From positions 1 to 47,176 of the IMG/VR virus record IMGVR_UViG_3300046519_000218: a DNA stretch of 47,176 nt; one strand, 5' to 3'. Position 1 is the first letter of the stretch. Each line of letters starts with the position of its first letter. Positions 1-47,176 of this stretch are shown here, piece after piece. The notes beneath the pieces are model-generated. The model was given only the letters and a program-made list of their open reading frames with translations, searched no databases and had not been told where the DNA came from. Source of the DNA: a virus. A program made the translations under genes and the position numbers.

Positions 1-142
1 TCTCTTAAAACCAAAGCATCAGTCATGAAATTCTCACATTATGAAAGAGGGGTATATTTTGAGCGATAATGATTAATAAACCAAGTAAAATAGTCGGAAT
101 TTTATAAAATTAAGATAAATTGAGAAATTATTATATAAAAGC
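1..142. other. Host flank left of the prophage
   Basis: AT-rich chromosomal sequence outside the left attachment core. No convincing gene is visible. It is host DNA by inference from the att core position. The stretch 159-323 between the core and the integrase start is phage DNA; it holds the arm-type repeats and a pyrimidine-rich leader in which I cannot place a clear promoter. Confidence 0.6.
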
Positions 143-158
143 TGGTGCGCCCGGCGGG
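143..158. repeat. Left attachment core (16-bp direct repeat)
   Basis: The 16 bases TGGTGCGCCCGGCGGG recur exactly at 47054-47069, where they form the 3' end, including CCA, of a tRNA-Arg gene. At this left copy the rest of the tRNA is missing, as expected when a phage integrates into a tRNA 3' end and carries a replacement end. Both copies are preceded by a TTATATAA stretch 12-13 bp before the core. Confidence 0.93.
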
Positions 159-296
159 CACTTGACTAAAAATAACAACTTCTTAGGTTTTTCTATCTTT
201 TCTTATTATTTCATATAAAACAAACAAATGCCAAATTGGCTATTAATCTGTACTTCTATTATTTCTTATTTTTTCCTATTATTTCACTTACCGCAA

Positions 297-315
297 TTAC
301 GCCAGACTTACGCCA
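297..315 (+). promoter_or_regulatory. Integrase arm-type site pair, left arm
   Basis: Two direct copies of TTACGCCA start at 297 and 308, 11 bp apart. A matching pair with the same 11-bp spacing and orientation lies at 47000 and 47011, close to the other att core. Paired direct repeats flanking the core are typical arm-binding sites of tyrosine integrases. The pair ends 8 bp before the preferred integrase start, so integrase might also repress its own translation or transcription. Confidence 0.7.
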
Positions 316-323
316 GAAAAATT

Positions 324-1310
324 ATGGCTTCTTTTAGACAACGAAACGATACATGGCGAGCCGAGATAAGTGTAAACGGAATTCGCGAAAGTGCAACCTT
401 TGATACAAAAGCACAGGCTAGGGCTTGGGCATCTAAACGTGAGACTCAATTACGCGAACAATCACACGGGAAACTTCCTGACCATTCATTTTTAGAAGCT
501 ATTGAGCGCTACTTAAGTGAAGTGAGTATTAAAAAGAAAACTCATGATAATGAAGTTAAGCGAATGGCCTTCTTTAAGCGTGAGTATAAAAAGCTTTGTC
601 AAAAACCTTTAGCCAAAGTTACAACTGATGATTTGGTCCAATGGCGTGATTCTCGATTAAAAGAAGTGCAGGGCGCAACCGTTAGACGTGAAGCTAATAT
701 ATTGGCTTCTTTATTTACTGTTGCTCGAAAAGAATGGAAGTGGATAAGGGAGTCGCCTATGGCAGATCTAACTTTGCCGCCTCCATCTAAGCACCGAGAT
801 AGGCGAATCGCCCAAGATGAAATTGATAGATTATGTCTTGCTGCAAATTGGGATAATAATGTTCCGGTAAACTCAACCCAACAAATTATTGTTGCTTTTC
901 TATTTGCTATTGAAACTGCAATGCGTGCTGGAGAAATTGTTGGCTTAACTTGGGATCGTGTTTACTTAAAAGATAGATATCTAGTTTTGACTGAAACAAA
1001 GAATGGTACTAAGCGAAATGTGCCTTTATCTAAGCGGGCAGTTGAGTTACTGAGTTTGTTAAAAGGTTTAGATAGAAAGCGAGTCTTCACCTGTAAAACT
1101 CAAAGTTTTGATACGCTTTGGCGCAAGCTAAGAGATAGGTGCCAAATCACTGATTTGCACTTTCATGATACTCGTCATGAAGCATGTACACGCCTTGCTA
1201 GAAAATTAGAAGTCTTGGATTTAGCTAGGATGATTGGACATAAAGATTTAAGAAGTTTGATGATCTACTACAATGCTACTGCAAGCGAAATTGCAACGAG
1301 GCTAGATTAG
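324..1310 (+). CDS. int: Tyrosine site-specific integrase
   Basis: 328-residue phage integrase that joins attP to the tRNA-Arg site and, with the excisionase, reverses this. The N-terminal part (about 1-55) fits an arm-binding domain, residues 60-145 a core-binding SAM-like domain, and the rest is the catalytic domain: R201, K226, H281-x-x-R284, H306 and nucleophile Y315, nine residues after H306. I chose ATG 324 (protein begins MASFRQ) because an in-frame upstream start at 228 would add 32 hydrophobic residues translated from the arm-site region and is unlike this family. Its 3' end converges on the excisionase gene 14 bp away. The identification is sure, the start fairly sure. Confidence 0.95.
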   Translation: MASFRQRNDTWRAEISVNGIRESATFDTKAQARAWASKRETQLREQSHGKLPDHSFLEAIERYLSEVSIKKKTHDNEVKRMAFFKREYKKLCQKPLAKVTTDDLVQWRDSRLKEVQGATVRREANILASLFTVARKEWKWIRESPMADLTLPPPSKHRDRRIAQDEIDRLCLAANWDNNVPVNSTQQIIVAFLFAIETAMRAGEIVGLTWDRVYLKDRYLVLTETKNGTKRNVPLSKRAVELLSLLKGLDRKRVFTCKTQSFDTLWRKLRDRCQITDLHFHDTRHEACTRLARKLEVLDLARMIGHKDLRSLMIYYNATASEIATRLD

Positions 1311-1324
1311 CCCCGTTTGCGTGG

Positions 1325-1576
1325 TCATCCTCTTTTTGGCTCATCATCAGACTGTTCTCTTAACCAGTTTGATATTTCTGCCAAGTTCCAACGTCTTCCT
1401 TGACCACACTTAATGACATAGCGTGGTTTCGGGAAGGTTGGAAGGCAGCAAACTGCCGCCTTGAAGTGAACATCTTTATAGCCTAAAAACTCCGCTGCTT
1501 GTAAGTCATTAAGCCATATCTCTGAAGGTGGTAGTGCCACTACAAAGTTACTACCGATATTTGCAATTGCTGTCAT
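1325..1576 (-). CDS. Excisionase-like winged-helix DNA-binding protein
   Basis: 83 residues, size and position of a phage directionality factor. Residues 20-75 (IWLNDLQAAEFLGYK, then a basic CGQGRRWNLAEISNWL) fit an AlpA/Xis-type helix-turn-helix with a recognition wing. A strong ribosome site AGGAGGT lies 5 bp before the ATG. It is the last gene of the leftward operon, so it would be made on induction from the PL-like promoter, while the integrase on the opposite strand is separate. Xis function is inferred from size, fold and position next to int. Confidence 0.7.
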   Translation of the reverse strand: MTAIANIGSNFVVALPPSEIWLNDLQAAEFLGYKDVHFKAAVCCLPTFPKPRYVIKCGQGRRWNLAEISNWLREQSDDEPKRG

Positions 1577-1585
1577 AGCTACCTC

Positions 1586-2053
1586 CTAAAATTTATACTT
1601 CGCAACGTCATAACAAGTCTTAATAACTTCGTTAGTGTCGTTAAATGCTGTTGTATGTGGTTGTTTCTGTCCTTTATCTAAGCAATCCAATAGAAGCTGT
1701 TTAGAGCGTTCATAGTGACGGTCATAATCAGCTTGAAGCTCAGCCTTCTGTTTAGCTATTTGCTCTGGTGTTAATGTATGAACCCTTACATCTCCATAGA
1801 AATACTTTATGTAATTTTCATCGGGCAACCAAAAGTAAAAAGAAAGCATTAAGCCTTGGCTAACCAGAAAAAGAATTAATTTCCATCGCCATTTTCCAAT
1901 ATACTTTAATTTCAATTCCTCACTATAACGTTGTCCGTTGTCTGGTCTGTTTGAAAAATACAGAAACATTGCCAAACACATTGCAGCTATATGGAAACAA
2001 ACTAAAGTGGGAATACTTGGATAGAACTGAGTAATGATATAGTCATAAAACAT
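1586..2053 (-). CDS. Membrane protein with C-terminal two-cysteine motif
   Basis: 155 residues, unrecognised family. Two hydrophobic segments (about 14-32 and 57-76) suggest a double-pass inner membrane protein with a long polar C-terminal half. The C-terminus contains C-L-x6-P-x4-F-N-D-x-N-E-[VI]-[IV]-K-[TS]-C with the cysteines exactly 23 residues apart, the same motif and spacing as in the membrane protein at 13387-13644. The pair may form a disulphide in the periplasm (inference). A strong AAGGAGGGG ribosome site precedes ATG 2053. It lies 1 bp from the methyltransferase gene in the leftward operon. Confidence 0.7.
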   Translation of the reverse strand: MFYDYIITQFYPSIPTLVCFHIAAMCLAMFLYFSNRPDNGQRYSEELKLKYIGKWRWKLILFLVSQGLMLSFYFWLPDENYIKYFYGDVRVHTLTPEQIAKQKAELQADYDRHYERSKQLLLDCLDKGQKQPHTTAFNDTNEVIKTCYDVAKYKF

Positions 2054-2054
2054 T

Positions 2055-2537
2055 TCACCCCTCCTTACTTTCCGCTTTCATAAAAGTAATCCAATGTGTA
2101 TTTGCTCTTTTGCCTGTGATGTGGCCAAACAATGGCTTTTGATCTGCCAGTGCTAAAATTTCACTAACTTTGATCTGTGTTTCATTCCATTTGAAAATTA
2201 AAACACCACCATTGGCCAACACACGAAAGCACTCTGCAAAACCTTTTCGAATATCTTCGCGCCAATCGACTTGTAACTTTCCATACTTAAGAGCTAACCA
2301 ACTTTGTTTGCCTGCCTTCATCAGATGAGGCGGGTCAAACACAACTAAAGTGAATTGGCCATCTTTAAAAGGCATTTCGCGGAAGTCCATCATCATATCC
2401 GGTTCAATCACTAAAGAACGGCCATCACACAATGTATGTTTTTCTTTTCTAATATCGCCGAATACTACATTAGGATTTTGACGATCAAACCAGAACATTT
2501 TTGAACCACAGCATGGATCTAAAATTTGTGCATTCAT
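2055..2537 (-). CDS. Class I SAM-dependent (DNA) methyltransferase
   Basis: 160-residue Rossmann-type methyltransferase. The SAM-binding motif I is DPCCGSKM (residues 7-14) and the catalytic motif is DPPH (68-71), the pattern of amino-methyltransferases acting on adenine N6 or cytosine N4. There is no separate target recognition domain, as is common for small phage enzymes. It may protect phage DNA from host restriction or modify regulatory sites; the specificity cannot be read from the sequence. Its start ATGA overlaps the stop of the upstream gene, so translation is coupled within the recombination operon. Confidence 0.82.
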   Translation of the reverse strand: MNAQILDPCCGSKMFWFDRQNPNVVFGDIRKEKHTLCDGRSLVIEPDMMMDFREMPFKDGQFTLVVFDPPHLMKAGKQSWLALKYGKLQVDWREDIRKGFAECFRVLANGGVLIFKWNETQIKVSEILALADQKPLFGHITGKRANTHWITFMKAESKEG

Positions 2538-3085
2538 CCCTCAGCTCCCGATTTTCGCTCTTCCTCTTCAAAAAACGCATTCATACTTTCATATTGATCT
2601 GCTTCTTTTTCAGCTACCCATTTGGCATTGTTCTTAAGAATTTCTTCAGCCTCTGACTTTGATTCACAAATCTTGATTTCAGCTAAACCAGTTTCTTTAT
2701 TTGTAATTTGATAAACACAATAAAGTTTTTGAGTGCTTAACTGAGCTTGAACATGCTTTTCAACAACAAGCATATCGTCTATATAAATTTCAGATTCTGC
2801 GATCATTCCGAATAACTGTTCTTCAGTGCTAGCAAAGTTTTCAGGCTCATCTGCATCTTGCCACCATGTAGATATTTTAGATTTCTCAACCAGCACGTGC
2901 GTATCTGGCACCGCCTGAGCTTTGGCTTGCCACGCCATCCATGCCCCTTGCACATATTTAACTGTTGGACTGCTATTTATCATTGCCGCAAAGTAAGAAT
3001 TAAACGACTCGTTAAAATAAACTGCATGCAATTTATCTTTAATTTCAGGCAATTCCTCAAAAGCCTCTCTTTCATTCAATGTCAT
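2534..3085 (-). CDS. Hypothetical protein of the leftward early operon
   Basis: 183 residues, soluble, rich in Glu and Lys, no recognised domain. The N-terminal third contains W-rich segments (VQGAWMAWQAKAQ at about 44-56) of a kind common in phage early proteins, and the C-terminal third looks helical and acidic. It overlaps the exonuclease gene by 4 bp (ATGA) and the methyltransferase gene by 4 bp, so it belongs to the same operon. Function unknown; an accessory role in recombination is only guilt by association. Confidence 0.75.
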   Translation of the reverse strand: MTLNEREAFEELPEIKDKLHAVYFNESFNSYFAAMINSSPTVKYVQGAWMAWQAKAQAVPDTHVLVEKSKISTWWQDADEPENFASTEEQLFGMIAESEIYIDDMLVVEKHVQAQLSTQKLYCVYQITNKETGLAEIKICESKSEAEEILKNNAKWVAEKEADQYESMNAFFEEEERKSGAEG

Positions 3086-3693
3086 GCTGCTGCTCCCAAT
3101 ATCACTTGCTTTCGTTTGTCTAGTTCTTCAAGGAACTGATCAACACGGTTATCAATTTCTTTAATTACCTTTTCGTCTCGATAAAGGCGTTTAATAAAAA
3201 TAGGCATTGAAGGGCAGTAGCTTATGAAGTCTATCCACTCGCGTTCTGCTGCTGAAATACCACCCATACACTGGTAGTAATGTTCTGTTGGTAAAATCCC
3301 TTCATAAAGGATCTGAGCCTGTAGCTTAGGTAACTTTGACTTAACTTCTGTCAAACCATTTGCACCCACCAATCCATCAGGGCTATATCCGAACTTCTCA
3401 CCAATAATGAATCCGCATTTCGCAACTTCATTACCTATCTGAATTTCATAAAGTTCAATTGCCATTGGCTCATGAACATGACCACGTTCTGTATGAAATC
3501 CTGAGTAACTTTCCTTTGGCTCACCAGTGATTTGCTCGCCAATAAGCTCATACATATAAGTTATGGCTTTTTGTCCAAATGGCTCTTTGCCTTTGCTCTT
3601 TGAGAATACTGACTCAAGTTCTGAGCAAGTGATTAAGCCTGCTCGCGCTTGCAACCACTCAGGCGAACCTTGCTCACAATCAAGTATTAGCAT
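3082..3693 (-). CDS. YqaJ / lambda-exonuclease family 5'-3' exonuclease
   Basis: About 203-205 residues. Digests one strand of linear duplex DNA to give 3' tails for the annealing protein encoded just upstream. Family signs are the N-terminal SPEWLQARAG block, HEP acid near residue 75, SPDG near 106 and EVKSK near 117, forming the PD-(D/E)XK metal site, and Q residues downstream. Start 3693 has AAGGA with 7-bp spacing; an ATG two codons upstream (3699) is in frame but leaves almost no spacer. The gene overlaps the ERF gene by 14-20 bp, the usual exo-annealase pairing. Confidence 0.9.
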   Translation of the reverse strand: MLILDCEQGSPEWLQARAGLITCSELESVFSKSKGKEPFGQKAITYMYELIGEQITGEPKESYSGFHTERGHVHEPMAIELYEIQIGNEVAKCGFIIGEKFGYSPDGLVGANGLTEVKSKLPKLQAQILYEGILPTEHYYQCMGGISAAEREWIDFISYCPSMPIFIKRLYRDEKVIKEIDNRVDQFLEELDKRKQVILGAAA

Positions 3694-4408
3694 TGCCATT
3701 TCCTTGTCTGATCAACTTATTCAGTGCAGACTGGGCCTTGGTAAATAGAGATTTATTAATGTTCTCTATAGATCCAAATTGCTCAAAGAACAGTTGTTGT
3801 TGGAATTGGTCTAGACGATCATGCAAACCTGTGAGCATTTGGATTTGCTCAGCAGTCATTGGGCAAAATGGTTTGGCTGCAAAGCCGTTGTCGTCTTCTT
3901 TTGCTGTTGTGATATTCAACATTGCACATAAGGTGTAGCGCTTGCCATAAGACACGCTTGAACCGAGAGCCTGAACAGCATTCTTAGATCCCGAAGTGTC
4001 AGCATTTAACTCCATGCTAGTGCTTTCACGATGTCCATCTTTATGCATCAAGACACATGTAACCTTTACCTTTGTTGGCTCTGGATGCTCAACACGGAAT
4101 GAAGTAGCAAACCCATACTTCGAAAGAATTGGGCGAACTACTGCATCAATGGTCTCTAATGCTGCATATGTAATATTGTGTCCATTAGATGTTTCGGCAA
4201 TAACCGGAATCTCTTGAGCCATCATTGCAAAGTCACGGTTAAAAGCCATTTCAGCTTGCTTTGCCAAGACACGCTCTTGCATGTCTAGCATCTTTTCAAT
4301 AATTGCCATGTCTGGCGTTGGGCTATTTAAAACTCGCTCTACAAGGCCAAAGAGTTGATTATTCTGATCTTGAACCATTGGAGCTTGTGTGTTTACTGGC
4401 GCATTCAT
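3680..4408 (-). CDS. ERF-family single-strand annealing protein
   Basis: 242 residues. Recombinase that anneals complementary single strands during phage recombination and genome circularisation. The ERF core runs from about residue 45 to 170, with YAALETIDAVVRPILSKYGF and the C-terminal signature SYGKRYTLCAMLNI; the tail beyond 175 is Gln-rich and variable. Ribosome site AGGAAAAG precedes ATG 4408. It is upstream of and overlaps the exonuclease, giving a two-part recombination system resembling Red or P22 Erf/Abc. Well supported by motif and context. Confidence 0.9.
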   Translation of the reverse strand: MNAPVNTQAPMVQDQNNQLFGLVERVLNSPTPDMAIIEKMLDMQERVLAKQAEMAFNRDFAMMAQEIPVIAETSNGHNITYAALETIDAVVRPILSKYGFATSFRVEHPEPTKVKVTCVLMHKDGHRESTSMELNADTSGSKNAVQALGSSVSYGKRYTLCAMLNITTAKEDDNGFAAKPFCPMTAEQIQMLTGLHDRLDQFQQQLFFEQFGSIENINKSLFTKAQSALNKLIRQGNGNANT

Positions 4409-4417
4409 AATCTTTTC

Positions 4418-4747
4418 CTAATTCTTTTCTGCTAACTTTTTGAATTGTTGACACATATTTCTCACAACTTTGAACAACCACTTTTCTTCTCTTTGGGTTG
4501 TATGTCTTGATGTGGTAGTAAATAGTTGAACAACATGCTCATGACATTCTCTTTCGTACCATTGCTCCAAGAAGTACTCTTCAATAGTTTCAAACCCACA
4601 ACTCCCACGATAAGCAGTCCAAGCACAATCCCAACAACGGATAGTTACTTGAAATGCTTGCTCGCCATACCACACAACAAATACGTCGATTGGATCTACA
4701 CCATTGTTTGCTGGAATGTGGTGTGCATGTACGCTTTTAACTTCCAT
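4418..4747 (-). CDS. Hypothetical Cys/Trp-rich small protein
   Basis: About 109 residues, unrecognised. Contains a CWDCAW segment and a further GSCGF, which could bind zinc, followed by an acidic and aromatic stretch and a basic C-terminus. ATG 4747 overlaps the stop codon of the preceding gene as TGATG with GAGAGG upstream; GTG 4750 in frame is an alternative start. It is part of the leftward operon upstream of the ERF gene. Confidence 0.65.
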   Translation of the reverse strand: MEVKSVHAHHIPANNGVDPIDVFVVWYGEQAFQVTIRCWDCAWTAYRGSCGFETIEEYFLEQWYERECHEHVVQLFTTTSRHTTQREEKWLFKVVRNMCQQFKKLAEKN

Positions 4748-5133
4748 CACCCACCTCTCAACTCTGTCTTTTTCTCTTCTCTTGCCAGCTCTTCTAAATA
4801 CTCGTTCAACTTGAGTATCTGAACAGAAGTTAGGGCAAAGGGCATACCTTCGATTGCATCCACATAATCAAAGTCATCGACATGTGGTCGACTCGTTGAA
4901 TCGACTGTCATCATGGTGTATTCGACATCTTTCCAGTCTTGATAGTCCAAGCCTTCGCCATATTCGAAAGTGTCGTGCTTCTCAATACCTTTGACGCTTG
5001 CCACGATGTAGATGTGCTCAGCGTTCGTGATAGATAAAGAGAACTGAACAGCGCCATCATCGACACCAACATTCATCACTTCAAGACTTGTGAAGACTGC
5101 TGCATCTAATACAGGGGTAACGAACATATTCAT
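4747..5133 (-). CDS. Hypothetical acidic protein
   Basis: 128 residues, strongly acidic, alternating hydrophobic pattern in the first 60 residues suggesting beta structure, and a helical C-terminus. No known family recognised. A perfect AGGAGG lies 9 bp before ATG 5133, and the start overlaps the stop of the upstream gene by 4 bp. An acidic early phage protein in a recombination operon could be a host-enzyme inhibitor or DNA mimic, but nothing in the sequence proves this. Confidence 0.65.
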   Translation of the reverse strand: MNMFVTPVLDAAVFTSLEVMNVGVDDGAVQFSLSITNAEHIYIVASVKGIEKHDTFEYGEGLDYQDWKDVEYTMMTVDSTSRPHVDDFDYVDAIEGMPFALTSVQILKLNEYLEELAREEKKTELRGG

Positions 5134-5828
5134 GAGTTGTTACCTCCTAAACCTTCTACAAATGCATTACGGTCTTCACGTGAACTGAATTCATAAGTGA
5201 CAGAGTAGTTCTGGTTATGAAGCGTTGTATTGCTTGGCTTTGGCAGCTCAGCGTTTATGGTTAGGGTGGTTGGTTTGAGGCGGAATTTAAGGTCTATTCG
5301 ATCAAAAACACTTAAAGGCATTTCATTAGTAATACCGTGCCATTCATTCAATGAAATACACTCAACCCGCTCACCATTCGCCCAAGCCAGTTTCGCCTCA
5401 GCCCCGCTAATCAAGCCTTGGTCTTTTTCCTTAGCTTTTGGCTTTTCCCACATTGCTTGACGCATTTCATGTCGTTGCAACTCATCCCAGCCATCAGAGC
5501 GATAGATGTAAGACTTGTCATTTGAGTCTTTAAATATCTGATCACCACCTTCGGTTTCCCAGTTGGCATCATTGACATCATTACGCTTCAACACAACAAG
5601 GTCTCGGAGTTGGGGAAGGGTGATTAATTTTCCTTCGGCATGACCGGTAGACCAGCAAAGTGAATTAAACATTCCAACCTTACGTGTTGAAATCCAGTAT
5701 TTGCCATTAACTGGGAAGCTGACAGGTTGAACAACATCATTGCCATTCCATGTGTAGCCAAGCTCAAAGAATGCCTTTTGAATCTCTATATTCTCAGCTT
5801 TAGTTACGAGAATTTTGTAGTTATCCAT
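5130..5828 (-). CDS. Hypothetical early protein
   Basis: 232 residues from ATG 5828, which has a GGGGGT site 7 bp upstream; a TTG five codons earlier would overlap the previous gene and is less likely. The N-terminal part (about 10-75) has a pattern seen in some phage early proteins (IEIQKAFFELGYTW followed by YWISTRKVG). The middle is Lys/Glu-rich and the C-terminal 60 residues may form a separate domain. Function unknown. It overlaps the next gene by 4 bp. Confidence 0.65.
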   Translation of the reverse strand: MDNYKILVTKAENIEIQKAFFELGYTWNGNDVVQPVSFPVNGKYWISTRKVGMFNSLCWSTGHAEGKLITLPQLRDLVVLKRNDVNDANWETEGGDQIFKDSNDKSYIYRSDGWDELQRHEMRQAMWEKPKAKEKDQGLISGAEAKLAWANGERVECISLNEWHGITNEMPLSVFDRIDLKFRLKPTTLTINAELPKPSNTTLHNQNYSVTYEFSSREDRNAFVEGLGGNNS

Positions 5829-5833
5829 GAGAG

Positions 5834-6019
5834 TTACCCCCAATACTTCGCAGTGATTAGTGCAATAAGAATTGCGCCCATCAAGAAAGGGAAGAACAAA
5901 GCCATTAACTTTACCCAGTCCTTAATATCTGCCACATGCTGTGCAAATACAGATGGAATCTGCTCAGCCTTGGTCGGCTCACGATATAGAATTTGACTAG
6001 TTTGTGATTTTTGATTCAT
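5834..6019 (-). CDS. Small single-pass membrane protein, first gene of the leftward operon
   Basis: 61 residues from ATG 6019 (GAGAAG just upstream); an ATG five codons earlier gives MSEKI and is possible. One membrane segment near the C-terminus (about 33-56, LMALFFPFLMGAILIALI) and a soluble N-terminus that would face the cytoplasm. As the promoter-proximal gene of the PL-like transcript it would be made at once on induction. This is where lambda carries N; this protein is not basic and does not look like an N-type antiterminator. Confidence 0.6.
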   Translation of the reverse strand: MNQKSQTSQILYREPTKAEQIPSVFAQHVADIKDWVKLMALFFPFLMGAILIALITAKYWG

Positions 6020-6039
6020 AATCTTCTCACTCATTGAGT

Positions 6040-6070
6040 AGCCCTGCATCCGCCAAGATTGTTCAGGGCT
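6040..6070. promoter_or_regulatory. Inverted repeat in the PL leader
   Basis: AGCCCTG (6040-6046) and CAGGGCT (6064-6070) form a 7-bp stem with a 17-base loop. On the + strand it is followed by TTTTT and looks like a terminator that could stop antisense transcription into the repressor. On the - strand it lies in the leader of the leftward transcript, at the place of a nut-like element, and its stem recalls the GCCCTGA start of lambda boxB. Which role it has is not decided by sequence. Confidence 0.45.
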
Positions 6071-6080
6071 TTTTATTGGA

Positions 6081-6156
6081 TAAAACAAACTGTGTTATCA
6101 CAATATAAAACAAAACGTTTTACAACGTCAAGAAAAATATAAAACAAAATGTGTTA
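6081..6156. promoter_or_regulatory. Left operator cluster (three 17-bp sites)
   Basis: Three sites of the form TAAAAC-N5-GTTTTA: 6081-6097 (right arm GTGTTA), 6106-6122 (perfect) and 6140-6156 (right arm GTGTTA). The central site lies between the -35 and -10 of the leftward promoter, and the same sequence recurs at the right operator next to cro. Binding by the S24 repressor, and probably Cro, is inferred from position and symmetry. Confidence 0.8.
6102..6131 (-). promoter_or_regulatory. PL-like leftward early promoter
   Basis: Read on the - strand: TTGACG (6131-6126), a spacer of 17-18 bp, then TTATAT/TATATT (6108-6102). The perfect operator 6106-6122 occupies the spacer, so repressor binding would exclude polymerase. 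It would drive the leftward operon from 6019 down to the excisionase. Confidence 0.75.
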
Positions 6157-6170
6157 TTTTTTGAGGCACA

Positions 6171-6190
6171 AAAAAACCGCCCGAAGGCGG
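6171..6190 (-). terminator. Repressor gene terminator
   Basis: On the - strand CCGCC-TTCG-GGCGG followed by a run of seven T. It lies 17 bp after the repressor stop codon and ahead of the PL-like promoter, so it insulates the leftward early operon from repressor transcription in the lysogen. Confidence 0.88.
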
Positions 6191-6207
6191 CATTTGCTTC
6201 TAGTTAA

Positions 6208-6903
6208 TTAGTCGTAGTGGATATCTTGCATAGGTAAAGTAGGGTAGTCATTCACATGGCGACTAGGTGGGACAATATCAGTCACAGCAACAATAGCCTC
6301 CACATCATCCATATCAAATGTAGTTCTTTTCTCGCCATTAACAGCTAACAGATGAAGGACTTCATTAACAATGCCTATAAATTCCTTTACTGTGCGTCGC
6401 CCATCTTTGAGCTGTACCTCTACAAATTCAGTAGGTGTTGGATCTGCATCTGGATCGCAGACTATATACCAGCCATTGCGGATAGCTGGGTACATTGAAT
6501 CACCTGAACCTCTTACCGCATAGGCATTAACACCCGCTGTAAGTGAAGGTACATAACCATCTCCACCATTTCCCCCATAACCCATTTCTGTATAGTACCC
6601 ATCGTACCCCATCTTGCTATAAGACTTCACTGGCACCCATCCGCCCACTCGTCCTGAGAGGGAAACTTTATTTTCATTAAAAACTTTTTCTATCTTAGGG
6701 CTTCCAGTACCAGAAAGAATCCAACCATAGTCTAATCCCAACTTTTGCGAAACTTGCAGCCCGCCTTTTTTAGATATACCTCGTGTATCCCAGTTGTACA
6801 CAAGTTGGGAATCAACATCCAGTAATGATGCTAACGAGTTGGCATTCAAACCTGTCTCATCATAAATGCGCTGCATTGTTGGGTGTAGCTCTTTATCACT
6901 CAT
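6208..6903 (-). CDS. S24-family CI-like repressor
   Basis: 231 residues. Maintains lysogeny by binding the flanking operators and is expected to self-cleave when activated RecA is present. Residues 8-60 form a helix-turn-helix; the C-terminal peptidase domain has the nucleophile in GDSM (S136) and the general base in TVKEF (K173). By alignment with CI/LexA proteins the scissile bond falls at M98-G99, 37 residues before S136, where most relatives have Ala-Gly. The start has only a weak ribosome site. Its own promoter is not clear: a TTGACA at 6962-6957 on the - strand is a candidate -35 inside the right operator. The gene lies between both operator clusters, as cI does in lambda. Confidence 0.92.
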   Translation of the reverse strand: MSDKELHPTMQRIYDETGLNANSLASLLDVDSQLVYNWDTRGISKKGGLQVSQKLGLDYGWILSGTGSPKIEKVFNENKVSLSGRVGGWVPVKSYSKMGYDGYYTEMGYGGNGGDGYVPSLTAGVNAYAVRGSGDSMYPAIRNGWYIVCDPDADPTPTEFVEVQLKDGRRTVKEFIGIVNEVLHLLAVNGEKRTTFDMDDVEAIVAVTDIVPPSRHVNDYPTLPMQDIHYD

Positions 6904-6944
6904 AACAAAACAACCTAAAACAATTAATTAAATTTTCTCAAAAA

Positions 6945-7019
6945 AAACACAATCTGTGTCAAACAAAATGATTGACCATGCAAACAAAACGTTTTATATT
7001 TATAAAACAAAATGTTTTA
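6945..7019. promoter_or_regulatory. Right operator cluster (three to four 17-bp sites)
   Basis: Sites at 6959-6975 (TCAAAC/GATTGA arms), 6980-6996 (GCAAAC/GTTTTA) and 7003-7019 (perfect TAAAAC-N5-GTTTTA), with a weaker fourth at 6945-6961 containing ACACA-ATC-TGTGT-like symmetry. They cover the PR-like promoter and the candidate -35 of the repressor promoter, allowing opposite control of the two genes. All share an A-rich N5 ending in C or T with the left cluster. Confidence 0.8.
6972..7000 (+). promoter_or_regulatory. PR-like rightward early promoter
   Basis: TTGACC (6972-6977), 17-bp spacer, TATATT (6995-7000). One operator covers the -35, a second fills the spacer and a third lies just downstream. 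It would drive cro and the whole rightward early region. Confidence 0.8.
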
Positions 7020-7032
7020 CGTGGAATTACAT

Positions 7033-7224
7033 ATGGATTCAATCGATGCAGATCGCGCCCTGATTGAAGCGAATGGTGGAGCTTCAGCACTGGCGCGAAA
7101 ACTTAAGTACCAAACTCAACGTGTTCAGAACTGGACCGTTCGAGGCATTCCGCCAAAAGAAAAACTTTTACATCCAGAGATATTTCTAAAAAAGAAATCT
7201 CGCTCAAATGCAGTTGCTGCTTAA
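7033..7224 (+). CDS. Cro-like / YdaS-type helix-turn-helix protein
   Basis: 63 residues, first gene of the rightward transcript. Residues 4-45 (ALIEANGGASALARKLKY then VQNWTVRGIPP) match the YdaS/Cro helix-turn-helix pattern with a conserved NW-x-x-RGIP turn. ATG 7033 has GTGGA upstream; an in-frame ATG at 7012 lies inside an operator and is unlikely. Divergent from the repressor across the right operators, so it should act as Cro and shut repressor synthesis. Confidence 0.82.
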   Translation: MDSIDADRALIEANGGASALARKLKYQTQRVQNWTVRGIPPKEKLLHPEIFLKKKSRSNAVAA

Positions 7225-7234
7225 GGACAATTTT

Positions 7235-7510
7235 ATGAGCCTCGAAAAAGAAGACCTTCGAACAAAACATGATCCTGAAATCATGGACAAGCTTCGTGAT
7301 ATTTCCGCTTATTACGGAATGGAGATGAGTAGACAAGCCGCAATCCTCTTTGAGAAAGCTATCGTAGGTGAATGGCACATCGTAAGTTTAGGACTTGAAC
7401 GCATTAGAAGGAATGAGCGCATGCGGGCAATTGTGGTCGAGGACGGGATCGATGGGGAAGCTACGGTCAAGTATCCATTGCAAGTAATTCAAGGCAATAA
7501 AAAAGCCTGA
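7235..7510 (+). CDS. Small DNA-binding-like protein at the cII position
   Basis: 91 residues from ATG 7235 (AAGGACA upstream). Residues 9-45 (DPEIMDKLRDISAYYGMEMSR) have the spacing of a ribbon-helix-helix or helical bundle DNA-binding fold; this is a weak match. It lies directly after cro and before a hairpin, the position of cII in lambda, so a regulator of lysogeny or early expression is plausible. No specific family recognised. Confidence 0.6.
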   Translation: MSLEKEDLRTKHDPEIMDKLRDISAYYGMEMSRQAAILFEKAIVGEWHIVSLGLERIRRNERMRAIVVEDGIDGEATVKYPLQVIQGNKKA

Positions 7511-7525
7511 TGTACTAGATCAGGC
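7505..7525. terminator. Hairpin at the end of the immunity region
   Basis: GCCTGAT (7505-7511), 7-base loop, ATCAGGC (7519-7525). On the - strand it is followed by TTTTTTATT and is a good terminator; on the + strand the tail TTCGTTATT is weak, as for a leaky tR1-like early terminator that needs antitermination. Confidence 0.6.
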
Positions 7526-7555
7526 TTCGTTATTCATTAATTTAGGAACCAATGA

Positions 7556-8029
7556 ATGAAAACAAATTTAGCACAAGAGCTACCCATACATCAAGAAGAA
7601 CCAAGTCACTCAATTTTCTGTTGTGATTTATGTAAATGCGAAGTTAGTTTTGCACCAAATTCTTTCCAAGTAGAAGACATGACGTTTTGTCTTAAGTGCA
7701 TTCGCCGAATCGCATTTGGATATCTAGAACATATTGATGTGAGATATGAGGCTAATTACTACCAAGAACAATTTAATTCTGAAATGCAATATCGGGCTGC
7801 ATTAAATCCGAATAGCTATAAAAAGAAGAAAATTGGTCAAAGTACTCGTATGAAGGTTTATGAACGGGATGGCTTTAAGTGCGTGACATGTGGAACGCAA
7901 CAAAACCTTTCGCTTGATCACATCAAGCCTGAGGTTCTTGGCGGAGAGTCAACAATTGAAAACCTCCAAACGATGTGTAAGTCATGCAACTCAAGAAAAG
8001 GAGCTAGATATGTCGAAGCTTCTAATTAA
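7556..8029 (+). CDS. HNH endonuclease with N-terminal zinc ribbon
   Basis: 157 residues. The C-terminal half is an HNH nuclease: VYERDGFKC (C109, C112), LDHIKP with the catalytic DH at 121-122, ENLQ with N136 and CKSCN (C141, C144) closing the structural zinc site. The N-terminal part carries CxxC pairs at 23-26 and 45-48, a second zinc ribbon. It overlaps the replication gene by 20 bp and is expressed with it. No intron or free-standing homing context is seen; a role in replication or recombination is likely but unproven. Confidence 0.85.
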   Translation: MKTNLAQELPIHQEEPSHSIFCCDLCKCEVSFAPNSFQVEDMTFCLKCIRRIAFGYLEHIDVRYEANYYQEQFNSEMQYRAALNPNSYKKKKIGQSTRMKVYERDGFKCVTCGTQQNLSLDHIKPEVLGGESTIENLQTMCKSCNSRKGARYVEASN

Positions 8030-8948
8030 TGAATCGCCATTACAGGTCCAGCCTTCTTTGGCAATGGCTATCGGCTTGAATGAAGCAATTTTCTTACAAC
8101 AGTTGCATTACTGGGTTGGTACGTCACGGTTTATTCGTGATGGTCAGAAGTGGGTTTACAACACGTATTCAGACTGGTTATTGCAGTTGAAATATATGTC
8201 TCTGCCAACTTTAAAAAGAACTATTAAATCGCTTAAAGAGAAGAAATTAGTCCGTGTTGAGCGCTTTGATAAATTGCGCTCCAACCAAGTTAATTACTAC
8301 TCAATTGACTATGAAACATTAGCAATTATTGGTGAAAACATTGCTCAAGCTATTGATTCTATTGATCAGATCAAAATGAGCCAATCGATTAGCTCAAATT
8401 GCACCAATGCATTAGCTCAAAATGAGCCAATCCATCAGCTCAAAATGAGCCAATCGATTAGCTCAAATTGCACCAATGCATTAGCTCAAAATGAGCCAAT
8501 CCATCAGCTCAAAATGAGCCAATCTCCATTAGCTCAAAATGAGCCAATGTATACAAGAGAATACCAAGAGACTACTCAAGAGATTACCAATAAAAAGGTA
8601 AAACCTAAATTTACTTTGGAAGATGCTTCTTCAGTTGAATTGCCAGAAGGTGTAGATCGTGAACTTTGGGTTGGTTACATCGAAATGCGATTCAGCATGA
8701 ATAAAAAACCAACTCCAAAAGCTATTGAGCTTGCTATCAAAGATTTGGCTAAGTGGGGATATGAGAAAGCAAACCAATCTCTTAAAAACTCTATCACAAG
8801 TAATTGGGTTGGCTTATTTGAACCAAAGCAGGCTGTACAGACATACACACGCGCTTATTCACAACAAAGCCAGGCTTCAACACGTATGTCTGAAATTCAG
8901 GAGCTAATTGCAAAAGAGGAGGCAGGTTATGAACAGTATGGTTTCTAA
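8010..8948 (+). CDS. O-like replication initiator, carries the origin
   Basis: 312 residues from ATG 8010 with AAAGGAG 6 bp upstream. Residues 15-100 form a winged helix typical of phage replication proteins (AIGLNEAIFLQQLHYW, then SLPTLKRTIKSLKEKKLV). A central segment of two 23-residue repeats plus a partial third follows and is encoded by DNA iterons; this is the variable linker. The C-terminal domain from about residue 195 (PEGVDRELWVGYIEMR) resembles the DnaT/replication C-terminal domain that contacts the helicase loader. Followed, with 20-bp overlap, by a P-like loader. Lambda O has the same plan: initiator with origin inside its gene. Confidence 0.85.
   Translation: MSKLLINESPLQVQPSLAMAIGLNEAIFLQQLHYWVGTSRFIRDGQKWVYNTYSDWLLQLKYMSLPTLKRTIKSLKEKKLVRVERFDKLRSNQVNYYSIDYETLAIIGENIAQAIDSIDQIKMSQSISSNCTNALAQNEPIHQLKMSQSISSNCTNALAQNEPIHQLKMSQSPLAQNEPMYTREYQETTQEITNKKVKPKFTLEDASSVELPEGVDRELWVGYIEMRFSMNKKPTPKAIELAIKDLAKWGYEKANQSLKNSITSNWVGLFEPKQAVQTYTRAYSQQSQASTRMSEIQELIAKEEAGYEQYGF
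8369..8549 (+). repeat. Replication origin candidate: eight tandem iterons
   Basis: Eight copies of an 18-bp element, consensus GCTCAAAATGAGCCAATC, start at 8369, 8392, 8415, 8438, 8461, 8484, 8507 and 8532. The first seven are spaced exactly 23 bp and the last 25 bp. Five are near-perfect with the inverted repeat GCTCA-AAA-TGAGC; copies 2 and 5 read GCTCAAATTGCACCAATG and copy 1 starts GATC. Because 23 is not a multiple of three, three iterons give one 23-residue protein repeat. Iterons within the initiator gene are the lambdoid origin design. Confidence 0.87.
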
Positions 8949-9720
8949 TAATCAAAGGGCTGTAGCACACATTAACTCTGCAAAAGTTGTTGCGATTTTT
9001 AAAGCTATTGCACCACGTTCTTTTGAAAAAACTTTTGAAGGAATTGCAACTGAGCAAATCAACCACGCCATGAAGCTTTGTCTTGATGGCCTAACTCATG
9101 AGCAAGTGGATAAAGGCCTTTGCATGGTTCGTGATAACGGCTATTGCCCAGATCCTGCAATGTTCCGCAAATGGTGCCTAGGGATTGAAGGTTTTGGTTC
9201 TGAACAACAAAGAGCGATTGATTCGTACAAAGGTAAAAATGCTGCTCTGGCAAACATTATCAGATGGCGTGCAGATCAGTCAGCACAAGTCACAAATGCT
9301 GAGAAAGAAGCATATGACCGCTGTTATGAAATGTTCAATGCAATTGAGTGGGCATACAACTCTGACAAGGCTACATATCTAGCATATGACGCATTTAAAG
9401 AAAATTATGTGGAAGTAGTAAAAGAGCTTGTGGCGGAAGGAAGCCAACAAAGCACATGGATATCCCCAAAAGCAATTAGCTCCAAAGTTAAACGAATGGT
9501 TAGCTATGCCCAAGATTACTTAAAAAGCACAGATGGAGTTCATGCATATTCTGCAAGTGCTGCGGGGATCGCTAAAGAACAATATTTCTCTATTACTAGA
9601 GCCGAAGTAAAAGAGCATCAAGATAAAAACAATATTTTTGCATATGACAAAGCCTTATACGAATTGATATCTCAGAAGCTTAATTCTCTAGTTTGGGAAG
9701 AAGAGAGAGGTGCAGCATGA
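8929..9720 (+). CDS. P-like helicase loader / replication protein
   Basis: 263 residues from ATG 8929 (GAGGAGG 5 bp upstream). The N-terminal 80 residues follow the lambda P plan: FKAIAPRSFEK, then LTHEQVDKGLCMVRDNGYCPDPAMFRKWC, matching the P pattern of a helical domain ending in P-S/D-P-x-x-F-x-x-W-C. The rest is helical. It would bring host DnaB helicase to the initiator at the iteron origin. It overlaps the O-like gene by 20 bp. P assignment is from motif layout and position. Confidence 0.78.
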   Translation: MNSMVSNNQRAVAHINSAKVVAIFKAIAPRSFEKTFEGIATEQINHAMKLCLDGLTHEQVDKGLCMVRDNGYCPDPAMFRKWCLGIEGFGSEQQRAIDSYKGKNAALANIIRWRADQSAQVTNAEKEAYDRCYEMFNAIEWAYNSDKATYLAYDAFKENYVEVVKELVAEGSQQSTWISPKAISSKVKRMVSYAQDYLKSTDGVHAYSASAAGIAKEQYFSITRAEVKEHQDKNNIFAYDKALYELISQKLNSLVWEEERGAA

Positions 9721-9923
9721 ACCAGCTCGAATTCTTATCTCAATTTAGTAATGCAGTGTTGAGCGGTGAAAAGGTTAGTTACGGACACCATAAAAACCAA
9801 AGCAATCCGCACATTCAGCCTACTTTCCCATTTAGTGAAAAATGGCACAAGGCATGGTTAAACAAACAAATTGAAAGTGGTGTTTTTCAAAACAGCAATG
9901 CTGTGCTTGGAGGTGCGTCATGA
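9717..9923 (+). CDS. Hypothetical small protein
   Basis: 68 residues, start ATGA overlapping the stop of the P-like gene, and end overlapping the next start. Polar, with a central FPFSEKWHKAWLNKQIESGVF segment containing two Trp. No family recognised. It belongs to the tightly coupled early chain 7.5-14.7 kb. Confidence 0.65.
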   Translation: MNQLEFLSQFSNAVLSGEKVSYGHHKNQSNPHIQPTFPFSEKWHKAWLNKQIESGVFQNSNAVLGGAS

Positions 9924-10492
9924 TGCTTTCAGAAATTAGAGACCAATTGGCTGTGGTTGCTCAGCGAAATGGCAGACCAGAGTATGAAGTTTGTGTGCTC
10001 AAAGCGGTTCAGTTTGCTGTGATGAACGGTACAGATCATCCGCTTAAAGAATATTTGAATAGGCCGAAGGCACAACACAAACAAGCTGAAGTTATTCGCA
10101 GTCCTTCAGCTAAGTCAGGCCCTAAACGTGCTCAAGCAACAAGTGAACAAATCAAAGAGCTTTGTGAGTGGGTTTCAGATGAAGTTGGGCGTCAAGTAAT
10201 GCTTGCAGAGAAAGCAGATACAGCGCCATCAGTACTTTGGAGAATCAATAGAACCGGCACTTGTACAAAAGCTTTGTACACTCGTCTCATGAAAGCCAGA
10301 AAGGAAATAGAGAAACATCAAAAATCTAATCCAATCTTAAAAACTCGTAATGAAGCACTAGCAAAAGGACTGTCTCACTATCAAGGGCGTATGTGTGAGA
10401 AGTGCAAAACAACAACTCGCTATGTCACCTGCAACAAGTGTGTTCACTGCATGGCAGAAGCTAATAAGCGCAAAAAGGAGTTAGCAGCATGA
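9920..10492 (+). CDS. Hypothetical protein with C-terminal zinc ribbon
   Basis: 190 residues. The middle is basic and Ala/Lys-rich; residues 75-130 include a possible helix-turn-helix (LAEKADTAPSVLWRINRTG). The C-terminus has MCEKCKTT...YVTCNKCVHC, two CxxC pairs that should bind zinc. A nucleic-acid-binding role is likely; NinE/NinF-like or early regulator roles cannot be separated. Starts are ATG 9920 or the adjacent 9923; GGAGGT lies upstream. Confidence 0.68.
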   Translation: MMLSEIRDQLAVVAQRNGRPEYEVCVLKAVQFAVMNGTDHPLKEYLNRPKAQHKQAEVIRSPSAKSGPKRAQATSEQIKELCEWVSDEVGRQVMLAEKADTAPSVLWRINRTGTCTKALYTRLMKARKEIEKHQKSNPILKTRNEALAKGLSHYQGRMCEKCKTTTRYVTCNKCVHCMAEANKRKKELAA

Positions 10493-11049
10493 ATGCACAA
10501 AATGAATGGTTCGATAACCAAGCTAACTCAGTTGAATGGGTAGACAAGCCTCAATACACAGATCAATTCACTGTAGAGGAATTGAAAGAAAAGTTGCTAC
10601 AGACAAACCAGTATCTAGAAGCATGGGGTGAGGCTTACAAAGTTACTCAAAGTGAAGAGTTGCTTCAAAAAGTAATGAAAACAACACGCTTTAGAGCAAT
10701 CTTGCGTTTAGCAATTATTAAGCGCCAGCGTGATTCGGATGATCCCTTGTTTAATGAACTGAGAGAGGTCAAGGCAGAAAAGCACAAGCTGCATAAGGAG
10801 AACATTCAGTTAATGGCTATCATCAGCAAACTTAAATCAAAGCTTCAAGGGCAGATTCAAGCTAATGAGGGCTTATTAAAAGGCTTAGCCACTCAGAAAC
10901 AGAAAGTAGTAAACGTTCAAAAATCAAATTTCCGCAATAACGAAATTCATTGTGAATTTAAGGAAATCATTAAACGTGAACTTGGAATGGAGCGCTATTT
11001 GGTTTTGATCAAAGAGGCTGATGTTGCTGCTGAGGAGAAATGCAAATGA
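10489..11049 (+). CDS. Hypothetical coiled-coil protein
   Basis: 186 residues. Residues 85-140 are a long Lys/Glu/Leu/Gln-rich heptad region (ELREVKAEKHKLHKENIQL onwards), predicted coiled coil. The N-terminus is acidic with an EELKEKLLQTN helix. Overlaps both neighbours by 4 bp. Function unknown; oligomeric adaptor is only inference. Confidence 0.65.
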   Translation: MNAQNEWFDNQANSVEWVDKPQYTDQFTVEELKEKLLQTNQYLEAWGEAYKVTQSEELLQKVMKTTRFRAILRLAIIKRQRDSDDPLFNELREVKAEKHKLHKENIQLMAIISKLKSKLQGQIQANEGLLKGLATQKQKVVNVQKSNFRNNEIHCEFKEIIKRELGMERYLVLIKEADVAAEEKCK

Positions 11050-11222
11050 TGGGCTTAGTTGATTACACCGCAATGATGAAGCTGCGTAGAGCTTACAACC
11101 TTGGCACTCGTAATGAAGAAACTAGAGCTGCTGCAAACCTTTACGAGAAATTAAGAAAACTAAAAATGCTGGACCAGTTGAAGGCAGAAAGCATGACCAA
11201 ACTTAGCGGAGAGCAAGCATGA
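11046..11222 (+). CDS. Hypothetical small helical protein
   Basis: 58 residues from ATG 11046, 8 bp after GAGGAG and overlapping the previous stop as ATGA; an ATG two codons upstream is also in frame but sits too close to the ribosome site. Basic and helical (KLRRAYNLGTRNEETRAAAN). No family recognised. Stop overlaps the next start. Confidence 0.6.
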   Translation: MMGLVDYTAMMKLRRAYNLGTRNEETRAAANLYEKLRKLKMLDQLKAESMTKLSGEQA

Positions 11223-11497
11223 CTTACGAACCGCCTAAGTGGAAATGTCGAATCTGTGGTGAGGAATATGCACCAGATCCTCGTCTTATTCCTCATTGCG
11301 AAGCGTGTTGGATTATTGAGTCTAGCATTGAAGAGTCACGTAGAAAGGAACAAATGATAATGAGGGAGCGGATTAAAGAAATGAATATCAGAGATTCGCT
11401 CAGCAATGAAGAAGAATGGACTGTGTTTGTTCTAGTTTTATTTGTCTTGTTCTTAATAGCACTTGGTGGCTTTTACTTATTACGGTGGTTGTCATGA
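11219..11497 (+). CDS. Zinc-ribbon protein with C-terminal membrane anchor
   Basis: 92 residues. CRICGEEY...HCEACW (CxxC at 10-13 and 27-30) forms a zinc ribbon, a charged helix follows, and residues 69-90 form one membrane segment near the C-terminus. Such a tail anchor would place the ribbon in the cytoplasm. Unknown function; unusual among the otherwise soluble early proteins around it. Confidence 0.68.
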   Translation: MTYEPPKWKCRICGEEYAPDPRLIPHCEACWIIESSIEESRRKEQMIMRERIKEMNIRDSLSNEEEWTVFVLVLFVLFLIALGGFYLLRWLS

Positions 11498-11550
11498 GAA
11501 CAGAGCTGAACGTGACCAGACATGACAAACGTGACGGGGTGAAGGGATGA
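11494..11550 (+). CDS. Putative 18-residue microprotein
   Basis: ATG 11494 overlaps the preceding stop as ATGA and its own TGA overlaps the next start as ATGA. The peptide is MRTELNVTRHDKRDGVKG, very basic and polar. It fills exactly the only gap in a chain of 4-bp overlaps, so it may keep ribosomes moving from gene to gene rather than act as a protein. No direct ribosome site is seen. Confidence 0.4.
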   Translation: MRTELNVTRHDKRDGVKG

Positions 11551-11906
11551 AAGCAGAACAGTATATCAGGCTTAGTGGATTGGATAAGGCAAAAAGGGTT
11601 ATTGCTTCATCAGCGAATGCTTTGGTTCAGTGCTTTGATGGCACAACGTTTCATGTGAGTGATTTAAAACGCCTCGTGGAGTCGGTGGATTTGGTTAATG
11701 ATTTGGGTGGCATGGAAAAGCTTACACCTTATTTCATAACCACTGATAAACGACTTGGATATACGCATGTCAACGTGGCTGGAAACGGGCGCTTGTGTTT
11801 TCTTGATGATTTCTGTGACTTCATTCCAGAACAAGCAATTTCAATTAAACGTGTAATGGAAGCCATCGCAGACTGCGAATCGATCTACGGAGAAGGGAAT
11901 GAGTAA
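11547..11906 (+). CDS. Hypothetical protein
   Basis: 119 residues, soluble alpha/beta pattern. Contains VQCFDGTTFHVSDLKRLVESVDLV, then a Gly-rich turn (AGNGRLCFLDDFCDF) and an acidic C-terminus. Ribosome site GTGAAGGG precedes ATG 11547. Early-operon protein of unknown role; no motif recognised. Confidence 0.65.
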   Translation: MKAEQYIRLSGLDKAKRVIASSANALVQCFDGTTFHVSDLKRLVESVDLVNDLGGMEKLTPYFITTDKRLGYTHVNVAGNGRLCFLDDFCDFIPEQAISIKRVMEAIADCESIYGEGNE

Positions 11907-12099
11907 TCAAATTAATGGCTTCAGATCTGATCGTTTAAGCCTTATTAAGCATGAGATTGTTGACTTACTTGAAGATAACAATGTGTCAGATGAAGTAATA
12001 GGGAAAGTGGTGCGACTTGTTACAGAAGTTAAGACATTAGCATCGAATCAGAAGCCTGATTACTTGAGCGAAAAAAGATTAAGTGGAGAAGTAAAATGA
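11899..12099 (+). CDS. Hypothetical small protein
   Basis: 66 residues, helical, acidic in the middle (HEIVDLLEDNNVSDEVIGKVVRLV). Overlaps the upstream gene by 8 bp with GGAGAAGGG as ribosome site, and its stop overlaps the next ATG. No family recognised. Confidence 0.62.
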   Translation: MSNQINGFRSDRLSLIKHEIVDLLEDNNVSDEVIGKVVRLVTEVKTLASNQKPDYLSEKRLSGEVK

Positions 12100-12320
12100 A
12101 ATTTAAAGCAAAAGACAAAGTGGTTTTTGAAGCAGATTACATTCCTAACAACCAAGTAATGACTATTACCCGTGGAACGCACAAATCACATGGTGGAATT
12201 AGTCAGGTTCGATTGTTACTGAAAGGTGGTGAAGGATTGGCAATGTCGAGTGAATTGCGCTTAGCCACAGAAGAAGAGATCAAGACTGGATTTCGCGCCA
12301 AAGGAGCCAGACATGAGTGA
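12096..12320 (+). CDS. Small beta-barrel-like protein, paralogue of the next gene
   Basis: 74 residues with a KOW/SH3-like beginning (KFKAKDKVVFEADYIPNNQVMTI) and ending LRLATEEEIKTGFR. The next gene has the matching start (PKIGDKIIIPKG) and the matching turn FDLASDEEITAGHR. The shared L-A-[ST]-[DE]-E-E-I-x-x-G-[HF]-R signature suggests two copies of one small phage fold. Function unknown. Confidence 0.62.
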   Translation: MKFKAKDKVVFEADYIPNNQVMTITRGTHKSHGGISQVRLLLKGGEGLAMSSELRLATEEEIKTGFRAKGARHE

Positions 12321-12723
12321 GTTTAAAGAGCCAAAGATTGGCGACAAAATAATTATTCCTAAAGGGTTCACGCTTGTTGGTTGCGATATTGACTACAAGA
12401 AAGTTTACGAGGTTGAAGATTACTTTTACCACAAAGTACACAACATGCATTTCATTACCTTTGTAGCTGATGGAAAGAAATATAGCTTTCCACCAGTGGC
12501 TTTCGACTTGGCATCGGATGAAGAAATTACAGCAGGCCACCGCATTGACGATGTAGTTCCAGTTTATGCAGATGTTAAGTTTCCATACAAAGTGTTAACT
12601 GGTGAGCAAGTTGGCGCTGTGACTATGGGTTTTGATACGGGCAAAGATATTACACGTGAACTAGAGATTCTAGACAAACCAGAAAACGACATTTCGCCAA
12701 ACTGCAAAGCTAAGGATGTTTGA
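12313..12723 (+). CDS. Hypothetical protein with LASDEEITAGHR signature
   Basis: 136 residues. Residues 1-75 resemble the upstream protein, ending in the LASDEEITAGHR signature; residues 80-136 are an extra C-terminal part with an EILDKPEND tail. It overlaps the upstream gene by 8 bp. Such short beta-barrel proteins are common in Acinetobacter phage early operons; role unknown. Confidence 0.62.
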   Translation: MSEFKEPKIGDKIIIPKGFTLVGCDIDYKKVYEVEDYFYHKVHNMHFITFVADGKKYSFPPVAFDLASDEEITAGHRIDDVVPVYADVKFPYKVLTGEQVGAVTMGFDTGKDITRELEILDKPENDISPNCKAKDV

Positions 12724-12724
12724 G

Positions 12725-13021
12725 ATGGATACGAAAACCAGAAATCTAGAACTTGAAGCGTGGCTAATAGAAACAACTGGCGAAGAGATGATGGCAAATC
12801 ATCTCGGCCCTAACTGGAATAGATTCAATGATGAGTTTGGGTTTTATCCAAATATGAGCATGACTATTGCTGATCAAGTTTGGCAGCACCAGCAAGCGAA
12901 AGTGGAGGAGCTGCAAAAGCGGGTGGATAAAGCTCTAGCGATTTGTGCAGATTGTAGTGCTTTAAGTTCTGTATTGGCGGTAAAGGTAGAGCAAGCGCTC
13001 AAGGGGGAGGCAGATGATTAA
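12725..13021 (+). CDS. Hypothetical protein
   Basis: 98 residues from ATG 12725, 8 bp after AAGGA; an ATG three codons upstream (12716) would leave no spacer. N-terminal region is acidic with LEAWLIETTGEEMM and Trp residues, C-terminal half is a Lys/Glu/Ala heptad-like helix with CADC. No family recognised. Confidence 0.6.
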   Translation: MDTKTRNLELEAWLIETTGEEMMANHLGPNWNRFNDEFGFYPNMSMTIADQVWQHQQAKVEELQKRVDKALAICADCSALSSVLAVKVEQALKGEADD

Positions 13022-13202
13022 GACGATTATTCTTATTTTGCTGATCATCTATTCAGTGAGCATTACAGGTTTGTTCTTTATTCTTCGCAAAATGTTCAAC
13101 GACTACATTCAGGCTAAGGATTTGGAGATCAAGCAGTGTGAGCGAGTTGTAAAAGAACTGCAGAAAGGTGCAAGTCTAACTAATCACAGGATAGAACTAT
13201 GA
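13014..13202 (+). CDS. Small membrane protein with helical tail
   Basis: 62 residues. Residues 3-25 are a strong membrane segment (IKTIILILLIIYSVSITGLFF), followed by a charged, coiled-coil-like helix. The shape recalls inner membrane spanins or accessory membrane proteins, but its place in the early region argues against lysis. GGGGAGG precedes ATG; the gene overlaps the previous one by 8 bp. Confidence 0.62.
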   Translation: MIKTIILILLIIYSVSITGLFFILRKMFNDYIQAKDLEIKQCERVVKELQKGASLTNHRIEL

Positions 13203-13387
13203 CCAATAACTTCCTATTTGGTTCTTGCTCAATATGTGGCGAAGAACTAACAACTAAAGATGGTGAACTGAATTGCCACGAAGCAGAGTGCCAAGAGTAC
13301 AGAAAGAACTTAGTTGTACCGGAAGGCTGGACGATCACGCCTTTTTCAAAGGGCTTTGAATGGCCTGTTGGCAAGGAAGGTGAGTAA
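13199..13387 (+). CDS. Small zinc-ribbon protein
   Basis: 62 residues. CSICGEEL (CxxC) and CHEAEC provide four cysteines and a histidine for one zinc site in the first 35 residues; the rest is aromatic and polar. Overlaps neighbours by 4 bp and 1 bp. Short zinc-finger proteins are common in phage nin-type regions; function unknown. Confidence 0.65.
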   Translation: MTNNFLFGSCSICGEELTTKDGELNCHEAECQEYRKNLVVPEGWTITPFSKGFEWPVGKEGE

Positions 13388-13644
13388 TGATTGGGGCTAA
13401 GTGGTTTGGAATCACACTAACAGTAGGAACTATATGTTGTATTGCTTTAATCTTTTTTTCGGCTTTCACAATAAGCAATCGCATTCATGAGAATAGGCCT
13501 AAGTACACAACAGAAATTCGTGAAACAACAAAGGAATGCCTTCGATCAGTCAGAAGTAATCCACAGGTACAGAACTTCAATGATGACAATGAGATTGTTA
13601 AATCATGCACTGAATATGCATTGAACCTTTATGGCGCTCAATAA
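13387..13644 (+). CDS. Membrane protein with two-cysteine motif, relative of 1586-2053
   Basis: 85 residues. One membrane segment (about 7-28) then a soluble C-terminal part with C-L-x6-P-x4-F-N-D-x-N-E-I-V-K-S-C, cysteines 23 residues apart. The protein at 1586-2053 carries the same motif with no gap. The soluble part would face the periplasm if the N-terminus is inside, allowing a disulphide. Function unknown; both copies are in early operons, so the target may be the host envelope. Confidence 0.68.
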   Translation: MIGAKWFGITLTVGTICCIALIFFSAFTISNRIHENRPKYTTEIRETTKECLRSVRSNPQVQNFNDDNEIVKSCTEYALNLYGAQ

Positions 13645-13660
13645 GAGTAAGGGGAAGAAG

Positions 13661-14062
13661 ATGACCACATTCAAAGAGGCTCAAAGACGAAATTCACAAC
13701 CAGTGGCGCGTTCTCGCGTGCCACCTAAGTTTAAGAAGGCTGTGAGCAAGGGCGAGCAAATGCTTTGCAGCCAACTAGACATCATGAAGATTGGGTATGA
13801 ACAAGAGTATCGATTTAATCCGGATAGACGATGGAAGGCAGACTTTCGAATTGAAGGTTTTCAAATCCTAGTCGAGGTAGAAGGCGGAGCATTTTGCAAT
13901 GGTCGTCATACACGTGGTCAAGGCTACACAGATGATTGTGAGAAGTACTCAACAGCAGCCGCAATGGGTTGGACTGTAATTCGTGGCACTACAAATCAAG
14001 TGAAAGAAGGTCTAGTGCTCAAGTGGATTGAACTGGCAATGGAAAGGGCGAAGGTGGCGTGA
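13661..14062 (+). CDS. PD-(D/E)XK-type endonuclease, DUF559-like
   Basis: 133 residues from ATG 13661 with GGGGAAG upstream. The nuclease core reads KGEQMLCSQLDIM, WKADFRI (active-site D), LVEVEGG (E-x-E in place of E-x-K) and later GWTVIRGT, the arrangement of Vsr/DUF559 nucleases. It sits just before the Q-like gene, where lambdoid phages have junction resolvases (NinG/Rap or RusA); neither of those is present, so it may do that job (inference). Confidence 0.7.
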   Translation: MTTFKEAQRRNSQPVARSRVPPKFKKAVSKGEQMLCSQLDIMKIGYEQEYRFNPDRRWKADFRIEGFQILVEVEGGAFCNGRHTRGQGYTDDCEKYSTAAAMGWTVIRGTTNQVKEGLVLKWIELAMERAKVA

Positions 14063-14199
14063 TGGAAATATTTTTAGCGATTCTTTTATTGATATTTACT
14101 GTGTTTTCAGCACCGAAAGGAGCTTTTGCTTGTATTGGTCATGCACTAATTATCGTGGCTTTCCTTGGTGCAATTACAGTAATGCATATTTACGGTTAG
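14062..14199 (+). CDS. Small hydrophobic membrane protein
   Basis: 45 residues beginning MEIFLAILLLIFTVFSAPKG. Two membrane segments (about 2-17 and 23-43) separated by a short APKG turn, forming a hairpin. The ATG overlaps the stop of the nuclease gene as TGATG, so translation is coupled. It resembles small phage membrane hairpins of unknown role; its site before Q makes a lysis role unlikely. Confidence 0.62.
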   Translation: MEIFLAILLLIFTVFSAPKGAFACIGHALIIVAFLGAITVMHIYG

Positions 14200-14209
14200 G
14201 GGTAAGGGT

Positions 14210-14722
14210 ATGAATGCGGCAGTGAATCACATTATGCAAACAACGGACTGGACTAAATACAGTCTAGAAGAATGGCTTTATCAGTTTGGGGCATGGATGT
14301 ACTCAAACTCTGGAACTTGTGGTAAGAGCATAAATCCGATTGCTGTCGCTATGGATCAGGCAGCTAAGAAACGTAAGCAAGAGGTGAAAGGCAAAGAACA
14401 GATCATGGCGGATTGGCTATGTTCAGAGGATTCAACAATACCTAAAAGCCGTGGTAAGGGAATTGCCTGTGAAATCACGGACAATGAAGCGCGTGCAGTA
14501 CAGCGCCTTATTCTTGATATGCAAGGGCAATCTGAAATCTTAGACGAGTGGTTGGATGCTGTGATTGATCGTTATTTTTATGGTAATCCTATCTCAGCCT
14601 TAGTTAATGAGTCTCGCACTTTGATGGATGCTAAGTTTGATATCAAATGTGGCCTAGCTGCAATTCATACTCGATACCCATTTATTGCTCACAGTGCAAA
14701 GGTCAAACGAGTTGGAATCTGA
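14210..14722 (+). CDS. Q-like late antiterminator candidate
   Basis: 170 residues. The N-terminal pattern LEEWLYQFGAWMYSNSGTCG resembles the beginning of several phage Q-type proteins, and ITDNEARAVQRLILDM fits a helix-turn-helix. There are no zinc cysteines as in phage 82 Q. It is the last early gene and lies 3 bp before a strong promoter with a leader terminator, the exact Q-pR'-tR' arrangement of lambda. The function is inferred mainly from position; the sequence match alone is moderate. Confidence 0.62.
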   Translation: MNAAVNHIMQTTDWTKYSLEEWLYQFGAWMYSNSGTCGKSINPIAVAMDQAAKKRKQEVKGKEQIMADWLCSEDSTIPKSRGKGIACEITDNEARAVQRLILDMQGQSEILDEWLDAVIDRYFYGNPISALVNESRTLMDAKFDIKCGLAAIHTRYPFIAHSAKVKRVGI

Positions 14723-14725
14723 TTA

Positions 14726-14754
14726 TTGACGTGACGTCATCAATGTTATATATT
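14726..14754 (+). promoter_or_regulatory. Late promoter (pR'-like) with palindrome in the spacer
   Basis: TTGACG (14726-14731), exactly 17 bp, TATATT (14749-14754); transcription would start near 14761. The spacer contains the perfect palindrome TGACGTCA (14732-14739), directly after the -35. In lambda the Q-binding site lies between -35 and -10, so this is the best candidate for the antiterminator site. Confidence 0.75.
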
Positions 14755-14794
14755 CATGTTATAGTGGCGCAAGTTGTATGAAAGTTGTCACTGT

Positions 14795-14858
14795 CCATAT
14801 CGTTATATGGATTATGGCCCCCTAGAAGGGCATAACGATGACTGCTGGAAAGACAGCA
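14795..14858 (+). other. Structured late leader, two hairpins
   Basis: The leader between the late promoter and its terminator holds CCATAT-CGTT-ATATGG and TGCTG-GAAAGA-CAGCA (14843-14858). They may serve pausing or protect the short leader RNA. No gene is seen in 14723-14896. Confidence 0.4.
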
Positions 14859-14865
14859 TATTCAA

Positions 14866-14889
14866 AGCTCATCATTCGGTGGGCTTTTT
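14866..14889 (+). terminator. Late leader terminator (tR'-like)
   Basis: AGCTCATC (14866-14873), loop ATTC, GGTGGGCT (14878-14885) with two G-T pairs in the 8-bp stem, then TTTTT. It stands between the late promoter and the tRNA genes, so tRNAs and late genes should need antitermination. Confidence 0.72.
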
Positions 14890-14896
14890 GCTTTTT

Positions 14897-14986
14897 GGAA
14901 AGTTGCCCGAATTGGTAAAGGGGATGGCCTGCTAAGCCATTGTTGCTATCAGCGACGCATGAGTTCGAACCTCATACTTTCCGCCA
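14897..14986 (+). tRNA. tRNA-Ser(GCT)
   Basis: 90 nt class II tRNA. Acceptor stem GGAAAGT with ACTTTCC, anticodon loop CTGCTAA giving anticodon GCT, a long variable arm (GTTGCTATCAGCGAC), T-loop GTTCGAA, and an encoded CCA end at 14984-14986. Reads AGC and AGT codons. It lies only 7 bp after the late leader terminator, so it is a phage-carried gene in the late transcript. Confidence 0.93.
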
Positions 14987-14992
14987 GTCAAT

Positions 14993-15085
14993 GGAAGAGT
15001 AATCCAAGTTTTGGCCTAATGGATGCGGTCTTGAAAACCGTTAGCTTTAAATGGCGTGTGGGTTCGAGACCCACCTCTTCCGCCA
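14993..15085 (+). tRNA. tRNA-Ser(TGA)
   Basis: 93 nt class II tRNA. Acceptor GGAAGAG with CTCTTCC, anticodon loop CTTGAAA giving TGA, long variable arm around TTAGCTTTAAATGGC, T-loop GTTCGAG, CCA encoded at 15083-15085. Reads TCA and, by wobble, other TCN codons. Six bases separate it from the first tRNA. Confidence 0.93.
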
Positions 15086-15100
15086 AATTCTGGAGGTCAC

Positions 15101-15214
15101 ATGCTCCGAATCATCAAGCAAGTATTCTGTTGGCATTGTTGGGAACATGAATTGGATTTCAATGGTGATCCGATAAAGGAATGCAGAAAGTGTGGAAAGG
15201 TTAAATCTTTGTAG
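15101..15214 (+). CDS. Small zinc-ribbon protein
   Basis: 37 residues from ATG 15101 with GGAGGT 5 bp upstream, 15 bp after the tRNA. Two CxxC pairs, CWHC (10-13) and CRKC (28-31), fit a minimal zinc ribbon. No family recognised; short zinc ribbons of this size are common beside phage tRNA genes and nin regions. Confidence 0.68.
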   Translation: MLRIIKQVFCWHCWEHELDFNGDPIKECRKCGKVKSL

Positions 15215-15216
15215 TT

Positions 15217-15226
15217 CTGGTATAAT
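15217..15226 (+). promoter_or_regulatory. Extended -10 promoter candidate
   Basis: TCTGGTATAAT: a TGG extension directly before a consensus TATAAT (15221-15226), with no good -35. It lies 28 bp before the next gene, which ends at its own terminator, so this may be a small independent unit. Confidence 0.45.
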
Positions 15227-15253
15227 GAATTCAGATAATGGCAGGTGATAACT

Positions 15254-15535
15254 ATGCTCAAGAATAATGAAAACCAACTCCAAAATTTAATTGAACAATA
15301 TCAAGCTCCATATATTGAAAGAGCCGAAGAGATTAAAAGATTCTTTCCTGTGGAAGAGGCATCAGATAAAATGCGAGAGCTATGTCAAATTATGGCCTCA
15401 GATCCGAATATAAAAGGGATTGTAGATTTGGCTGTGAATGAAATGATCCATGAAGGCATAGCTGCTATTAGTGTTGGTGCTGATGGTACTGTAGATTTTC
15501 TTTCTAAGGCGGATGTGTTCAAACAGCCTGAATAA
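15254..15535 (+). CDS. Hypothetical helical acidic protein
   Basis: 93 residues from ATG 15254 (AGGTGA upstream). Helical and acidic in the first 60 residues (LIEQYQAPYIERAEEIKRFF), ending in a possible beta hairpin. No known domain. Preceded by an extended -10 promoter candidate and followed by a rho-independent terminator, so it can be expressed alone. Confidence 0.65.
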   Translation: MLKNNENQLQNLIEQYQAPYIERAEEIKRFFPVEEASDKMRELCQIMASDPNIKGIVDLAVNEMIHEGIAAISVGADGTVDFLSKADVFKQPE

Positions 15536-15555
15536 TTAATGTTTATCGTTTCAAG

Positions 15556-15583
15556 CCCCGCCGATTGGTGGGGTTTTCTTTTT
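15556..15583 (+). terminator. Rho-independent terminator
   Basis: CCCCGCC (15556-15562), loop GATT, GGTGGGG (15567-15573) then TTTTCTTTTTT. It follows the stop of 15254-15535 by 20 bp. Confidence 0.85.
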
Positions 15584-15595
15584 TGGGAGAAGGCA

Positions 15596-15739
15596 ATGGA
15601 TGATTATTCAAGAAGGATGCAAGAAAGAATACGGAAAGCAGATCGAGCAGATAATATCCATGGTTGCACATGTTTGAGCGTAATTGTAGTGATCTTGGGT
15701 TTGGCGATCTATGGAGCTTATAGGTTGTTAATGGGGTGA
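15596..15739 (+). CDS. Small single-pass membrane protein
   Basis: 47 residues from ATG 15596 (GAGAAGG upstream). Basic N-terminal half (DDYSRRMQERIRKADRAD) and one membrane segment, about 27-45 (CLSVIVVILGLAIYGAYRLL). Function unknown. Starts a new run of coupled small genes. Confidence 0.6.
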   Translation: MDDYSRRMQERIRKADRADNIHGCTCLSVIVVILGLAIYGAYRLLMG

Positions 15740-15741
15740 GT

Positions 15742-15915
15742 ATGGACACAATCGAAGCGAAGAAGAATTTAGATTTGCTCTATAAAGATCGGTTCAACCT
15801 AGAGAATCTGAATCATCTTAATGCGAGAGATCAGTTTAAACAAGACTGTAAGCGTCGTATAAGAGATATTGATACTCAGATTGCCAACATCAAGCAGAAC
15901 CTTAAAAATGCGTAA
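15742..15915 (+). CDS. Hypothetical small helical protein
   Basis: 57 residues, almost wholly charged helix (MDTIEAKKNLDLLYKDRFN at the start, RRIRDIDTQIANIKQNL at the end), likely a coiled-coil hairpin. GGGGTGAG precedes ATG 15742. Its end overlaps the Ref-like gene by 8 bp. No family recognised. Confidence 0.62.
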   Translation: MDTIEAKKNLDLLYKDRFNLENLNHLNARDQFKQDCKRRIRDIDTQIANIKQNLKNA

Positions 15916-16183
15916 TGCAAAACGATTGAAGGCAATTAGGTTGTTGCCCTGCGTTAGATGCGGAAAGAGTCCTTCACAGGCTGCACATTCAAACTGTTCG
16001 AAGCATGGCAAGGGTAAAGGCATTAAAGCCAGTGACGAGTTTACAGTGCCCTTATGTGCAATTTGTCATGCTGCTTTCGACCAATTCAAACTAGGCACAA
16101 GACAAGAATCAGAAGCTTTGTTTGAAGGGTGGTTGGAGAAGACCAATTTAATGCTAAACCTTGGCGATAGTGAGGTGTTCTGA
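15908..16183 (+). CDS. Ref-like HNH nuclease
   Basis: 91 residues from ATG 15908. The motif order PCVRCG, AAHSN, SKHGKG, GIKASDE, VPLCAICHAAFD matches the Ref/DUF968-type HNH domain found in P1 Ref and many phage nin regions. P1 Ref is a RecA-dependent nuclease that cuts displaced strands; that activity here is by family analogy. Cys pairs CVRC and CAIC bind zinc. Coupled to both neighbours by overlap. Confidence 0.78.
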   Translation: MRNAKRLKAIRLLPCVRCGKSPSQAAHSNCSKHGKGKGIKASDEFTVPLCAICHAAFDQFKLGTRQESEALFEGWLEKTNLMLNLGDSEVF

Positions 16184-16482
16184 TGGAAGCCATTGTTGTT
16201 TTGATTATCTTTGTTTGTGCAACTGTGGCATTTGTATTTACCACAGCATTACAGAATAGTGAATATGATAAGAAAGCAAAGAAGGACGAGAAGAAGCGAA
16301 AAGCTGAACTTGCTCAACGCAAAGCACTCTTAAAAGATCAATTGGAATATGTCATAAAGTACTTTCCATTAATCATTGATGATGCAATTAGGCAGAATCA
16401 AGATGAAGCATATATTGAAAGCTTAAGAGATACCTTGAAGATTGCAAGACAAGTTGATGAGAATATGAAGATGGGTTGGTAA
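16183..16482 (+). CDS. Membrane-anchored coiled-coil protein
   Basis: 99 residues. N-terminal membrane segment (about 3-23) and then a Lys/Glu-rich coiled coil (KKAKKDEKKRKAELAQRK) and a helical tail. The topology (anchor plus coiled coil) is that of an i-spanin, but it is far from the lysis genes, so this is not claimed. ATG overlaps the previous stop as TGATG. Confidence 0.6.
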   Translation: MEAIVVLIIFVCATVAFVFTTALQNSEYDKKAKKDEKKRKAELAQRKALLKDQLEYVIKYFPLIIDDAIRQNQDEAYIESLRDTLKIARQVDENMKMGW

Positions 16483-16558
16483 GACAAACCGCATGCTTAA
16501 TCTTAAAGAGCAGGATGTTTTTTGATATAGTGGTCTTAACTTATCTCGGATGTTCATC

Positions 16559-16774
16559 ATGTCTGAAACTAAAAACGAGCTTGTTGAAGTACAGATAGAA
16601 TCAGTTGAAGGTGAGTATTTAACTGGGCGTGAATACATCGATCTTAAAGTTCAGCATTATAAAGAAGAAGCAGAAAGACAAAGACAAATCGTTGATGGCC
16701 TTATGGCAAAGCATAAGAAAACTAATAAAGATATAGTGAAAGCAAGATTATCGGCTTTAAGGCCATGGATATAG
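16559..16774 (+). CDS. Hypothetical small coiled-coil protein
   Basis: 71 residues from ATG 16559; an ATG at 16550 is also in frame and neither has a strong ribosome site. Acidic start (SETKNELVEVQIESVEGEYL) then a helical, charged coiled-coil region. A TGATATAGT -10-like element at about 16523 may drive it, and a terminator follows directly, so it may be a separate unit. Confidence 0.55.
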   Translation: MSETKNELVEVQIESVEGEYLTGREYIDLKVQHYKEEAERQRQIVDGLMAKHKKTNKDIVKARLSALRPWI

Positions 16775-16785
16775 ATTGAAACAAG

Positions 16786-16805
16786 CCACCCTCGGGTGGT
16801 TTTTT
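16786..16805 (+). terminator. Rho-independent terminator
   Basis: CCACC (16786-16790), loop CTCG, GGTGG (16795-16799), then TTTTTT. It ends the 16559-16774 unit. Confidence 0.85.
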
Positions 16806-16819
16806 ATTGAGGTGTCAAA

Positions 16820-17293
16820 ATGGAATCAAGATTCACTATTAAGAACCATTGCGACATCAACTATGTGGTTGGGTATCTAAATACAAATCACGCGAAGGCA
16901 GCAGGTGAGGGTAAGCCTTTAGTTGTGACTATTAAACCTCAAAGCACTAAAAGATCCATTAATCAAAACTCCCTATATTGGGATTGGCTCACAGAAGTTC
17001 AGAATAAAACGGGCCAAGATAAAGAAGATTTGCATTTTGAGTTCAAGAAGAAATTTCTAATTAGCATTCTTCGCCGAGACGATGAAGGTTATTCAGAGAT
17101 GTGTCATGCAATCACATTATTAAAGCAATCCGAATCAGAACAATATGAAGCTGTTGCTAATGGTGTTATTAGAGAGACATCAACAACAAGGCTCAATACA
17201 AAGCAGTTCACTGAATATTTAGGCTTGATTCAAGCATATGCATCTAAAGAGTTGGGTGTATTTCTAAGATCGCCTGATGACCCAACATACTAA
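16820..17293 (+). CDS. NinB-like recombination protein
   Basis: 157 residues. The family signature KRSINQNSLYWDWLTEV lies near residues 44-60, followed by EDLHFEFKKKFL and a Thr/Arg segment (ETSTTRLNTKQFTEYL). In lambda NinB (Orf) binds single-stranded DNA and assists RecFOR-type loading in recombination; the same role here is by family inference. GAGGTG precedes the ATG. It follows a terminator and so probably has its own or read-through expression. Confidence 0.8.
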   Translation: MESRFTIKNHCDINYVVGYLNTNHAKAAGEGKPLVVTIKPQSTKRSINQNSLYWDWLTEVQNKTGQDKEDLHFEFKKKFLISILRRDDEGYSEMCHAITLLKQSESEQYEAVANGVIRETSTTRLNTKQFTEYLGLIQAYASKELGVFLRSPDDPTY

Positions 17294-17346
17294 GAATTAT
17301 TAATTTATGATTTAATCAATGCTCAAAAACTTAATGAGTACAGAAG

Positions 17347-17652
17347 ATGAAGATTGCATGTATTGGTGGGGTAAAACATGGTTTAGCACGTGATGTGCTT
17401 ATTAGCTTTGACAAAACGCAATTGGAGTGGGAGTTTAAAGCTGACTTACCGCAGAAACCACCAACTTTCCAAAATAGTGTTGTGACTTATTCTCTTTCAC
17501 CTGAATACCAAACATACCAATTAAAAATTCTAAAGAAAAAAGGTGAGTTGAAATACTTCTATATCGCTAAAGACTTGCCTGTTGATGAGATTAAAAGTGG
17601 TTTAGATGAATGCTGGGAACTCTCAGATAACTTGGGATATGACTTTGATTAA
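17347..17652 (+). CDS. Hypothetical protein
   Basis: 101 residues, alpha/beta pattern with an N-terminal KIACIGGVKHG and a later YQTYQLKILKKKGELKYFYI strand pair. No family recognised. Ended by a strong terminator 6 bp after its stop, isolating it from the metallopeptidase gene. Confidence 0.63.
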   Translation: MKIACIGGVKHGLARDVLISFDKTQLEWEFKADLPQKPPTFQNSVVTYSLSPEYQTYQLKILKKKGELKYFYIAKDLPVDEIKSGLDECWELSDNLGYDFD

Positions 17653-17658
17653 TAAAAG

Positions 17659-17678
17659 CCCTCTTCGGAGGGTTTTTT
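17659..17678 (+). terminator. Rho-independent terminator
   Basis: CCCTC-TTCG-GAGGG (17659-17672) followed by TTTTTT. It overlaps the leader of the next gene, whose ATG is 14 bp after the T-run. Confidence 0.88.
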
Positions 17679-17692
17679 AATGGGTGAGATTT

Positions 17693-18346
17693 ATGAAAAG
17701 ACCTTATCCGCCTGAACAAGATAATCCTTACGGGGATGATGAAGAATTAATTGATAGTGGTGGTCTGCTTCACTTTGAGCCTGCAAACAATGATCTTTGG
17801 CCGTGGATAGAAGATACCTTCTTGAGCGAATGGGGTGAACTTCACAACCAAGATCATGAGCACCTACTTAGCTTCCAACCTCCTGAGATTTCATTCTTGT
17901 GGGCATATTCTAAGTGCGAGGCTAAGGATAAGCGTGTATATGGGCAAACCGAGAAAGTAATGATCAATGTTGGTGGTTGGCGTAAACAGCGTCAAGAGCT
18001 CCAATTGATTAACTGGTTTGGTGATATTCCTAAATACATTATCACTTTGGATGCCCGTGTATGTCAGGTCATGAGTGATGTAGATTTCTGTGCTCTTGTT
18101 GAGCATGAGCTTTACCATATTGGGCACAAAAAGAATAAGGACTCTGGCGAGTTTGAATATACATCTGTCGGAGAGCCGCGTTTGTTTTTACGTGGTCATG
18201 ACGTAGAAGAATTCCATGGCGTGGTACAGCGTTATGGTGCATCAGAAGATGTCCAAAAAATGGTTGACCTTGCAAATGAAGGGCCAACAGTATCAAGAGC
18301 TAATGTTGCCCATGCATGTGGGACATGTTTATTAAAACTTGCGTAG
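17693..18346 (+). CDS. Putative phage zinc metallopeptidase
   Basis: 217 residues from ATG 17693 with GGTGAG upstream. Contains H-E-L-Y-H (H138, E139, H142) in EHELYHIGHKK, the HExxH zinc motif of phage metallopeptidases usually found beside terminase genes. No signal peptide, so it acts in the cytoplasm or is packaged. CGTC near the C-terminus may be structural. It directly precedes the terminase small subunit, as in many Acinetobacter and Pseudomonas phages; a capsid maturation role is possible but unproven. Confidence 0.8.
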   Translation: MKRPYPPEQDNPYGDDEELIDSGGLLHFEPANNDLWPWIEDTFLSEWGELHNQDHEHLLSFQPPEISFLWAYSKCEAKDKRVYGQTEKVMINVGGWRKQRQELQLINWFGDIPKYIITLDARVCQVMSDVDFCALVEHELYHIGHKKNKDSGEFEYTSVGEPRLFLRGHDVEEFHGVVQRYGASEDVQKMVDLANEGPTVSRANVAHACGTCLLKLA

Positions 18347-18381
18347 GAGAAGTCTTTACGTAGCTATACAAAGGGGTGGTT

Positions 18382-18909
18382 ATGGCAAAACTCACTGAAC
18401 CTATGAAAATCTTTATAGTTCAAAGTCTTGCTTGTTTTGAAACACCTCAACAAGTCGCTGACTCTGTAAAGAATAATTTTAAGGTTGAGATCGAAAGAAT
18501 GCAGTGCGCAAATTACGATCCAACCAAGCCAACGGGCGAGAAAATGAGTCAAAAATTAAAGGACTTGTTTTACAGAACCCGCGAAGATTTTAAAAAAAAT
18601 ATCGAAGATATTCCGATTGCCAATAAAGCCTTTCACTTTAAAGAACTCCAAAAGATGTACGACGATTGGGGTAAAAACAAGGTCATGCGCCAGAACGTGC
18701 TTAAACAGGCACAAGGGTTGCTACAGTCGGGTAAAAGTGCTGGTCCAAGTGGCTTGTCTGAGAAGGAACAAATTGAACTTGAAATCAAAAAACTAGAATT
18801 AGAAGAAATTAAACGCCGAATTAATCCACCGAAAGAGAAACCGCCAGAAGAAGACTATCGCCTTGATCTAAAGCCAGACGAGGAATTGCCACATGAACCT
18901 ATCCTTTAG
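18382..18909 (+). CDS. Terminase small subunit (DUF2280)
   Basis: 175 residues from ATG 18382 with GGGGTGG upstream. N-terminal helix-turn-helix-like part (FIVQSLACFETPQQVADSV) for recognising the packaging site, a central helical part (RTREDFKKNIEDIPIANKAF) and an acidic, Pro-rich C-terminus that would bind the large subunit. Features match DUF2280 terminase small subunits. It overlaps the large subunit by 17 bp. Confidence 0.85.
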   Translation: MAKLTEPMKIFIVQSLACFETPQQVADSVKNNFKVEIERMQCANYDPTKPTGEKMSQKLKDLFYRTREDFKKNIEDIPIANKAFHFKELQKMYDDWGKNKVMRQNVLKQAQGLLQSGKSAGPSGLSEKEQIELEIKKLELEEIKRRINPPKEKPPEEDYRLDLKPDEELPHEPIL

Positions 18910-20203
18910 TCCTGAAGGTGCAGTAGAGCTTACAGCAAAGCAGGCAAATATCTATGTGTGGGGTTGGCAACCAGAAGCACGCTTTAGAGATGCGGTGTGT
19001 GGTCGTCGTTTTGGGAAAACGTTCTTAGCTAAAGCAGAGATGCGTCGAGCTGCAAGATTGGCTCAAAAGTGGAATGTGTCTGTTGAGGATGAAATCTGGT
19101 ATGCAGCACCAACATTTAAGCAGGCTAAGCGTGTTTTCTGGAAACGATTAAAACAAGCCATTCCGCCTTCTTGGAGGTTTGGAAAGCCGAACGAAACTGA
19201 ATGTACTATCACTTTAAAAAGTGGTCATGTGATTCGAGTTGTAGGTTTAGACAACTATGATGACCTTCGTGGTTCTGGTTTATTTTTCTTAATCATTGAC
19301 GAATGGGCTGACTGCAAGTGGGCAGCGTGGGAAGAAGTGCTTCGGCCAATGCTTTCAACATGCAAATACATTGTGAATGGTGTGCAGCGTGTTGGAGGTA
19401 ATGTCCTTAGGATTGGAACGCCCAAAGGTTACAACCATTGCTATGACACTTGGACGGATGGTCAGGATGGTAGAGAGCCAGATCACAAGAGTTGGATCTA
19501 TACCTCATTGCAAGGTGGGAATATTCCTGAGAGCGAAATCGATGTAGCTCGTCGCAAGATGGACCCCAAAACGTTCCGTCAAGAATACGAAGCAAGCTTT
19601 GAAACTTATCAAGGCGTTATCTATTACTGCTTTGAGAGAACCTTAAACCCAACTGAACGAGTAGTTCGGGATGGTGATGTTCTTCATGTTGGTATGGACT
19701 TTAACGTTCAGAAGATGGCAGCTGTCGTTTATGTGCGTGATGGCGAATACTTATATGCAGTAGGTGAGTTTAAGAACTTGTTTGATACACCAGCGATGAT
19801 TGAAGCAATTAAAGCTAAATATCCAGACTATGAAGTGAATGTTTATCCCGATGCTTCTGGTGATAACCGAAAATCAAGTAATGCAAGTGAAACGGATATA
19901 GCTCTGCTTAAAAAGGCTGGATTCAAAGTTCATGTGAACTCAAGAAACCCTGCTGTGAAAGACCGTATCAATTCAATGAATAGCCGTTTGTGTAACACCA
20001 TGGGTGAGAGACGTCTTTATGTGAATATTAAGCAGTGTCCAGAGTTCGCAAGAAGTCTTGAACGACAAATTTACGATGAGCATGGTCAGCCAGATAAAAA
20101 AGCAGGGTTTGACCACCTTAATGATGCTGGTACTTATCCAGTTGCATACATGTTCCCAATTGAAGCTAAAGCGACATCAATAAAACTAGGATTTGCAAGA
20201 TGA
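18893..20203 (+). CDS. Terminase large subunit
   Basis: 436 residues. DNA-packaging ATPase and nuclease. Walker A is GRRFGKT (37-43), Walker B FLIIDE with D136-E137, and the C-terminal RNase H-like nuclease has VGMDFN (D269), YPDASGDN (D320) and GFDHLNDAG (about 405-413). Length is typical. Overlaps the small subunit before it and the portal gene after it (4 bp), so motor genes are translationally coupled. Confidence 0.95.
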   Translation: MNLSFSPEGAVELTAKQANIYVWGWQPEARFRDAVCGRRFGKTFLAKAEMRRAARLAQKWNVSVEDEIWYAAPTFKQAKRVFWKRLKQAIPPSWRFGKPNETECTITLKSGHVIRVVGLDNYDDLRGSGLFFLIIDEWADCKWAAWEEVLRPMLSTCKYIVNGVQRVGGNVLRIGTPKGYNHCYDTWTDGQDGREPDHKSWIYTSLQGGNIPESEIDVARRKMDPKTFRQEYEASFETYQGVIYYCFERTLNPTERVVRDGDVLHVGMDFNVQKMAAVVYVRDGEYLYAVGEFKNLFDTPAMIEAIKAKYPDYEVNVYPDASGDNRKSSNASETDIALLKKAGFKVHVNSRNPAVKDRINSMNSRLCNTMGERRLYVNIKQCPEFARSLERQIYDEHGQPDKKAGFDHLNDAGTYPVAYMFPIEAKATSIKLGFAR

Positions 20204-21678
20204 CAGACGTTACTACTAAGCATCCTGATTACTTAAAAAACGTTGATCTATGGAGCAAGGTAGAAGACGTTTGTGAGGGTCAGCATAAAGTTAAGGCTGC
20301 TAAAGAAAAGTACTTGCCGCGACACAACAGGCAAGACAATTCAGCAGAGGCTATGGCTGCATATGATTCCTATTTGGAACATGCAGTATTTTATGGAGTC
20401 ACTGGTAAGACATTGGGGAGTCTTATCGGTGGTGCCTTTTCACGTTTACCAAACTTTCAGAGACCAGATGATCTTGAATATTTGGAAAGAAATGCGAATG
20501 GACAAGGGGTAGGTGTTTATCAGCTTGCACAAGCAGCTTTGCGACATGTTTTAAAGACTTATCGTTGTGCCTTGTATGTTGATTACCCGACTGTTACTCC
20601 ATCCAGAACTAGATCTGAGGATGCATCTAAACAAGCATTCCCAATGGTCCACGTGCTTGCTGCAAGATCTGTAATCAATTGGGATACAATCATCATTGGT
20701 AATCAGCAAAAACTTTCTCTTGTTGTCATACATGAGCAGGTTTCTAACCGAGCACAGGGCGGGTTTAACTTCGAGAAACATGATCAATATCGTGTCCTTC
20801 GCTTAGAGGAAATGGAAGGTCGATTTGTTTTTACTATTCAAGTCTACAAGCAGAATTCTGATGGCGTATTAACCGAAGATCCTAAAACTATTCCTACAGA
20901 CTACAACGGCAAGCGATGGGATTACATTCCATTTACTTTCGTTGGTGCCATTGACAATACAACAGCAATCGAAAGTGCACCTTTGCTTGAATTGGCTGAC
21001 TTAAACCTAGCTCACTACATAGACAGTGCCGACTTTCAAGAGTCAGTTTACTTTGTTGGGCAGCCTCAATTCTTCATGGAAAATGTCGACATGCAAATGT
21101 ATGAAACTATCAAAAAGGATGGTCTATACATTGGTTGTAAGAATGCTTTTCCTGTGAAATTAGGATTTGCCCAAGCTAACCCAAATACTCTTTCACAAAC
21201 TGCCATGGAAAAGAAATGGGAGCAGATGAAAGAATTGGGTGCGCGTTTAGTTCAAGCTGGATCGGCAAATAAAACTGCAACCGAAGCTAATAATGATGAT
21301 GCTGTACAGCATTCGGTCCTTTCTCTTTGTACTGTGAATATCAGTGCTGCGGTGACACAAGCACTTCGCTGGTGTGCAAAATTTGCAATGCCAAATGTGG
21401 ATGCAATTCTTCCTGAAGAACTGGTCTTTGAAATCTCGAAAGAGTTTAGCAAGCCACAATTTGATAACGAGCGCTCTAAGCAGCTTTATGATGCATGCGT
21501 TGCTGGTAAATATCCATTTAAGGTATGGCATGAATATCAGCAGACTGGTGAGTTCCCTGATTATTCATTTGAAGAGATTCAAGACATGCTTGAAGAAGAG
21601 CAAATGAATAGCCCCATGCCCGGATACAACATGAATGGTGTTAACAATGGATCAAACAACCCAGCAGGATCTGTTTAA
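20200..21678 (+). CDS. Portal protein (DUF4055)
   Basis: 492 residues. Forms the dodecameric ring through which DNA enters and leaves the capsid. The N-terminal region (HPDYLKNVDLWSKVEDVCEG, then YLPRHNRQD) and the following GGAFSRLP, ALRHVLKTYRCALYVDYP blocks match DUF4055 portal proteins. The C-terminus is acidic with a Gly/Asn-rich tail. Position between large terminase and minor head gene confirms it. Overlaps the minor head gene by about 32 bp. Confidence 0.9.
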   Translation: MTDVTTKHPDYLKNVDLWSKVEDVCEGQHKVKAAKEKYLPRHNRQDNSAEAMAAYDSYLEHAVFYGVTGKTLGSLIGGAFSRLPNFQRPDDLEYLERNANGQGVGVYQLAQAALRHVLKTYRCALYVDYPTVTPSRTRSEDASKQAFPMVHVLAARSVINWDTIIIGNQQKLSLVVIHEQVSNRAQGGFNFEKHDQYRVLRLEEMEGRFVFTIQVYKQNSDGVLTEDPKTIPTDYNGKRWDYIPFTFVGAIDNTTAIESAPLLELADLNLAHYIDSADFQESVYFVGQPQFFMENVDMQMYETIKKDGLYIGCKNAFPVKLGFAQANPNTLSQTAMEKKWEQMKELGARLVQAGSANKTATEANNDDAVQHSVLSLCTVNISAAVTQALRWCAKFAMPNVDAILPEELVFEISKEFSKPQFDNERSKQLYDACVAGKYPFKVWHEYQQTGEFPDYSFEEIQDMLEEEQMNSPMPGYNMNGVNNGSNNPAGSV

Positions 21679-22729
21679 TAATCTGGTTCAGCACCAAGCT
21701 TATTTATATCGATTGTCTTCTGCTGAAATCGGGAAGCTCTTAGATGAATTCAATAAACTATCATCTGAAATGCTTTCTAAGATAAGAGACTTATTGGATG
21801 AGCTATCAGAGGCAGAAAAAACAGCTTTGATGGCAGGTCAGTACACAACACCTGTCTTAAAGGAAATTCGATCTGCTATACAAGCATGGCAGTCTTCAGT
21901 CCTAACTGCATTACCTGAAGCATTTACAGTTTCTGCAACTGCATTGGCGGTTCATGAAGCTGAGTATCAGGCGCGAGTTTTGGGTGAGAAGATAAAAGAG
22001 CCCAATGCCAAGACGCTGTACGGGAAAATCAGAAAGCAGCCTATGTCTGGTGGTGTGCTACTTGATTATCTCTTTAATAAGATTGCGGATGACTCAAGAA
22101 TGCGAGTTGAACAAGTTATTCGAGATGGCTTATCACAAAGTCAAACGAATCAACAAATTGTTCAGCGCATAAAAGGGAAAAAGGCTCTTAATTATCAAGA
22201 TGGCATCCTGGAGCAATCACGGTCTAGCATTTCCACTATGGTTCGCACAGCAAGAAGTCATGTTTCAAATCAGGCAATGCTTGATACTTATGAGGTCTTG
22301 GATGTTTCCTATGTGAAGTTTGTTGCAACATTGGACAGTCGAACAAGTAAGCAATGTGCAAGTTTAGATGGGGCTGTTTACAAGGCAGACGAGCCTCATC
22401 CGACTCCACCTCTGCACCCAAACTGCAGGAGCATTATCCTTCCAGTTACCAATAAGGAGGGAACAACAATTGGGAAAAGGCCATTCAATTCTAAGACTGG
22501 TGATACTGGTGAAATTAGTACAGTAGATTCGAATACTTCATTTAAAAAGTGGTTTGATGGTCAGTCAGAGGTTTTTCAACAGCAGTGGTTAGGTCCATCT
22601 CGATACAAATTATTTAAAGAGGGCATGTACTCTCTAGATAAGTTTGTTGATCCGCTCACAGGTCAGCCATTCACTCTTGCTGAGTTAAAAAAGCTTGATG
22701 AAGAAATTTTTAAGAGGTCGGGGTTATGA
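21647..22729 (+). CDS. Minor head protein (SPP1 gp7 / Mu F-like)
   Basis: 360 residues from ATG 21647; another in-frame ATG at 21635 is possible. Helical N-terminal two-thirds, then the family domain at about 200-275: RTARSHVSNQAMLDTYE, KFVATLDSRTSKQC, and PPLHPNCRSIILPV with its conserved HPNCR. Such proteins sit inside the procapsid near the portal and aid DNA ejection or capsid assembly. The context between portal and scaffold agrees. Confidence 0.88.
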   Translation: MDQTTQQDLFNNLVQHQAYLYRLSSAEIGKLLDEFNKLSSEMLSKIRDLLDELSEAEKTALMAGQYTTPVLKEIRSAIQAWQSSVLTALPEAFTVSATALAVHEAEYQARVLGEKIKEPNAKTLYGKIRKQPMSGGVLLDYLFNKIADDSRMRVEQVIRDGLSQSQTNQQIVQRIKGKKALNYQDGILEQSRSSISTMVRTARSHVSNQAMLDTYEVLDVSYVKFVATLDSRTSKQCASLDGAVYKADEPHPTPPLHPNCRSIILPVTNKEGTTIGKRPFNSKTGDTGEISTVDSNTSFKKWFDGQSEVFQQQWLGPSRYKLFKEGMYSLDKFVDPLTGQPFTLAELKKLDEEIFKRSGL

Positions 22730-22878
22730 AGCAAATCACAATGAGTGAAGCACAATACGTTCTCAGCACAAATCTCATTCTGTTGTCATTCGTTCGAAAG
22801 ATGATCCCAAGATACATGGCAATTTTTGGTTATAACTTTGAACGACCTAAGCCTGCTGCTTTAAGAGGTTTATTATGA
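22726..22878 (+). CDS. Hypothetical small protein
   Basis: 50 residues, starting MKQITMSEAQYVLSTNLILL, amphipathic N-terminal half and basic, Pro-containing tail. ATG overlaps the stop of the minor head gene (ATGA) and its own stop overlaps the next tiny gene. No family recognised. Coupling supports translation; function unknown. Confidence 0.5.
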   Translation: MKQITMSEAQYVLSTNLILLSFVRKMIPRYMAIFGYNFERPKPAALRGLL

Positions 22879-22946
22879 GGAAGATTCGGTTAGAGGGTGG
22901 ATATGTGAGGCTTCCGTACCCCATAACTTTGGAACTGGATAATTGA
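22875..22946 (+). CDS. Putative 23-residue microprotein
   Basis: ATG 22875 overlaps the previous stop as ATGA, with AAGAGG upstream. The peptide MRKIRLEGGYVRLPYPITLE ends DN. Short, basic, could form a beta hairpin. Support is the overlap pattern only. Confidence 0.35.
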   Translation: MRKIRLEGGYVRLPYPITLELDN

Positions 22947-22964
22947 GATTGTATTTATTCAAAC

Positions 22965-23195
22965 ATGTCGCCTGAGATAGCAAAAGCTTTAAGATTTAGC
23001 CGAATATCGGAATTAGAAAAAATGAATACACCTAAGCAAATCAATGTTGTGATCAGCACCAAAGTATCTGATGACAGAAGTGCCAAACAGAAAGTAGAAG
23101 AAGCTTTGGCAAGCCTCTATAGCATCACTTATAACGAATTAACTGATGATATTTGGCAAGCTATAAAGTTGCTTCAAAAGTGTAGCAAGGAGTAG
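22965..23195 (+). CDS. Hypothetical protein
   Basis: 76 residues with a weak ribosome site at ATG 22965; an internal ATG at 23022 is an alternative. Sequence from residue 20 has a beta strand (INVVISTKV) and a long helix. No recognised domain. It lies between minor head and scaffold genes where many phages have unknown small genes. Confidence 0.55.
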   Translation: MSPEIAKALRFSRISELEKMNTPKQINVVISTKVSDDRSAKQKVEEALASLYSITYNELTDDIWQAIKLLQKCSKE

Positions 23196-23199
23196 GTAC

Positions 23200-23295
23200 A
23201 TGCCAGATATTATGGGAGCTGTATATTTTTGGCTTTGCATCATTGTTGTCGTTGTATTCTCAATCGGCTTTGTATGTGGGGCTTACTTCCTATGA
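23200..23295 (+). CDS. 31-residue single-pass membrane protein
   Basis: Begins MPDIMGAVYFWLCIIVVVVF and is nearly all one membrane segment (about 6-30). AAGGAGTAGG lies just upstream of ATG 23200, a strong ribosome site. Function unknown; its stop overlaps the next ATG. Confidence 0.58.
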   Translation: MPDIMGAVYFWLCIIVVVVFSIGFVCGAYFL

Positions 23296-23360
23296 TCACA
23301 TCCGAACAGCAACTTATTAATGACCTAATCCTATGGTCTTGGACTGTTCCAAGAAAATAA
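23292..23360 (+). CDS. Putative 22-residue microprotein
   Basis: ATG overlaps the upstream stop as ATGA. Peptide begins MITSEQQLINDLILWSW and ends TVPRK, amphipathic. It is followed 15 bp later by a terminator, so it closes the transcript. Evidence is coupling and position only. Confidence 0.38.
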   Translation: MITSEQQLINDLILWSWTVPRK

Positions 23361-23375
23361 CAGTTTTAAAAACTT

Positions 23376-23396
23376 AGCACCTTCGGGTGCTTTTTT
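23376..23396 (+). terminator. Rho-independent terminator before the scaffold gene
   Basis: AGCACC-TTCG-GGTGCT (23376-23391) with TTTTTT, ending in the shared tail TTTTTTATTGTCT. The 70 bp up to the scaffold start hold no gene. Confidence 0.88.
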
Positions 23397-23468
23397 ATTG
23401 TCTGCTGAAAGCGGATGCCTACAGCGATCGAGTGGAAACTCATTTATTTAGAAAAGGTTGGATAACCA

Positions 23469-24233
23469 ATGAAACTTAAAACGACAGAAGTAAACGGTAA
23501 GAAATATGCGGAATTAGATGCAGGTGGCTTGCCTGTCTATGTGCATGACGATGGCAAAGAAGTTGGTTTTGATGCTGCTCAGGCGGTTGGAAAAATTAGC
23601 TCTTTAAATGCGGAAGCGAAAACACATCGTGAAGCAAAAGAGGCGGCAGAAAAGTCACTGAAAGTATTTGAGGGGTTAGATCCTGAGAAGGCTAAAACTG
23701 CATTAGAGACTATGGCTAATCTTGATGCCAAAAAGCTTGTGGATGCAGGTGATATCGAGAAGGTCAAAGCTGAACTTACTGATGCGCTTAAAAAATCATA
23801 TGAGCCACAAATTCAGCAACTCACTCAAGAGCGAGATTCTGTTCAATCTCAATTGCATAAAGAGCTGATCGGTGGTGGATTTGCTCGTTCGAAGTTCATT
23901 CAAGAAAAAATTGCAGTACCTGCTGACATGATCCAAGCGACCTTTGGCAATAACTTCAAAATTGAAGATGGAAAGGTTGTGGCTTATGGCATTGATGGTC
24001 AAAAAATCTATTCACGTACCAAGCATGGTGAAGTTGCCGACTTTGATGAGGCTTTAGAAACACTAGTTGGAGGATACCAACACAAAGACTCGATTTTGAA
24101 AGGCAACCAAAGCACTGGTGGTGGATATGGTGGCCAAGGTGGCGGGGGAAATAACAACAATGTCGGCAACATGGGTGGATCAATTCAAGAACGCCAAGCC
24201 GCTATTGCAGCCAAATTTAATTTAGATAAGTAA
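23469..24233 (+). CDS. Capsid scaffold protein (DUF6651-like)
   Basis: 254 residues. Acidic and highly helical centre with a coiled coil (KSYEPQIQQLTQERDSVQSQ), a short N-terminal beta part (YAELDAGGLPVYVHDDGKEV) and a Gly/Asn-rich C-terminal linker ending in a helix (ERQAAIAAKFNLDK) that probably contacts the capsid protein. This is the usual architecture of the scaffold upstream of the major capsid gene. Confidence 0.85.
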   Translation: MKLKTTEVNGKKYAELDAGGLPVYVHDDGKEVGFDAAQAVGKISSLNAEAKTHREAKEAAEKSLKVFEGLDPEKAKTALETMANLDAKKLVDAGDIEKVKAELTDALKKSYEPQIQQLTQERDSVQSQLHKELIGGGFARSKFIQEKIAVPADMIQATFGNNFKIEDGKVVAYGIDGQKIYSRTKHGEVADFDEALETLVGGYQHKDSILKGNQSTGGGYGGQGGGGNNNNVGNMGGSIQERQAAIAAKFNLDK

Positions 24234-24244
24234 TTGGAGAGATT

Positions 24245-25213
24245 ATGTCTTTAACTCAAATGCAGGTTTTCAATGAATACATCATGCCTGCCACAATTGA
24301 AACTCTTGCCCAAATGGTCCAAAAGTTTAACGCTGCGTCTGGTGGTGCAATTCGTTTAACTACAGAGGGTTTTACTGGCGACTTCTTGCAGGAGTCGTTC
24401 TTTGCATCATTAGATGGTGCACAACGTCGTGTAGATCGTTATGCAGCGAATGGCACTGCTACAATTACCGATCTTTCTGAGATTAAACACTCAAGTGTTA
24501 AAGTGGCTGGTGGTATTGGTCCAGTACGTTATGAGCCATCACAGATGACTTGGTTACAGCGTCCAACAGCGCAAGGTATTGAGGTCGCATCTCGCACCTT
24601 TGCAAGCCTAATGCTTAAGGATCAGCTTAATACGGCAATTGCGGCTCTCGTGGCAGCTATTTCAAACCAAACAGATGCAACCAATGATGTTTCTGCAACA
24701 GCAGGGCTTTCATATGGAGCCATGAATGGTGCGCATGCAAAGTTTGGTGACCACTCAGGTAACATTATCACTGATGTGATGAATGGTACCGCTTACCATA
24801 AATTGATTGAGAAAAACTTGAGCAATGCTCAACAACTATTTCAATCTGGCAATGTCCGTGTAATTGATATTCTCGGCAAGTTGGTCGTTGTGACTGATGC
24901 TCCTGCGCTCTATACGGCAGGAACGCCAAACAAATTGAAAGTGTTGTCACTTACGGATGCAGCAGCAATCGTATCGGATGGTGGTGATGTGATTTCTAAT
25001 ATCGAAACCACTAACGGGAAAGATCGCATCGAAACAACATTGCAAGTTGACTACTCTTTTGGTGTTGGACTGAAAGGTTATACGTGGGATGAAGCGAATG
25101 GTGGCAAGTCGCCAAGTGATGCTGAGTTAGCAACAGGAACAAACTGGGATAAAACAGCTACAAGCATTAAACATACCGCTGGTGTAATCACCATTGCGGA
25201 TGCAGCACAGTAA
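24245..25213 (+). CDS. Major capsid protein
   Basis: 322 residues, first gene after the scaffold with a strong TTGGAGAG ribosome site. Starts with a helical arm (QVFNEYIMPATIETLAQMV) and has the alpha/beta pattern of HK97-fold coat proteins of the type found with DUF6651 scaffolds. The C-terminal 40 residues (GTNWDKTATSIKHTAG) may be an extra loop or domain. Followed by a strong terminator. Identification relies on order, size and overall pattern. Confidence 0.88.
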   Translation: MSLTQMQVFNEYIMPATIETLAQMVQKFNAASGGAIRLTTEGFTGDFLQESFFASLDGAQRRVDRYAANGTATITDLSEIKHSSVKVAGGIGPVRYEPSQMTWLQRPTAQGIEVASRTFASLMLKDQLNTAIAALVAAISNQTDATNDVSATAGLSYGAMNGAHAKFGDHSGNIITDVMNGTAYHKLIEKNLSNAQQLFQSGNVRVIDILGKLVVVTDAPALYTAGTPNKLKVLSLTDAAAIVSDGGDVISNIETTNGKDRIETTLQVDYSFGVGLKGYTWDEANGGKSPSDAELATGTNWDKTATSIKHTAGVITIADAAQ

Positions 25214-25220
25214 TAAATAG

Positions 25221-25245
25221 GCAGCCTTCGGGCTGCTTTATTTTT
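25221..25245 (+). terminator. Terminator after the capsid gene
   Basis: GCAGCC-TTCG-GGCTGC (25221-25236) followed by TTTATTTTT, 9 bp after the capsid stop. It probably lowers transcription of connector genes relative to capsid. Confidence 0.88.
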
Positions 25246-25255
25246 GGAGCATAAA

Positions 25256-25684
25256 ATGTCTAAAGAACAGAAAGTAATTTACGAGCCGCATCCTGTTAGT
25301 GAAGAACGTAAGCGTGAGCTGAAAGGAAAGGGCTACAAGATTTTAGATGCAGCTTTTAAGCCTGAGTTCTTTGAAAATGATGAATTTGATGAAACTGATG
25401 CTTTAGAGGCTATTCATGAGTTGAATCAAGAACTGACAAATGAAAACATTCGTCTAAAAGAAGTCGCTGTAGAAAAGGAAAAATTGGCTGCGGAGCTTGA
25501 AGGTCAAAAAGAGCAACTATCTAATTTGACTCAAGAACGAGATGCTTTGGCTATTAAGGCGACTGAACTAGAAAAAACTGTTGAAACCTTAAACAAAACT
25601 ATCTCAGATCTGGAAAGTAAAAATAAGCAAAAACCAGCTCAAGATCCAAAGAATACTAAAGCTGAAGATCAGCCAAAGGAATAG
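25256..25684 (+). CDS. Hypothetical coiled-coil protein of the head module
   Basis: 142 residues from ATG 25256. N-terminal part (VIYEPHPVSEERKRELKGKGYKILD) looks like a short HeH/LEM-like helical motif; residues 58-120 are a coiled coil; the C-terminus is Lys/Pro/Gln-rich. Its position after the capsid gene fits a head-associated or head-completion factor. No firm family match. Confidence 0.65.
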   Translation: MSKEQKVIYEPHPVSEERKRELKGKGYKILDAAFKPEFFENDEFDETDALEAIHELNQELTNENIRLKEVAVEKEKLAAELEGQKEQLSNLTQERDALAIKATELEKTVETLNKTISDLESKNKQKPAQDPKNTKAEDQPKE

Positions 25685-25687
25685 CCC

Positions 25688-26065
25688 ATGACTTTTATCA
25701 CCATTGCGGATGCAGAAACAATTCTAGGAGCTGACTTTGCACCAGATGGTGATAAAGCTCGTTTGGTTCTTTTAGCGAACACTTGGATGAAAAATGAGAT
25801 TGGGTTTGTACCTGATCCTGTAACTGAAAATTTAAAACTTGCTGCTTGCGAGATTATTAAAGGTATCCAAGCTGGCAAGATTTATAGTGGTAAAGAACAA
25901 GAACTTAAACGAAAGAAGGTCAAAGCTGACACTGTAGAGTCCGAAAAAGAATACCAAGATGGAAGCTTTTCATTATCAAGCTTTGAGCAACTTGCGTTGG
26001 CTTTAATTGAAGCTGAGAATTTACCAAAGCATAAGTTTTTCACCATTCCATTAGTGAGAAATTGA
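25688..26065 (+). CDS. Head-tail connector protein
   Basis: 125 residues, helical. The segment DAETILGADFAPDGDKARLVLLANTWM and a C-terminal SLSSFEQLALALIE resemble head-tail adaptor (gp6/DnaT-like) proteins of siphophages found at this site. It would bind the portal ring and extend the channel. Assigned by position and helical bundle pattern. Confidence 0.7.
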   Translation: MTFITIADAETILGADFAPDGDKARLVLLANTWMKNEIGFVPDPVTENLKLAACEIIKGIQAGKIYSGKEQELKRKKVKADTVESEKEYQDGSFSLSSFEQLALALIEAENLPKHKFFTIPLVRN

Positions 26066-26066
26066 T

Positions 26067-26453
26067 ATGGGCCTAAGAGATGAATTGCAGGCAGATATTG
26101 CTGAAGCATTTAATGAAGATTTGGCAGACGCTGTAGATTCTTTTACTTGTACGCGCAAAATATTAGTTAGTTCCAATCCAGCTAATGGCAATGATGTTTA
26201 CACTGACTTTCTATATAGCGGCCGAGGTGTCCTATTTGGCTCTTATTTGAAGGATTTGGTGAAACCTATAGATTACCGTGCCACAGACTCTAAAGCCGTG
26301 CTACTGCAAAATGAAGTGGTCTCAAGTGATGGTGAATTAGTAGAGCCAGATGTAAATGATATTTGGGTAATTGAAGGTGGCAATTATCGGATTGTGAGTT
26401 ATGGGAAAGACCCCGCATATGCGACATGGATTGCTCAGTTGAGGAAAGTATAA
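26067..26453 (+). CDS. Head closure / head-tail joining protein
   Basis: 128 residues, beta-rich in the second half (DIWVIEGGNYRIVSYGKD), typical of stopper proteins that follow the adaptor gene. TGATATG overlap zone with the adaptor. Function inferred from order: adaptor, stopper, then tail completion. Confidence 0.7.
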   Translation: MGLRDELQADIAEAFNEDLADAVDSFTCTRKILVSSNPANGNDVYTDFLYSGRGVLFGSYLKDLVKPIDYRATDSKAVLLQNEVVSSDGELVEPDVNDIWVIEGGNYRIVSYGKDPAYATWIAQLRKV

Positions 26454-26457
26454 AGCT

Positions 26458-26485
26458 TTGCTTCATAAAGAATATTTGATATAAG
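26458..26485 (+). promoter_or_regulatory. Promoter of the first accessory (moron) gene
   Basis: TTGCTT (26458-26463), 16 bp, TATAAG (26480-26485), followed 14 bp later by AGGGGG and the ATG of 26509. Situated between structural genes transcribed from the late promoter, it would allow expression in the lysogen. Confidence 0.55.
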
Positions 26486-26508
26486 CCTCTTAAAGATTAG
26501 GGGGTTAT

Positions 26509-27234
26509 ATGAAACGTAAAACATTGGAACAAAAAGTTAGTTGGGCTTTGTATGGTTCAGCAATTTTCTTTGCTGCACTTTTTACTTTGGGGTTAATTTT
26601 AAAAGCAGACTTATTTAGCCATTGGCCAACAGCAAATGAAGTTTATGAAATTGGCCGTGATGCTTTAACTTTAACTGCATACTTTTTAGCACCTTTGACA
26701 GCATTACTCCTATTCTCTGATTGGCGTCTAGAACATGTCGAGAAAAGCAGGGAGCAGCAAGGTAGAGCAATCTATAATCTCGTGAAACAGGTCGATTCTG
26801 TTTTAGGAGATTTGGAGTTAGAAATAGAAGATGAAAATAACTTTTCTACAGATATTTCACCGATAGTTGAAGATCTTTCAAAGGAACTAATTAGAAAATT
26901 ATCTACACTCCAGCATGAGCTCAATGATTTTTATTATGATGATCCGCAAGCAAATGCATTTAGAGATACAGTAGAAAATGTTTTGAAGGAGTTGAGGGGG
27001 AATTATTTTCTATTAACACGACAATTCTCTGTGTTGGTTAAAAAGCACAACCCCTCAAAGTATAATTATGAATATCTTGATGAAAGTGATGAAGACTTTA
27101 TTGCTAGGCAAGAGGGATTATATGAAGAGTATAGAGAGCAATATGTTGAAAACTTTGCAACGATTGGTACTCACCTTACAGAATTGAAATCACTTCACAC
27201 TGCTTTGAAAGTAAAAGCGGCAAGCCCTAATTAG
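26509..27234 (+). CDS. Membrane protein, accessory (moron) gene
   Basis: 241 residues, unrecognised. Two membrane segments (about 13-32 and 54-71) near the N-terminus, then a long acidic cytoplasmic helical domain with coiled-coil character. It interrupts the head-tail connector block, has its own promoter-like sequence and a perfect terminator overlapping its stop, and is more AT-rich than its neighbours. These are the marks of a moron; possible roles include superinfection exclusion or other lysogen-expressed membrane functions. Confidence 0.75.
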   Translation: MKRKTLEQKVSWALYGSAIFFAALFTLGLILKADLFSHWPTANEVYEIGRDALTLTAYFLAPLTALLLFSDWRLEHVEKSREQQGRAIYNLVKQVDSVLGDLELEIEDENNFSTDISPIVEDLSKELIRKLSTLQHELNDFYYDDPQANAFRDTVENVLKELRGNYFLLTRQFSVLVKKHNPSKYNYEYLDESDEDFIARQEGLYEEYREQYVENFATIGTHLTELKSLHTALKVKAASPN

Positions 27235-27245
27235 GGCTTTTTTTA
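27223..27245 (+). terminator. Terminator of the accessory membrane gene
   Basis: AGCCCTAATTAGGGCT (27223-27238), an almost complete palindrome, followed by TTTTTTTT. It overlaps the stop codon of 26509-27234. Confidence 0.9.
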
Positions 27246-27255
27246 TAGGTGAAAT

Positions 27256-27678
27256 ATGGGCTGGATAAACAAACCTACAAGCTTCATCCAGACAGTTGAA
27301 GCCGATCTAACTAAACGACAAAAAGATATTGTGATTGATGCCCTGGGTGGTGTAGTTCTTCAAAGTCCAGTTGATACTGGTGCATTCCGAGCTTCACACA
27401 GAGTGAGCATTAACCAGCCTGACCAATCCTACAATGAAGCCGAAAAGGACAAAGGTGGGGCGTCAACGATCAGCAAGGGCACAAGTGCTTTATCTCGATT
27501 AGTTCCTTACTCAACCGTCTACATTCAAACTAATAGCCCATATGGACAGAAGATCGAGTACGGGAACTTCACGGATAAGCCTTCCACGCCTAAAACAACA
27601 GGCGGCTACTCTAAACAAGCGCCCCAAGGTGTATATGGCTTAACATTTAATTATATTGCTCAAAAGTATGGTGGTTAA
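27256..27678 (+). CDS. Tail completion protein (HK97 gp10-like)
   Basis: 140 residues. SPVDTGAFRASHRVSINQ is the P-V-D-T-G-x-[FL]-R signature of HK97 gp10-type proteins, followed by the C-terminal YGQKIEYGN. These join the tail to the head connector. Order (stopper, gp10-like, terminator protein, tube) agrees. Confidence 0.82.
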   Translation: MGWINKPTSFIQTVEADLTKRQKDIVIDALGGVVLQSPVDTGAFRASHRVSINQPDQSYNEAEKDKGGASTISKGTSALSRLVPYSTVYIQTNSPYGQKIEYGNFTDKPSTPKTTGGYSKQAPQGVYGLTFNYIAQKYGG

Positions 27679-27680
27679 AA

Positions 27681-28076
27681 ATGGCAATGACACTAGATCA
27701 AGCGAGACAAGCCATAATCACTAGGGCAATGGCATTCACTGGAATAGCTCAAACTCGGATTAAGTATCCAAATAAAGATTTCACAGTCCCGGTTGATGGG
27801 CTTTGGTGTGACATTAATATTTTATGGGGACAGTCATTAATCGCAGCTATTGGCGATGATCCTTGCACACGCCGAACTGGAATTATCTCAATTAACTGTA
27901 TGGCTCGCTTAAACACTCATGAAGTAGCAATCACACAGCTTGCAGATGCTTGGCTAAGCCACTTTGAATATTTCTCAATCGGTCAATTAGAAATACTACA
28001 AGGCCAAGTGCAGAACTTGGGGAATAACACGGACTTTGTTCAATATAATGTGACCATTGGTCATAGAGTGAATTGA
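27681..28076 (+). CDS. Tail terminator protein (DUF4128-like)
   Basis: 131 residues. N-terminal helix (LDQARQAIITRAMAF) followed by beta strands and a C-terminal QYNVTIGHRVN strand, the shape of lambda gpU-like tail terminators. It would cap the tail tube at correct length and bind the head. Assigned by order and fold pattern. Confidence 0.75.
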   Translation: MAMTLDQARQAIITRAMAFTGIAQTRIKYPNKDFTVPVDGLWCDINILWGQSLIAAIGDDPCTRRTGIISINCMARLNTHEVAITQLADAWLSHFEYFSIGQLEILQGQVQNLGNNTDFVQYNVTIGHRVN

Positions 28077-28077
28077 T

Positions 28078-28296
28078 ATGTCTTGCATGCTGACATTAGA
28101 AGAAATTGAAATTAAACGTCAAGAACTTGAGCGACATCTTCACAACATGATGGGTTTCGAACTTCAAAAATGGCAAAAAGAAAATAAGGTTTGCATCTCT
28201 GATGTGAATATCCGACTTGCAAGTAATCACAGTTTAGGTGGTCCAAAACAAAACACTGTAACTGGTGTATCTGTAGACCTAGACTACAAGCCATAA
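28078..28296 (+). CDS. Hypothetical small protein
   Basis: 72 residues, helical N-terminal half (LTLEEIEIKRQELERHLHNM) and a C-terminal beta strand. One bp gap to the terminator gene, with ATG 28087 as a possible later start. Followed by a terminator. Function unknown. Confidence 0.6.
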   Translation: MSCMLTLEEIEIKRQELERHLHNMMGFELQKWQKENKVCISDVNIRLASNHSLGGPKQNTVTGVSVDLDYKP

Positions 28297-28328
28297 TCAC
28301 ACAACAAACCTAATTCACTTTTAAACGA

Positions 28329-28354
28329 ACCTGTCCTTAGCGGCAGGTTTTTTT
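28329..28354 (+). terminator. Rho-independent terminator
   Basis: ACCTGTC (28329-28335), loop, GGCAGGT (28342-28348) then TTTTTTT and the shared tail ATGCCT. It separates the tail completion genes from the Rha unit. Confidence 0.85.
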
Positions 28355-28382
28355 ATGCCTAATTTTTCTCACCACAACTTTT

Positions 28383-28418
28383 GATGCTCGGGTGAGAAAG
28401 ATAATTCAATTGAGCATC
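28383..28418. promoter_or_regulatory. Inverted repeat upstream of rha-like gene
   Basis: GATGCTC (28383-28389) and GAGCATC (28412-28418), perfect 7-bp arms 22 bp apart, just upstream of the AGGAGAA ribosome site. Spacing of about three helical turns centre to centre could suit a DNA-binding dimer or an RNA stem near the ribosome site. Confidence 0.4.
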
Positions 28419-28430
28419 AGGAGAAAAGCT

Positions 28431-28958
28431 ATGTCAAACGTTATGACAACTGAAGAAATCGTTATTGTTGAAAACGACAAACCATTAACTACGTCTTTAC
28501 ATATTGCTGATGGATCTAGAGCGAACCACAAAGCTGTAATGCAGTTGATTAAAACGCATATTCACCATTTCAATAAATTTGGAAGGGTGGCATTTGAAAT
28601 GCGACCCTTTGAAACCGAAGGCGGAGTTCAAACAAGACGTATTGCACTACTGAATGAACAGCAAGCTACATTCTTAATGACCTTAATGCGTAACACGGAA
28701 CGTGTAGTTGAGTTCAAGTGTGCCTTAGTACAGGCATTCTATAACACTAAGGAATTTCTTAGTTACCAGTATCAGGCCCATGCCAATATTCATAACAAAC
28801 TTAATATGCAGTTAGATATAGAGAAAGCGGATGCTAGTTTGGCAGGTCATATCTTGGGAAGTTATCGCAAGAAGCGAGACACATTAATTGGCGCAATCAA
28901 AGAAGTAGAGCGACTAATGCAACCTTGTCTGCCAATGTTTGATGAGGTGGCAAAATGA
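28431..28958 (+). CDS. Rha-family regulatory protein
   Basis: 175 residues from ATG 28431, AGGAGAA upstream. The N-terminal Rha domain has LTTSLHIADGSRANHKAVMQLI, FGRVAFEMRPFE and LLNEQQATFLMTLMRNT, the classic signature; the rest (EFKCALVQAFYN then a helical tail) completes the family. Rha proteins of lambdoid phages interfere with growth in hosts lacking IHF and behave as regulators or antirepressors. Its place in the tail module is unusual and its flanking terminators suggest a moron. Confidence 0.88.
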   Translation: MSNVMTTEEIVIVENDKPLTTSLHIADGSRANHKAVMQLIKTHIHHFNKFGRVAFEMRPFETEGGVQTRRIALLNEQQATFLMTLMRNTERVVEFKCALVQAFYNTKEFLSYQYQAHANIHNKLNMQLDIEKADASLAGHILGSYRKKRDTLIGAIKEVERLMQPCLPMFDEVAK

Positions 28959-29164
28959 GCAAAAGAAGTCTAAATGATCCTCATTACAATCCATTTCCTT
29001 ATGAATCAGTGGAAGACCGAAATTGTCGCCATGATCACATAGAGTATTCATTTTTAGAAAGTATCGATGGCCCTCATGTGTGGAAGTGCTGTAAATGCGG
29101 AACTAAATTTAATGCTCAAGAATTTGAAGCAATCAAAGAAGAACATCTAAGGAATCTCTTTTAA
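28955..29164 (+). CDS. Small zinc-ribbon protein
   Basis: 69 residues. C-terminal WKCCKCGTKF plus upstream NCRHDH could bind zinc. ATGA overlap with the Rha gene places both in one unit ended by two terminators. Function unknown; possibly a partner of Rha. Confidence 0.62.
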   Translation: MSKRSLNDPHYNPFPYESVEDRNCRHDHIEYSFLESIDGPHVWKCCKCGTKFNAQEFEAIKEEHLRNLF

Positions 29165-29182
29165 ATAAGCCAATAAATCCAT

Positions 29183-29203
29183 ACCGCCGAAAGGCGGTTT
29201 TTT
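29183..29203 (+). terminator. First of two tandem terminators
   Basis: ACCGCC-GAAA-GGCGGT (29183-29198) followed by TTTTTT and the tail ATTGCCT. Confidence 0.9.
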
Positions 29204-29223
29204 ATTGCCTAAATATTTTATCT

Positions 29224-29247
29224 ACCACCTTTCGAGGTGGTTTTTTT
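29224..29247 (+). terminator. Second of two tandem terminators
   Basis: ACCACCT-TTCG-AGGTGGT (29224-29241), 7-bp perfect stem, then TTTTTTT and the tail ATGCCT. The repeated terminator blocks around the Rha unit suggest that it was inserted with one of them. Confidence 0.9.
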
Positions 29248-29269
29248 ATGCCTAACAGGAGTAAAAGCC

Positions 29270-30199
29270 ATGTCGAGTGGTGCAAAAATCCGCCTCTATT
29301 ATGCAGAGGAACAAACACCTGAAGTATTGCCAACAACGCCAGTATGGAAAACCGTTCGTCGCGTGAGTGATGGATTAACCGAAAACGTTACAACTGAAAC
29401 TTCCACAAGTGTTGCAGATACACGCTTCCGTCAAGGTGGCATGGCAACTGAAGCAGAAATTGTAGGGAGCTTAGAGACTGAATTGTCCGTTGGTCTCTTC
29501 GATGACTTCTTGTCTGGTGTAGCCTTAAATAACTGGACCAGTGATGTATTAAACTTCGGTGGCGATGTCCGTAAAACATTTACATTCGTCAAAGTCTATT
29601 CTGATATTAACCAAGTCTTCATTTATCGTGGTGTTCGCATTAATGAATTCACGATGTCAATTGCGACTACTGGGAAAATCACAGCAACGTTTGGACTGAT
29701 GGGTACAGTATTTGAGCGCACAACAACCAGCCCTGTAGTTAGCCCGCTTCCAGTTCCTGAAACTGTACTTGTATCTGCGTTGAACGTTGGTGACCTGACT
29801 GTTAATGGTGAAACAGTGGTTGGTACAGCATGTATGCAATCCCTTGAGCTCACAATCAACAACAACATGGAAGCGATACGCTGTATTGGCTCGCAGAAGC
29901 TCACAGCAACGACATATCTCGAAAAGATTGTAGATATTACCCTGAACACTCAGTACATGTTCTCGGCTCAATCTGCGGGCTATATCGACTACATCAAAAC
30001 ACGTGACACGATGCCAATTAACTTCTCGATCGAAGATGAAGATGGCAATGGTTATGCATTTGAATTCCCGAAATTAGAAGTAGCAGAAGCTCCTCATCCT
30101 GATGGTGGTGGTGAAGACACAATCACAATCGACATCAATTACAACCATATCCGTGTTTCACCAATCATTACCCGTGTGATAGCTCCTGTTACGCCTTAA
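29270..30199 (+). CDS. Major tail tube protein
   Basis: 309 residues from ATG 29270, AGGAG upstream. Beta-rich with Thr/Val-rich strands and a lack of Cys, Lys-poor; SIEDEDGNGYAFEFPKLEV near the C-terminus is typical of siphophage tail tube proteins of this type. It precedes the tail assembly chaperone, the lambda V-G-T-H order. It polymerises into the tail tube. Confidence 0.85.
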   Translation: MSSGAKIRLYYAEEQTPEVLPTTPVWKTVRRVSDGLTENVTTETSTSVADTRFRQGGMATEAEIVGSLETELSVGLFDDFLSGVALNNWTSDVLNFGGDVRKTFTFVKVYSDINQVFIYRGVRINEFTMSIATTGKITATFGLMGTVFERTTTSPVVSPLPVPETVLVSALNVGDLTVNGETVVGTACMQSLELTINNNMEAIRCIGSQKLTATTYLEKIVDITLNTQYMFSAQSAGYIDYIKTRDTMPINFSIEDEDGNGYAFEFPKLEVAEAPHPDGGGEDTITIDINYNHIRVSPIITRVIAPVTP

Positions 30200-30208
30200 T
30201 TCTGATTT

Positions 30209-30232
30209 GGCAGCTTAATTGCTGCCTTATTT
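30209..30232 (+). terminator. Terminator after the tail tube gene
   Basis: GGCAGC (30209-30214), loop TTAATT, GCTGCC (30221-30226), then TTATTTTT. As after the capsid gene, it would favour high tail tube expression. Confidence 0.85.
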
Positions 30233-30245
30233 TTGGAGAACAAAA

Positions 30246-30770
30246 ATGGCTCTTGAAGTCAATATTCAAAGAAATAAAGACGTCAGTTTGTGGCGCGAAT
30301 ATAAAGATGCAGAAGGCAATGTTTTAGCTGAGTTCAAGATCCGTGGAATTAGTTATAAGCCTTACCAAGTCGCATTGGAACGGGTAAACAACCAAATCAC
30401 ATCTAAGGGCTTTGATGTAGCCTTAGCCTCAAAAGAAGACAAACTCTATCATGAGCTTTTACTTGAAGCCGCTGCATGTCATCTCATTGAAGACTGGAAA
30501 GGCGTGGTATTTGTAGAGGTAAATGCTGATGAGGAGCAAGTGAAAACTGAGCCGCCTTACAATGCTGAGAATGCGACAAAGCTTCTTAATATGGGCGATC
30601 TAGGAATTTCCATTTGGTCTTTCATTCGAAAAGAATCAGAAAAGATGCAGAAAGAAGCTGATGCATATAAGGATGAAGTTGTGGGAAAGTCACAACCCTC
30701 TACAACTACGCCAATAAATTCGCGGGGCTCACGGACCACGAAAAAAAGCAAAGAGAAGCGCTCGGCGTAA
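30246..30770 (+). CDS. Tail assembly chaperone, gpG-like
   Basis: 174 residues from ATG 30246 with GGAGAA upstream. Keeps the tape measure soluble and loads tube subunits during tail assembly. N-terminal domain about 1-115, then an acidic helix and a Ser/Thr/Lys-rich tail (TTTPINSRGSRTTKKSKEKR) that is present only when no frameshift occurs. At codons 146-148 the frame passes over the lambda slippery heptamer G-GGA-AAG, so part of the product continues into the T frame. Confidence 0.88.
   Translation: MALEVNIQRNKDVSLWREYKDAEGNVLAEFKIRGISYKPYQVALERVNNQITSKGFDVALASKEDKLYHELLLEAAACHLIEDWKGVVFVEVNADEEQVKTEPPYNAENATKLLNMGDLGISIWSFIRKESEKMQKEADAYKDEVVGKSQPSTTTPINSRGSRTTKKSKEKRSA
30683..30689 (+). 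promoter_or_regulatory. Programmed -1 frameshift site GGGAAAG
   Basis: The heptamer G-GGA-AAG is in the correct phase (last base of codon 30681-30683, then GGA, AAG). It is identical to the slippery sequence of the lambda G-T pair. After slipping, reading continues at GTC (30689) and stays open to 31021. Confidence 0.88.
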
Positions 30771-31021
30771 AATTGCCTGATCCTCCTGAATATTCTTACA
30801 CTGCAAACGCCATTCTTTCAGCTTATAACACCATTGCACGTTCTCGACGATACGAGCAGGGTGTTCCATTGGCGATAGATATAGCTGCGATCAATTCCTA
30901 CGTAGAGCAATACGATTTACCAGTTGAACGGTTCATCTTTAATGACTGTATCTTTACGCTGGATAATTTGTTTTTGGATGAGGCGCATAAGAAGGCTACG
31001 CAACGAGCGACGAAGACTTAG
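30689..31021 (+). CDS. T-like extension made by -1 frameshift (gpGT)
   Basis: 110 residues fused to the first 148 of the gpG-like protein, giving a 258-residue gpGT. The -1 frame is open from 30677, with convincing coding sequence across the overlap (NKFAGLTDHEKKQREALG). Only a TTG at 30773 could start it independently and no ribosome site precedes that, so frameshifting is the likely sole source. In lambda the T domain recruits tube protein to the tape measure. The C-terminus is helical and basic. Confidence 0.85.
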   Translation, partial: VTTLYNYANKFAGLTDHEKKQREALGVKLPDPPEYSYTANAILSAYNTIARSRRYEQGVPLAIDIAAINSYVEQYDLPVERFIFNDCIFTLDNLFLDEAHKKATQRATKT

Positions 31022-31097
31022 GTGCGATAAACAGACTTTAACTGCGAATGTACGACGTGATATAGCGCACTTGATGTTACATAATACGGTCAAGTGG

Positions 31098-31151
31098 TTG
31101 ACATTGACGCGACGATTCTGTATTGACAAAATTGTCATTAGTAAATAGTAT
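31098..31151 (+). promoter_or_regulatory. Tandem promoters with palindrome, accessory island
   Basis: TTGACA (31123-31128), 17 bp, TAGTAT (31146-31151). A second TTGACA (31098-31103), 17 bp, TATTGA (31121-31126) lies just upstream. The palindrome TGACAA-AA-TTGTCA (31124-31137) overlaps the stronger -35 and may be an operator. The interval 31022-31212 has no gene. A hairpin GTTCGC-TAAC-GCGAAC (31167-31182) lies in the predicted leader. Confidence 0.62.
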
Positions 31152-31212
31152 TCGTTTAAACGCGGTGTTCGCTAACGCGAACATTATCCCAATGCGCTAA
31201 TAGGAGAATACT

Positions 31213-31257
31213 ATGAAAACTTATAATAAACTTACCGATGGCTATGGTTTGGGCTAA
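31213..31257 (+). CDS. Putative 14-residue peptide gene
   Basis: GGAGAA lies 4 bp before ATG 31213; the peptide is MKTYNKLTDGYGLG. It stands alone between promoters with an overlapping palindrome, a leader hairpin, and a 12-bp-stem terminator. Peptide, leader or RNA function are all open; no known family comes to mind. The isolated, well-formed unit argues that the short gene is real. Confidence 0.45.
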   Translation: MKTYNKLTDGYGLG

Positions 31258-31280
31258 CAAACCGTTAAAGATTTATATAA

Positions 31281-31313
31281 AATAAGGCATCTCAAGTAGA
31301 TGCCTTATTTTTT
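31281..31313. terminator. Bidirectional terminator of the short-peptide unit
   Basis: AATAAGGCATCT (31281-31292) and AGATGCCTTATT (31298-31309), a perfect 12-bp stem with loop CAAGT, followed by TTTTTT on the + strand and TTATTTT-like sequence on the - strand. Confidence 0.92.
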
Positions 31314-31322
31314 GAGCATGCA

Positions 31323-32180
31323 ATGATAATATTCCTATTAAATCTTTTACTTATTTTGCCTTACTTTATTCTTTCAGCTTACTTCTTCTTTAAAGTTAGG
31401 GATAGATATTTTTATAAGTATAGAAGTAGCGTTCAATTACTTTATGTATTTTTGTTTTTGACAATTGTGCTTATTGAGCTGTTGGTCTGGAAAGGTTTCT
31501 TTGAAGAATATACTTTCCTAAATATTAGTTTGGTTAAGGAAGCAAACAATAGGTATTACTTCCAACAACATACAATTTTTGGATTGCTAAGTGAAGCACC
31601 AGCAGGATCTAGTAAACTTACATCTTTTGTAGCTTTTCTTTCAGCCATAGCAGCAATTGCTGGGTGGATTTTCACAAGCCGTCTTCAAATAATTAATGCA
31701 ACAAAAACCCATGCTATGCAAGTACTTATGAATAGTAGGACTTCAACTGTTTACATGCAAAAAGTCGATGAGGCAATGAAGTTAAGGGTTGATGTGCTAA
31801 AAGAAAATAATTGGAGTGAAAAAGATAGATCATTCGTTTCAAAAGAAAGATATTTAAAACTTAAAGATACTGAAAGATCTGCCGTACATTATCTTCTGAA
31901 TTTTCTAGAATTTATTGCTGTTGGTGTTAGACACAATAATTTGGATGAAGATATGTTGAAAGGTAGTTTTAACTCTATTCTAACCAACAACTTTCTCTTT
32001 TTTTACCCAATTATCCTGCATATCCGTGAGCAGAGGCCGAGTAACTATACTGAACTTGAAGTTCTGTTTCTAAGATGGGACAAGGGAGAGCATCAAAAAT
32101 GTATTAAATGTGTTGAATGGTACAAAACTAAAGAATTAGATGTTACAACTAAAAGTTGTAATACCTGCCTCAATAAATAA
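31323..32180 (+). CDS. DUF4760-like membrane protein, accessory
   Basis: 285 residues. Membrane segments at about 2-23, 37-57 and 98-114; the soluble part (residues 125-260) has the pattern of DUF4760 proteins (AVHYLLNFLEFIAVGVRHNN, then FNSILTNNFLFFYPII). The C-terminus carries CIKC and SCNTC. It is very AT-rich, has a terminator, and lies in a gap between tail chaperone and tape measure where lambda has no gene. Probably a moron with a host-directed or exclusion role (inference). Confidence 0.72.
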   Translation: MIIFLLNLLLILPYFILSAYFFFKVRDRYFYKYRSSVQLLYVFLFLTIVLIELLVWKGFFEEYTFLNISLVKEANNRYYFQQHTIFGLLSEAPAGSSKLTSFVAFLSAIAAIAGWIFTSRLQIINATKTHAMQVLMNSRTSTVYMQKVDEAMKLRVDVLKENNWSEKDRSFVSKERYLKLKDTERSAVHYLLNFLEFIAVGVRHNNLDEDMLKGSFNSILTNNFLFFYPIILHIREQRPSNYTELEVLFLRWDKGEHQKCIKCVEWYKTKELDVTTKSCNTCLNK

Positions 32181-32188
32181 TTTGACAG

Positions 32189-32210
32189 AACCCGCTTTGG
32201 CGGGTTTTTC
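32189..32210 (+). terminator. Rho-independent terminator
   Basis: AACCCGC-TTTG-GCGGGTT (32189-32206) with TTTTTC, 9 bp after the DUF4760-like gene. Confidence 0.88.
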
Positions 32211-32215
32211 TTCAT

Positions 32216-32244
32216 GTGACATTTAATGATCAGTTTGCTAAATT
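32216..32244 (+). promoter_or_regulatory. Promoter candidate of the tail-anchored protein gene
   Basis: GTGACA (32216-32221), 17 bp, TAAATT (32239-32244). Just after it an inverted repeat TACCCCT-AAACA-AGGGGTA (32244-32262) includes the AGGGG ribosome site, so RNA folding or a bound protein could control translation. Confidence 0.45.
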
Positions 32245-32267
32245 ACCCCTAAACAAGGGGTATTGTT

Positions 32268-33029
32268 ATGCTTAAAGACTATCTTGGCCCTGCTGCTGAG
32301 CATAAACACAAAGCCAATGAGGCTATTAAAGAAAAAAGATTTGATGATGCTTGGCGACATCTTAACGAGCAGAAAATAAATTATTTCAAGCACGCAAAAC
32401 AATGTAACTTTACTGAAAAGCAAACTTTGGGGCTTGATGCTATTGTGCATATCACAATGGGAAATTTACTTAGAATAGAAGGTAAACATTTACAAGCTTT
32501 GTATCACATTGCTTATGTTTATAAGGTGGGTAAGCTAGAGAACCCTTTGAATGATAGTAATGATGATCGATTAAGAGTTTACTATAAAAGAGCAAAGAAG
32601 GATGATGGATTCGAGAACTTTAAACAAGGACTAGATCTATTTCCTAGTTATGATTATCAGTCAGTACAACATTTTTCAAGCAGCCTTTTGAATTCTGAAA
32701 ATGGAACAAAAGAGATTGTTACTTCTCCTCAAATTGAGGAAAAGCCTATTATAAAAATTCCAGAAAACAATAAAGATGTTATAAACAATAGGTTTTTGGC
32801 TGAACGAAAGAATAAAAAAAAGGAAGAGCATATTGGGATTCCTCCTCCATTAAAAAAGCCAGAGAAGAAGCAAATTAGGGAGTTTGAAAAGACTAATAAT
32901 CTTATAAAATCCACATCTACTGAAAGTAAGTCAAATAATGAAAAAAGGACAGGGATAAGCTCAGGATTCGCTATAACAGTAATTTGTGTTGTGATGGGTT
33001 TAATTCTATTGCTGTGGTTGCTATCTTAA
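32268..33029 (+). CDS. Tail-anchored helical-repeat protein, accessory
   Basis: 253 residues, unrecognised. Residues 1-95 look like TPR-type helical pairs (RFDDAWRHLNEQKINYFKHA, then RIEGKHLQALYHIAYVYKVG). A long polar, Lys/Pro/Ser-rich linker (150-228) follows, and a single C-terminal membrane helix (about 230-253) anchors it with the helices in the cytoplasm. Own promoter candidate upstream; AT-rich. A lysogen-expressed accessory protein is likely; defence or exclusion is a reasonable but unproven guess. Confidence 0.68.
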   Translation: MLKDYLGPAAEHKHKANEAIKEKRFDDAWRHLNEQKINYFKHAKQCNFTEKQTLGLDAIVHITMGNLLRIEGKHLQALYHIAYVYKVGKLENPLNDSNDDRLRVYYKRAKKDDGFENFKQGLDLFPSYDYQSVQHFSSSLLNSENGTKEIVTSPQIEEKPIIKIPENNKDVINNRFLAERKNKKKEEHIGIPPPLKKPEKKQIREFEKTNNLIKSTSTESKSNNEKRTGISSGFAITVICVVMGLILLLWLLS

Positions 33030-33097
33030 AAAGAGACAAAAACAGAAGCTAACCAAAGTCGATGTTAAATTCTATCTATAGATAAGGGTTTGGAAAT

Positions 33098-33499
33098 ATG
33101 AAAAAGATAATTTTATTAGGCCTTGCGATATCATTAAGTGGCTGTGTTACTCCAGTAACTCAAATGATAAATAATAAATTTAGTGATATTGTACCAACAA
33201 AGCCGCAGGCTACAGGCATTTGGACAACTTCTGTTGGTCCAGGACTTTCTACGATTAAGTTGAATGAAGATGGCAATGGGATTCTTTGTGAAGACACAAG
33301 TGGGTACATTAACCTGAATAAACTGAAGTATTCAAATGGGCAGCTTTATTCTCAAAATGGAATGGTCTTAAAAGTTATTTCCCTTAACCAAGATGTTTTA
33401 AAAGCAAAAACAACATTATCTGCATTTAATATTGATATGGTTTACAAAAAAGATAGTGACCTGAAAACAGCATCACTTAAATGCGCTAAAGAAATATAG
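33098..33499 (+). CDS. Small lipoprotein, Acinetobacter phage type
   Basis: 133 residues. Signal peptide (MKKIILLGLAISLSGC) with lipobox LSGC, lipidated Cys at 16, then a mostly beta domain with a second disulphide-capable pair (C near 68 and C130). Such lipoproteins are found in Acinetobacter prophages (I recall the NCBI name J517_1871 family; not verified). A lipoprotein beside tail genes often blocks superinfection by masking a receptor, as in other phages; here it is inference. A TATAGA element upstream may be its -10. Confidence 0.75.
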   Translation: MKKIILLGLAISLSGCVTPVTQMINNKFSDIVPTKPQATGIWTTSVGPGLSTIKLNEDGNGILCEDTSGYINLNKLKYSNGQLYSQNGMVLKVISLNQDVLKAKTTLSAFNIDMVYKKDSDLKTASLKCAKEI

Positions 33500-33517
33500 A
33501 TTCAACTAATCCAATAG

Positions 33518-33540
33518 CCCGACCAAGTGTCGGGTTTTTT
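33518..33540 (+). terminator. Terminator closing the accessory island
   Basis: CCCGAC (33518-33523), loop CAAGT, GTCGGG (33529-33534), TTTTTT and the shared tail ATTGCCT. The tape measure gene begins 14 bp after the tail. Confidence 0.9.
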
Positions 33541-33560
33541 ATTGCCTAGAGGGAAGTAAG

Positions 33561-36500
33561 ATGGCACAAGAATCACGTCTCATCATTGTAATTGATGCTA
33601 AAAATGCAGAGCGTAATGCGCGTAATCTAGGCAATGAATTAGATAGCATTGAACGTAAAGGTGACTTTGCAACTAAGTCTATGGATAACCTTTCTATCTC
33701 AACACGTGCACTTGCTGGTTATATGGCGGGGTTGGTTACTGTGAGTGCAGCCATCAGTAAAATGGATGCCTACACAGGGCTTCAGAACCGTCTTAAGTTA
33801 GTGACAAACAGTCAAATCGAACTTAATAAGGCTACTGAAGACACTTTCCGTATTGCTCAAAAAACATATTCATCATGGGATTCTGTTTTACAGGTTTACC
33901 AGCGCTTTAGTGACAATGCAAAAACTTTAAATCTAACGATGGATGATACCGCACGCCTAACTGAAACGGTTTCAAAAGCTGTTGCAATCAGCGGGGCAAG
34001 TGCTGGAGCGGCTGACGCAGCATTAGTACAGTTTGGGCAGGCTTTAGCAAGTGGAACCTTGCGTGGTGAAGAACTCAACTCTGTAATGGAGCAAACCCCT
34101 GCTTTAGCTAAAGCCATTGCACAAGGTATGGGAATTACTGTAGGTGAACTAAGATCAGTTGCAGCAGAGGGTAAAATCACCTCACAAGAGTTGGTTCGTG
34201 CTCTTAAAAACGTTCAATCTAATGTTGATGAATTATTCGCAAAAACCGATATTACTATTGGGCAGTCTCTAACCCTTCTTGGAAATGAAATTACTAAGTT
34301 TGTTGGCGAGGCAGGCAAGAGTTCAGGTGCTGCACAGGTACTTTCAGGATCTATTAAAACATTAGCGGGAAACTTAGATGTTTTAACCTCAGCAATGATG
34401 GTTGGCGGAGCATATTGGCTAGGAACATATATTCCAGCTATTTATGCGTCAGGTGTTGCGGTTGCAGCAAAGACGAAAGAATTAGCAGCGCAAACATTTG
34501 CACAATACACAGCAATCCAAGCTGACCGAGCAGCAGCAGCACAAGAAGTAATTAACACTCAGGCAGTAGTTGCAAATACACAAGCAACAGTAGCATCATT
34601 GGCCGCGGAGAAAGCTCTAGAAGTACAGCGCTTAAAGTCTCAGATCACTGAAAAAGGGCGTACAGCAACATTAACACGTATGGCTGAACTAAAGAAAATT
34701 GAAGCCCAAGTTACACGTGAACTAGCTTTAGCCGAGGGTGCTTTAGCTGCTGCACAATCTAGATCAGCTGCTGCGAGTGCTGCAACTGTGGGGATAGGCT
34801 CTCGACTTTTAGGTATTCTTGGTGGGCCAGTTGGCATTGGCATTACTGTAGCAAGTTTAGCTGCTGGTTATCTCTTAATGCGTGACAGCTCCGACAAAGC
34901 CAATAAGAAACTTGAAGAACAAGCAGCAGTTGCAAAAAAGGCAAAAGATGAACTCTTAGCTTTAAAAGGATTGGAAAAAGATTCAGCTATTAATGATATG
35001 ACTTCTTCATTTGAACGTCAGAATCAGGCCCTTGCTGAATCTAGCAGTAAGATTAATATCCAGCTTAACGCCATTGCACAACTCTACAAAGGAAACAAAG
35101 ACATTGTTCAGGTGGTTAATGATGCTAGAGATGGCACTATTAGCATGAATGATGCAGTTAAACGCTTTAATGAGTTGCGTATAAGTAAAGATATTTATAA
35201 CGCAATCAAAGAAAACACCAGTGAATTTGAAAAAAATGCTAAGGAAGCGAAAACGACAAGATATTCGTTGAAGATTTTTGGTATTGAAGTTGAGCTATCT
35301 GGCCATAAGGCGCAAACGGCTGTTGCTGGTATTGATGACAACTCAAAAGCTTTAATTGGCAATGAAAGTGCAGCACAAAAGGCAACAAAAGCGCAGAAAG
35401 GATACTTTGATAGTCTTCGTACGGAAGTTCTTAATTCTAATGAAGAGCTTGCTTTGTTGAATCTTGGATATAGTGAAGAAACTATTAAAAAGATTAATGA
35501 GTTGCAAAAGGCAAAACAAGCTGTTGCAGCACCGGGCACAACCGCAATTGTCACTAATGAAGAAATAGAGCAGATTGTGCGTGCACAAAAGGCTCTAGAT
35601 AATCTTAAGGACAAAAAAGATGCTTTAAATGATGCCGAACGCAAGCAAACTAAGGAGTTGGCAAAACAAGCAGTATTATTGGCAGGTAATAGTGAGCAAA
35701 CTCGCAATATGCTTCGCGTATATCAGGCTTTCCGGAACGCTGGAGTAGGAGACAAGCAAGCGCGCGTATTAACAGCACAAGTTGGTCGAGAGAATGATTT
35801 TAGAAATGATGCAATGTTTGGAAGCCATAAGGATGCAAATAACGGCTATACCAATACTGGATTTATTTCTTGGCAAAGGGGTCGCTCAACTAAATTAATG
35901 CAGGCTTTACAGGGGCAGGGCGTTTTAGATAAAAAAGGGCAGATCCAACAAACTCAAGATGCTCTAGACGCGCAAGCAAAGTTTTTATTGCAAGAGGTTA
36001 TGACCAATAAAAGCTATAGTAAATCTAAAAGTGCTCTGCTTAATGATGATTTAGACTATCGCAGTCTAGAGAAAATTATTGGGAAAAACTTCATTGGCTG
36101 GGATTATGAGGGTAAAAAGCTTGGCAAAGACAAAGCCTCAAAGCATCTAGCCAAACAAGACTCTTACTATGATCAACTTAATAAGATTTTAGGTACTAGT
36201 CCTGATGCAGCCTCTAAAGCAATCGGAGATCTTTCTAAATTCGAAGATGAGGCTTATAAGGCACGCGCTAAAACTCTAGAGGAAATTAAACAACTTCAAG
36301 CAACCTACGATACAGAAGCAATCGAAAGAGGTAAAAAAAGGGAAGAGGAAATCAGTAAAGCTACAATTTTGGGGCAGACTGATCTAATTCCAAGAATTAA
36401 GCAGCGTTTTGATGCCGAGGATGAACTAGCTAAAAAGCAATTTGATTTTGAAACAAACGGTTTTAAGTGGACTGAAGAAAAAAAGCTTGAGTACACTAAA

Positions 36501-37607
36501 GAAACTAATTCTTTAAGATTAATTGCAGAAGGCAAACTATCTGATGAGCAAATAAAGATTGCAAAAGAAGGTCTTAATGAGCAGTACCAACACGAACTTA
36601 CTTTAATCAACCTTACTAAGGCAGCGCGACAAACTGCATATGATCAATCGAATCTCAAAGCTTTGCAGGAACTCAAACAGCAAAGAGACCTTTTAGCAGC
36701 GCCAATTGGGCAAAGGGGTTTTCTATCAGCACAATTCAGTGAAAGTAGTGCTCATTTAGACAATGATAATACTCTTATTAATAAGGGTGCTGATCTTAAA
36801 GTCCAACTGGAACAAAAAGAGATAACAACTCTCGAGTACAACAAAAGGATTGAGGATGCTGTAAGGATACATGAAGAGAACAAGTTTAAGATTCAGGAGG
36901 AATATGCAGAGAAGTACAAAGATCTGCAAAATACTCAATACGAAGCCGAACTTGGCATGTATAGCAACTTGCTTTCACAAGCCTCTAATGTGTGGGGTGG
37001 ATTTACTCAATTAGTAAAAGATAGTGCTGGGGAACAATCCGCAGCCTACAAGTCGATGTTCTTGATGCAACAAACTATGGCAATCGCATCTGCTTTAGTT
37101 TCGACGCATTTAGCTGCTGCTCAGGTCATGGCAGATCCATCTGCATTGACACTTGCCCAAAAGACTAGTTATGCAGCAATGATTACAGGCCTAGGGTATG
37201 CAAATGTTGGTTTAATTGCTGCACAGACCATTGCTGGTGTCGCTGGCTTCTCTTCAGGCGGCTACACGGGCGATATGGGGCGTGGTGATGTTGCGGGTGT
37301 GGTTCATGGTCAAGAGTATGTATTGAATGCCGATGCTACTAATCGGGTTGGTGTAGATACATTGAATGCAATTAATTCAGGGCAAAGCCTTGATAAGGCA
37401 TCTTCAAATCAGCCTATTGTGAATATATACAACCTACCCGGACAAACTGCTGAGGTGACTCAAAACAGCGACGGAACTTTGGATGTTCGCATTAGACAGA
37501 TTGCTAGTGATGTTGCAGAACAGACGATGTTGGCTGGCTTAAACAATCCCAACAGTCGAATCAATAAGTCGATGAAACAAAACTTTAATGTCGCTCCTAA
37601 GCGCTAA
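33561..37607 (+). CDS. Tape measure protein with lysozyme-like domain
   Basis: 1348 residues. Sets tail length and is ejected ahead of DNA. N-terminal TMP core (residues 60-230) includes RGEELNSVMEQTPALAKAIA and GELRSVAAEGKITSQELV. Long helical and Ala-rich stretches with two hydrophobic regions (about 275-300 and 415-440). Residues about 712-875 form a separate domain of the phage tail lysozyme type (TAQVGRENDFRND, NTGFISWQ) that should cut peptidoglycan. The C-terminal GFSSGGYTGDMGRGDVAGVV and HGQEYVLNADAT blocks are typical. Ribosome site GAGGGAAG. The longest gene here, as expected for a long flexible tail. Confidence 0.94.
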   Translation: MAQESRLIIVIDAKNAERNARNLGNELDSIERKGDFATKSMDNLSISTRALAGYMAGLVTVSAAISKMDAYTGLQNRLKLVTNSQIELNKATEDTFRIAQKTYSSWDSVLQVYQRFSDNAKTLNLTMDDTARLTETVSKAVAISGASAGAADAALVQFGQALASGTLRGEELNSVMEQTPALAKAIAQGMGITVGELRSVAAEGKITSQELVRALKNVQSNVDELFAKTDITIGQSLTLLGNEITKFVGEAGKSSGAAQVLSGSIKTLAGNLDVLTSAMMVGGAYWLGTYIPAIYASGVAVAAKTKELAAQTFAQYTAIQADRAAAAQEVINTQAVVANTQATVASLAAEKALEVQRLKSQITEKGRTATLTRMAELKKIEAQVTRELALAEGALAAAQSRSAAASAATVGIGSRLLGILGGPVGIGITVASLAAGYLLMRDSSDKANKKLEEQAAVAKKAKDELLALKGLEKDSAINDMTSSFERQNQALAESSSKINIQLNAIAQLYKGNKDIVQVVNDARDGTISMNDAVKRFNELRISKDIYNAIKENTSEFEKNAKEAKTTRYSLKIFGIEVELSGHKAQTAVAGIDDNSKALIGNESAAQKATKAQKGYFDSLRTEVLNSNEELALLNLGYSEETIKKINELQKAKQAVAAPGTTAIVTNEEIEQIVRAQKALDNLKDKKDALNDAERKQTKELAKQAVLLAGNSEQTRNMLRVYQAFRNAGVGDKQARVLTAQVGRENDFRNDAMFGSHKDANNGYTNTGFISWQRGRSTKLMQALQGQGVLDKKGQIQQTQDALDAQAKFLLQEVMTNKSYSKSKSALLNDDLDYRSLEKIIGKNFIGWDYEGKKLGKDKASKHLAKQDSYYDQLNKILGTSPDAASKAIGDLSKFEDEAYKARAKTLEEIKQLQATYDTEAIERGKKREEEISKATILGQTDLIPRIKQRFDAEDELAKKQFDFETNGFKWTEEKKLEYTKETNSLRLIAEGKLSDEQIKIAKEGLNEQYQHELTLINLTKAARQTAYDQSNLKALQELKQQRDLLAAPIGQRGFLSAQFSESSAHLDNDNTLINKGADLKVQLEQKEITTLEYNKRIEDAVRIHEENKFKIQEEYAEKYKDLQNTQYEAELGMYSNLLSQASNVWGGFTQLVKDSAGEQSAAYKSMFLMQQTMAIASALVSTHLAAAQVMADPSALTLAQKTSYAAMITGLGYANVGLIAAQTIAGVAGFSSGGYTGDMGRGDVAGVVHGQEYVLNADATNRVGVDTLNAINSGQSLDKASSNQPIVNIYNLPGQTAEVTQNSDGTLDVRIRQIASDVAEQTMLAGLNNPNSRINKSMKQNFNVAPKR

Positions 37608-37619
37608 GACGAGGCAATT

Positions 37620-38096
37620 ATGAACACATTAATGTATTGCTCAACACAAGAAGGCTACTCTGTTGCTTATAACAGCGGAGTAGGCTCACAGGCTTTAGAT
37701 GGTGGTGCTGATAGATATCGCAGGTTGAGTAAAAACAGCTTTCACACTGTAAGCGTCCAGTGGAAAGTTCTTGAGGGTGGTTTTCAATATCTTGATGCAT
37801 TCTATAACGTATGGTGCGAAACACCAGGAGAGAAGTTTAATGCTTCTCTTCGGGTGAATGGACCTGAGTTTAAGCCCTATGAATGCTACTTTGTGCCCGA
37901 TAGCTTTCAACTTACGAACATGCAGGGTCCAGTTTATACAATTACTGCTCAGCTAAGAGTAAAGCCAATTGTCGACTCAGAGCTAAATCACATCATTGTT
38001 GAAACTGGCAATGGCAATCAGGACTTAGCTTCAATCGTAAATCCTCTTGAAAAGCTCGTGAATGATGACCTACCAAATGCCATGGAGGGAATATAG
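37620..38096 (+). CDS. Distal minor tail protein (gpM-like position)
   Basis: 158 residues, beta-rich with several aromatic residues (FKPYECYFVPDSFQLTN). It directly follows the tape measure and precedes the DUF1833-like gene, the position of lambda M. It would help cap the tube at the tip. Domain identity not recognised beyond this. Confidence 0.68.
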   Translation: MNTLMYCSTQEGYSVAYNSGVGSQALDGGADRYRRLSKNSFHTVSVQWKVLEGGFQYLDAFYNVWCETPGEKFNASLRVNGPEFKPYECYFVPDSFQLTNMQGPVYTITAQLRVKPIVDSELNHIIVETGNGNQDLASIVNPLEKLVNDDLPNAMEGI

Positions 38097-38603
38097 ATGC
38101 CTGACTATACATCCTTCTTTCTGAATTCAAGCAGTGGTGTGGTGCCCTTGGAATGCGTTGAGATTTCTCACCCTGATTTCACTGAGCCGTTTAGATTTGT
38201 GAAAAACGATACTGAAGGTGTAGTGGTAAAGCATGATTCGGCAGGGTCAGACGTTCAATATGAATATCAACCTATGTCAATTCAACGTTCTACAGTCACA
38301 AATGACCTTGACCAGAAGTTAAGTCTGACTATTGGTGATGTTGAAGATGAACTCATCAAATCAGTTGTTTCAGCTCGTCGTGGCACCAACTGGAAAGTTA
38401 GACCCACAGTGAGATGGCGGCTATATCGGGATGATGATTTAACAGCTCCAATGGTTTCACTGCAAACATTAGAAGTTGCTTCAATGTCAAAAGATGGCTC
38501 AGGCAACTGTACTTTCGATGCTCAAGCGCCCGAACTTAATAGTGTTAGAACTGGTGAGATTTACGACCTTGAACGGTTCCCATTATTGCGGGGCATGATC
38601 TAA
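38097..38603 (+). CDS. DUF1833-family minor tail protein
   Basis: 168 residues. HPDFTEPFRFVKND, YQPMSIQRSTVTNDLDQKL and the C-terminal YDLERFPLLRG match DUF1833 phage proteins, which occupy the place of lambda L and attach the tail tip. No gap to the preceding gene (TAG-ATG), coupled translation. No Fe-S type cysteine cluster as in gpL is visible. Confidence 0.78.
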   Translation: MPDYTSFFLNSSSGVVPLECVEISHPDFTEPFRFVKNDTEGVVVKHDSAGSDVQYEYQPMSIQRSTVTNDLDQKLSLTIGDVEDELIKSVVSARRGTNWKVRPTVRWRLYRDDDLTAPMVSLQTLEVASMSKDGSGNCTFDAQAPELNSVRTGEIYDLERFPLLRGMI

Positions 38604-38616
38604 AAAGGAGACTGAT

Positions 38617-38952
38617 ATGCTTGCAGTCCTATTGTGTTTAATAGCTTTCATTTTCATATTTCCTTGTCTCAGTTTTAATAATCAAGAAAAGGTTTTGCGC
38701 GCTCTACATGCTAAGCAGCTTAAGACATTAGCAGACTTTGTGCGTATTGATCTTGATATTGAAGATAGTGAAAGGACAGGCAAAAGAATCACTGTTGATA
38801 CAAGCGAAATTGATGAAAAATTAAGAGATGTCTTAGCTCTAAGAATAATGACATGCGATGCTAATGTGGATTTAATCCATGATGGGAAGCATATTCCAAC
38901 CTTAAAGCAGGTTATTGAGAAGGTGACAAATGAACCTAGACGACCTTCATAA
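38617..38952 (+). CDS. Hypothetical membrane-anchored protein in the tail tip operon
   Basis: 111 residues. N-terminal hydrophobic segment (about 2-18, LAVLLCLIAFIFIFPCL) then a soluble helical domain with an acidic stretch (RIDLDIEDSERTG). Unusual between two tail-tip genes; overlaps the NlpC/P60 gene by 23 bp. AAAGGAG lies upstream. Function unknown; it could be an inhibitor or chaperone for the neighbouring peptidase-like protein. Confidence 0.6.
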   Translation: MLAVLLCLIAFIFIFPCLSFNNQEKVLRALHAKQLKTLADFVRIDLDIEDSERTGKRITVDTSEIDEKLRDVLALRIMTCDANVDLIHDGKHIPTLKQVIEKVTNEPRRPS

Positions 38953-39250
38953 CCGTGTCTGGACTAAAGACTACACATGCAATGAATTCCTTTGTGAAAC
39001 TTGGGAAAGGGTTACAGGCAAAGACTTAAAGAAGCGTCTCAATCGATTTCTTAACGGGAAAGGCAGATTCAAAAAGTTAACTGAACCAATTTCACCTTGC
39101 ATTGTTTTTTTCACAAATGGATCAAGAAGCTCAACACATGTTGGGCTTTTTTATTGCGACAAGGTTTTGCACTTAACGGGGCGAGGGGTGCAGTACGTAC
39201 CTCTTGAGATTATTTCCATGAACTTTCGGGAAACGAGGTTTTACACATGA
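38930..39250 (+). CDS. NlpC/P60-like tail tip assembly protein
   Basis: 106 residues. Catalytic candidates C17 in YTCNEFLCETW and H70 in STHVGLFYCDKVLH, the spacing of NlpC/P60 cysteine peptidases. Tail K-type proteins of lambda-like phages use this domain for tip assembly or local cell wall cleavage. It is small for the family and has no Mov34 domain. Overlaps the J-like gene by 4 bp, consistent with K-(I)-J order. Confidence 0.75.
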   Translation: MNLDDLHNRVWTKDYTCNEFLCETWERVTGKDLKKRLNRFLNGKGRFKKLTEPISPCIVFFTNGSRSSTHVGLFYCDKVLHLTGRGVQYVPLEIISMNFRETRFYT

Positions 39251-42105
39251 GTTTGAAAAAAGTCATCATCGTTCCTGATCCGTATAGTGAAGAAGGAAGA
39301 TCTGAGGCAGAAGTTGAAGATGTTCTTGCTTATATATATCAACAGTTTTCAATATGGCCTGAGAATGCTCGGATTTATCATAATGATATTGCCGATACTT
39401 GTGATGTAACACCAAGCAATCCTAGAAAAATTAATGAGCAGATTCGTTATTTACAATCACTTGAAGGCACATTTTATGTAGTGGTTAAGGGTGCAGTTAT
39501 TTGGTGGTTGCCGTACTTGTACTATGCGATTGTCGCAGCTACAGCAGTCTACAGTCTCTATACAGTGCTTACGATGCCTAAGCCACAAGCACAACAGGCA
39601 GGCTCATCTAACAACGAATTAGCCCAACGCTCTAACCAAGCCCGCATCAATGGTCGTATTCCTGACATCTTCGGGAGATTGCGTTCTTATCCCGATTTAA
39701 TTGCACAAACCTACACCATTTATAAAGATGGCATCGAGATTGAAGAGTGCTTGATGTGTATAGGGCGTGGATATTATCAAATCTTGGATATGCGGGATGG
39801 TGACACTGATGTTGCAAATATTGCAGGAACATCTGTTTCAGTTTATGACCCATTCACTTCGATAATTGGAACACCGATATATCAAGTTGGAGATTCATTT
39901 ACCGAATTACCAAAGTTTGTACGTAACTCTGATTCTGTTAACGGACAAACCATAGAGCAGCCAAATAGTGCAGTACTTGAGTCAAGCAGCATATGGTTTC
40001 AAAGCCCAAACTTAATTAAATCTACTGGATTGGATTTCACACAGAAGTTTGCTACTAATGACCGAATTGCTTTGAGTGGTGCAGTATATGGTGTGCAAGA
40101 TGTGAATCTTTCAGGATCAATCATGGTGAATGAAGACAAGATGGTAATCATCGAATCTTCTACAAACATTGATAATCCAAACTTGTTTAAAGGTTTGTTA
40201 CTCACTGGTGCCTTGGTTGATATTGAAACGACGATAGGCACACCACCAGTCACAGAAACAAATACACGCGATCTATCTGGTCAGTATGTAGTTTCAGGTG
40301 TTACTAAGACGGTTATTTCAGGTGGTTTCCATTATGAAATTACTTTATCAAATCCTGAAAAGGTCAATGCTAACTGGCAGTATGTGAATAACAGCTACAC
40401 CATTACAGCAGGGGCTTCTTTAAACCGAAATTCGAACTCAATAACGCTTGATGATACCTACACAATCAATAGTGTTACGGCCGATACAATTGCATTAGTG
40501 AATCCGTCAGCCATTAACAGTGATTGGGATAAATTACTAACACTTCCGAATCAAAGTACACAAGGGCAAGACGTTTTAGTCCGCTTTGATGCTGTTAGTT
40601 CTAAGTATGTCGGATGGTTCAACTTCGATATGCCAGAAGCGACTCAAGCTGTCTTTAATTTCTTCTTTCCGAATGGTCTGTTCTATCAAGACAGTAAAGG
40701 TGGGGTGTGGGAAGAAAAGATTACAGTCATTATCGAATTGCAGGCAATTGATGGAAATGGTGATCCAGTTGGATCTATCACGACCATTAACCAAGAGATT
40801 CGAGCTAACAATAAATCACAGTTCGGTAAAACGATTTATATTGACTTGCCGACTGCTGGTTCGTTCAGATTCCGTTTAAGCCGAACAACACCGACACAAG
40901 CAGGCAAGACGCAGGATACATGCAAGATTAAGTCTGTGTATGGTATGGCTGATTCAAATATTAGTGACTATGGCAATGTAACCGTTGTTCGTTCTCGCAC
41001 AGTGGCCACTGATGGTGCCTTATCAATTAAAGAACGTAAGCTAAATTGTTTAGTAAACCGCAAGCTGCCAGTTGATGGCACAGGCCCTTTACAGGTCACA
41101 CGTTCAGCAGGTCAAGCACTGATTAATCTTGCTTTGGATGAGTACATTGGCCGTCGAACAAGTGCAGAGGTAGACATTGCACAAATCAACGCAGAAATTG
41201 CCAAAGTTAATGATTACTTCGGCTCAGATGTTATGTCTGAATTCAATTACACAATTGACGATGATAATCTAAGCTTTGAAGAAATCGCAGGAATGGTCGC
41301 AAGTGCTGCATTTTGTGAGCCGTACCGGTTCGGAAGTCTTACTAGAATCAAGTTTGAGCAGCCTCAAGAAAACTCAGTCTTACTTTTTAACCACCGGAAC
41401 AAAGTGCCAGTAACTGAGAAAAGGTCCTCTACTTTTGGGATTCAAAAGGACTATGACGGGGTGGAGCTTGAATACACATCTGATGTAGATGACGCTCGCA
41501 TTAAATACTCAATTTATTGGGATGATGCGACAAATACAGCAAAAGAAGGTGTTCTTGCAAGAAATCCTTTGAAGATCACGACCACTGGTATTCGTAATGA
41601 AGCTCAAGCAAAAACACGTGCTTGGCGAGAGTGGAATAAGCTTCGCCATAAGTATGTTTCTTGTGAAGTGGAAGTATTAGATGAGTCAGAGCTACTAATT
41701 CGTAATGATCGAATCTTAATAGCCAATAACACCGTTGTTGACACGCAAGATGGTGAAGTTACTGGTGTGGATGGTCTAACGGTTATGACTTCTCAGCCGT
41801 GCAAGTTTGAAGTTGGTCATGATTATTATGTTCATCTGCAAATAGCGAATGCCACAGTCGACATGGTGCCATGCACAGTTGGTCCAGATGACTATTCAAT
41901 AGTTTTATCAAGACCGCCAGTTCAACCGCTTGTAGTAGATCCTGACCGATATGTAAAGACACTTTATACATTGGTTAGAGCAGATCAAGCCGAGATAGAC
42001 GCATTCATGCTTGAAGAACTTACACCTCAAACCCAAATGACCAACACGCTGAAAGCATCTAATTACGATGACCGATTCTATGAGCGTGACCACGACTTTA
42101 TTTAA
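39247..42105 (+). CDS. Central tail tip protein (J-like)
   Basis: 952 residues. N-terminal 1-80 has a ubiquitin-like gpI-type start (KKVIIVPDPYSEEGRSEAEV), then a hydrophobic segment (about 83-107), then the J core starting with RSNQARINGRIPDIFGRLRS (about 125-145), a conserved entry sequence of siphophage hub proteins. Middle part is beta-rich; C-terminal portion includes NPLKITTTGIRNEAQAKTRAWREW, typical of J proteins. It forms the tail hub and carries the fibre. The gpI/gpJ-like fusion is notable, since lambda splits these. Confidence 0.88.
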   Translation: MSLKKVIIVPDPYSEEGRSEAEVEDVLAYIYQQFSIWPENARIYHNDIADTCDVTPSNPRKINEQIRYLQSLEGTFYVVVKGAVIWWLPYLYYAIVAATAVYSLYTVLTMPKPQAQQAGSSNNELAQRSNQARINGRIPDIFGRLRSYPDLIAQTYTIYKDGIEIEECLMCIGRGYYQILDMRDGDTDVANIAGTSVSVYDPFTSIIGTPIYQVGDSFTELPKFVRNSDSVNGQTIEQPNSAVLESSSIWFQSPNLIKSTGLDFTQKFATNDRIALSGAVYGVQDVNLSGSIMVNEDKMVIIESSTNIDNPNLFKGLLLTGALVDIETTIGTPPVTETNTRDLSGQYVVSGVTKTVISGGFHYEITLSNPEKVNANWQYVNNSYTITAGASLNRNSNSITLDDTYTINSVTADTIALVNPSAINSDWDKLLTLPNQSTQGQDVLVRFDAVSSKYVGWFNFDMPEATQAVFNFFFPNGLFYQDSKGGVWEEKITVIIELQAIDGNGDPVGSITTINQEIRANNKSQFGKTIYIDLPTAGSFRFRLSRTTPTQAGKTQDTCKIKSVYGMADSNISDYGNVTVVRSRTVATDGALSIKERKLNCLVNRKLPVDGTGPLQVTRSAGQALINLALDEYIGRRTSAEVDIAQINAEIAKVNDYFGSDVMSEFNYTIDDDNLSFEEIAGMVASAAFCEPYRFGSLTRIKFEQPQENSVLLFNHRNKVPVTEKRSSTFGIQKDYDGVELEYTSDVDDARIKYSIYWDDATNTAKEGVLARNPLKITTTGIRNEAQAKTRAWREWNKLRHKYVSCEVEVLDESELLIRNDRILIANNTVVDTQDGEVTGVDGLTVMTSQPCKFEVGHDYYVHLQIANATVDMVPCTVGPDDYSIVLSRPPVQPLVVDPDRYVKTLYTLVRADQAEIDAFMLEELTPQTQMTNTLKASNYDDRFYERDHDFI

Positions 42106-42125
42106 TTAATTAACAGAAATCTAAG

Positions 42126-42145
42126 CCGCCTTCGGGCGGTTTTTT
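42126..42145 (+). terminator. Rho-independent terminator
   Basis: CCGCC-TTCG-GGCGG (42126-42139) and TTTTTT followed by ATTGCTT, close to the shared tail. Confidence 0.9.
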
Positions 42146-42163
42146 ATTGCTTGGAGAAAAGTA

Positions 42164-44434
42164 ATGGCTGATGAGATCGTTACTCGGGAACAGTTAGTAA
42201 ATGCATCATTGGATGCTGATAGTTTGGGGCAATTTATTAGCGGCCCTGATAGTGAAGATGTTGTAACTCGTTTGGGACAACAATATCCAACCCTATCAAA
42301 AGCAGTTAAAAAAGTAGAGAACATAGGTGGTTTAATTTCTGCTCCTACTTTGACAGCTCTTAATGCAATTGTGCCTACTTATAATTTCCAAGTGGGTCAG
42401 GATGACAGTACAGGAAATCAATATCGCTGGGATCCGACGGCAACTCCTACTCCTAAGTGGGTAGCTACAGGTCGAAATTTCACACAAGACTTCCAGAACT
42501 TTGCAAATGCGAATGGAATGTTTAAGCCAAAGACATATGCAGCAGGGGTAGATTTCAACACCTTGACAGCGTATGGAACACATACTTTCCTTACAGGATC
42601 AGCTTGGGATAACAGTACAAATAGACCAAATAGAACAGCACAATATGGGCAGGTTCTTGTACTGCCAACAACAGCAAATATCATCACCCAAATTGCAATC
42701 ATGGGAAATAATACCAAGTCATTTGCAATGCGGTTACGCAATGATTTGCTTGTCTGGCAAGACTGGCTATATTTTTATTCTTATGATGAAACTATTAGTC
42801 TAATCAAGGCGGATTTTAATAGTTTCTTAAAGCCACTAAAAACCTCATCGACAGTAAACTTACTAGATCCAGCTCAGGTTATCCAAAACTTTGAAGTTCG
42901 ACCAGACGGAACGATTTTAGCAAGTGCAACGGGTGCAATATCGGGGCTTATCTACTGTTACAACAAAGAGTACTTATATGTTTCAGGCTTGCAAGCTAAC
43001 ACAGCACCACGCTACTACAGATTCTTAGACCAAAACGGAATATTTATTAGTGGTGGCTACTTAAATAACAATATTGTTGAAGGTTTAGTTGCTGTTCCTG
43101 CTAATGCTTATTCTTTCCAAATTAGCTTGAAACAGGGGAACTCTAACCCTCTTGATATCTCAACAGCACAAATTGAGTTCGGTAAGGCAAAAACAACTTA
43201 TGTGGCTTTTGCAGCTGGTGCAATTACGCATCTAAACCAAGTTCCTCTTGCTGACACGCCAATTCAATTTAACAGTACAAGTTCATCTAAAAACCTGTTC
43301 GATAAGTCAGCGGTATTAAACGGATATGAAGTCTATAACGATGGGCGAATTTTAGTTCAAGCCACAAGTATTACTTCACCTGTAATTGATGTAACTGGTT
43401 TAAGTAATATTACGATTTCAGGTTTAGTTCAGAACCCTGAGCTTGTTCGATACTGTGTTTTTAAAAACTCAGCAGGTACAGTTTTATCTGTTGTACAGAT
43501 TGCACAAACATCTACACAAGCCACATTTGCAGTTCCAGCTAATGCGACTACATTCCAATTTAGTATTAAGCAGCGTTCAGCATCTACACCTGATCTGAAT
43601 ATTGTGCAAGTTGAGAGTGGAACAAATGCAACTGCTTATACAGCTTTTGTGCGTGGTATCAGTGCAATCAATGGCCTACAAATAGTTTCTCGCTCTAGTG
43701 GTGGAACTTCATCTGGTTTAGTGTCGCGTGCAATTGGGGCAAGAGCAGTATATGCCGGTGATTCACGGGTTCAGACTGGGGATGTTGATAATGGTGATAT
43801 TACAGGAACAACTTTCCGTAGCAACTATCCTAAGTACCAGAAAGACACTCTGAAATTATCAGACTATAAAAACTACGCAAGAAGTGGTGCATCTTTTGCT
43901 GAATACACAGGTCAATTGACTTGGCAGAAGTTGAGACACCAAGTTCAAACAGCCATTGATAATGCTGAAAACCCAAATTTCTTTATGCTGGATGCGGGCA
44001 CTAATGATATGAATTGGGCTCGATCAAATGCAGCCGCAGAAATCCCTATAGATACTTTAGGAAGCTATGAAACTGCAATGGGTAAACCAATTGCTGATTT
44101 AGATTTTACGAAAACAGCTGAAGCTATGCGTTGGTGTCTATTTAAAATCAGAGAAGCATTTCCAAATGCAGTTTGTTTTTATGCCACACAAACGCAACGA
44201 GCTGATACAGATCCTGTTTATCAAGAAATCTCAAACAACATCATGGTGAAATTAGCTAGACGTTATGGCTTTACAATTATTGATGGCTTGTATGGGCTTG
44301 AGATTATCAAAGATTTTGAAACGTGGGGAGCAAATGGAAGATATTTATCAGATGGCCTTCACCCGAACTTAGCAGGGCAGCAGGCTATGAATAACTTCTA
44401 CACAAGTGAAATCATTCGTCGAATGACTTACTAA
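42164..44434 (+). CDS. Tail fibre / depolymerase-like protein with SGNH esterase domain
   Basis: 756 residues. N-terminal 1-230 attaches to the tail; residues 232-358 and 377-499 are a tandem duplicated beta module, each beginning N-L-[LF]-D and containing VPANA-x-[ST]-F-Q-[FI]-S-[LI]-K-Q. The C-terminal 525-756 is an SGNH hydrolase: GDS (nucleophile S534), GTND (612-615) and DGLH (D730, H733). Such domains remove O-acetyl groups from capsule or LPS, so this is the probable receptor-modifying protein. Variable C-terminal exchange is typical for this gene. Confidence 0.9.
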   Translation: MADEIVTREQLVNASLDADSLGQFISGPDSEDVVTRLGQQYPTLSKAVKKVENIGGLISAPTLTALNAIVPTYNFQVGQDDSTGNQYRWDPTATPTPKWVATGRNFTQDFQNFANANGMFKPKTYAAGVDFNTLTAYGTHTFLTGSAWDNSTNRPNRTAQYGQVLVLPTTANIITQIAIMGNNTKSFAMRLRNDLLVWQDWLYFYSYDETISLIKADFNSFLKPLKTSSTVNLLDPAQVIQNFEVRPDGTILASATGAISGLIYCYNKEYLYVSGLQANTAPRYYRFLDQNGIFISGGYLNNNIVEGLVAVPANAYSFQISLKQGNSNPLDISTAQIEFGKAKTTYVAFAAGAITHLNQVPLADTPIQFNSTSSSKNLFDKSAVLNGYEVYNDGRILVQATSITSPVIDVTGLSNITISGLVQNPELVRYCVFKNSAGTVLSVVQIAQTSTQATFAVPANATTFQFSIKQRSASTPDLNIVQVESGTNATAYTAFVRGISAINGLQIVSRSSGGTSSGLVSRAIGARAVYAGDSRVQTGDVDNGDITGTTFRSNYPKYQKDTLKLSDYKNYARSGASFAEYTGQLTWQKLRHQVQTAIDNAENPNFFMLDAGTNDMNWARSNAAAEIPIDTLGSYETAMGKPIADLDFTKTAEAMRWCLFKIREAFPNAVCFYATQTQRADTDPVYQEISNNIMVKLARRYGFTIIDGLYGLEIIKDFETWGANGRYLSDGLHPNLAGQQAMNNFYTSEIIRRMTY

Positions 44435-44439
44435 AAACT

Positions 44440-44465
44440 AAGCCCCTTAATTGGGGCTTTTTTAT
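44440..44465 (+). terminator. Rho-independent terminator
   Basis: AAGCCCC (from 44440), loop TTAATT, GGGGCTT (to 44459), then T run and ATTGCCT. It follows the fibre gene by 6 bp. Confidence 0.9.
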
Positions 44466-44487
44466 TGCCTGAATTTAGGGGGAAGGC

Positions 44488-44844
44488 ATGACTGAAAATG
44501 AATCATATGGGTTGAGATTTGAAAAGAAAATCGACTCCATTCAAAGTGATATTCGCATGTTGTCAGATCATGTCACTAGACTGACTTTCATTAACGAAGC
44601 ACACAAAGAAACTAGCGAACAGAACAAAAAGGATATCGATGCACTGGATATTAAAGTCGCCAATTTAGAAAACCGTACAGCTTCGCAAGATGGAGGAATT
44701 TCCGTTCTGCGAGTATTGCTTGGGATCTTTGCAGGTGTCGTATTTTCTTTATGTGCGTGGGTTGGTTCTTCAATAATTCAGCTTAACCAAGATCAATCAT
44801 TGATGAAAGAAAAGGTATCACGGTTAGAGGAAGCAGGACGATGA
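44488..44844 (+). CDS. XhlA-like coiled-coil membrane protein, lysis module
   Basis: 118 residues. A coiled coil (residues 8-68, IDSIQSDIRMLSDHVTRL), then one membrane segment (about 72-95) and a charged tail. The arrangement resembles haemolysin XhlA-type holin-associated proteins or a reversed spanin. It is first in the lysis module, upstream of a holin candidate and endolysin. Overlaps the next gene by 4 bp. Confidence 0.68.
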   Translation: MTENESYGLRFEKKIDSIQSDIRMLSDHVTRLTFINEAHKETSEQNKKDIDALDIKVANLENRTASQDGGISVLRVLLGIFAGVVFSLCAWVGSSIIQLNQDQSLMKEKVSRLEEAGR

Positions 44845-45059
44845 ATAGTGAAAATACAAGAGCATATCTCGCTTTTGCATTGGTTGGTTTGATGTTTGTT
44901 TTAGTCATTGCTTTGTTCTTTGTCGATATGCCTAGAGAAAACAGCAATTTGATTAATACTGCATTAGGTTTTATTGCTGGCGCCATGACAACAGCATGTG
45001 GTTTTTATTTTGGTAGCTCTGAACTGGAAAAAAAGAAAGGGGAACGAGATGAGCACTAA
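44841..45059 (+). CDS. Holin candidate (class II)
   Basis: 72 residues with two membrane segments (about 9-28 and 38-58), N-terminus in, and a highly charged C-terminal tail (SSELEKKKGERDEH). Size and topology match class II holins and the endolysin gene follows with 11-bp overlap. It would open the inner membrane to release the endolysin. Confidence 0.75.
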   Translation: MNSENTRAYLAFALVGLMFVLVIALFFVDMPRENSNLINTALGFIAGAMTTACGFYFGSSELEKKKGERDEH

Positions 45060-45603
45060 ACCATTTTTCGACGCTGCCCGAGTAATTGCAGGCGGTAAGC
45101 TAACACAAGCACAAGTAGATGATCTAAATAAAGTGATAGATAAGCTTGCACCAGGAGGAAAAACTACAAGTGATGTTGGAATCAACCTAATCTCAAGCTT
45201 TGAAGATACTCGGACCAAAGCTTATGACGATGGTATTGGAGTCTGGACCATTGGCATTGGCACCACAGTTTACCCAAATGGCTTGAAAGTTAAGAAAGGT
45301 GATACTTGCACACTTGAGCAAGCAAAATCCTACTTCAAACATGACTTAGCCAAATTCGAGAAGGCTGTGAATGAATCTGTCACTGTGTCGTTAAGTCAAA
45401 ATCAGTTTGATGCTTTGGTATCGTTGACTTACAACATTGGTTCAGGTGCTTTTAAGGGTTCGACTTTATTAAAGTTGCTTAACAAAGGTGACTACCAAGG
45501 CACTGCTGACCAATTCCTTGCATGGAATAAAGCAGGCGGCAAAGTTATGAAAGGCTTAGTCCGTCGTCGTGAAGCAGAGCGAGCACTATTTTTAAAGAAG
45601 TAA
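45049..45603 (+). CDS. Endolysin, GH24 lysozyme
   Basis: 184 residues from ATG 45049 with AAGGGGA upstream. GH24 catalytic triad spacing E-x8-D-x5-T: E52, D61, T67. The family signatures SLTYNIGSGAF and RRREAERALF are present. N-terminal 1-40 is a short extra helical region, perhaps a peptidoglycan-binding or regulatory element; no signal-arrest-release hydrophobic anchor, so holin-dependent release is expected. Confidence 0.93.
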   Translation: MSTKPFFDAARVIAGGKLTQAQVDDLNKVIDKLAPGGKTTSDVGINLISSFEDTRTKAYDDGIGVWTIGIGTTVYPNGLKVKKGDTCTLEQAKSYFKHDLAKFEKAVNESVTVSLSQNQFDALVSLTYNIGSGAFKGSTLLKLLNKGDYQGTADQFLAWNKAGGKVMKGLVRRREAERALFLKK

Positions 45604-45608
45604 CTTAT

Positions 45609-45728
45609 ATGTGTAAACGTACTAAAGTTGCATCGATCATTACACTGCTGTGCTTAATCTTCTCAGGTTGCACAGCTCACACAATTAATAGTAATGTGAA
45701 TGTCTCTATTTGTGTGAGAGCGCTTTAA
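45609..45728 (+). CDS. Miniature Rz1-like lipoprotein (o-spanin candidate)
   Basis: 39 residues. Signal peptide of about 20 residues (MCKRTKVASIITLLCLIFSG) with lipobox FSGC (lipidated Cys 21); mature part is only 19 residues and Asn/Val-rich. Placement 5 bp after the endolysin matches Rz1 genes, yet Rz1 proteins are usually longer and Pro-rich, and no clear Rz partner is nearby. Its stop overlaps the convergent ribbon-helix-helix gene by 4 bp. Confidence 0.6.
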   Translation: MCKRTKVASIITLLCLIFSGCTAHTINSNVNVSICVRAL

Positions 45729-45916
45729 TTAGAGTTGCCGATCTTAAGTAATAATTGATTCACGGCATCATCATAAGATTTCAAGTTATTTTCATTTTTG
45801 AACTTTTCAACCAGTTCAATACTTTCTTTTGAGAGCCATATATCTTTTCTTATAAAACCCTTCTCTAACATTTCCTGTCTTTGTTTTGCCTTTCTTTCTG
45901 CTGCACTACTTGCCAT
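45725..45916 (-). CDS. Ribbon-helix-helix (Arc/CopG-like) regulator
   Basis: 63 residues. IRKDIWLSKESIELVEKFKNENN then YDDAVNQLLLKIG fits the beta-alpha-alpha ribbon-helix-helix fold. Read leftward from AAGGAAT at about 45928. It faces the small RNA across a 29-bp interval, so its promoter overlaps that of the RNA and it probably regulates both. Possible Arc-like repressor of an antirepressor-type system. Confidence 0.72.
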   Translation of the reverse strand: MASSAAERKAKQRQEMLEKGFIRKDIWLSKESIELVEKFKNENNLKSYDDAVNQLLLKIGNSN

Positions 45917-45938
45917 ATAAAAAATTCCTTGCTATATT
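45910..45938 (+). promoter_or_regulatory. Promoter of the predicted small RNA
   Basis: TTGCCA (45910-45915), exactly 17 bp, TATATT (45933-45938). The expected start, A45945, is the first base of the first hairpin. The -35 overlaps the start of the ribbon-helix-helix gene on the other strand. Confidence 0.68.
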
Positions 45939-45944
45939 CACTTC

Positions 45945-46107
45945 ACCACCGCTCAGGTGGTTGAGAGATTGATACTTAATATCAGTTTCAAAATCTTAAC
46001 CATCGTTTAGATGGTTTAGAAATTAATTCTTAGAGCCCATTTTGGCTTTTGAATTAATCTACCATCGCTTAGATGGCAAAGCCCCACTGCAATTGGGGCT
46101 TTATTTA
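45945..46107 (+). ncRNA. Predicted small RNA with three repeated hairpins
   Basis: About 160 nt with no convincing open reading frame. Hairpins: ACCACC-GCTCA-GGTGGT (45945-45961), AACCATC-GTTTA-GATGGTT (45998-46016), CCATC-GCTTA-GATGG (46062-46076), consensus CCAYC-GYTYA-GRTGG. Between them lie TGATA-CTTAA-TATCA and ATTAATTC/GAATTAAT arms enclosing AGCC/GGCT. It ends with AAAGCCCC/GGGGCTTT (46078-46102) and a T-rich tail. A 17-bp-spaced promoter begins it exactly at hairpin one. A. baumannii is known to express phage-linked small RNAs compared with the P1 C4 antisense RNA; kinship is possible but from memory. Confidence 0.72.
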
Positions 46108-46110
46108 TTT

Positions 46111-46326
46111 CTAGCTTTCCATTTTTGTGTTAAATAAATCTACAAATAGGCGACATCTTTCAGTTAAAGGCTGATCTAGTATTTCTTGCAACTCTTCCTT
46201 AGTTACCTTAATAGCTGTATTGCCTATTGCAATTTTTAGCGCTCTCTTACTATAAGAAACAGTTCCACTACCTGAAGCTATATCAACACGTCCAGCAAAT
46301 GGCTTTGAAATTTTGTATGTTTTCAT
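46111..46326 (-). CDS. Hypothetical small protein
   Basis: 71 residues from ATG 46326 (AAGG upstream). Beta-rich N-terminal half (TYKISKPFAGRVDIASGSG), helical C-terminus (EELQEILDQPLTERC). Second gene of a leftward pair; ends 3 bp from the small RNA terminator region. No family recognised, but typical of the right-end accessory genes of Acinetobacter prophages. Confidence 0.62.
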   Translation of the reverse strand: MKTYKISKPFAGRVDIASGSGTVSYSKRALKIAIGNTAIKVTKEELQEILDQPLTERCRLFVDLFNTKMES

Positions 46327-46337
46327 TTCTATCAACC

Positions 46338-46628
46338 TTATGAGAAATCGCCATTAAGATATAGTCGGCTTTCTTCATCTACTGATGCTTCAAGATCCTT
46401 CATTTCTTCAAATGAAATCCATTCACCAACATTAGCGTTAATGTATTTCTTTAAATAGCGATCTGATTTAATCTCTGATTGATAAATTTCACCAGTTTTA
46501 ATATTGTGCACTTTAAGCGTAGCGATCTTCTGATTAGAGACATCTTCTATAGCTTGATCAATTTCTGATTTAATAACATAACGATATTCACCAGTCGTCA
46601 TATTAAAGTCAGTTAAATATTTTTCCAT
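46338..46628 (-). CDS. Hypothetical protein under an operator-controlled promoter
   Basis: 96 residues, acidic, alpha/beta. GAGGAAA ribosome site before ATG 46628. Its promoter (TTGCAT, 17 bp, TAGTAT on the - strand, 46724-46696) has its spacer filled by an 18-bp palindrome. Eleven bp separate it from the second gene. Function unknown. Confidence 0.62.
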   Translation of the reverse strand: MEKYLTDFNMTTGEYRYVIKSEIDQAIEDVSNQKIATLKVHNIKTGEIYQSEIKSDRYLKKYINANVGEWISFEEMKDLEASVDEESRLYLNGDFS

Positions 46629-46695
46629 TTTAATTTCCTCGCTTAGATTGATTTATCAAGAGTCATTGAGCTGCAATCTCTGTCTTGATAACTTC

Positions 46696-46724
46696 ATACT
46701 ATATTGTGACCGCTCACAATGCAA
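46696..46724 (-). promoter_or_regulatory. Leftward promoter with lac-operator-like palindrome in its spacer
   Basis: ATTGTGA-CCGC-TCACAAT (46703-46720), perfect 7-bp arms, lies between TTGCAT (46724-46719) and TAGTAT (46701-46696). On the - strand the centre reads TTGTGAGCGG, like half of lacO, but full symmetry differs. A repressor bound here would block this promoter and might also affect the rightward one. Confidence 0.65.
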
Positions 46725-46732
46725 GTACTATT

Positions 46733-46760
46733 TTGCATTATTTTTAATCTCTTTTATAAT
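46733..46760 (+). promoter_or_regulatory. Rightward promoter of the last gene
   Basis: TTGCAT (46733-46738), 16 bp, TATAAT (46755-46760), then GGGAGAG before ATG 46782. Divergent from the leftward promoter; the palindrome lies just upstream. Confidence 0.65.
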
Positions 46761-46781
46761 TTATGGAAAGGGAGAGCTTTA

Positions 46782-46973
46782 ATGTCTACACAGCTAATAA
46801 AAATTCGCAACACAGCAATTGATCGAAGTGTAGATCTGTTAGCTGAACTCGATAAAAATGGAGAAGTCACCAAAATTTACGACTACAGTGGCAATGAGTT
46901 AAAGATTAATTTCTTGCGCGATGAAGTCTATTATAAAAAATTGTGGTGGCAGTTTCAGAAGAAGCAAAAATAG
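46782..46973 (+). CDS. Hypothetical small protein beside the attachment site
   Basis: 63 residues from ATG 46782; a longer in-frame reading from 46719 adds hydrophobic residues translated from the promoter and is rejected. Begins MSTQLIKIRNTAIDRSVDLL, ends basic and aromatic. It has its own promoter and lies 80 bp from the right core, the classic site for lysogen-expressed accessory genes. Function unknown. Confidence 0.65.
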   Translation: MSTQLIKIRNTAIDRSVDLLAELDKNGEVTKIYDYSGNELKINFLRDEVYYKKLWWQFQKKQK

Positions 46974-46999
46974 CTTAAAACCTGTGGATAAATGGCGCA

Positions 47000-47018
47000 T
47001 TACGCCAAATATACGCCA
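47000..47018 (+). promoter_or_regulatory. Integrase arm-type site pair, right arm
   Basis: TTACGCCA (47000-47007) and ATACGCCA (47011-47018), 11 bp apart, match the left pair at 297 and 308 in sequence, spacing and orientation. They lie about 36 bp from the right core. Confidence 0.7.
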
Positions 47019-47053
47019 AAATATAGTTAAGTTATTGATTTTATATAATGAAT

Positions 47054-47069
47054 TGGTGCGCCCGGCGGG
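47054..47069. repeat. Right attachment core within the tRNA 3' end
   Basis: Exact copy of the 16 bases at 143-158. Here it is the end of the intact tRNA-Arg gene, so the phage-carried end restores the tRNA after integration. Confidence 0.93.
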
Positions 47070-47130
47070 GATCGAACCCACGACCCCAGGTTTCGGAAAC
47101 CTGTACTCTATCCAACTGAGCTACGAGCGC
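47054..47130 (-). tRNA. tRNA-Arg(CCG), integration target
   Basis: 77 nt on the - strand. Acceptor GCGCTCG with CGGGCGC, anticodon loop TTCCGAA with anticodon CCG, T-loop GTTCGAT, and encoded CCA at 47056-47054. It is complete; the last 16 nt come from the phage side of the junction. Host gene, used as attB. Confidence 0.96.
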
Positions 47131-47143
47131 ATGTGTGGGGCAC

Positions 47144-47172
47144 ATCATAGGAAAAAAACACTTGCAGGTAAA
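47144..47172 (-). promoter_or_regulatory. Promoter of host tRNA-Arg
   Basis: On the - strand TTTACC (47172-47167), 17 bp, TATGAT (47149-47144), ending 13 bp before the mature tRNA. It lies outside the prophage, so tRNA transcription is not affected by integration. Confidence 0.6.
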
Positions 47173-47176
47173 GCAT

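Follow-up and report, generated by a model that had tools for sequence, protein, structure and literature searches.

What does the small RNA gene at one end of this prophage encode, and what might it do in the host? The window, by which we mean the whole 47,176-nt stretch that was analysed (record IMGVR_UViG_3300046519_000218), is prophage-like, with an integrase gene at 228-1310 and a tRNA-Arg gene at 47054-47130. The RNA gene lies at the prophage end, beside the tRNA-Arg gene, as a 165-nt transcription unit on the plus strand, with the lysis genes on one side and the right end of the window on the other; a tRNA-Ser (GCT) gene is also found within the prophage (14897-14986). The first-pass annotation had described three near-identical stem-loops, 54 and 62 bp apart, with a promoter and a terminator of their own, and all of these elements are present. 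The stem-loops fall at exactly that spacing (45946-45960, 46000-46014 and 46062-46076). The predicted promoter, TTGCCA-N17-TATATT with an extended -10 (45910-45938, plus strand), has the same sequence in close sister arrays, where the predicted intrinsic terminator, AAAGCCCC...GGGGCTTT, a 9-bp stem followed by a T-rich tail (46078-46102, plus strand), is also conserved; neither consensus match is on its own above chance. The RNA gene folds at -63.7 kcal/mol, against -31.9 ± 3.9 kcal/mol in shuffles (z = -8.1; 0/200 shuffles as good), and the alternating second-type stems that had been noted between the hairpins are predicted within this same fold.

The -35 element of the RNA-gene promoter overlaps the start codon of a divergent RHH gene (45725-45916, minus strand), which encodes a 63-aa protein, phrog_27670, with a weak match to a transcriptional-regulator PHROG. 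Relatives of this protein occur also in prophages that have no array, and no anti-CRISPR or Aca families were found among the neighbouring and early small ORFs of the window. Upstream of a minus-strand operon ending in the RHH gene is a palindrome, TTGTGA-CCGC-TCACAA, seen in the window (46702-46722), in L099 and also in the A. tianfuensis locus; it is possibly the operator of an accessory (acr-aca-like) operon.

The first lead to the identity of the RNA was a weak Rfam CRISPR-DR4 match to its first hairpin (E = 0.2). The 28 nt over which the annotation had aligned copies one and two correspond to a full type I-F repeat unit (45941-45968 and 45995-46022, plus strand), composed of 5 nt, a 5-bp stem enclosing a GNNNA loop, and an 8-nt handle. 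Unit 1 reads CTTCA-CCACC-GCTCA-GGTGG-TTGAGAGA, with a predicted Cas6f cut after 45960 and the handle at 45961-45968, and is followed by a self-complementary, spacer-like segment of 26 nt, guide 1 (TTGATACTTAATATCAG...; 45969-45994, plus strand). Unit 2, CTTAA-CCATC-GTTTA-GATGG-TTTAGAAA, has the same handle as host CRISPR repeats and precedes a spacer-like segment of 34 nt, guide 2 (TTAATTCTTAGAGCCCATTT...; 46023-46056, plus strand). Unit 3, ATCTA-CCATC-GCTTA-GATGG (46057-46076, plus strand), has no handle, and the terminator stands in its place.

Four further distinct arrays were found in five IMG/VR contigs: L005, L006 (identical to L018) and L069 carry four units each, and L020 carries two. 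The L069 array has a different promoter and terminator. Contigs with such units are few among the at least 120 that share the upstream lysis-gene anchor. A terminal-unit pattern scan of GTDB contigs gave no match, and an RHH alignment scan of the same collection gave one locus, without an array; a plasmid collection held no array, its one match adjoining cas1f of a plasmid-borne I-F locus. A covariance model of the terminal unit plus terminator (R1) was discarded, its matches in 164/176 genomes being ordinary terminators.

Across sister phages the stems covary (CCACC/GGTGG, CCATC/GATGG, CCTTC/GAAGG, CTATC/GATAG, CTGTC/GACAG), with double-sided changes in 11 cases against 2.0 in shuffles. The annotation had read compensatory changes within the single locus as evidence for RNA structure, and had named a loss of stem pairing in homologous prophages, or a conserved reading frame through the region, as outcomes that would speak against it. 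The wider comparison bears out its reading: stem cells are paired in 80/80 cases across phage units, and no open reading frame runs through the RNA-gene region. Positions C6, C10, G11, A15, G16 and G20 are invariant in 16/16 phage units, a set that includes the C6-G20 pair required for Cas6f binding by RacrIF1 (PMC10651486). The helix of spacer 1 stays paired through two double changes in three sequences only, which is no more than suggestive of maintenance by compensatory change. Phage spacers measure 26, 28, 29 or 34 nt, versus 32-33 nt in 1523/1531 host spacers, and the guides are predicted to form hairpins of their own, which might hinder pairing.

We then asked which hosts carry repeats of this kind. 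When the unit was compared by blastn with 176 Acinetobacter species genomes, 10 matched, 8 through host CRISPR repeats and 2 through the terminator only. A divergent Cas6f is encoded in 8/8 genomes whose CRISPR arrays match, and the canonical Cas6f (53 genomes) in 0/8; with the divergent form present in 18/71 Cas6f-positive genomes, the chance of 8/8 is, by our own arithmetic, about 4e-6. Repeats of the divergent lineage follow GTT(C/T)(A/G)(C/T)CATCGCATAGATG(G/A)TTTAGAA(A/G), and nearly all canonical loci have repeats with CTGCC-, CGGTG- or TGGCG- stems. Unit 2 is identical to a host repeat at 24/28 positions, where the best among 4.7 million shuffled positions is 22. The one divergent locus that was inspected contains csy1-like, csy2, csy3, csy4 and cas1 genes. 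Elsewhere in the viral collection, the IMG/VR contig L219 (~8590-8790, minus strand) bears an apparent true I-F CRISPR array (GTTCGCCATCGCATAGATGGTTTAGAAA, 32-nt spacers).

A search with spacer 2 led to the cas locus of host G012, where a CC-flanked site matches it and a crRNA-like gene adjoins that site. This arrangement is that of the published Acinetobacter I-F CreTA modules, which lie in the cas3-csy1 interval and have two degenerate repeats enclosing a spacer that matches, in part, a CC-flanked site close by (PMC10097628). The G012 CreA comprises psiR1 (GTTCACTACTGTATAAGTAGTTGAGAAA), a spacer (TTAATTCTTAGAGTCCAATTC...) and a psiR2 whose stem-loop, CCATCGTTTAGATGG, is exactly that of window unit 2; the stem-loop of unit 3 is identical to that of psiR2 in hosts G064 and G178. 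G064, G020, G160 and G178 have equivalent CreA genes together with sites that match them, and psiR1-like units occur in G013, G086, G104 and G087. A handle TTGAGAA(A/G) (TTGAGAAA) follows the stem in 9 CreA-like genes, compared with 0 of ~970 array repeats from 18 divergent loci, and this CreA-type handle is carried by phage unit 1 (in the window as TTGAGAGA) and, in four-unit arrays, by unit 3. In blastn comparisons of phage arrays with host creA regions, L069 aligned to G160 at 81% over 118 nt (E = 2e-24), and the window aligned to G178 (E = 5e-12) and G012 (E = 8e-10). The inter-hairpin segments of the phage begin like CreA spacers. At the sequence level, the array resembles the CreA genes beside csy1 more than it resembles the lineage's CRISPR repeats.

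To score guide-target matches, we compared spacers with every CC-flanked site in the 1 kb upstream of csy1 at the divergent loci. Positions 6, 12 and 18 of type I crRNAs are unpaired, and scores were taken over spacer positions 1-20 minus these three. Window spacer 2 scores 16/17, and no shuffle of 500 exceeded 14. Over the full 20 positions it matches the G012 target at 18, with mismatches at 6 and 17 only, while G012's own CreA matches at 16/20. A close guide-2 match occurs in only 1/176 species genomes. The best score of window spacer 1 is 13/17 (p about 0.05); for guide 1 we see no convincing target, and a search for a host CreA carrying its sequence gave weak, scattered matches only. The spacers of the four sister arrays (2-4 units) find their matches at the equivalent sites in other species; they score 14-15, and five phage spacers reach 15-16, whereas of 600 real host spacers a single one scored 14 and not one attained 15/17. 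Within the csy1-upstream regions, the best CC-flanked match was a CreA target site for 8/8 distinct phage spacers, with a summed score of 117 against 92.6 ± 2.6 (maximum 101) in 1000 shuffles that kept the first 5 nt; the eight are partly homologous to one another and so do not amount to eight independent tests. Taken singly, the scores of window spacer 1, L005 spacer 2 and L006 spacer 3 lie within the null range. The spacer-2 match ends after ~20 nt, an extent of pairing that would fit repression, not cleavage. No self-target or CreTA-type target above chance was found inside the window.

Because the repeat anatomy covaries, the handle is of CreA type, the array is homologous to creA genes and guide 2 matches a CC-flanked host CreA target, we consider it most likely that the window RNA comes from a prophage gene encoding CreA mimics in a string, which would occupy host Cascade, dilute the immune crRNAs and keep the CreA target repressed. 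The sequence makes a strong case for the identity as a CreA mimic; the function is inferred. Like CreA (PMC10097628), the array has degenerate I-F repeats that fold into the Cas6f stem-loop on both sides of a spacer, and it shows direct sequence homology to CreA-like genes of the cas3-csy1 region. Partial complementarity to a CC-flanked site of that region holds for guide 2 and not for guide 1, and it is host genomes that carry this site, which does not adjoin the RNA gene. Unlike CreA, the phage array is prophage-encoded, strings 2-4 units together, carries guides for the sites of different hosts and has no creT adjoining it. Because the gene lies at a prophage end, not next to creT in a cas3-csy1 region, and because the window holds no creT-like DNA, we speak of a CreA mimic and not of a CreTA module.

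In the mechanism that we propose, host Cas6f (Csy4) would cut after each stem-loop, yielding two crRNA-like products, 54 and 62 nt long and each bearing an 8-nt handle, and the released guides would load host Cascade in competition with immune crRNAs. Pairing over only ~20 nt would leave the CreA target site repressed, not cleaved, so that CRISPR immunity would be weakened and the guard module under CreA control would nonetheless remain off; the sister arrays would direct guides to CreA sites in several host species. According to published reviews, inhibition of the effector by anti-CRISPRs sets off CreTA/CrePA modules (PMC12737573, PMC13131331), and a phage supplying CreA would avoid that trigger. 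A precedent is the pseudo-ToxI of phage PhiTE, a host antitoxin RNA copied as a variable tandem array, in one case through recombination with the host gene (PMC3475682); ToxI binds its toxin protein directly, whereas the window RNA would act via host Cascade on DNA.

CreTA modules are thought to punish the loss or inhibition of CRISPR-Cas, which makes the escape of anti-CRISPR phages a question. If the reading as CreA mimics is right, one prophage RNA could dilute the immune crRNAs and at the same time keep the guard module silent, which would answer that question directly, and it would belong to a class of RNA anti-CRISPRs excluded by design from published searches, in which tandem and divergent repeats were discarded. 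The literature searched, covering only a minority of subscription journals, gave no description of a phage-encoded CreA.

A second RNA occupies the same locus in other phages: L231 (6000-6200), L232 (10450-10650) and vB_AbaS_qsb1 (L233, PV107591; 1280-1550). It is longer and combines a degenerate I-F unit with a spacer of roughly 20 nt, GGGCAGCCTTTTTATACAAC. In 17/18 divergent loci the best CC-flanked match of this spacer lies at the beginning of csy3 (cas7f), always on the same codons, and it reaches up to 16/17, against a mean of 11.9 and a maximum of 15 in 100 shuffles; this match supports the view that the phage RNAs are guides and not decoys only. An RNA of two units occurs in L275, at about 435-520 nt from the lysis-gene anchor on the downstream side; its first unit is a mimic of the canonical Acinetobacter I-F1 repeat, identical at 24/28 positions and with a compensatory change in the stem, and its -35 overlaps a divergent gene start, as in the window; we did not find a target for its short spacer. 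A broader proposal, which we advance tentatively, is that exchangeable guide-RNA genes in temperate Acinetobacter phages would make host Cascade a programmable repressor of the host CRISPR locus: multi-guide CreA mimics would keep a CRISPR-guarding toxin off, as an antidote to the alarm raised by anti-CRISPRs, and csy3 guides would shut Cascade down.

The product under CreA control bears on the first alternative. The CreA target sits between the divergent cas3 and csy1 genes, 630-690 nt upstream of the latter, and the DNA from target to csy1 holds conserved 29-aa and 72-aa frames along with a predicted promoter and a conserved hairpin. Because the host CreA-like modules stand upstream of these frames and csy1 and have no counterpart of the 33-bp creT mini-ORF seen in WCHA45, whose module is characterised, their product may not be a toxin; what is repressed at the CreA target may be a toxin or the csy operon. 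A comparison of the CreT region with plasmids gave no match. The host module could be a cas-autoregulatory guide with no toxin involved, and the phage RNA could program Cascade so that csy1-4 expression is shut down. Known CreR guides autorepress cas genes in this way, and the window RNA shares with them crRNA-like guides, partial complementarity and the proposed turning of Cascade into a repressor, differing in that it is encoded by a phage (review PMC13131331). The position of the target, the missing mini-ORF and the RNA of vB_AbaS_qsb1 and two contigs, which targets the csy3 start itself, all speak for such silencing. We nevertheless regard it as unlikely: the promoter, hairpin and two frames between target and csy1 look like a separate module, and the cas3-csy1 interval is also where the I-F CreTA modules published for the genus are found (PMC10097628).

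Somewhat more doubtful is the idea that the hairpins merely titrate Cas6f and Cas7f, the intervening sequences being structural linkers, as with RacrIF1 (PMC10651486). RacrIF1-3 are likewise prophage-encoded I-F repeat mimics with their own promoter and the required C6-G20 pair, and competition for Cas6f is a probable common feature; the window RNA also has its own terminator, its spacers are of unusual length, and they form hairpins. The spacers, however, are homologous to CreA spacers, and their matches to CreA sites lie far above those of shuffles. The RacrIF1 product has no handle and forms an aberrant Cas6f-Cas7f complex (PMC10651486); the intact 8-nt handles of the phage array, which has guide-like spacers with host targets, should recruit Cas5f/Cas8f, and guides that bear them should assemble Cascade, as RacrIF1 does not. 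The phage array mimics a host CRISPR repeat on a mobile element, as Racr RNAs do, but it is not a solitary unit at 90% identity or above: three units lie within 150 bp, and the best is at 24/28 (86%). Arrays of this type would have been missed by the Racr survey because it dropped repeats with a second repeat within 100 bp or with identity under 90% (PMC10651486).

It is improbable that the array is a non-functional remnant of host creA genes acquired by the prophage. Its homology to host creA is clear and no selection is shown for spacer 1, but the window has no creT-like flanking DNA, the promoter and terminator are kept in close sister arrays, and the five distinct arrays, with 2-4 units each, display covarying stems and unit turnover. 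A mini-CRISPR array directed against competing phages is more improbable still. Such phage mini-arrays exist (PMC11656645), but the repeats here are degenerate and differ from host repeats, the spacers (26 and 34 nt) are not 32 nt long, and no spacer match was found in the phage or plasmid records searched, where matches of spacer length could be missed.

The annotation's proposed kinship with the C4 antisense RNA, acting through the 5-nt loops, has the least in its favour and can be set aside: two 9-10 nt complements do exist in the integrase gene (430-439 and 1028-1036), but no function is apparent for either, at least one such stem-loop complement turns up in about 1% of integrase genes after shuffling, and the complementary bases sit in stem-loops conserved as CRISPR-repeat mimics. 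An Rfam scan of the window returned no family at gathering score except two tRNAs, and the published A. baumannii C4-like sRNAs have a different architecture, with three stems and RNase P-type processing (PMC5320573). The present evidence does not point to the 5-nt loops as the active part: GNNNA loops are a feature of host I-F repeats too, and the candidate guide is the inter-hairpin segment that matches host cas-locus DNA. What stands of the original description is a small phage RNA that has a promoter and a terminator of its own and whose structure is selected.

Two further loci with host creA-like genes were encountered. In the viral contig L389 (~7096-7160), the creA-like gene is broken inside psiR2 by an apparent insertion of mobile or phage DNA. 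In L168 (1935-2497; host G178), a Doc/Fic toxin gene and a probable antitoxin gene lie between cas3 and the CreA-like gene.
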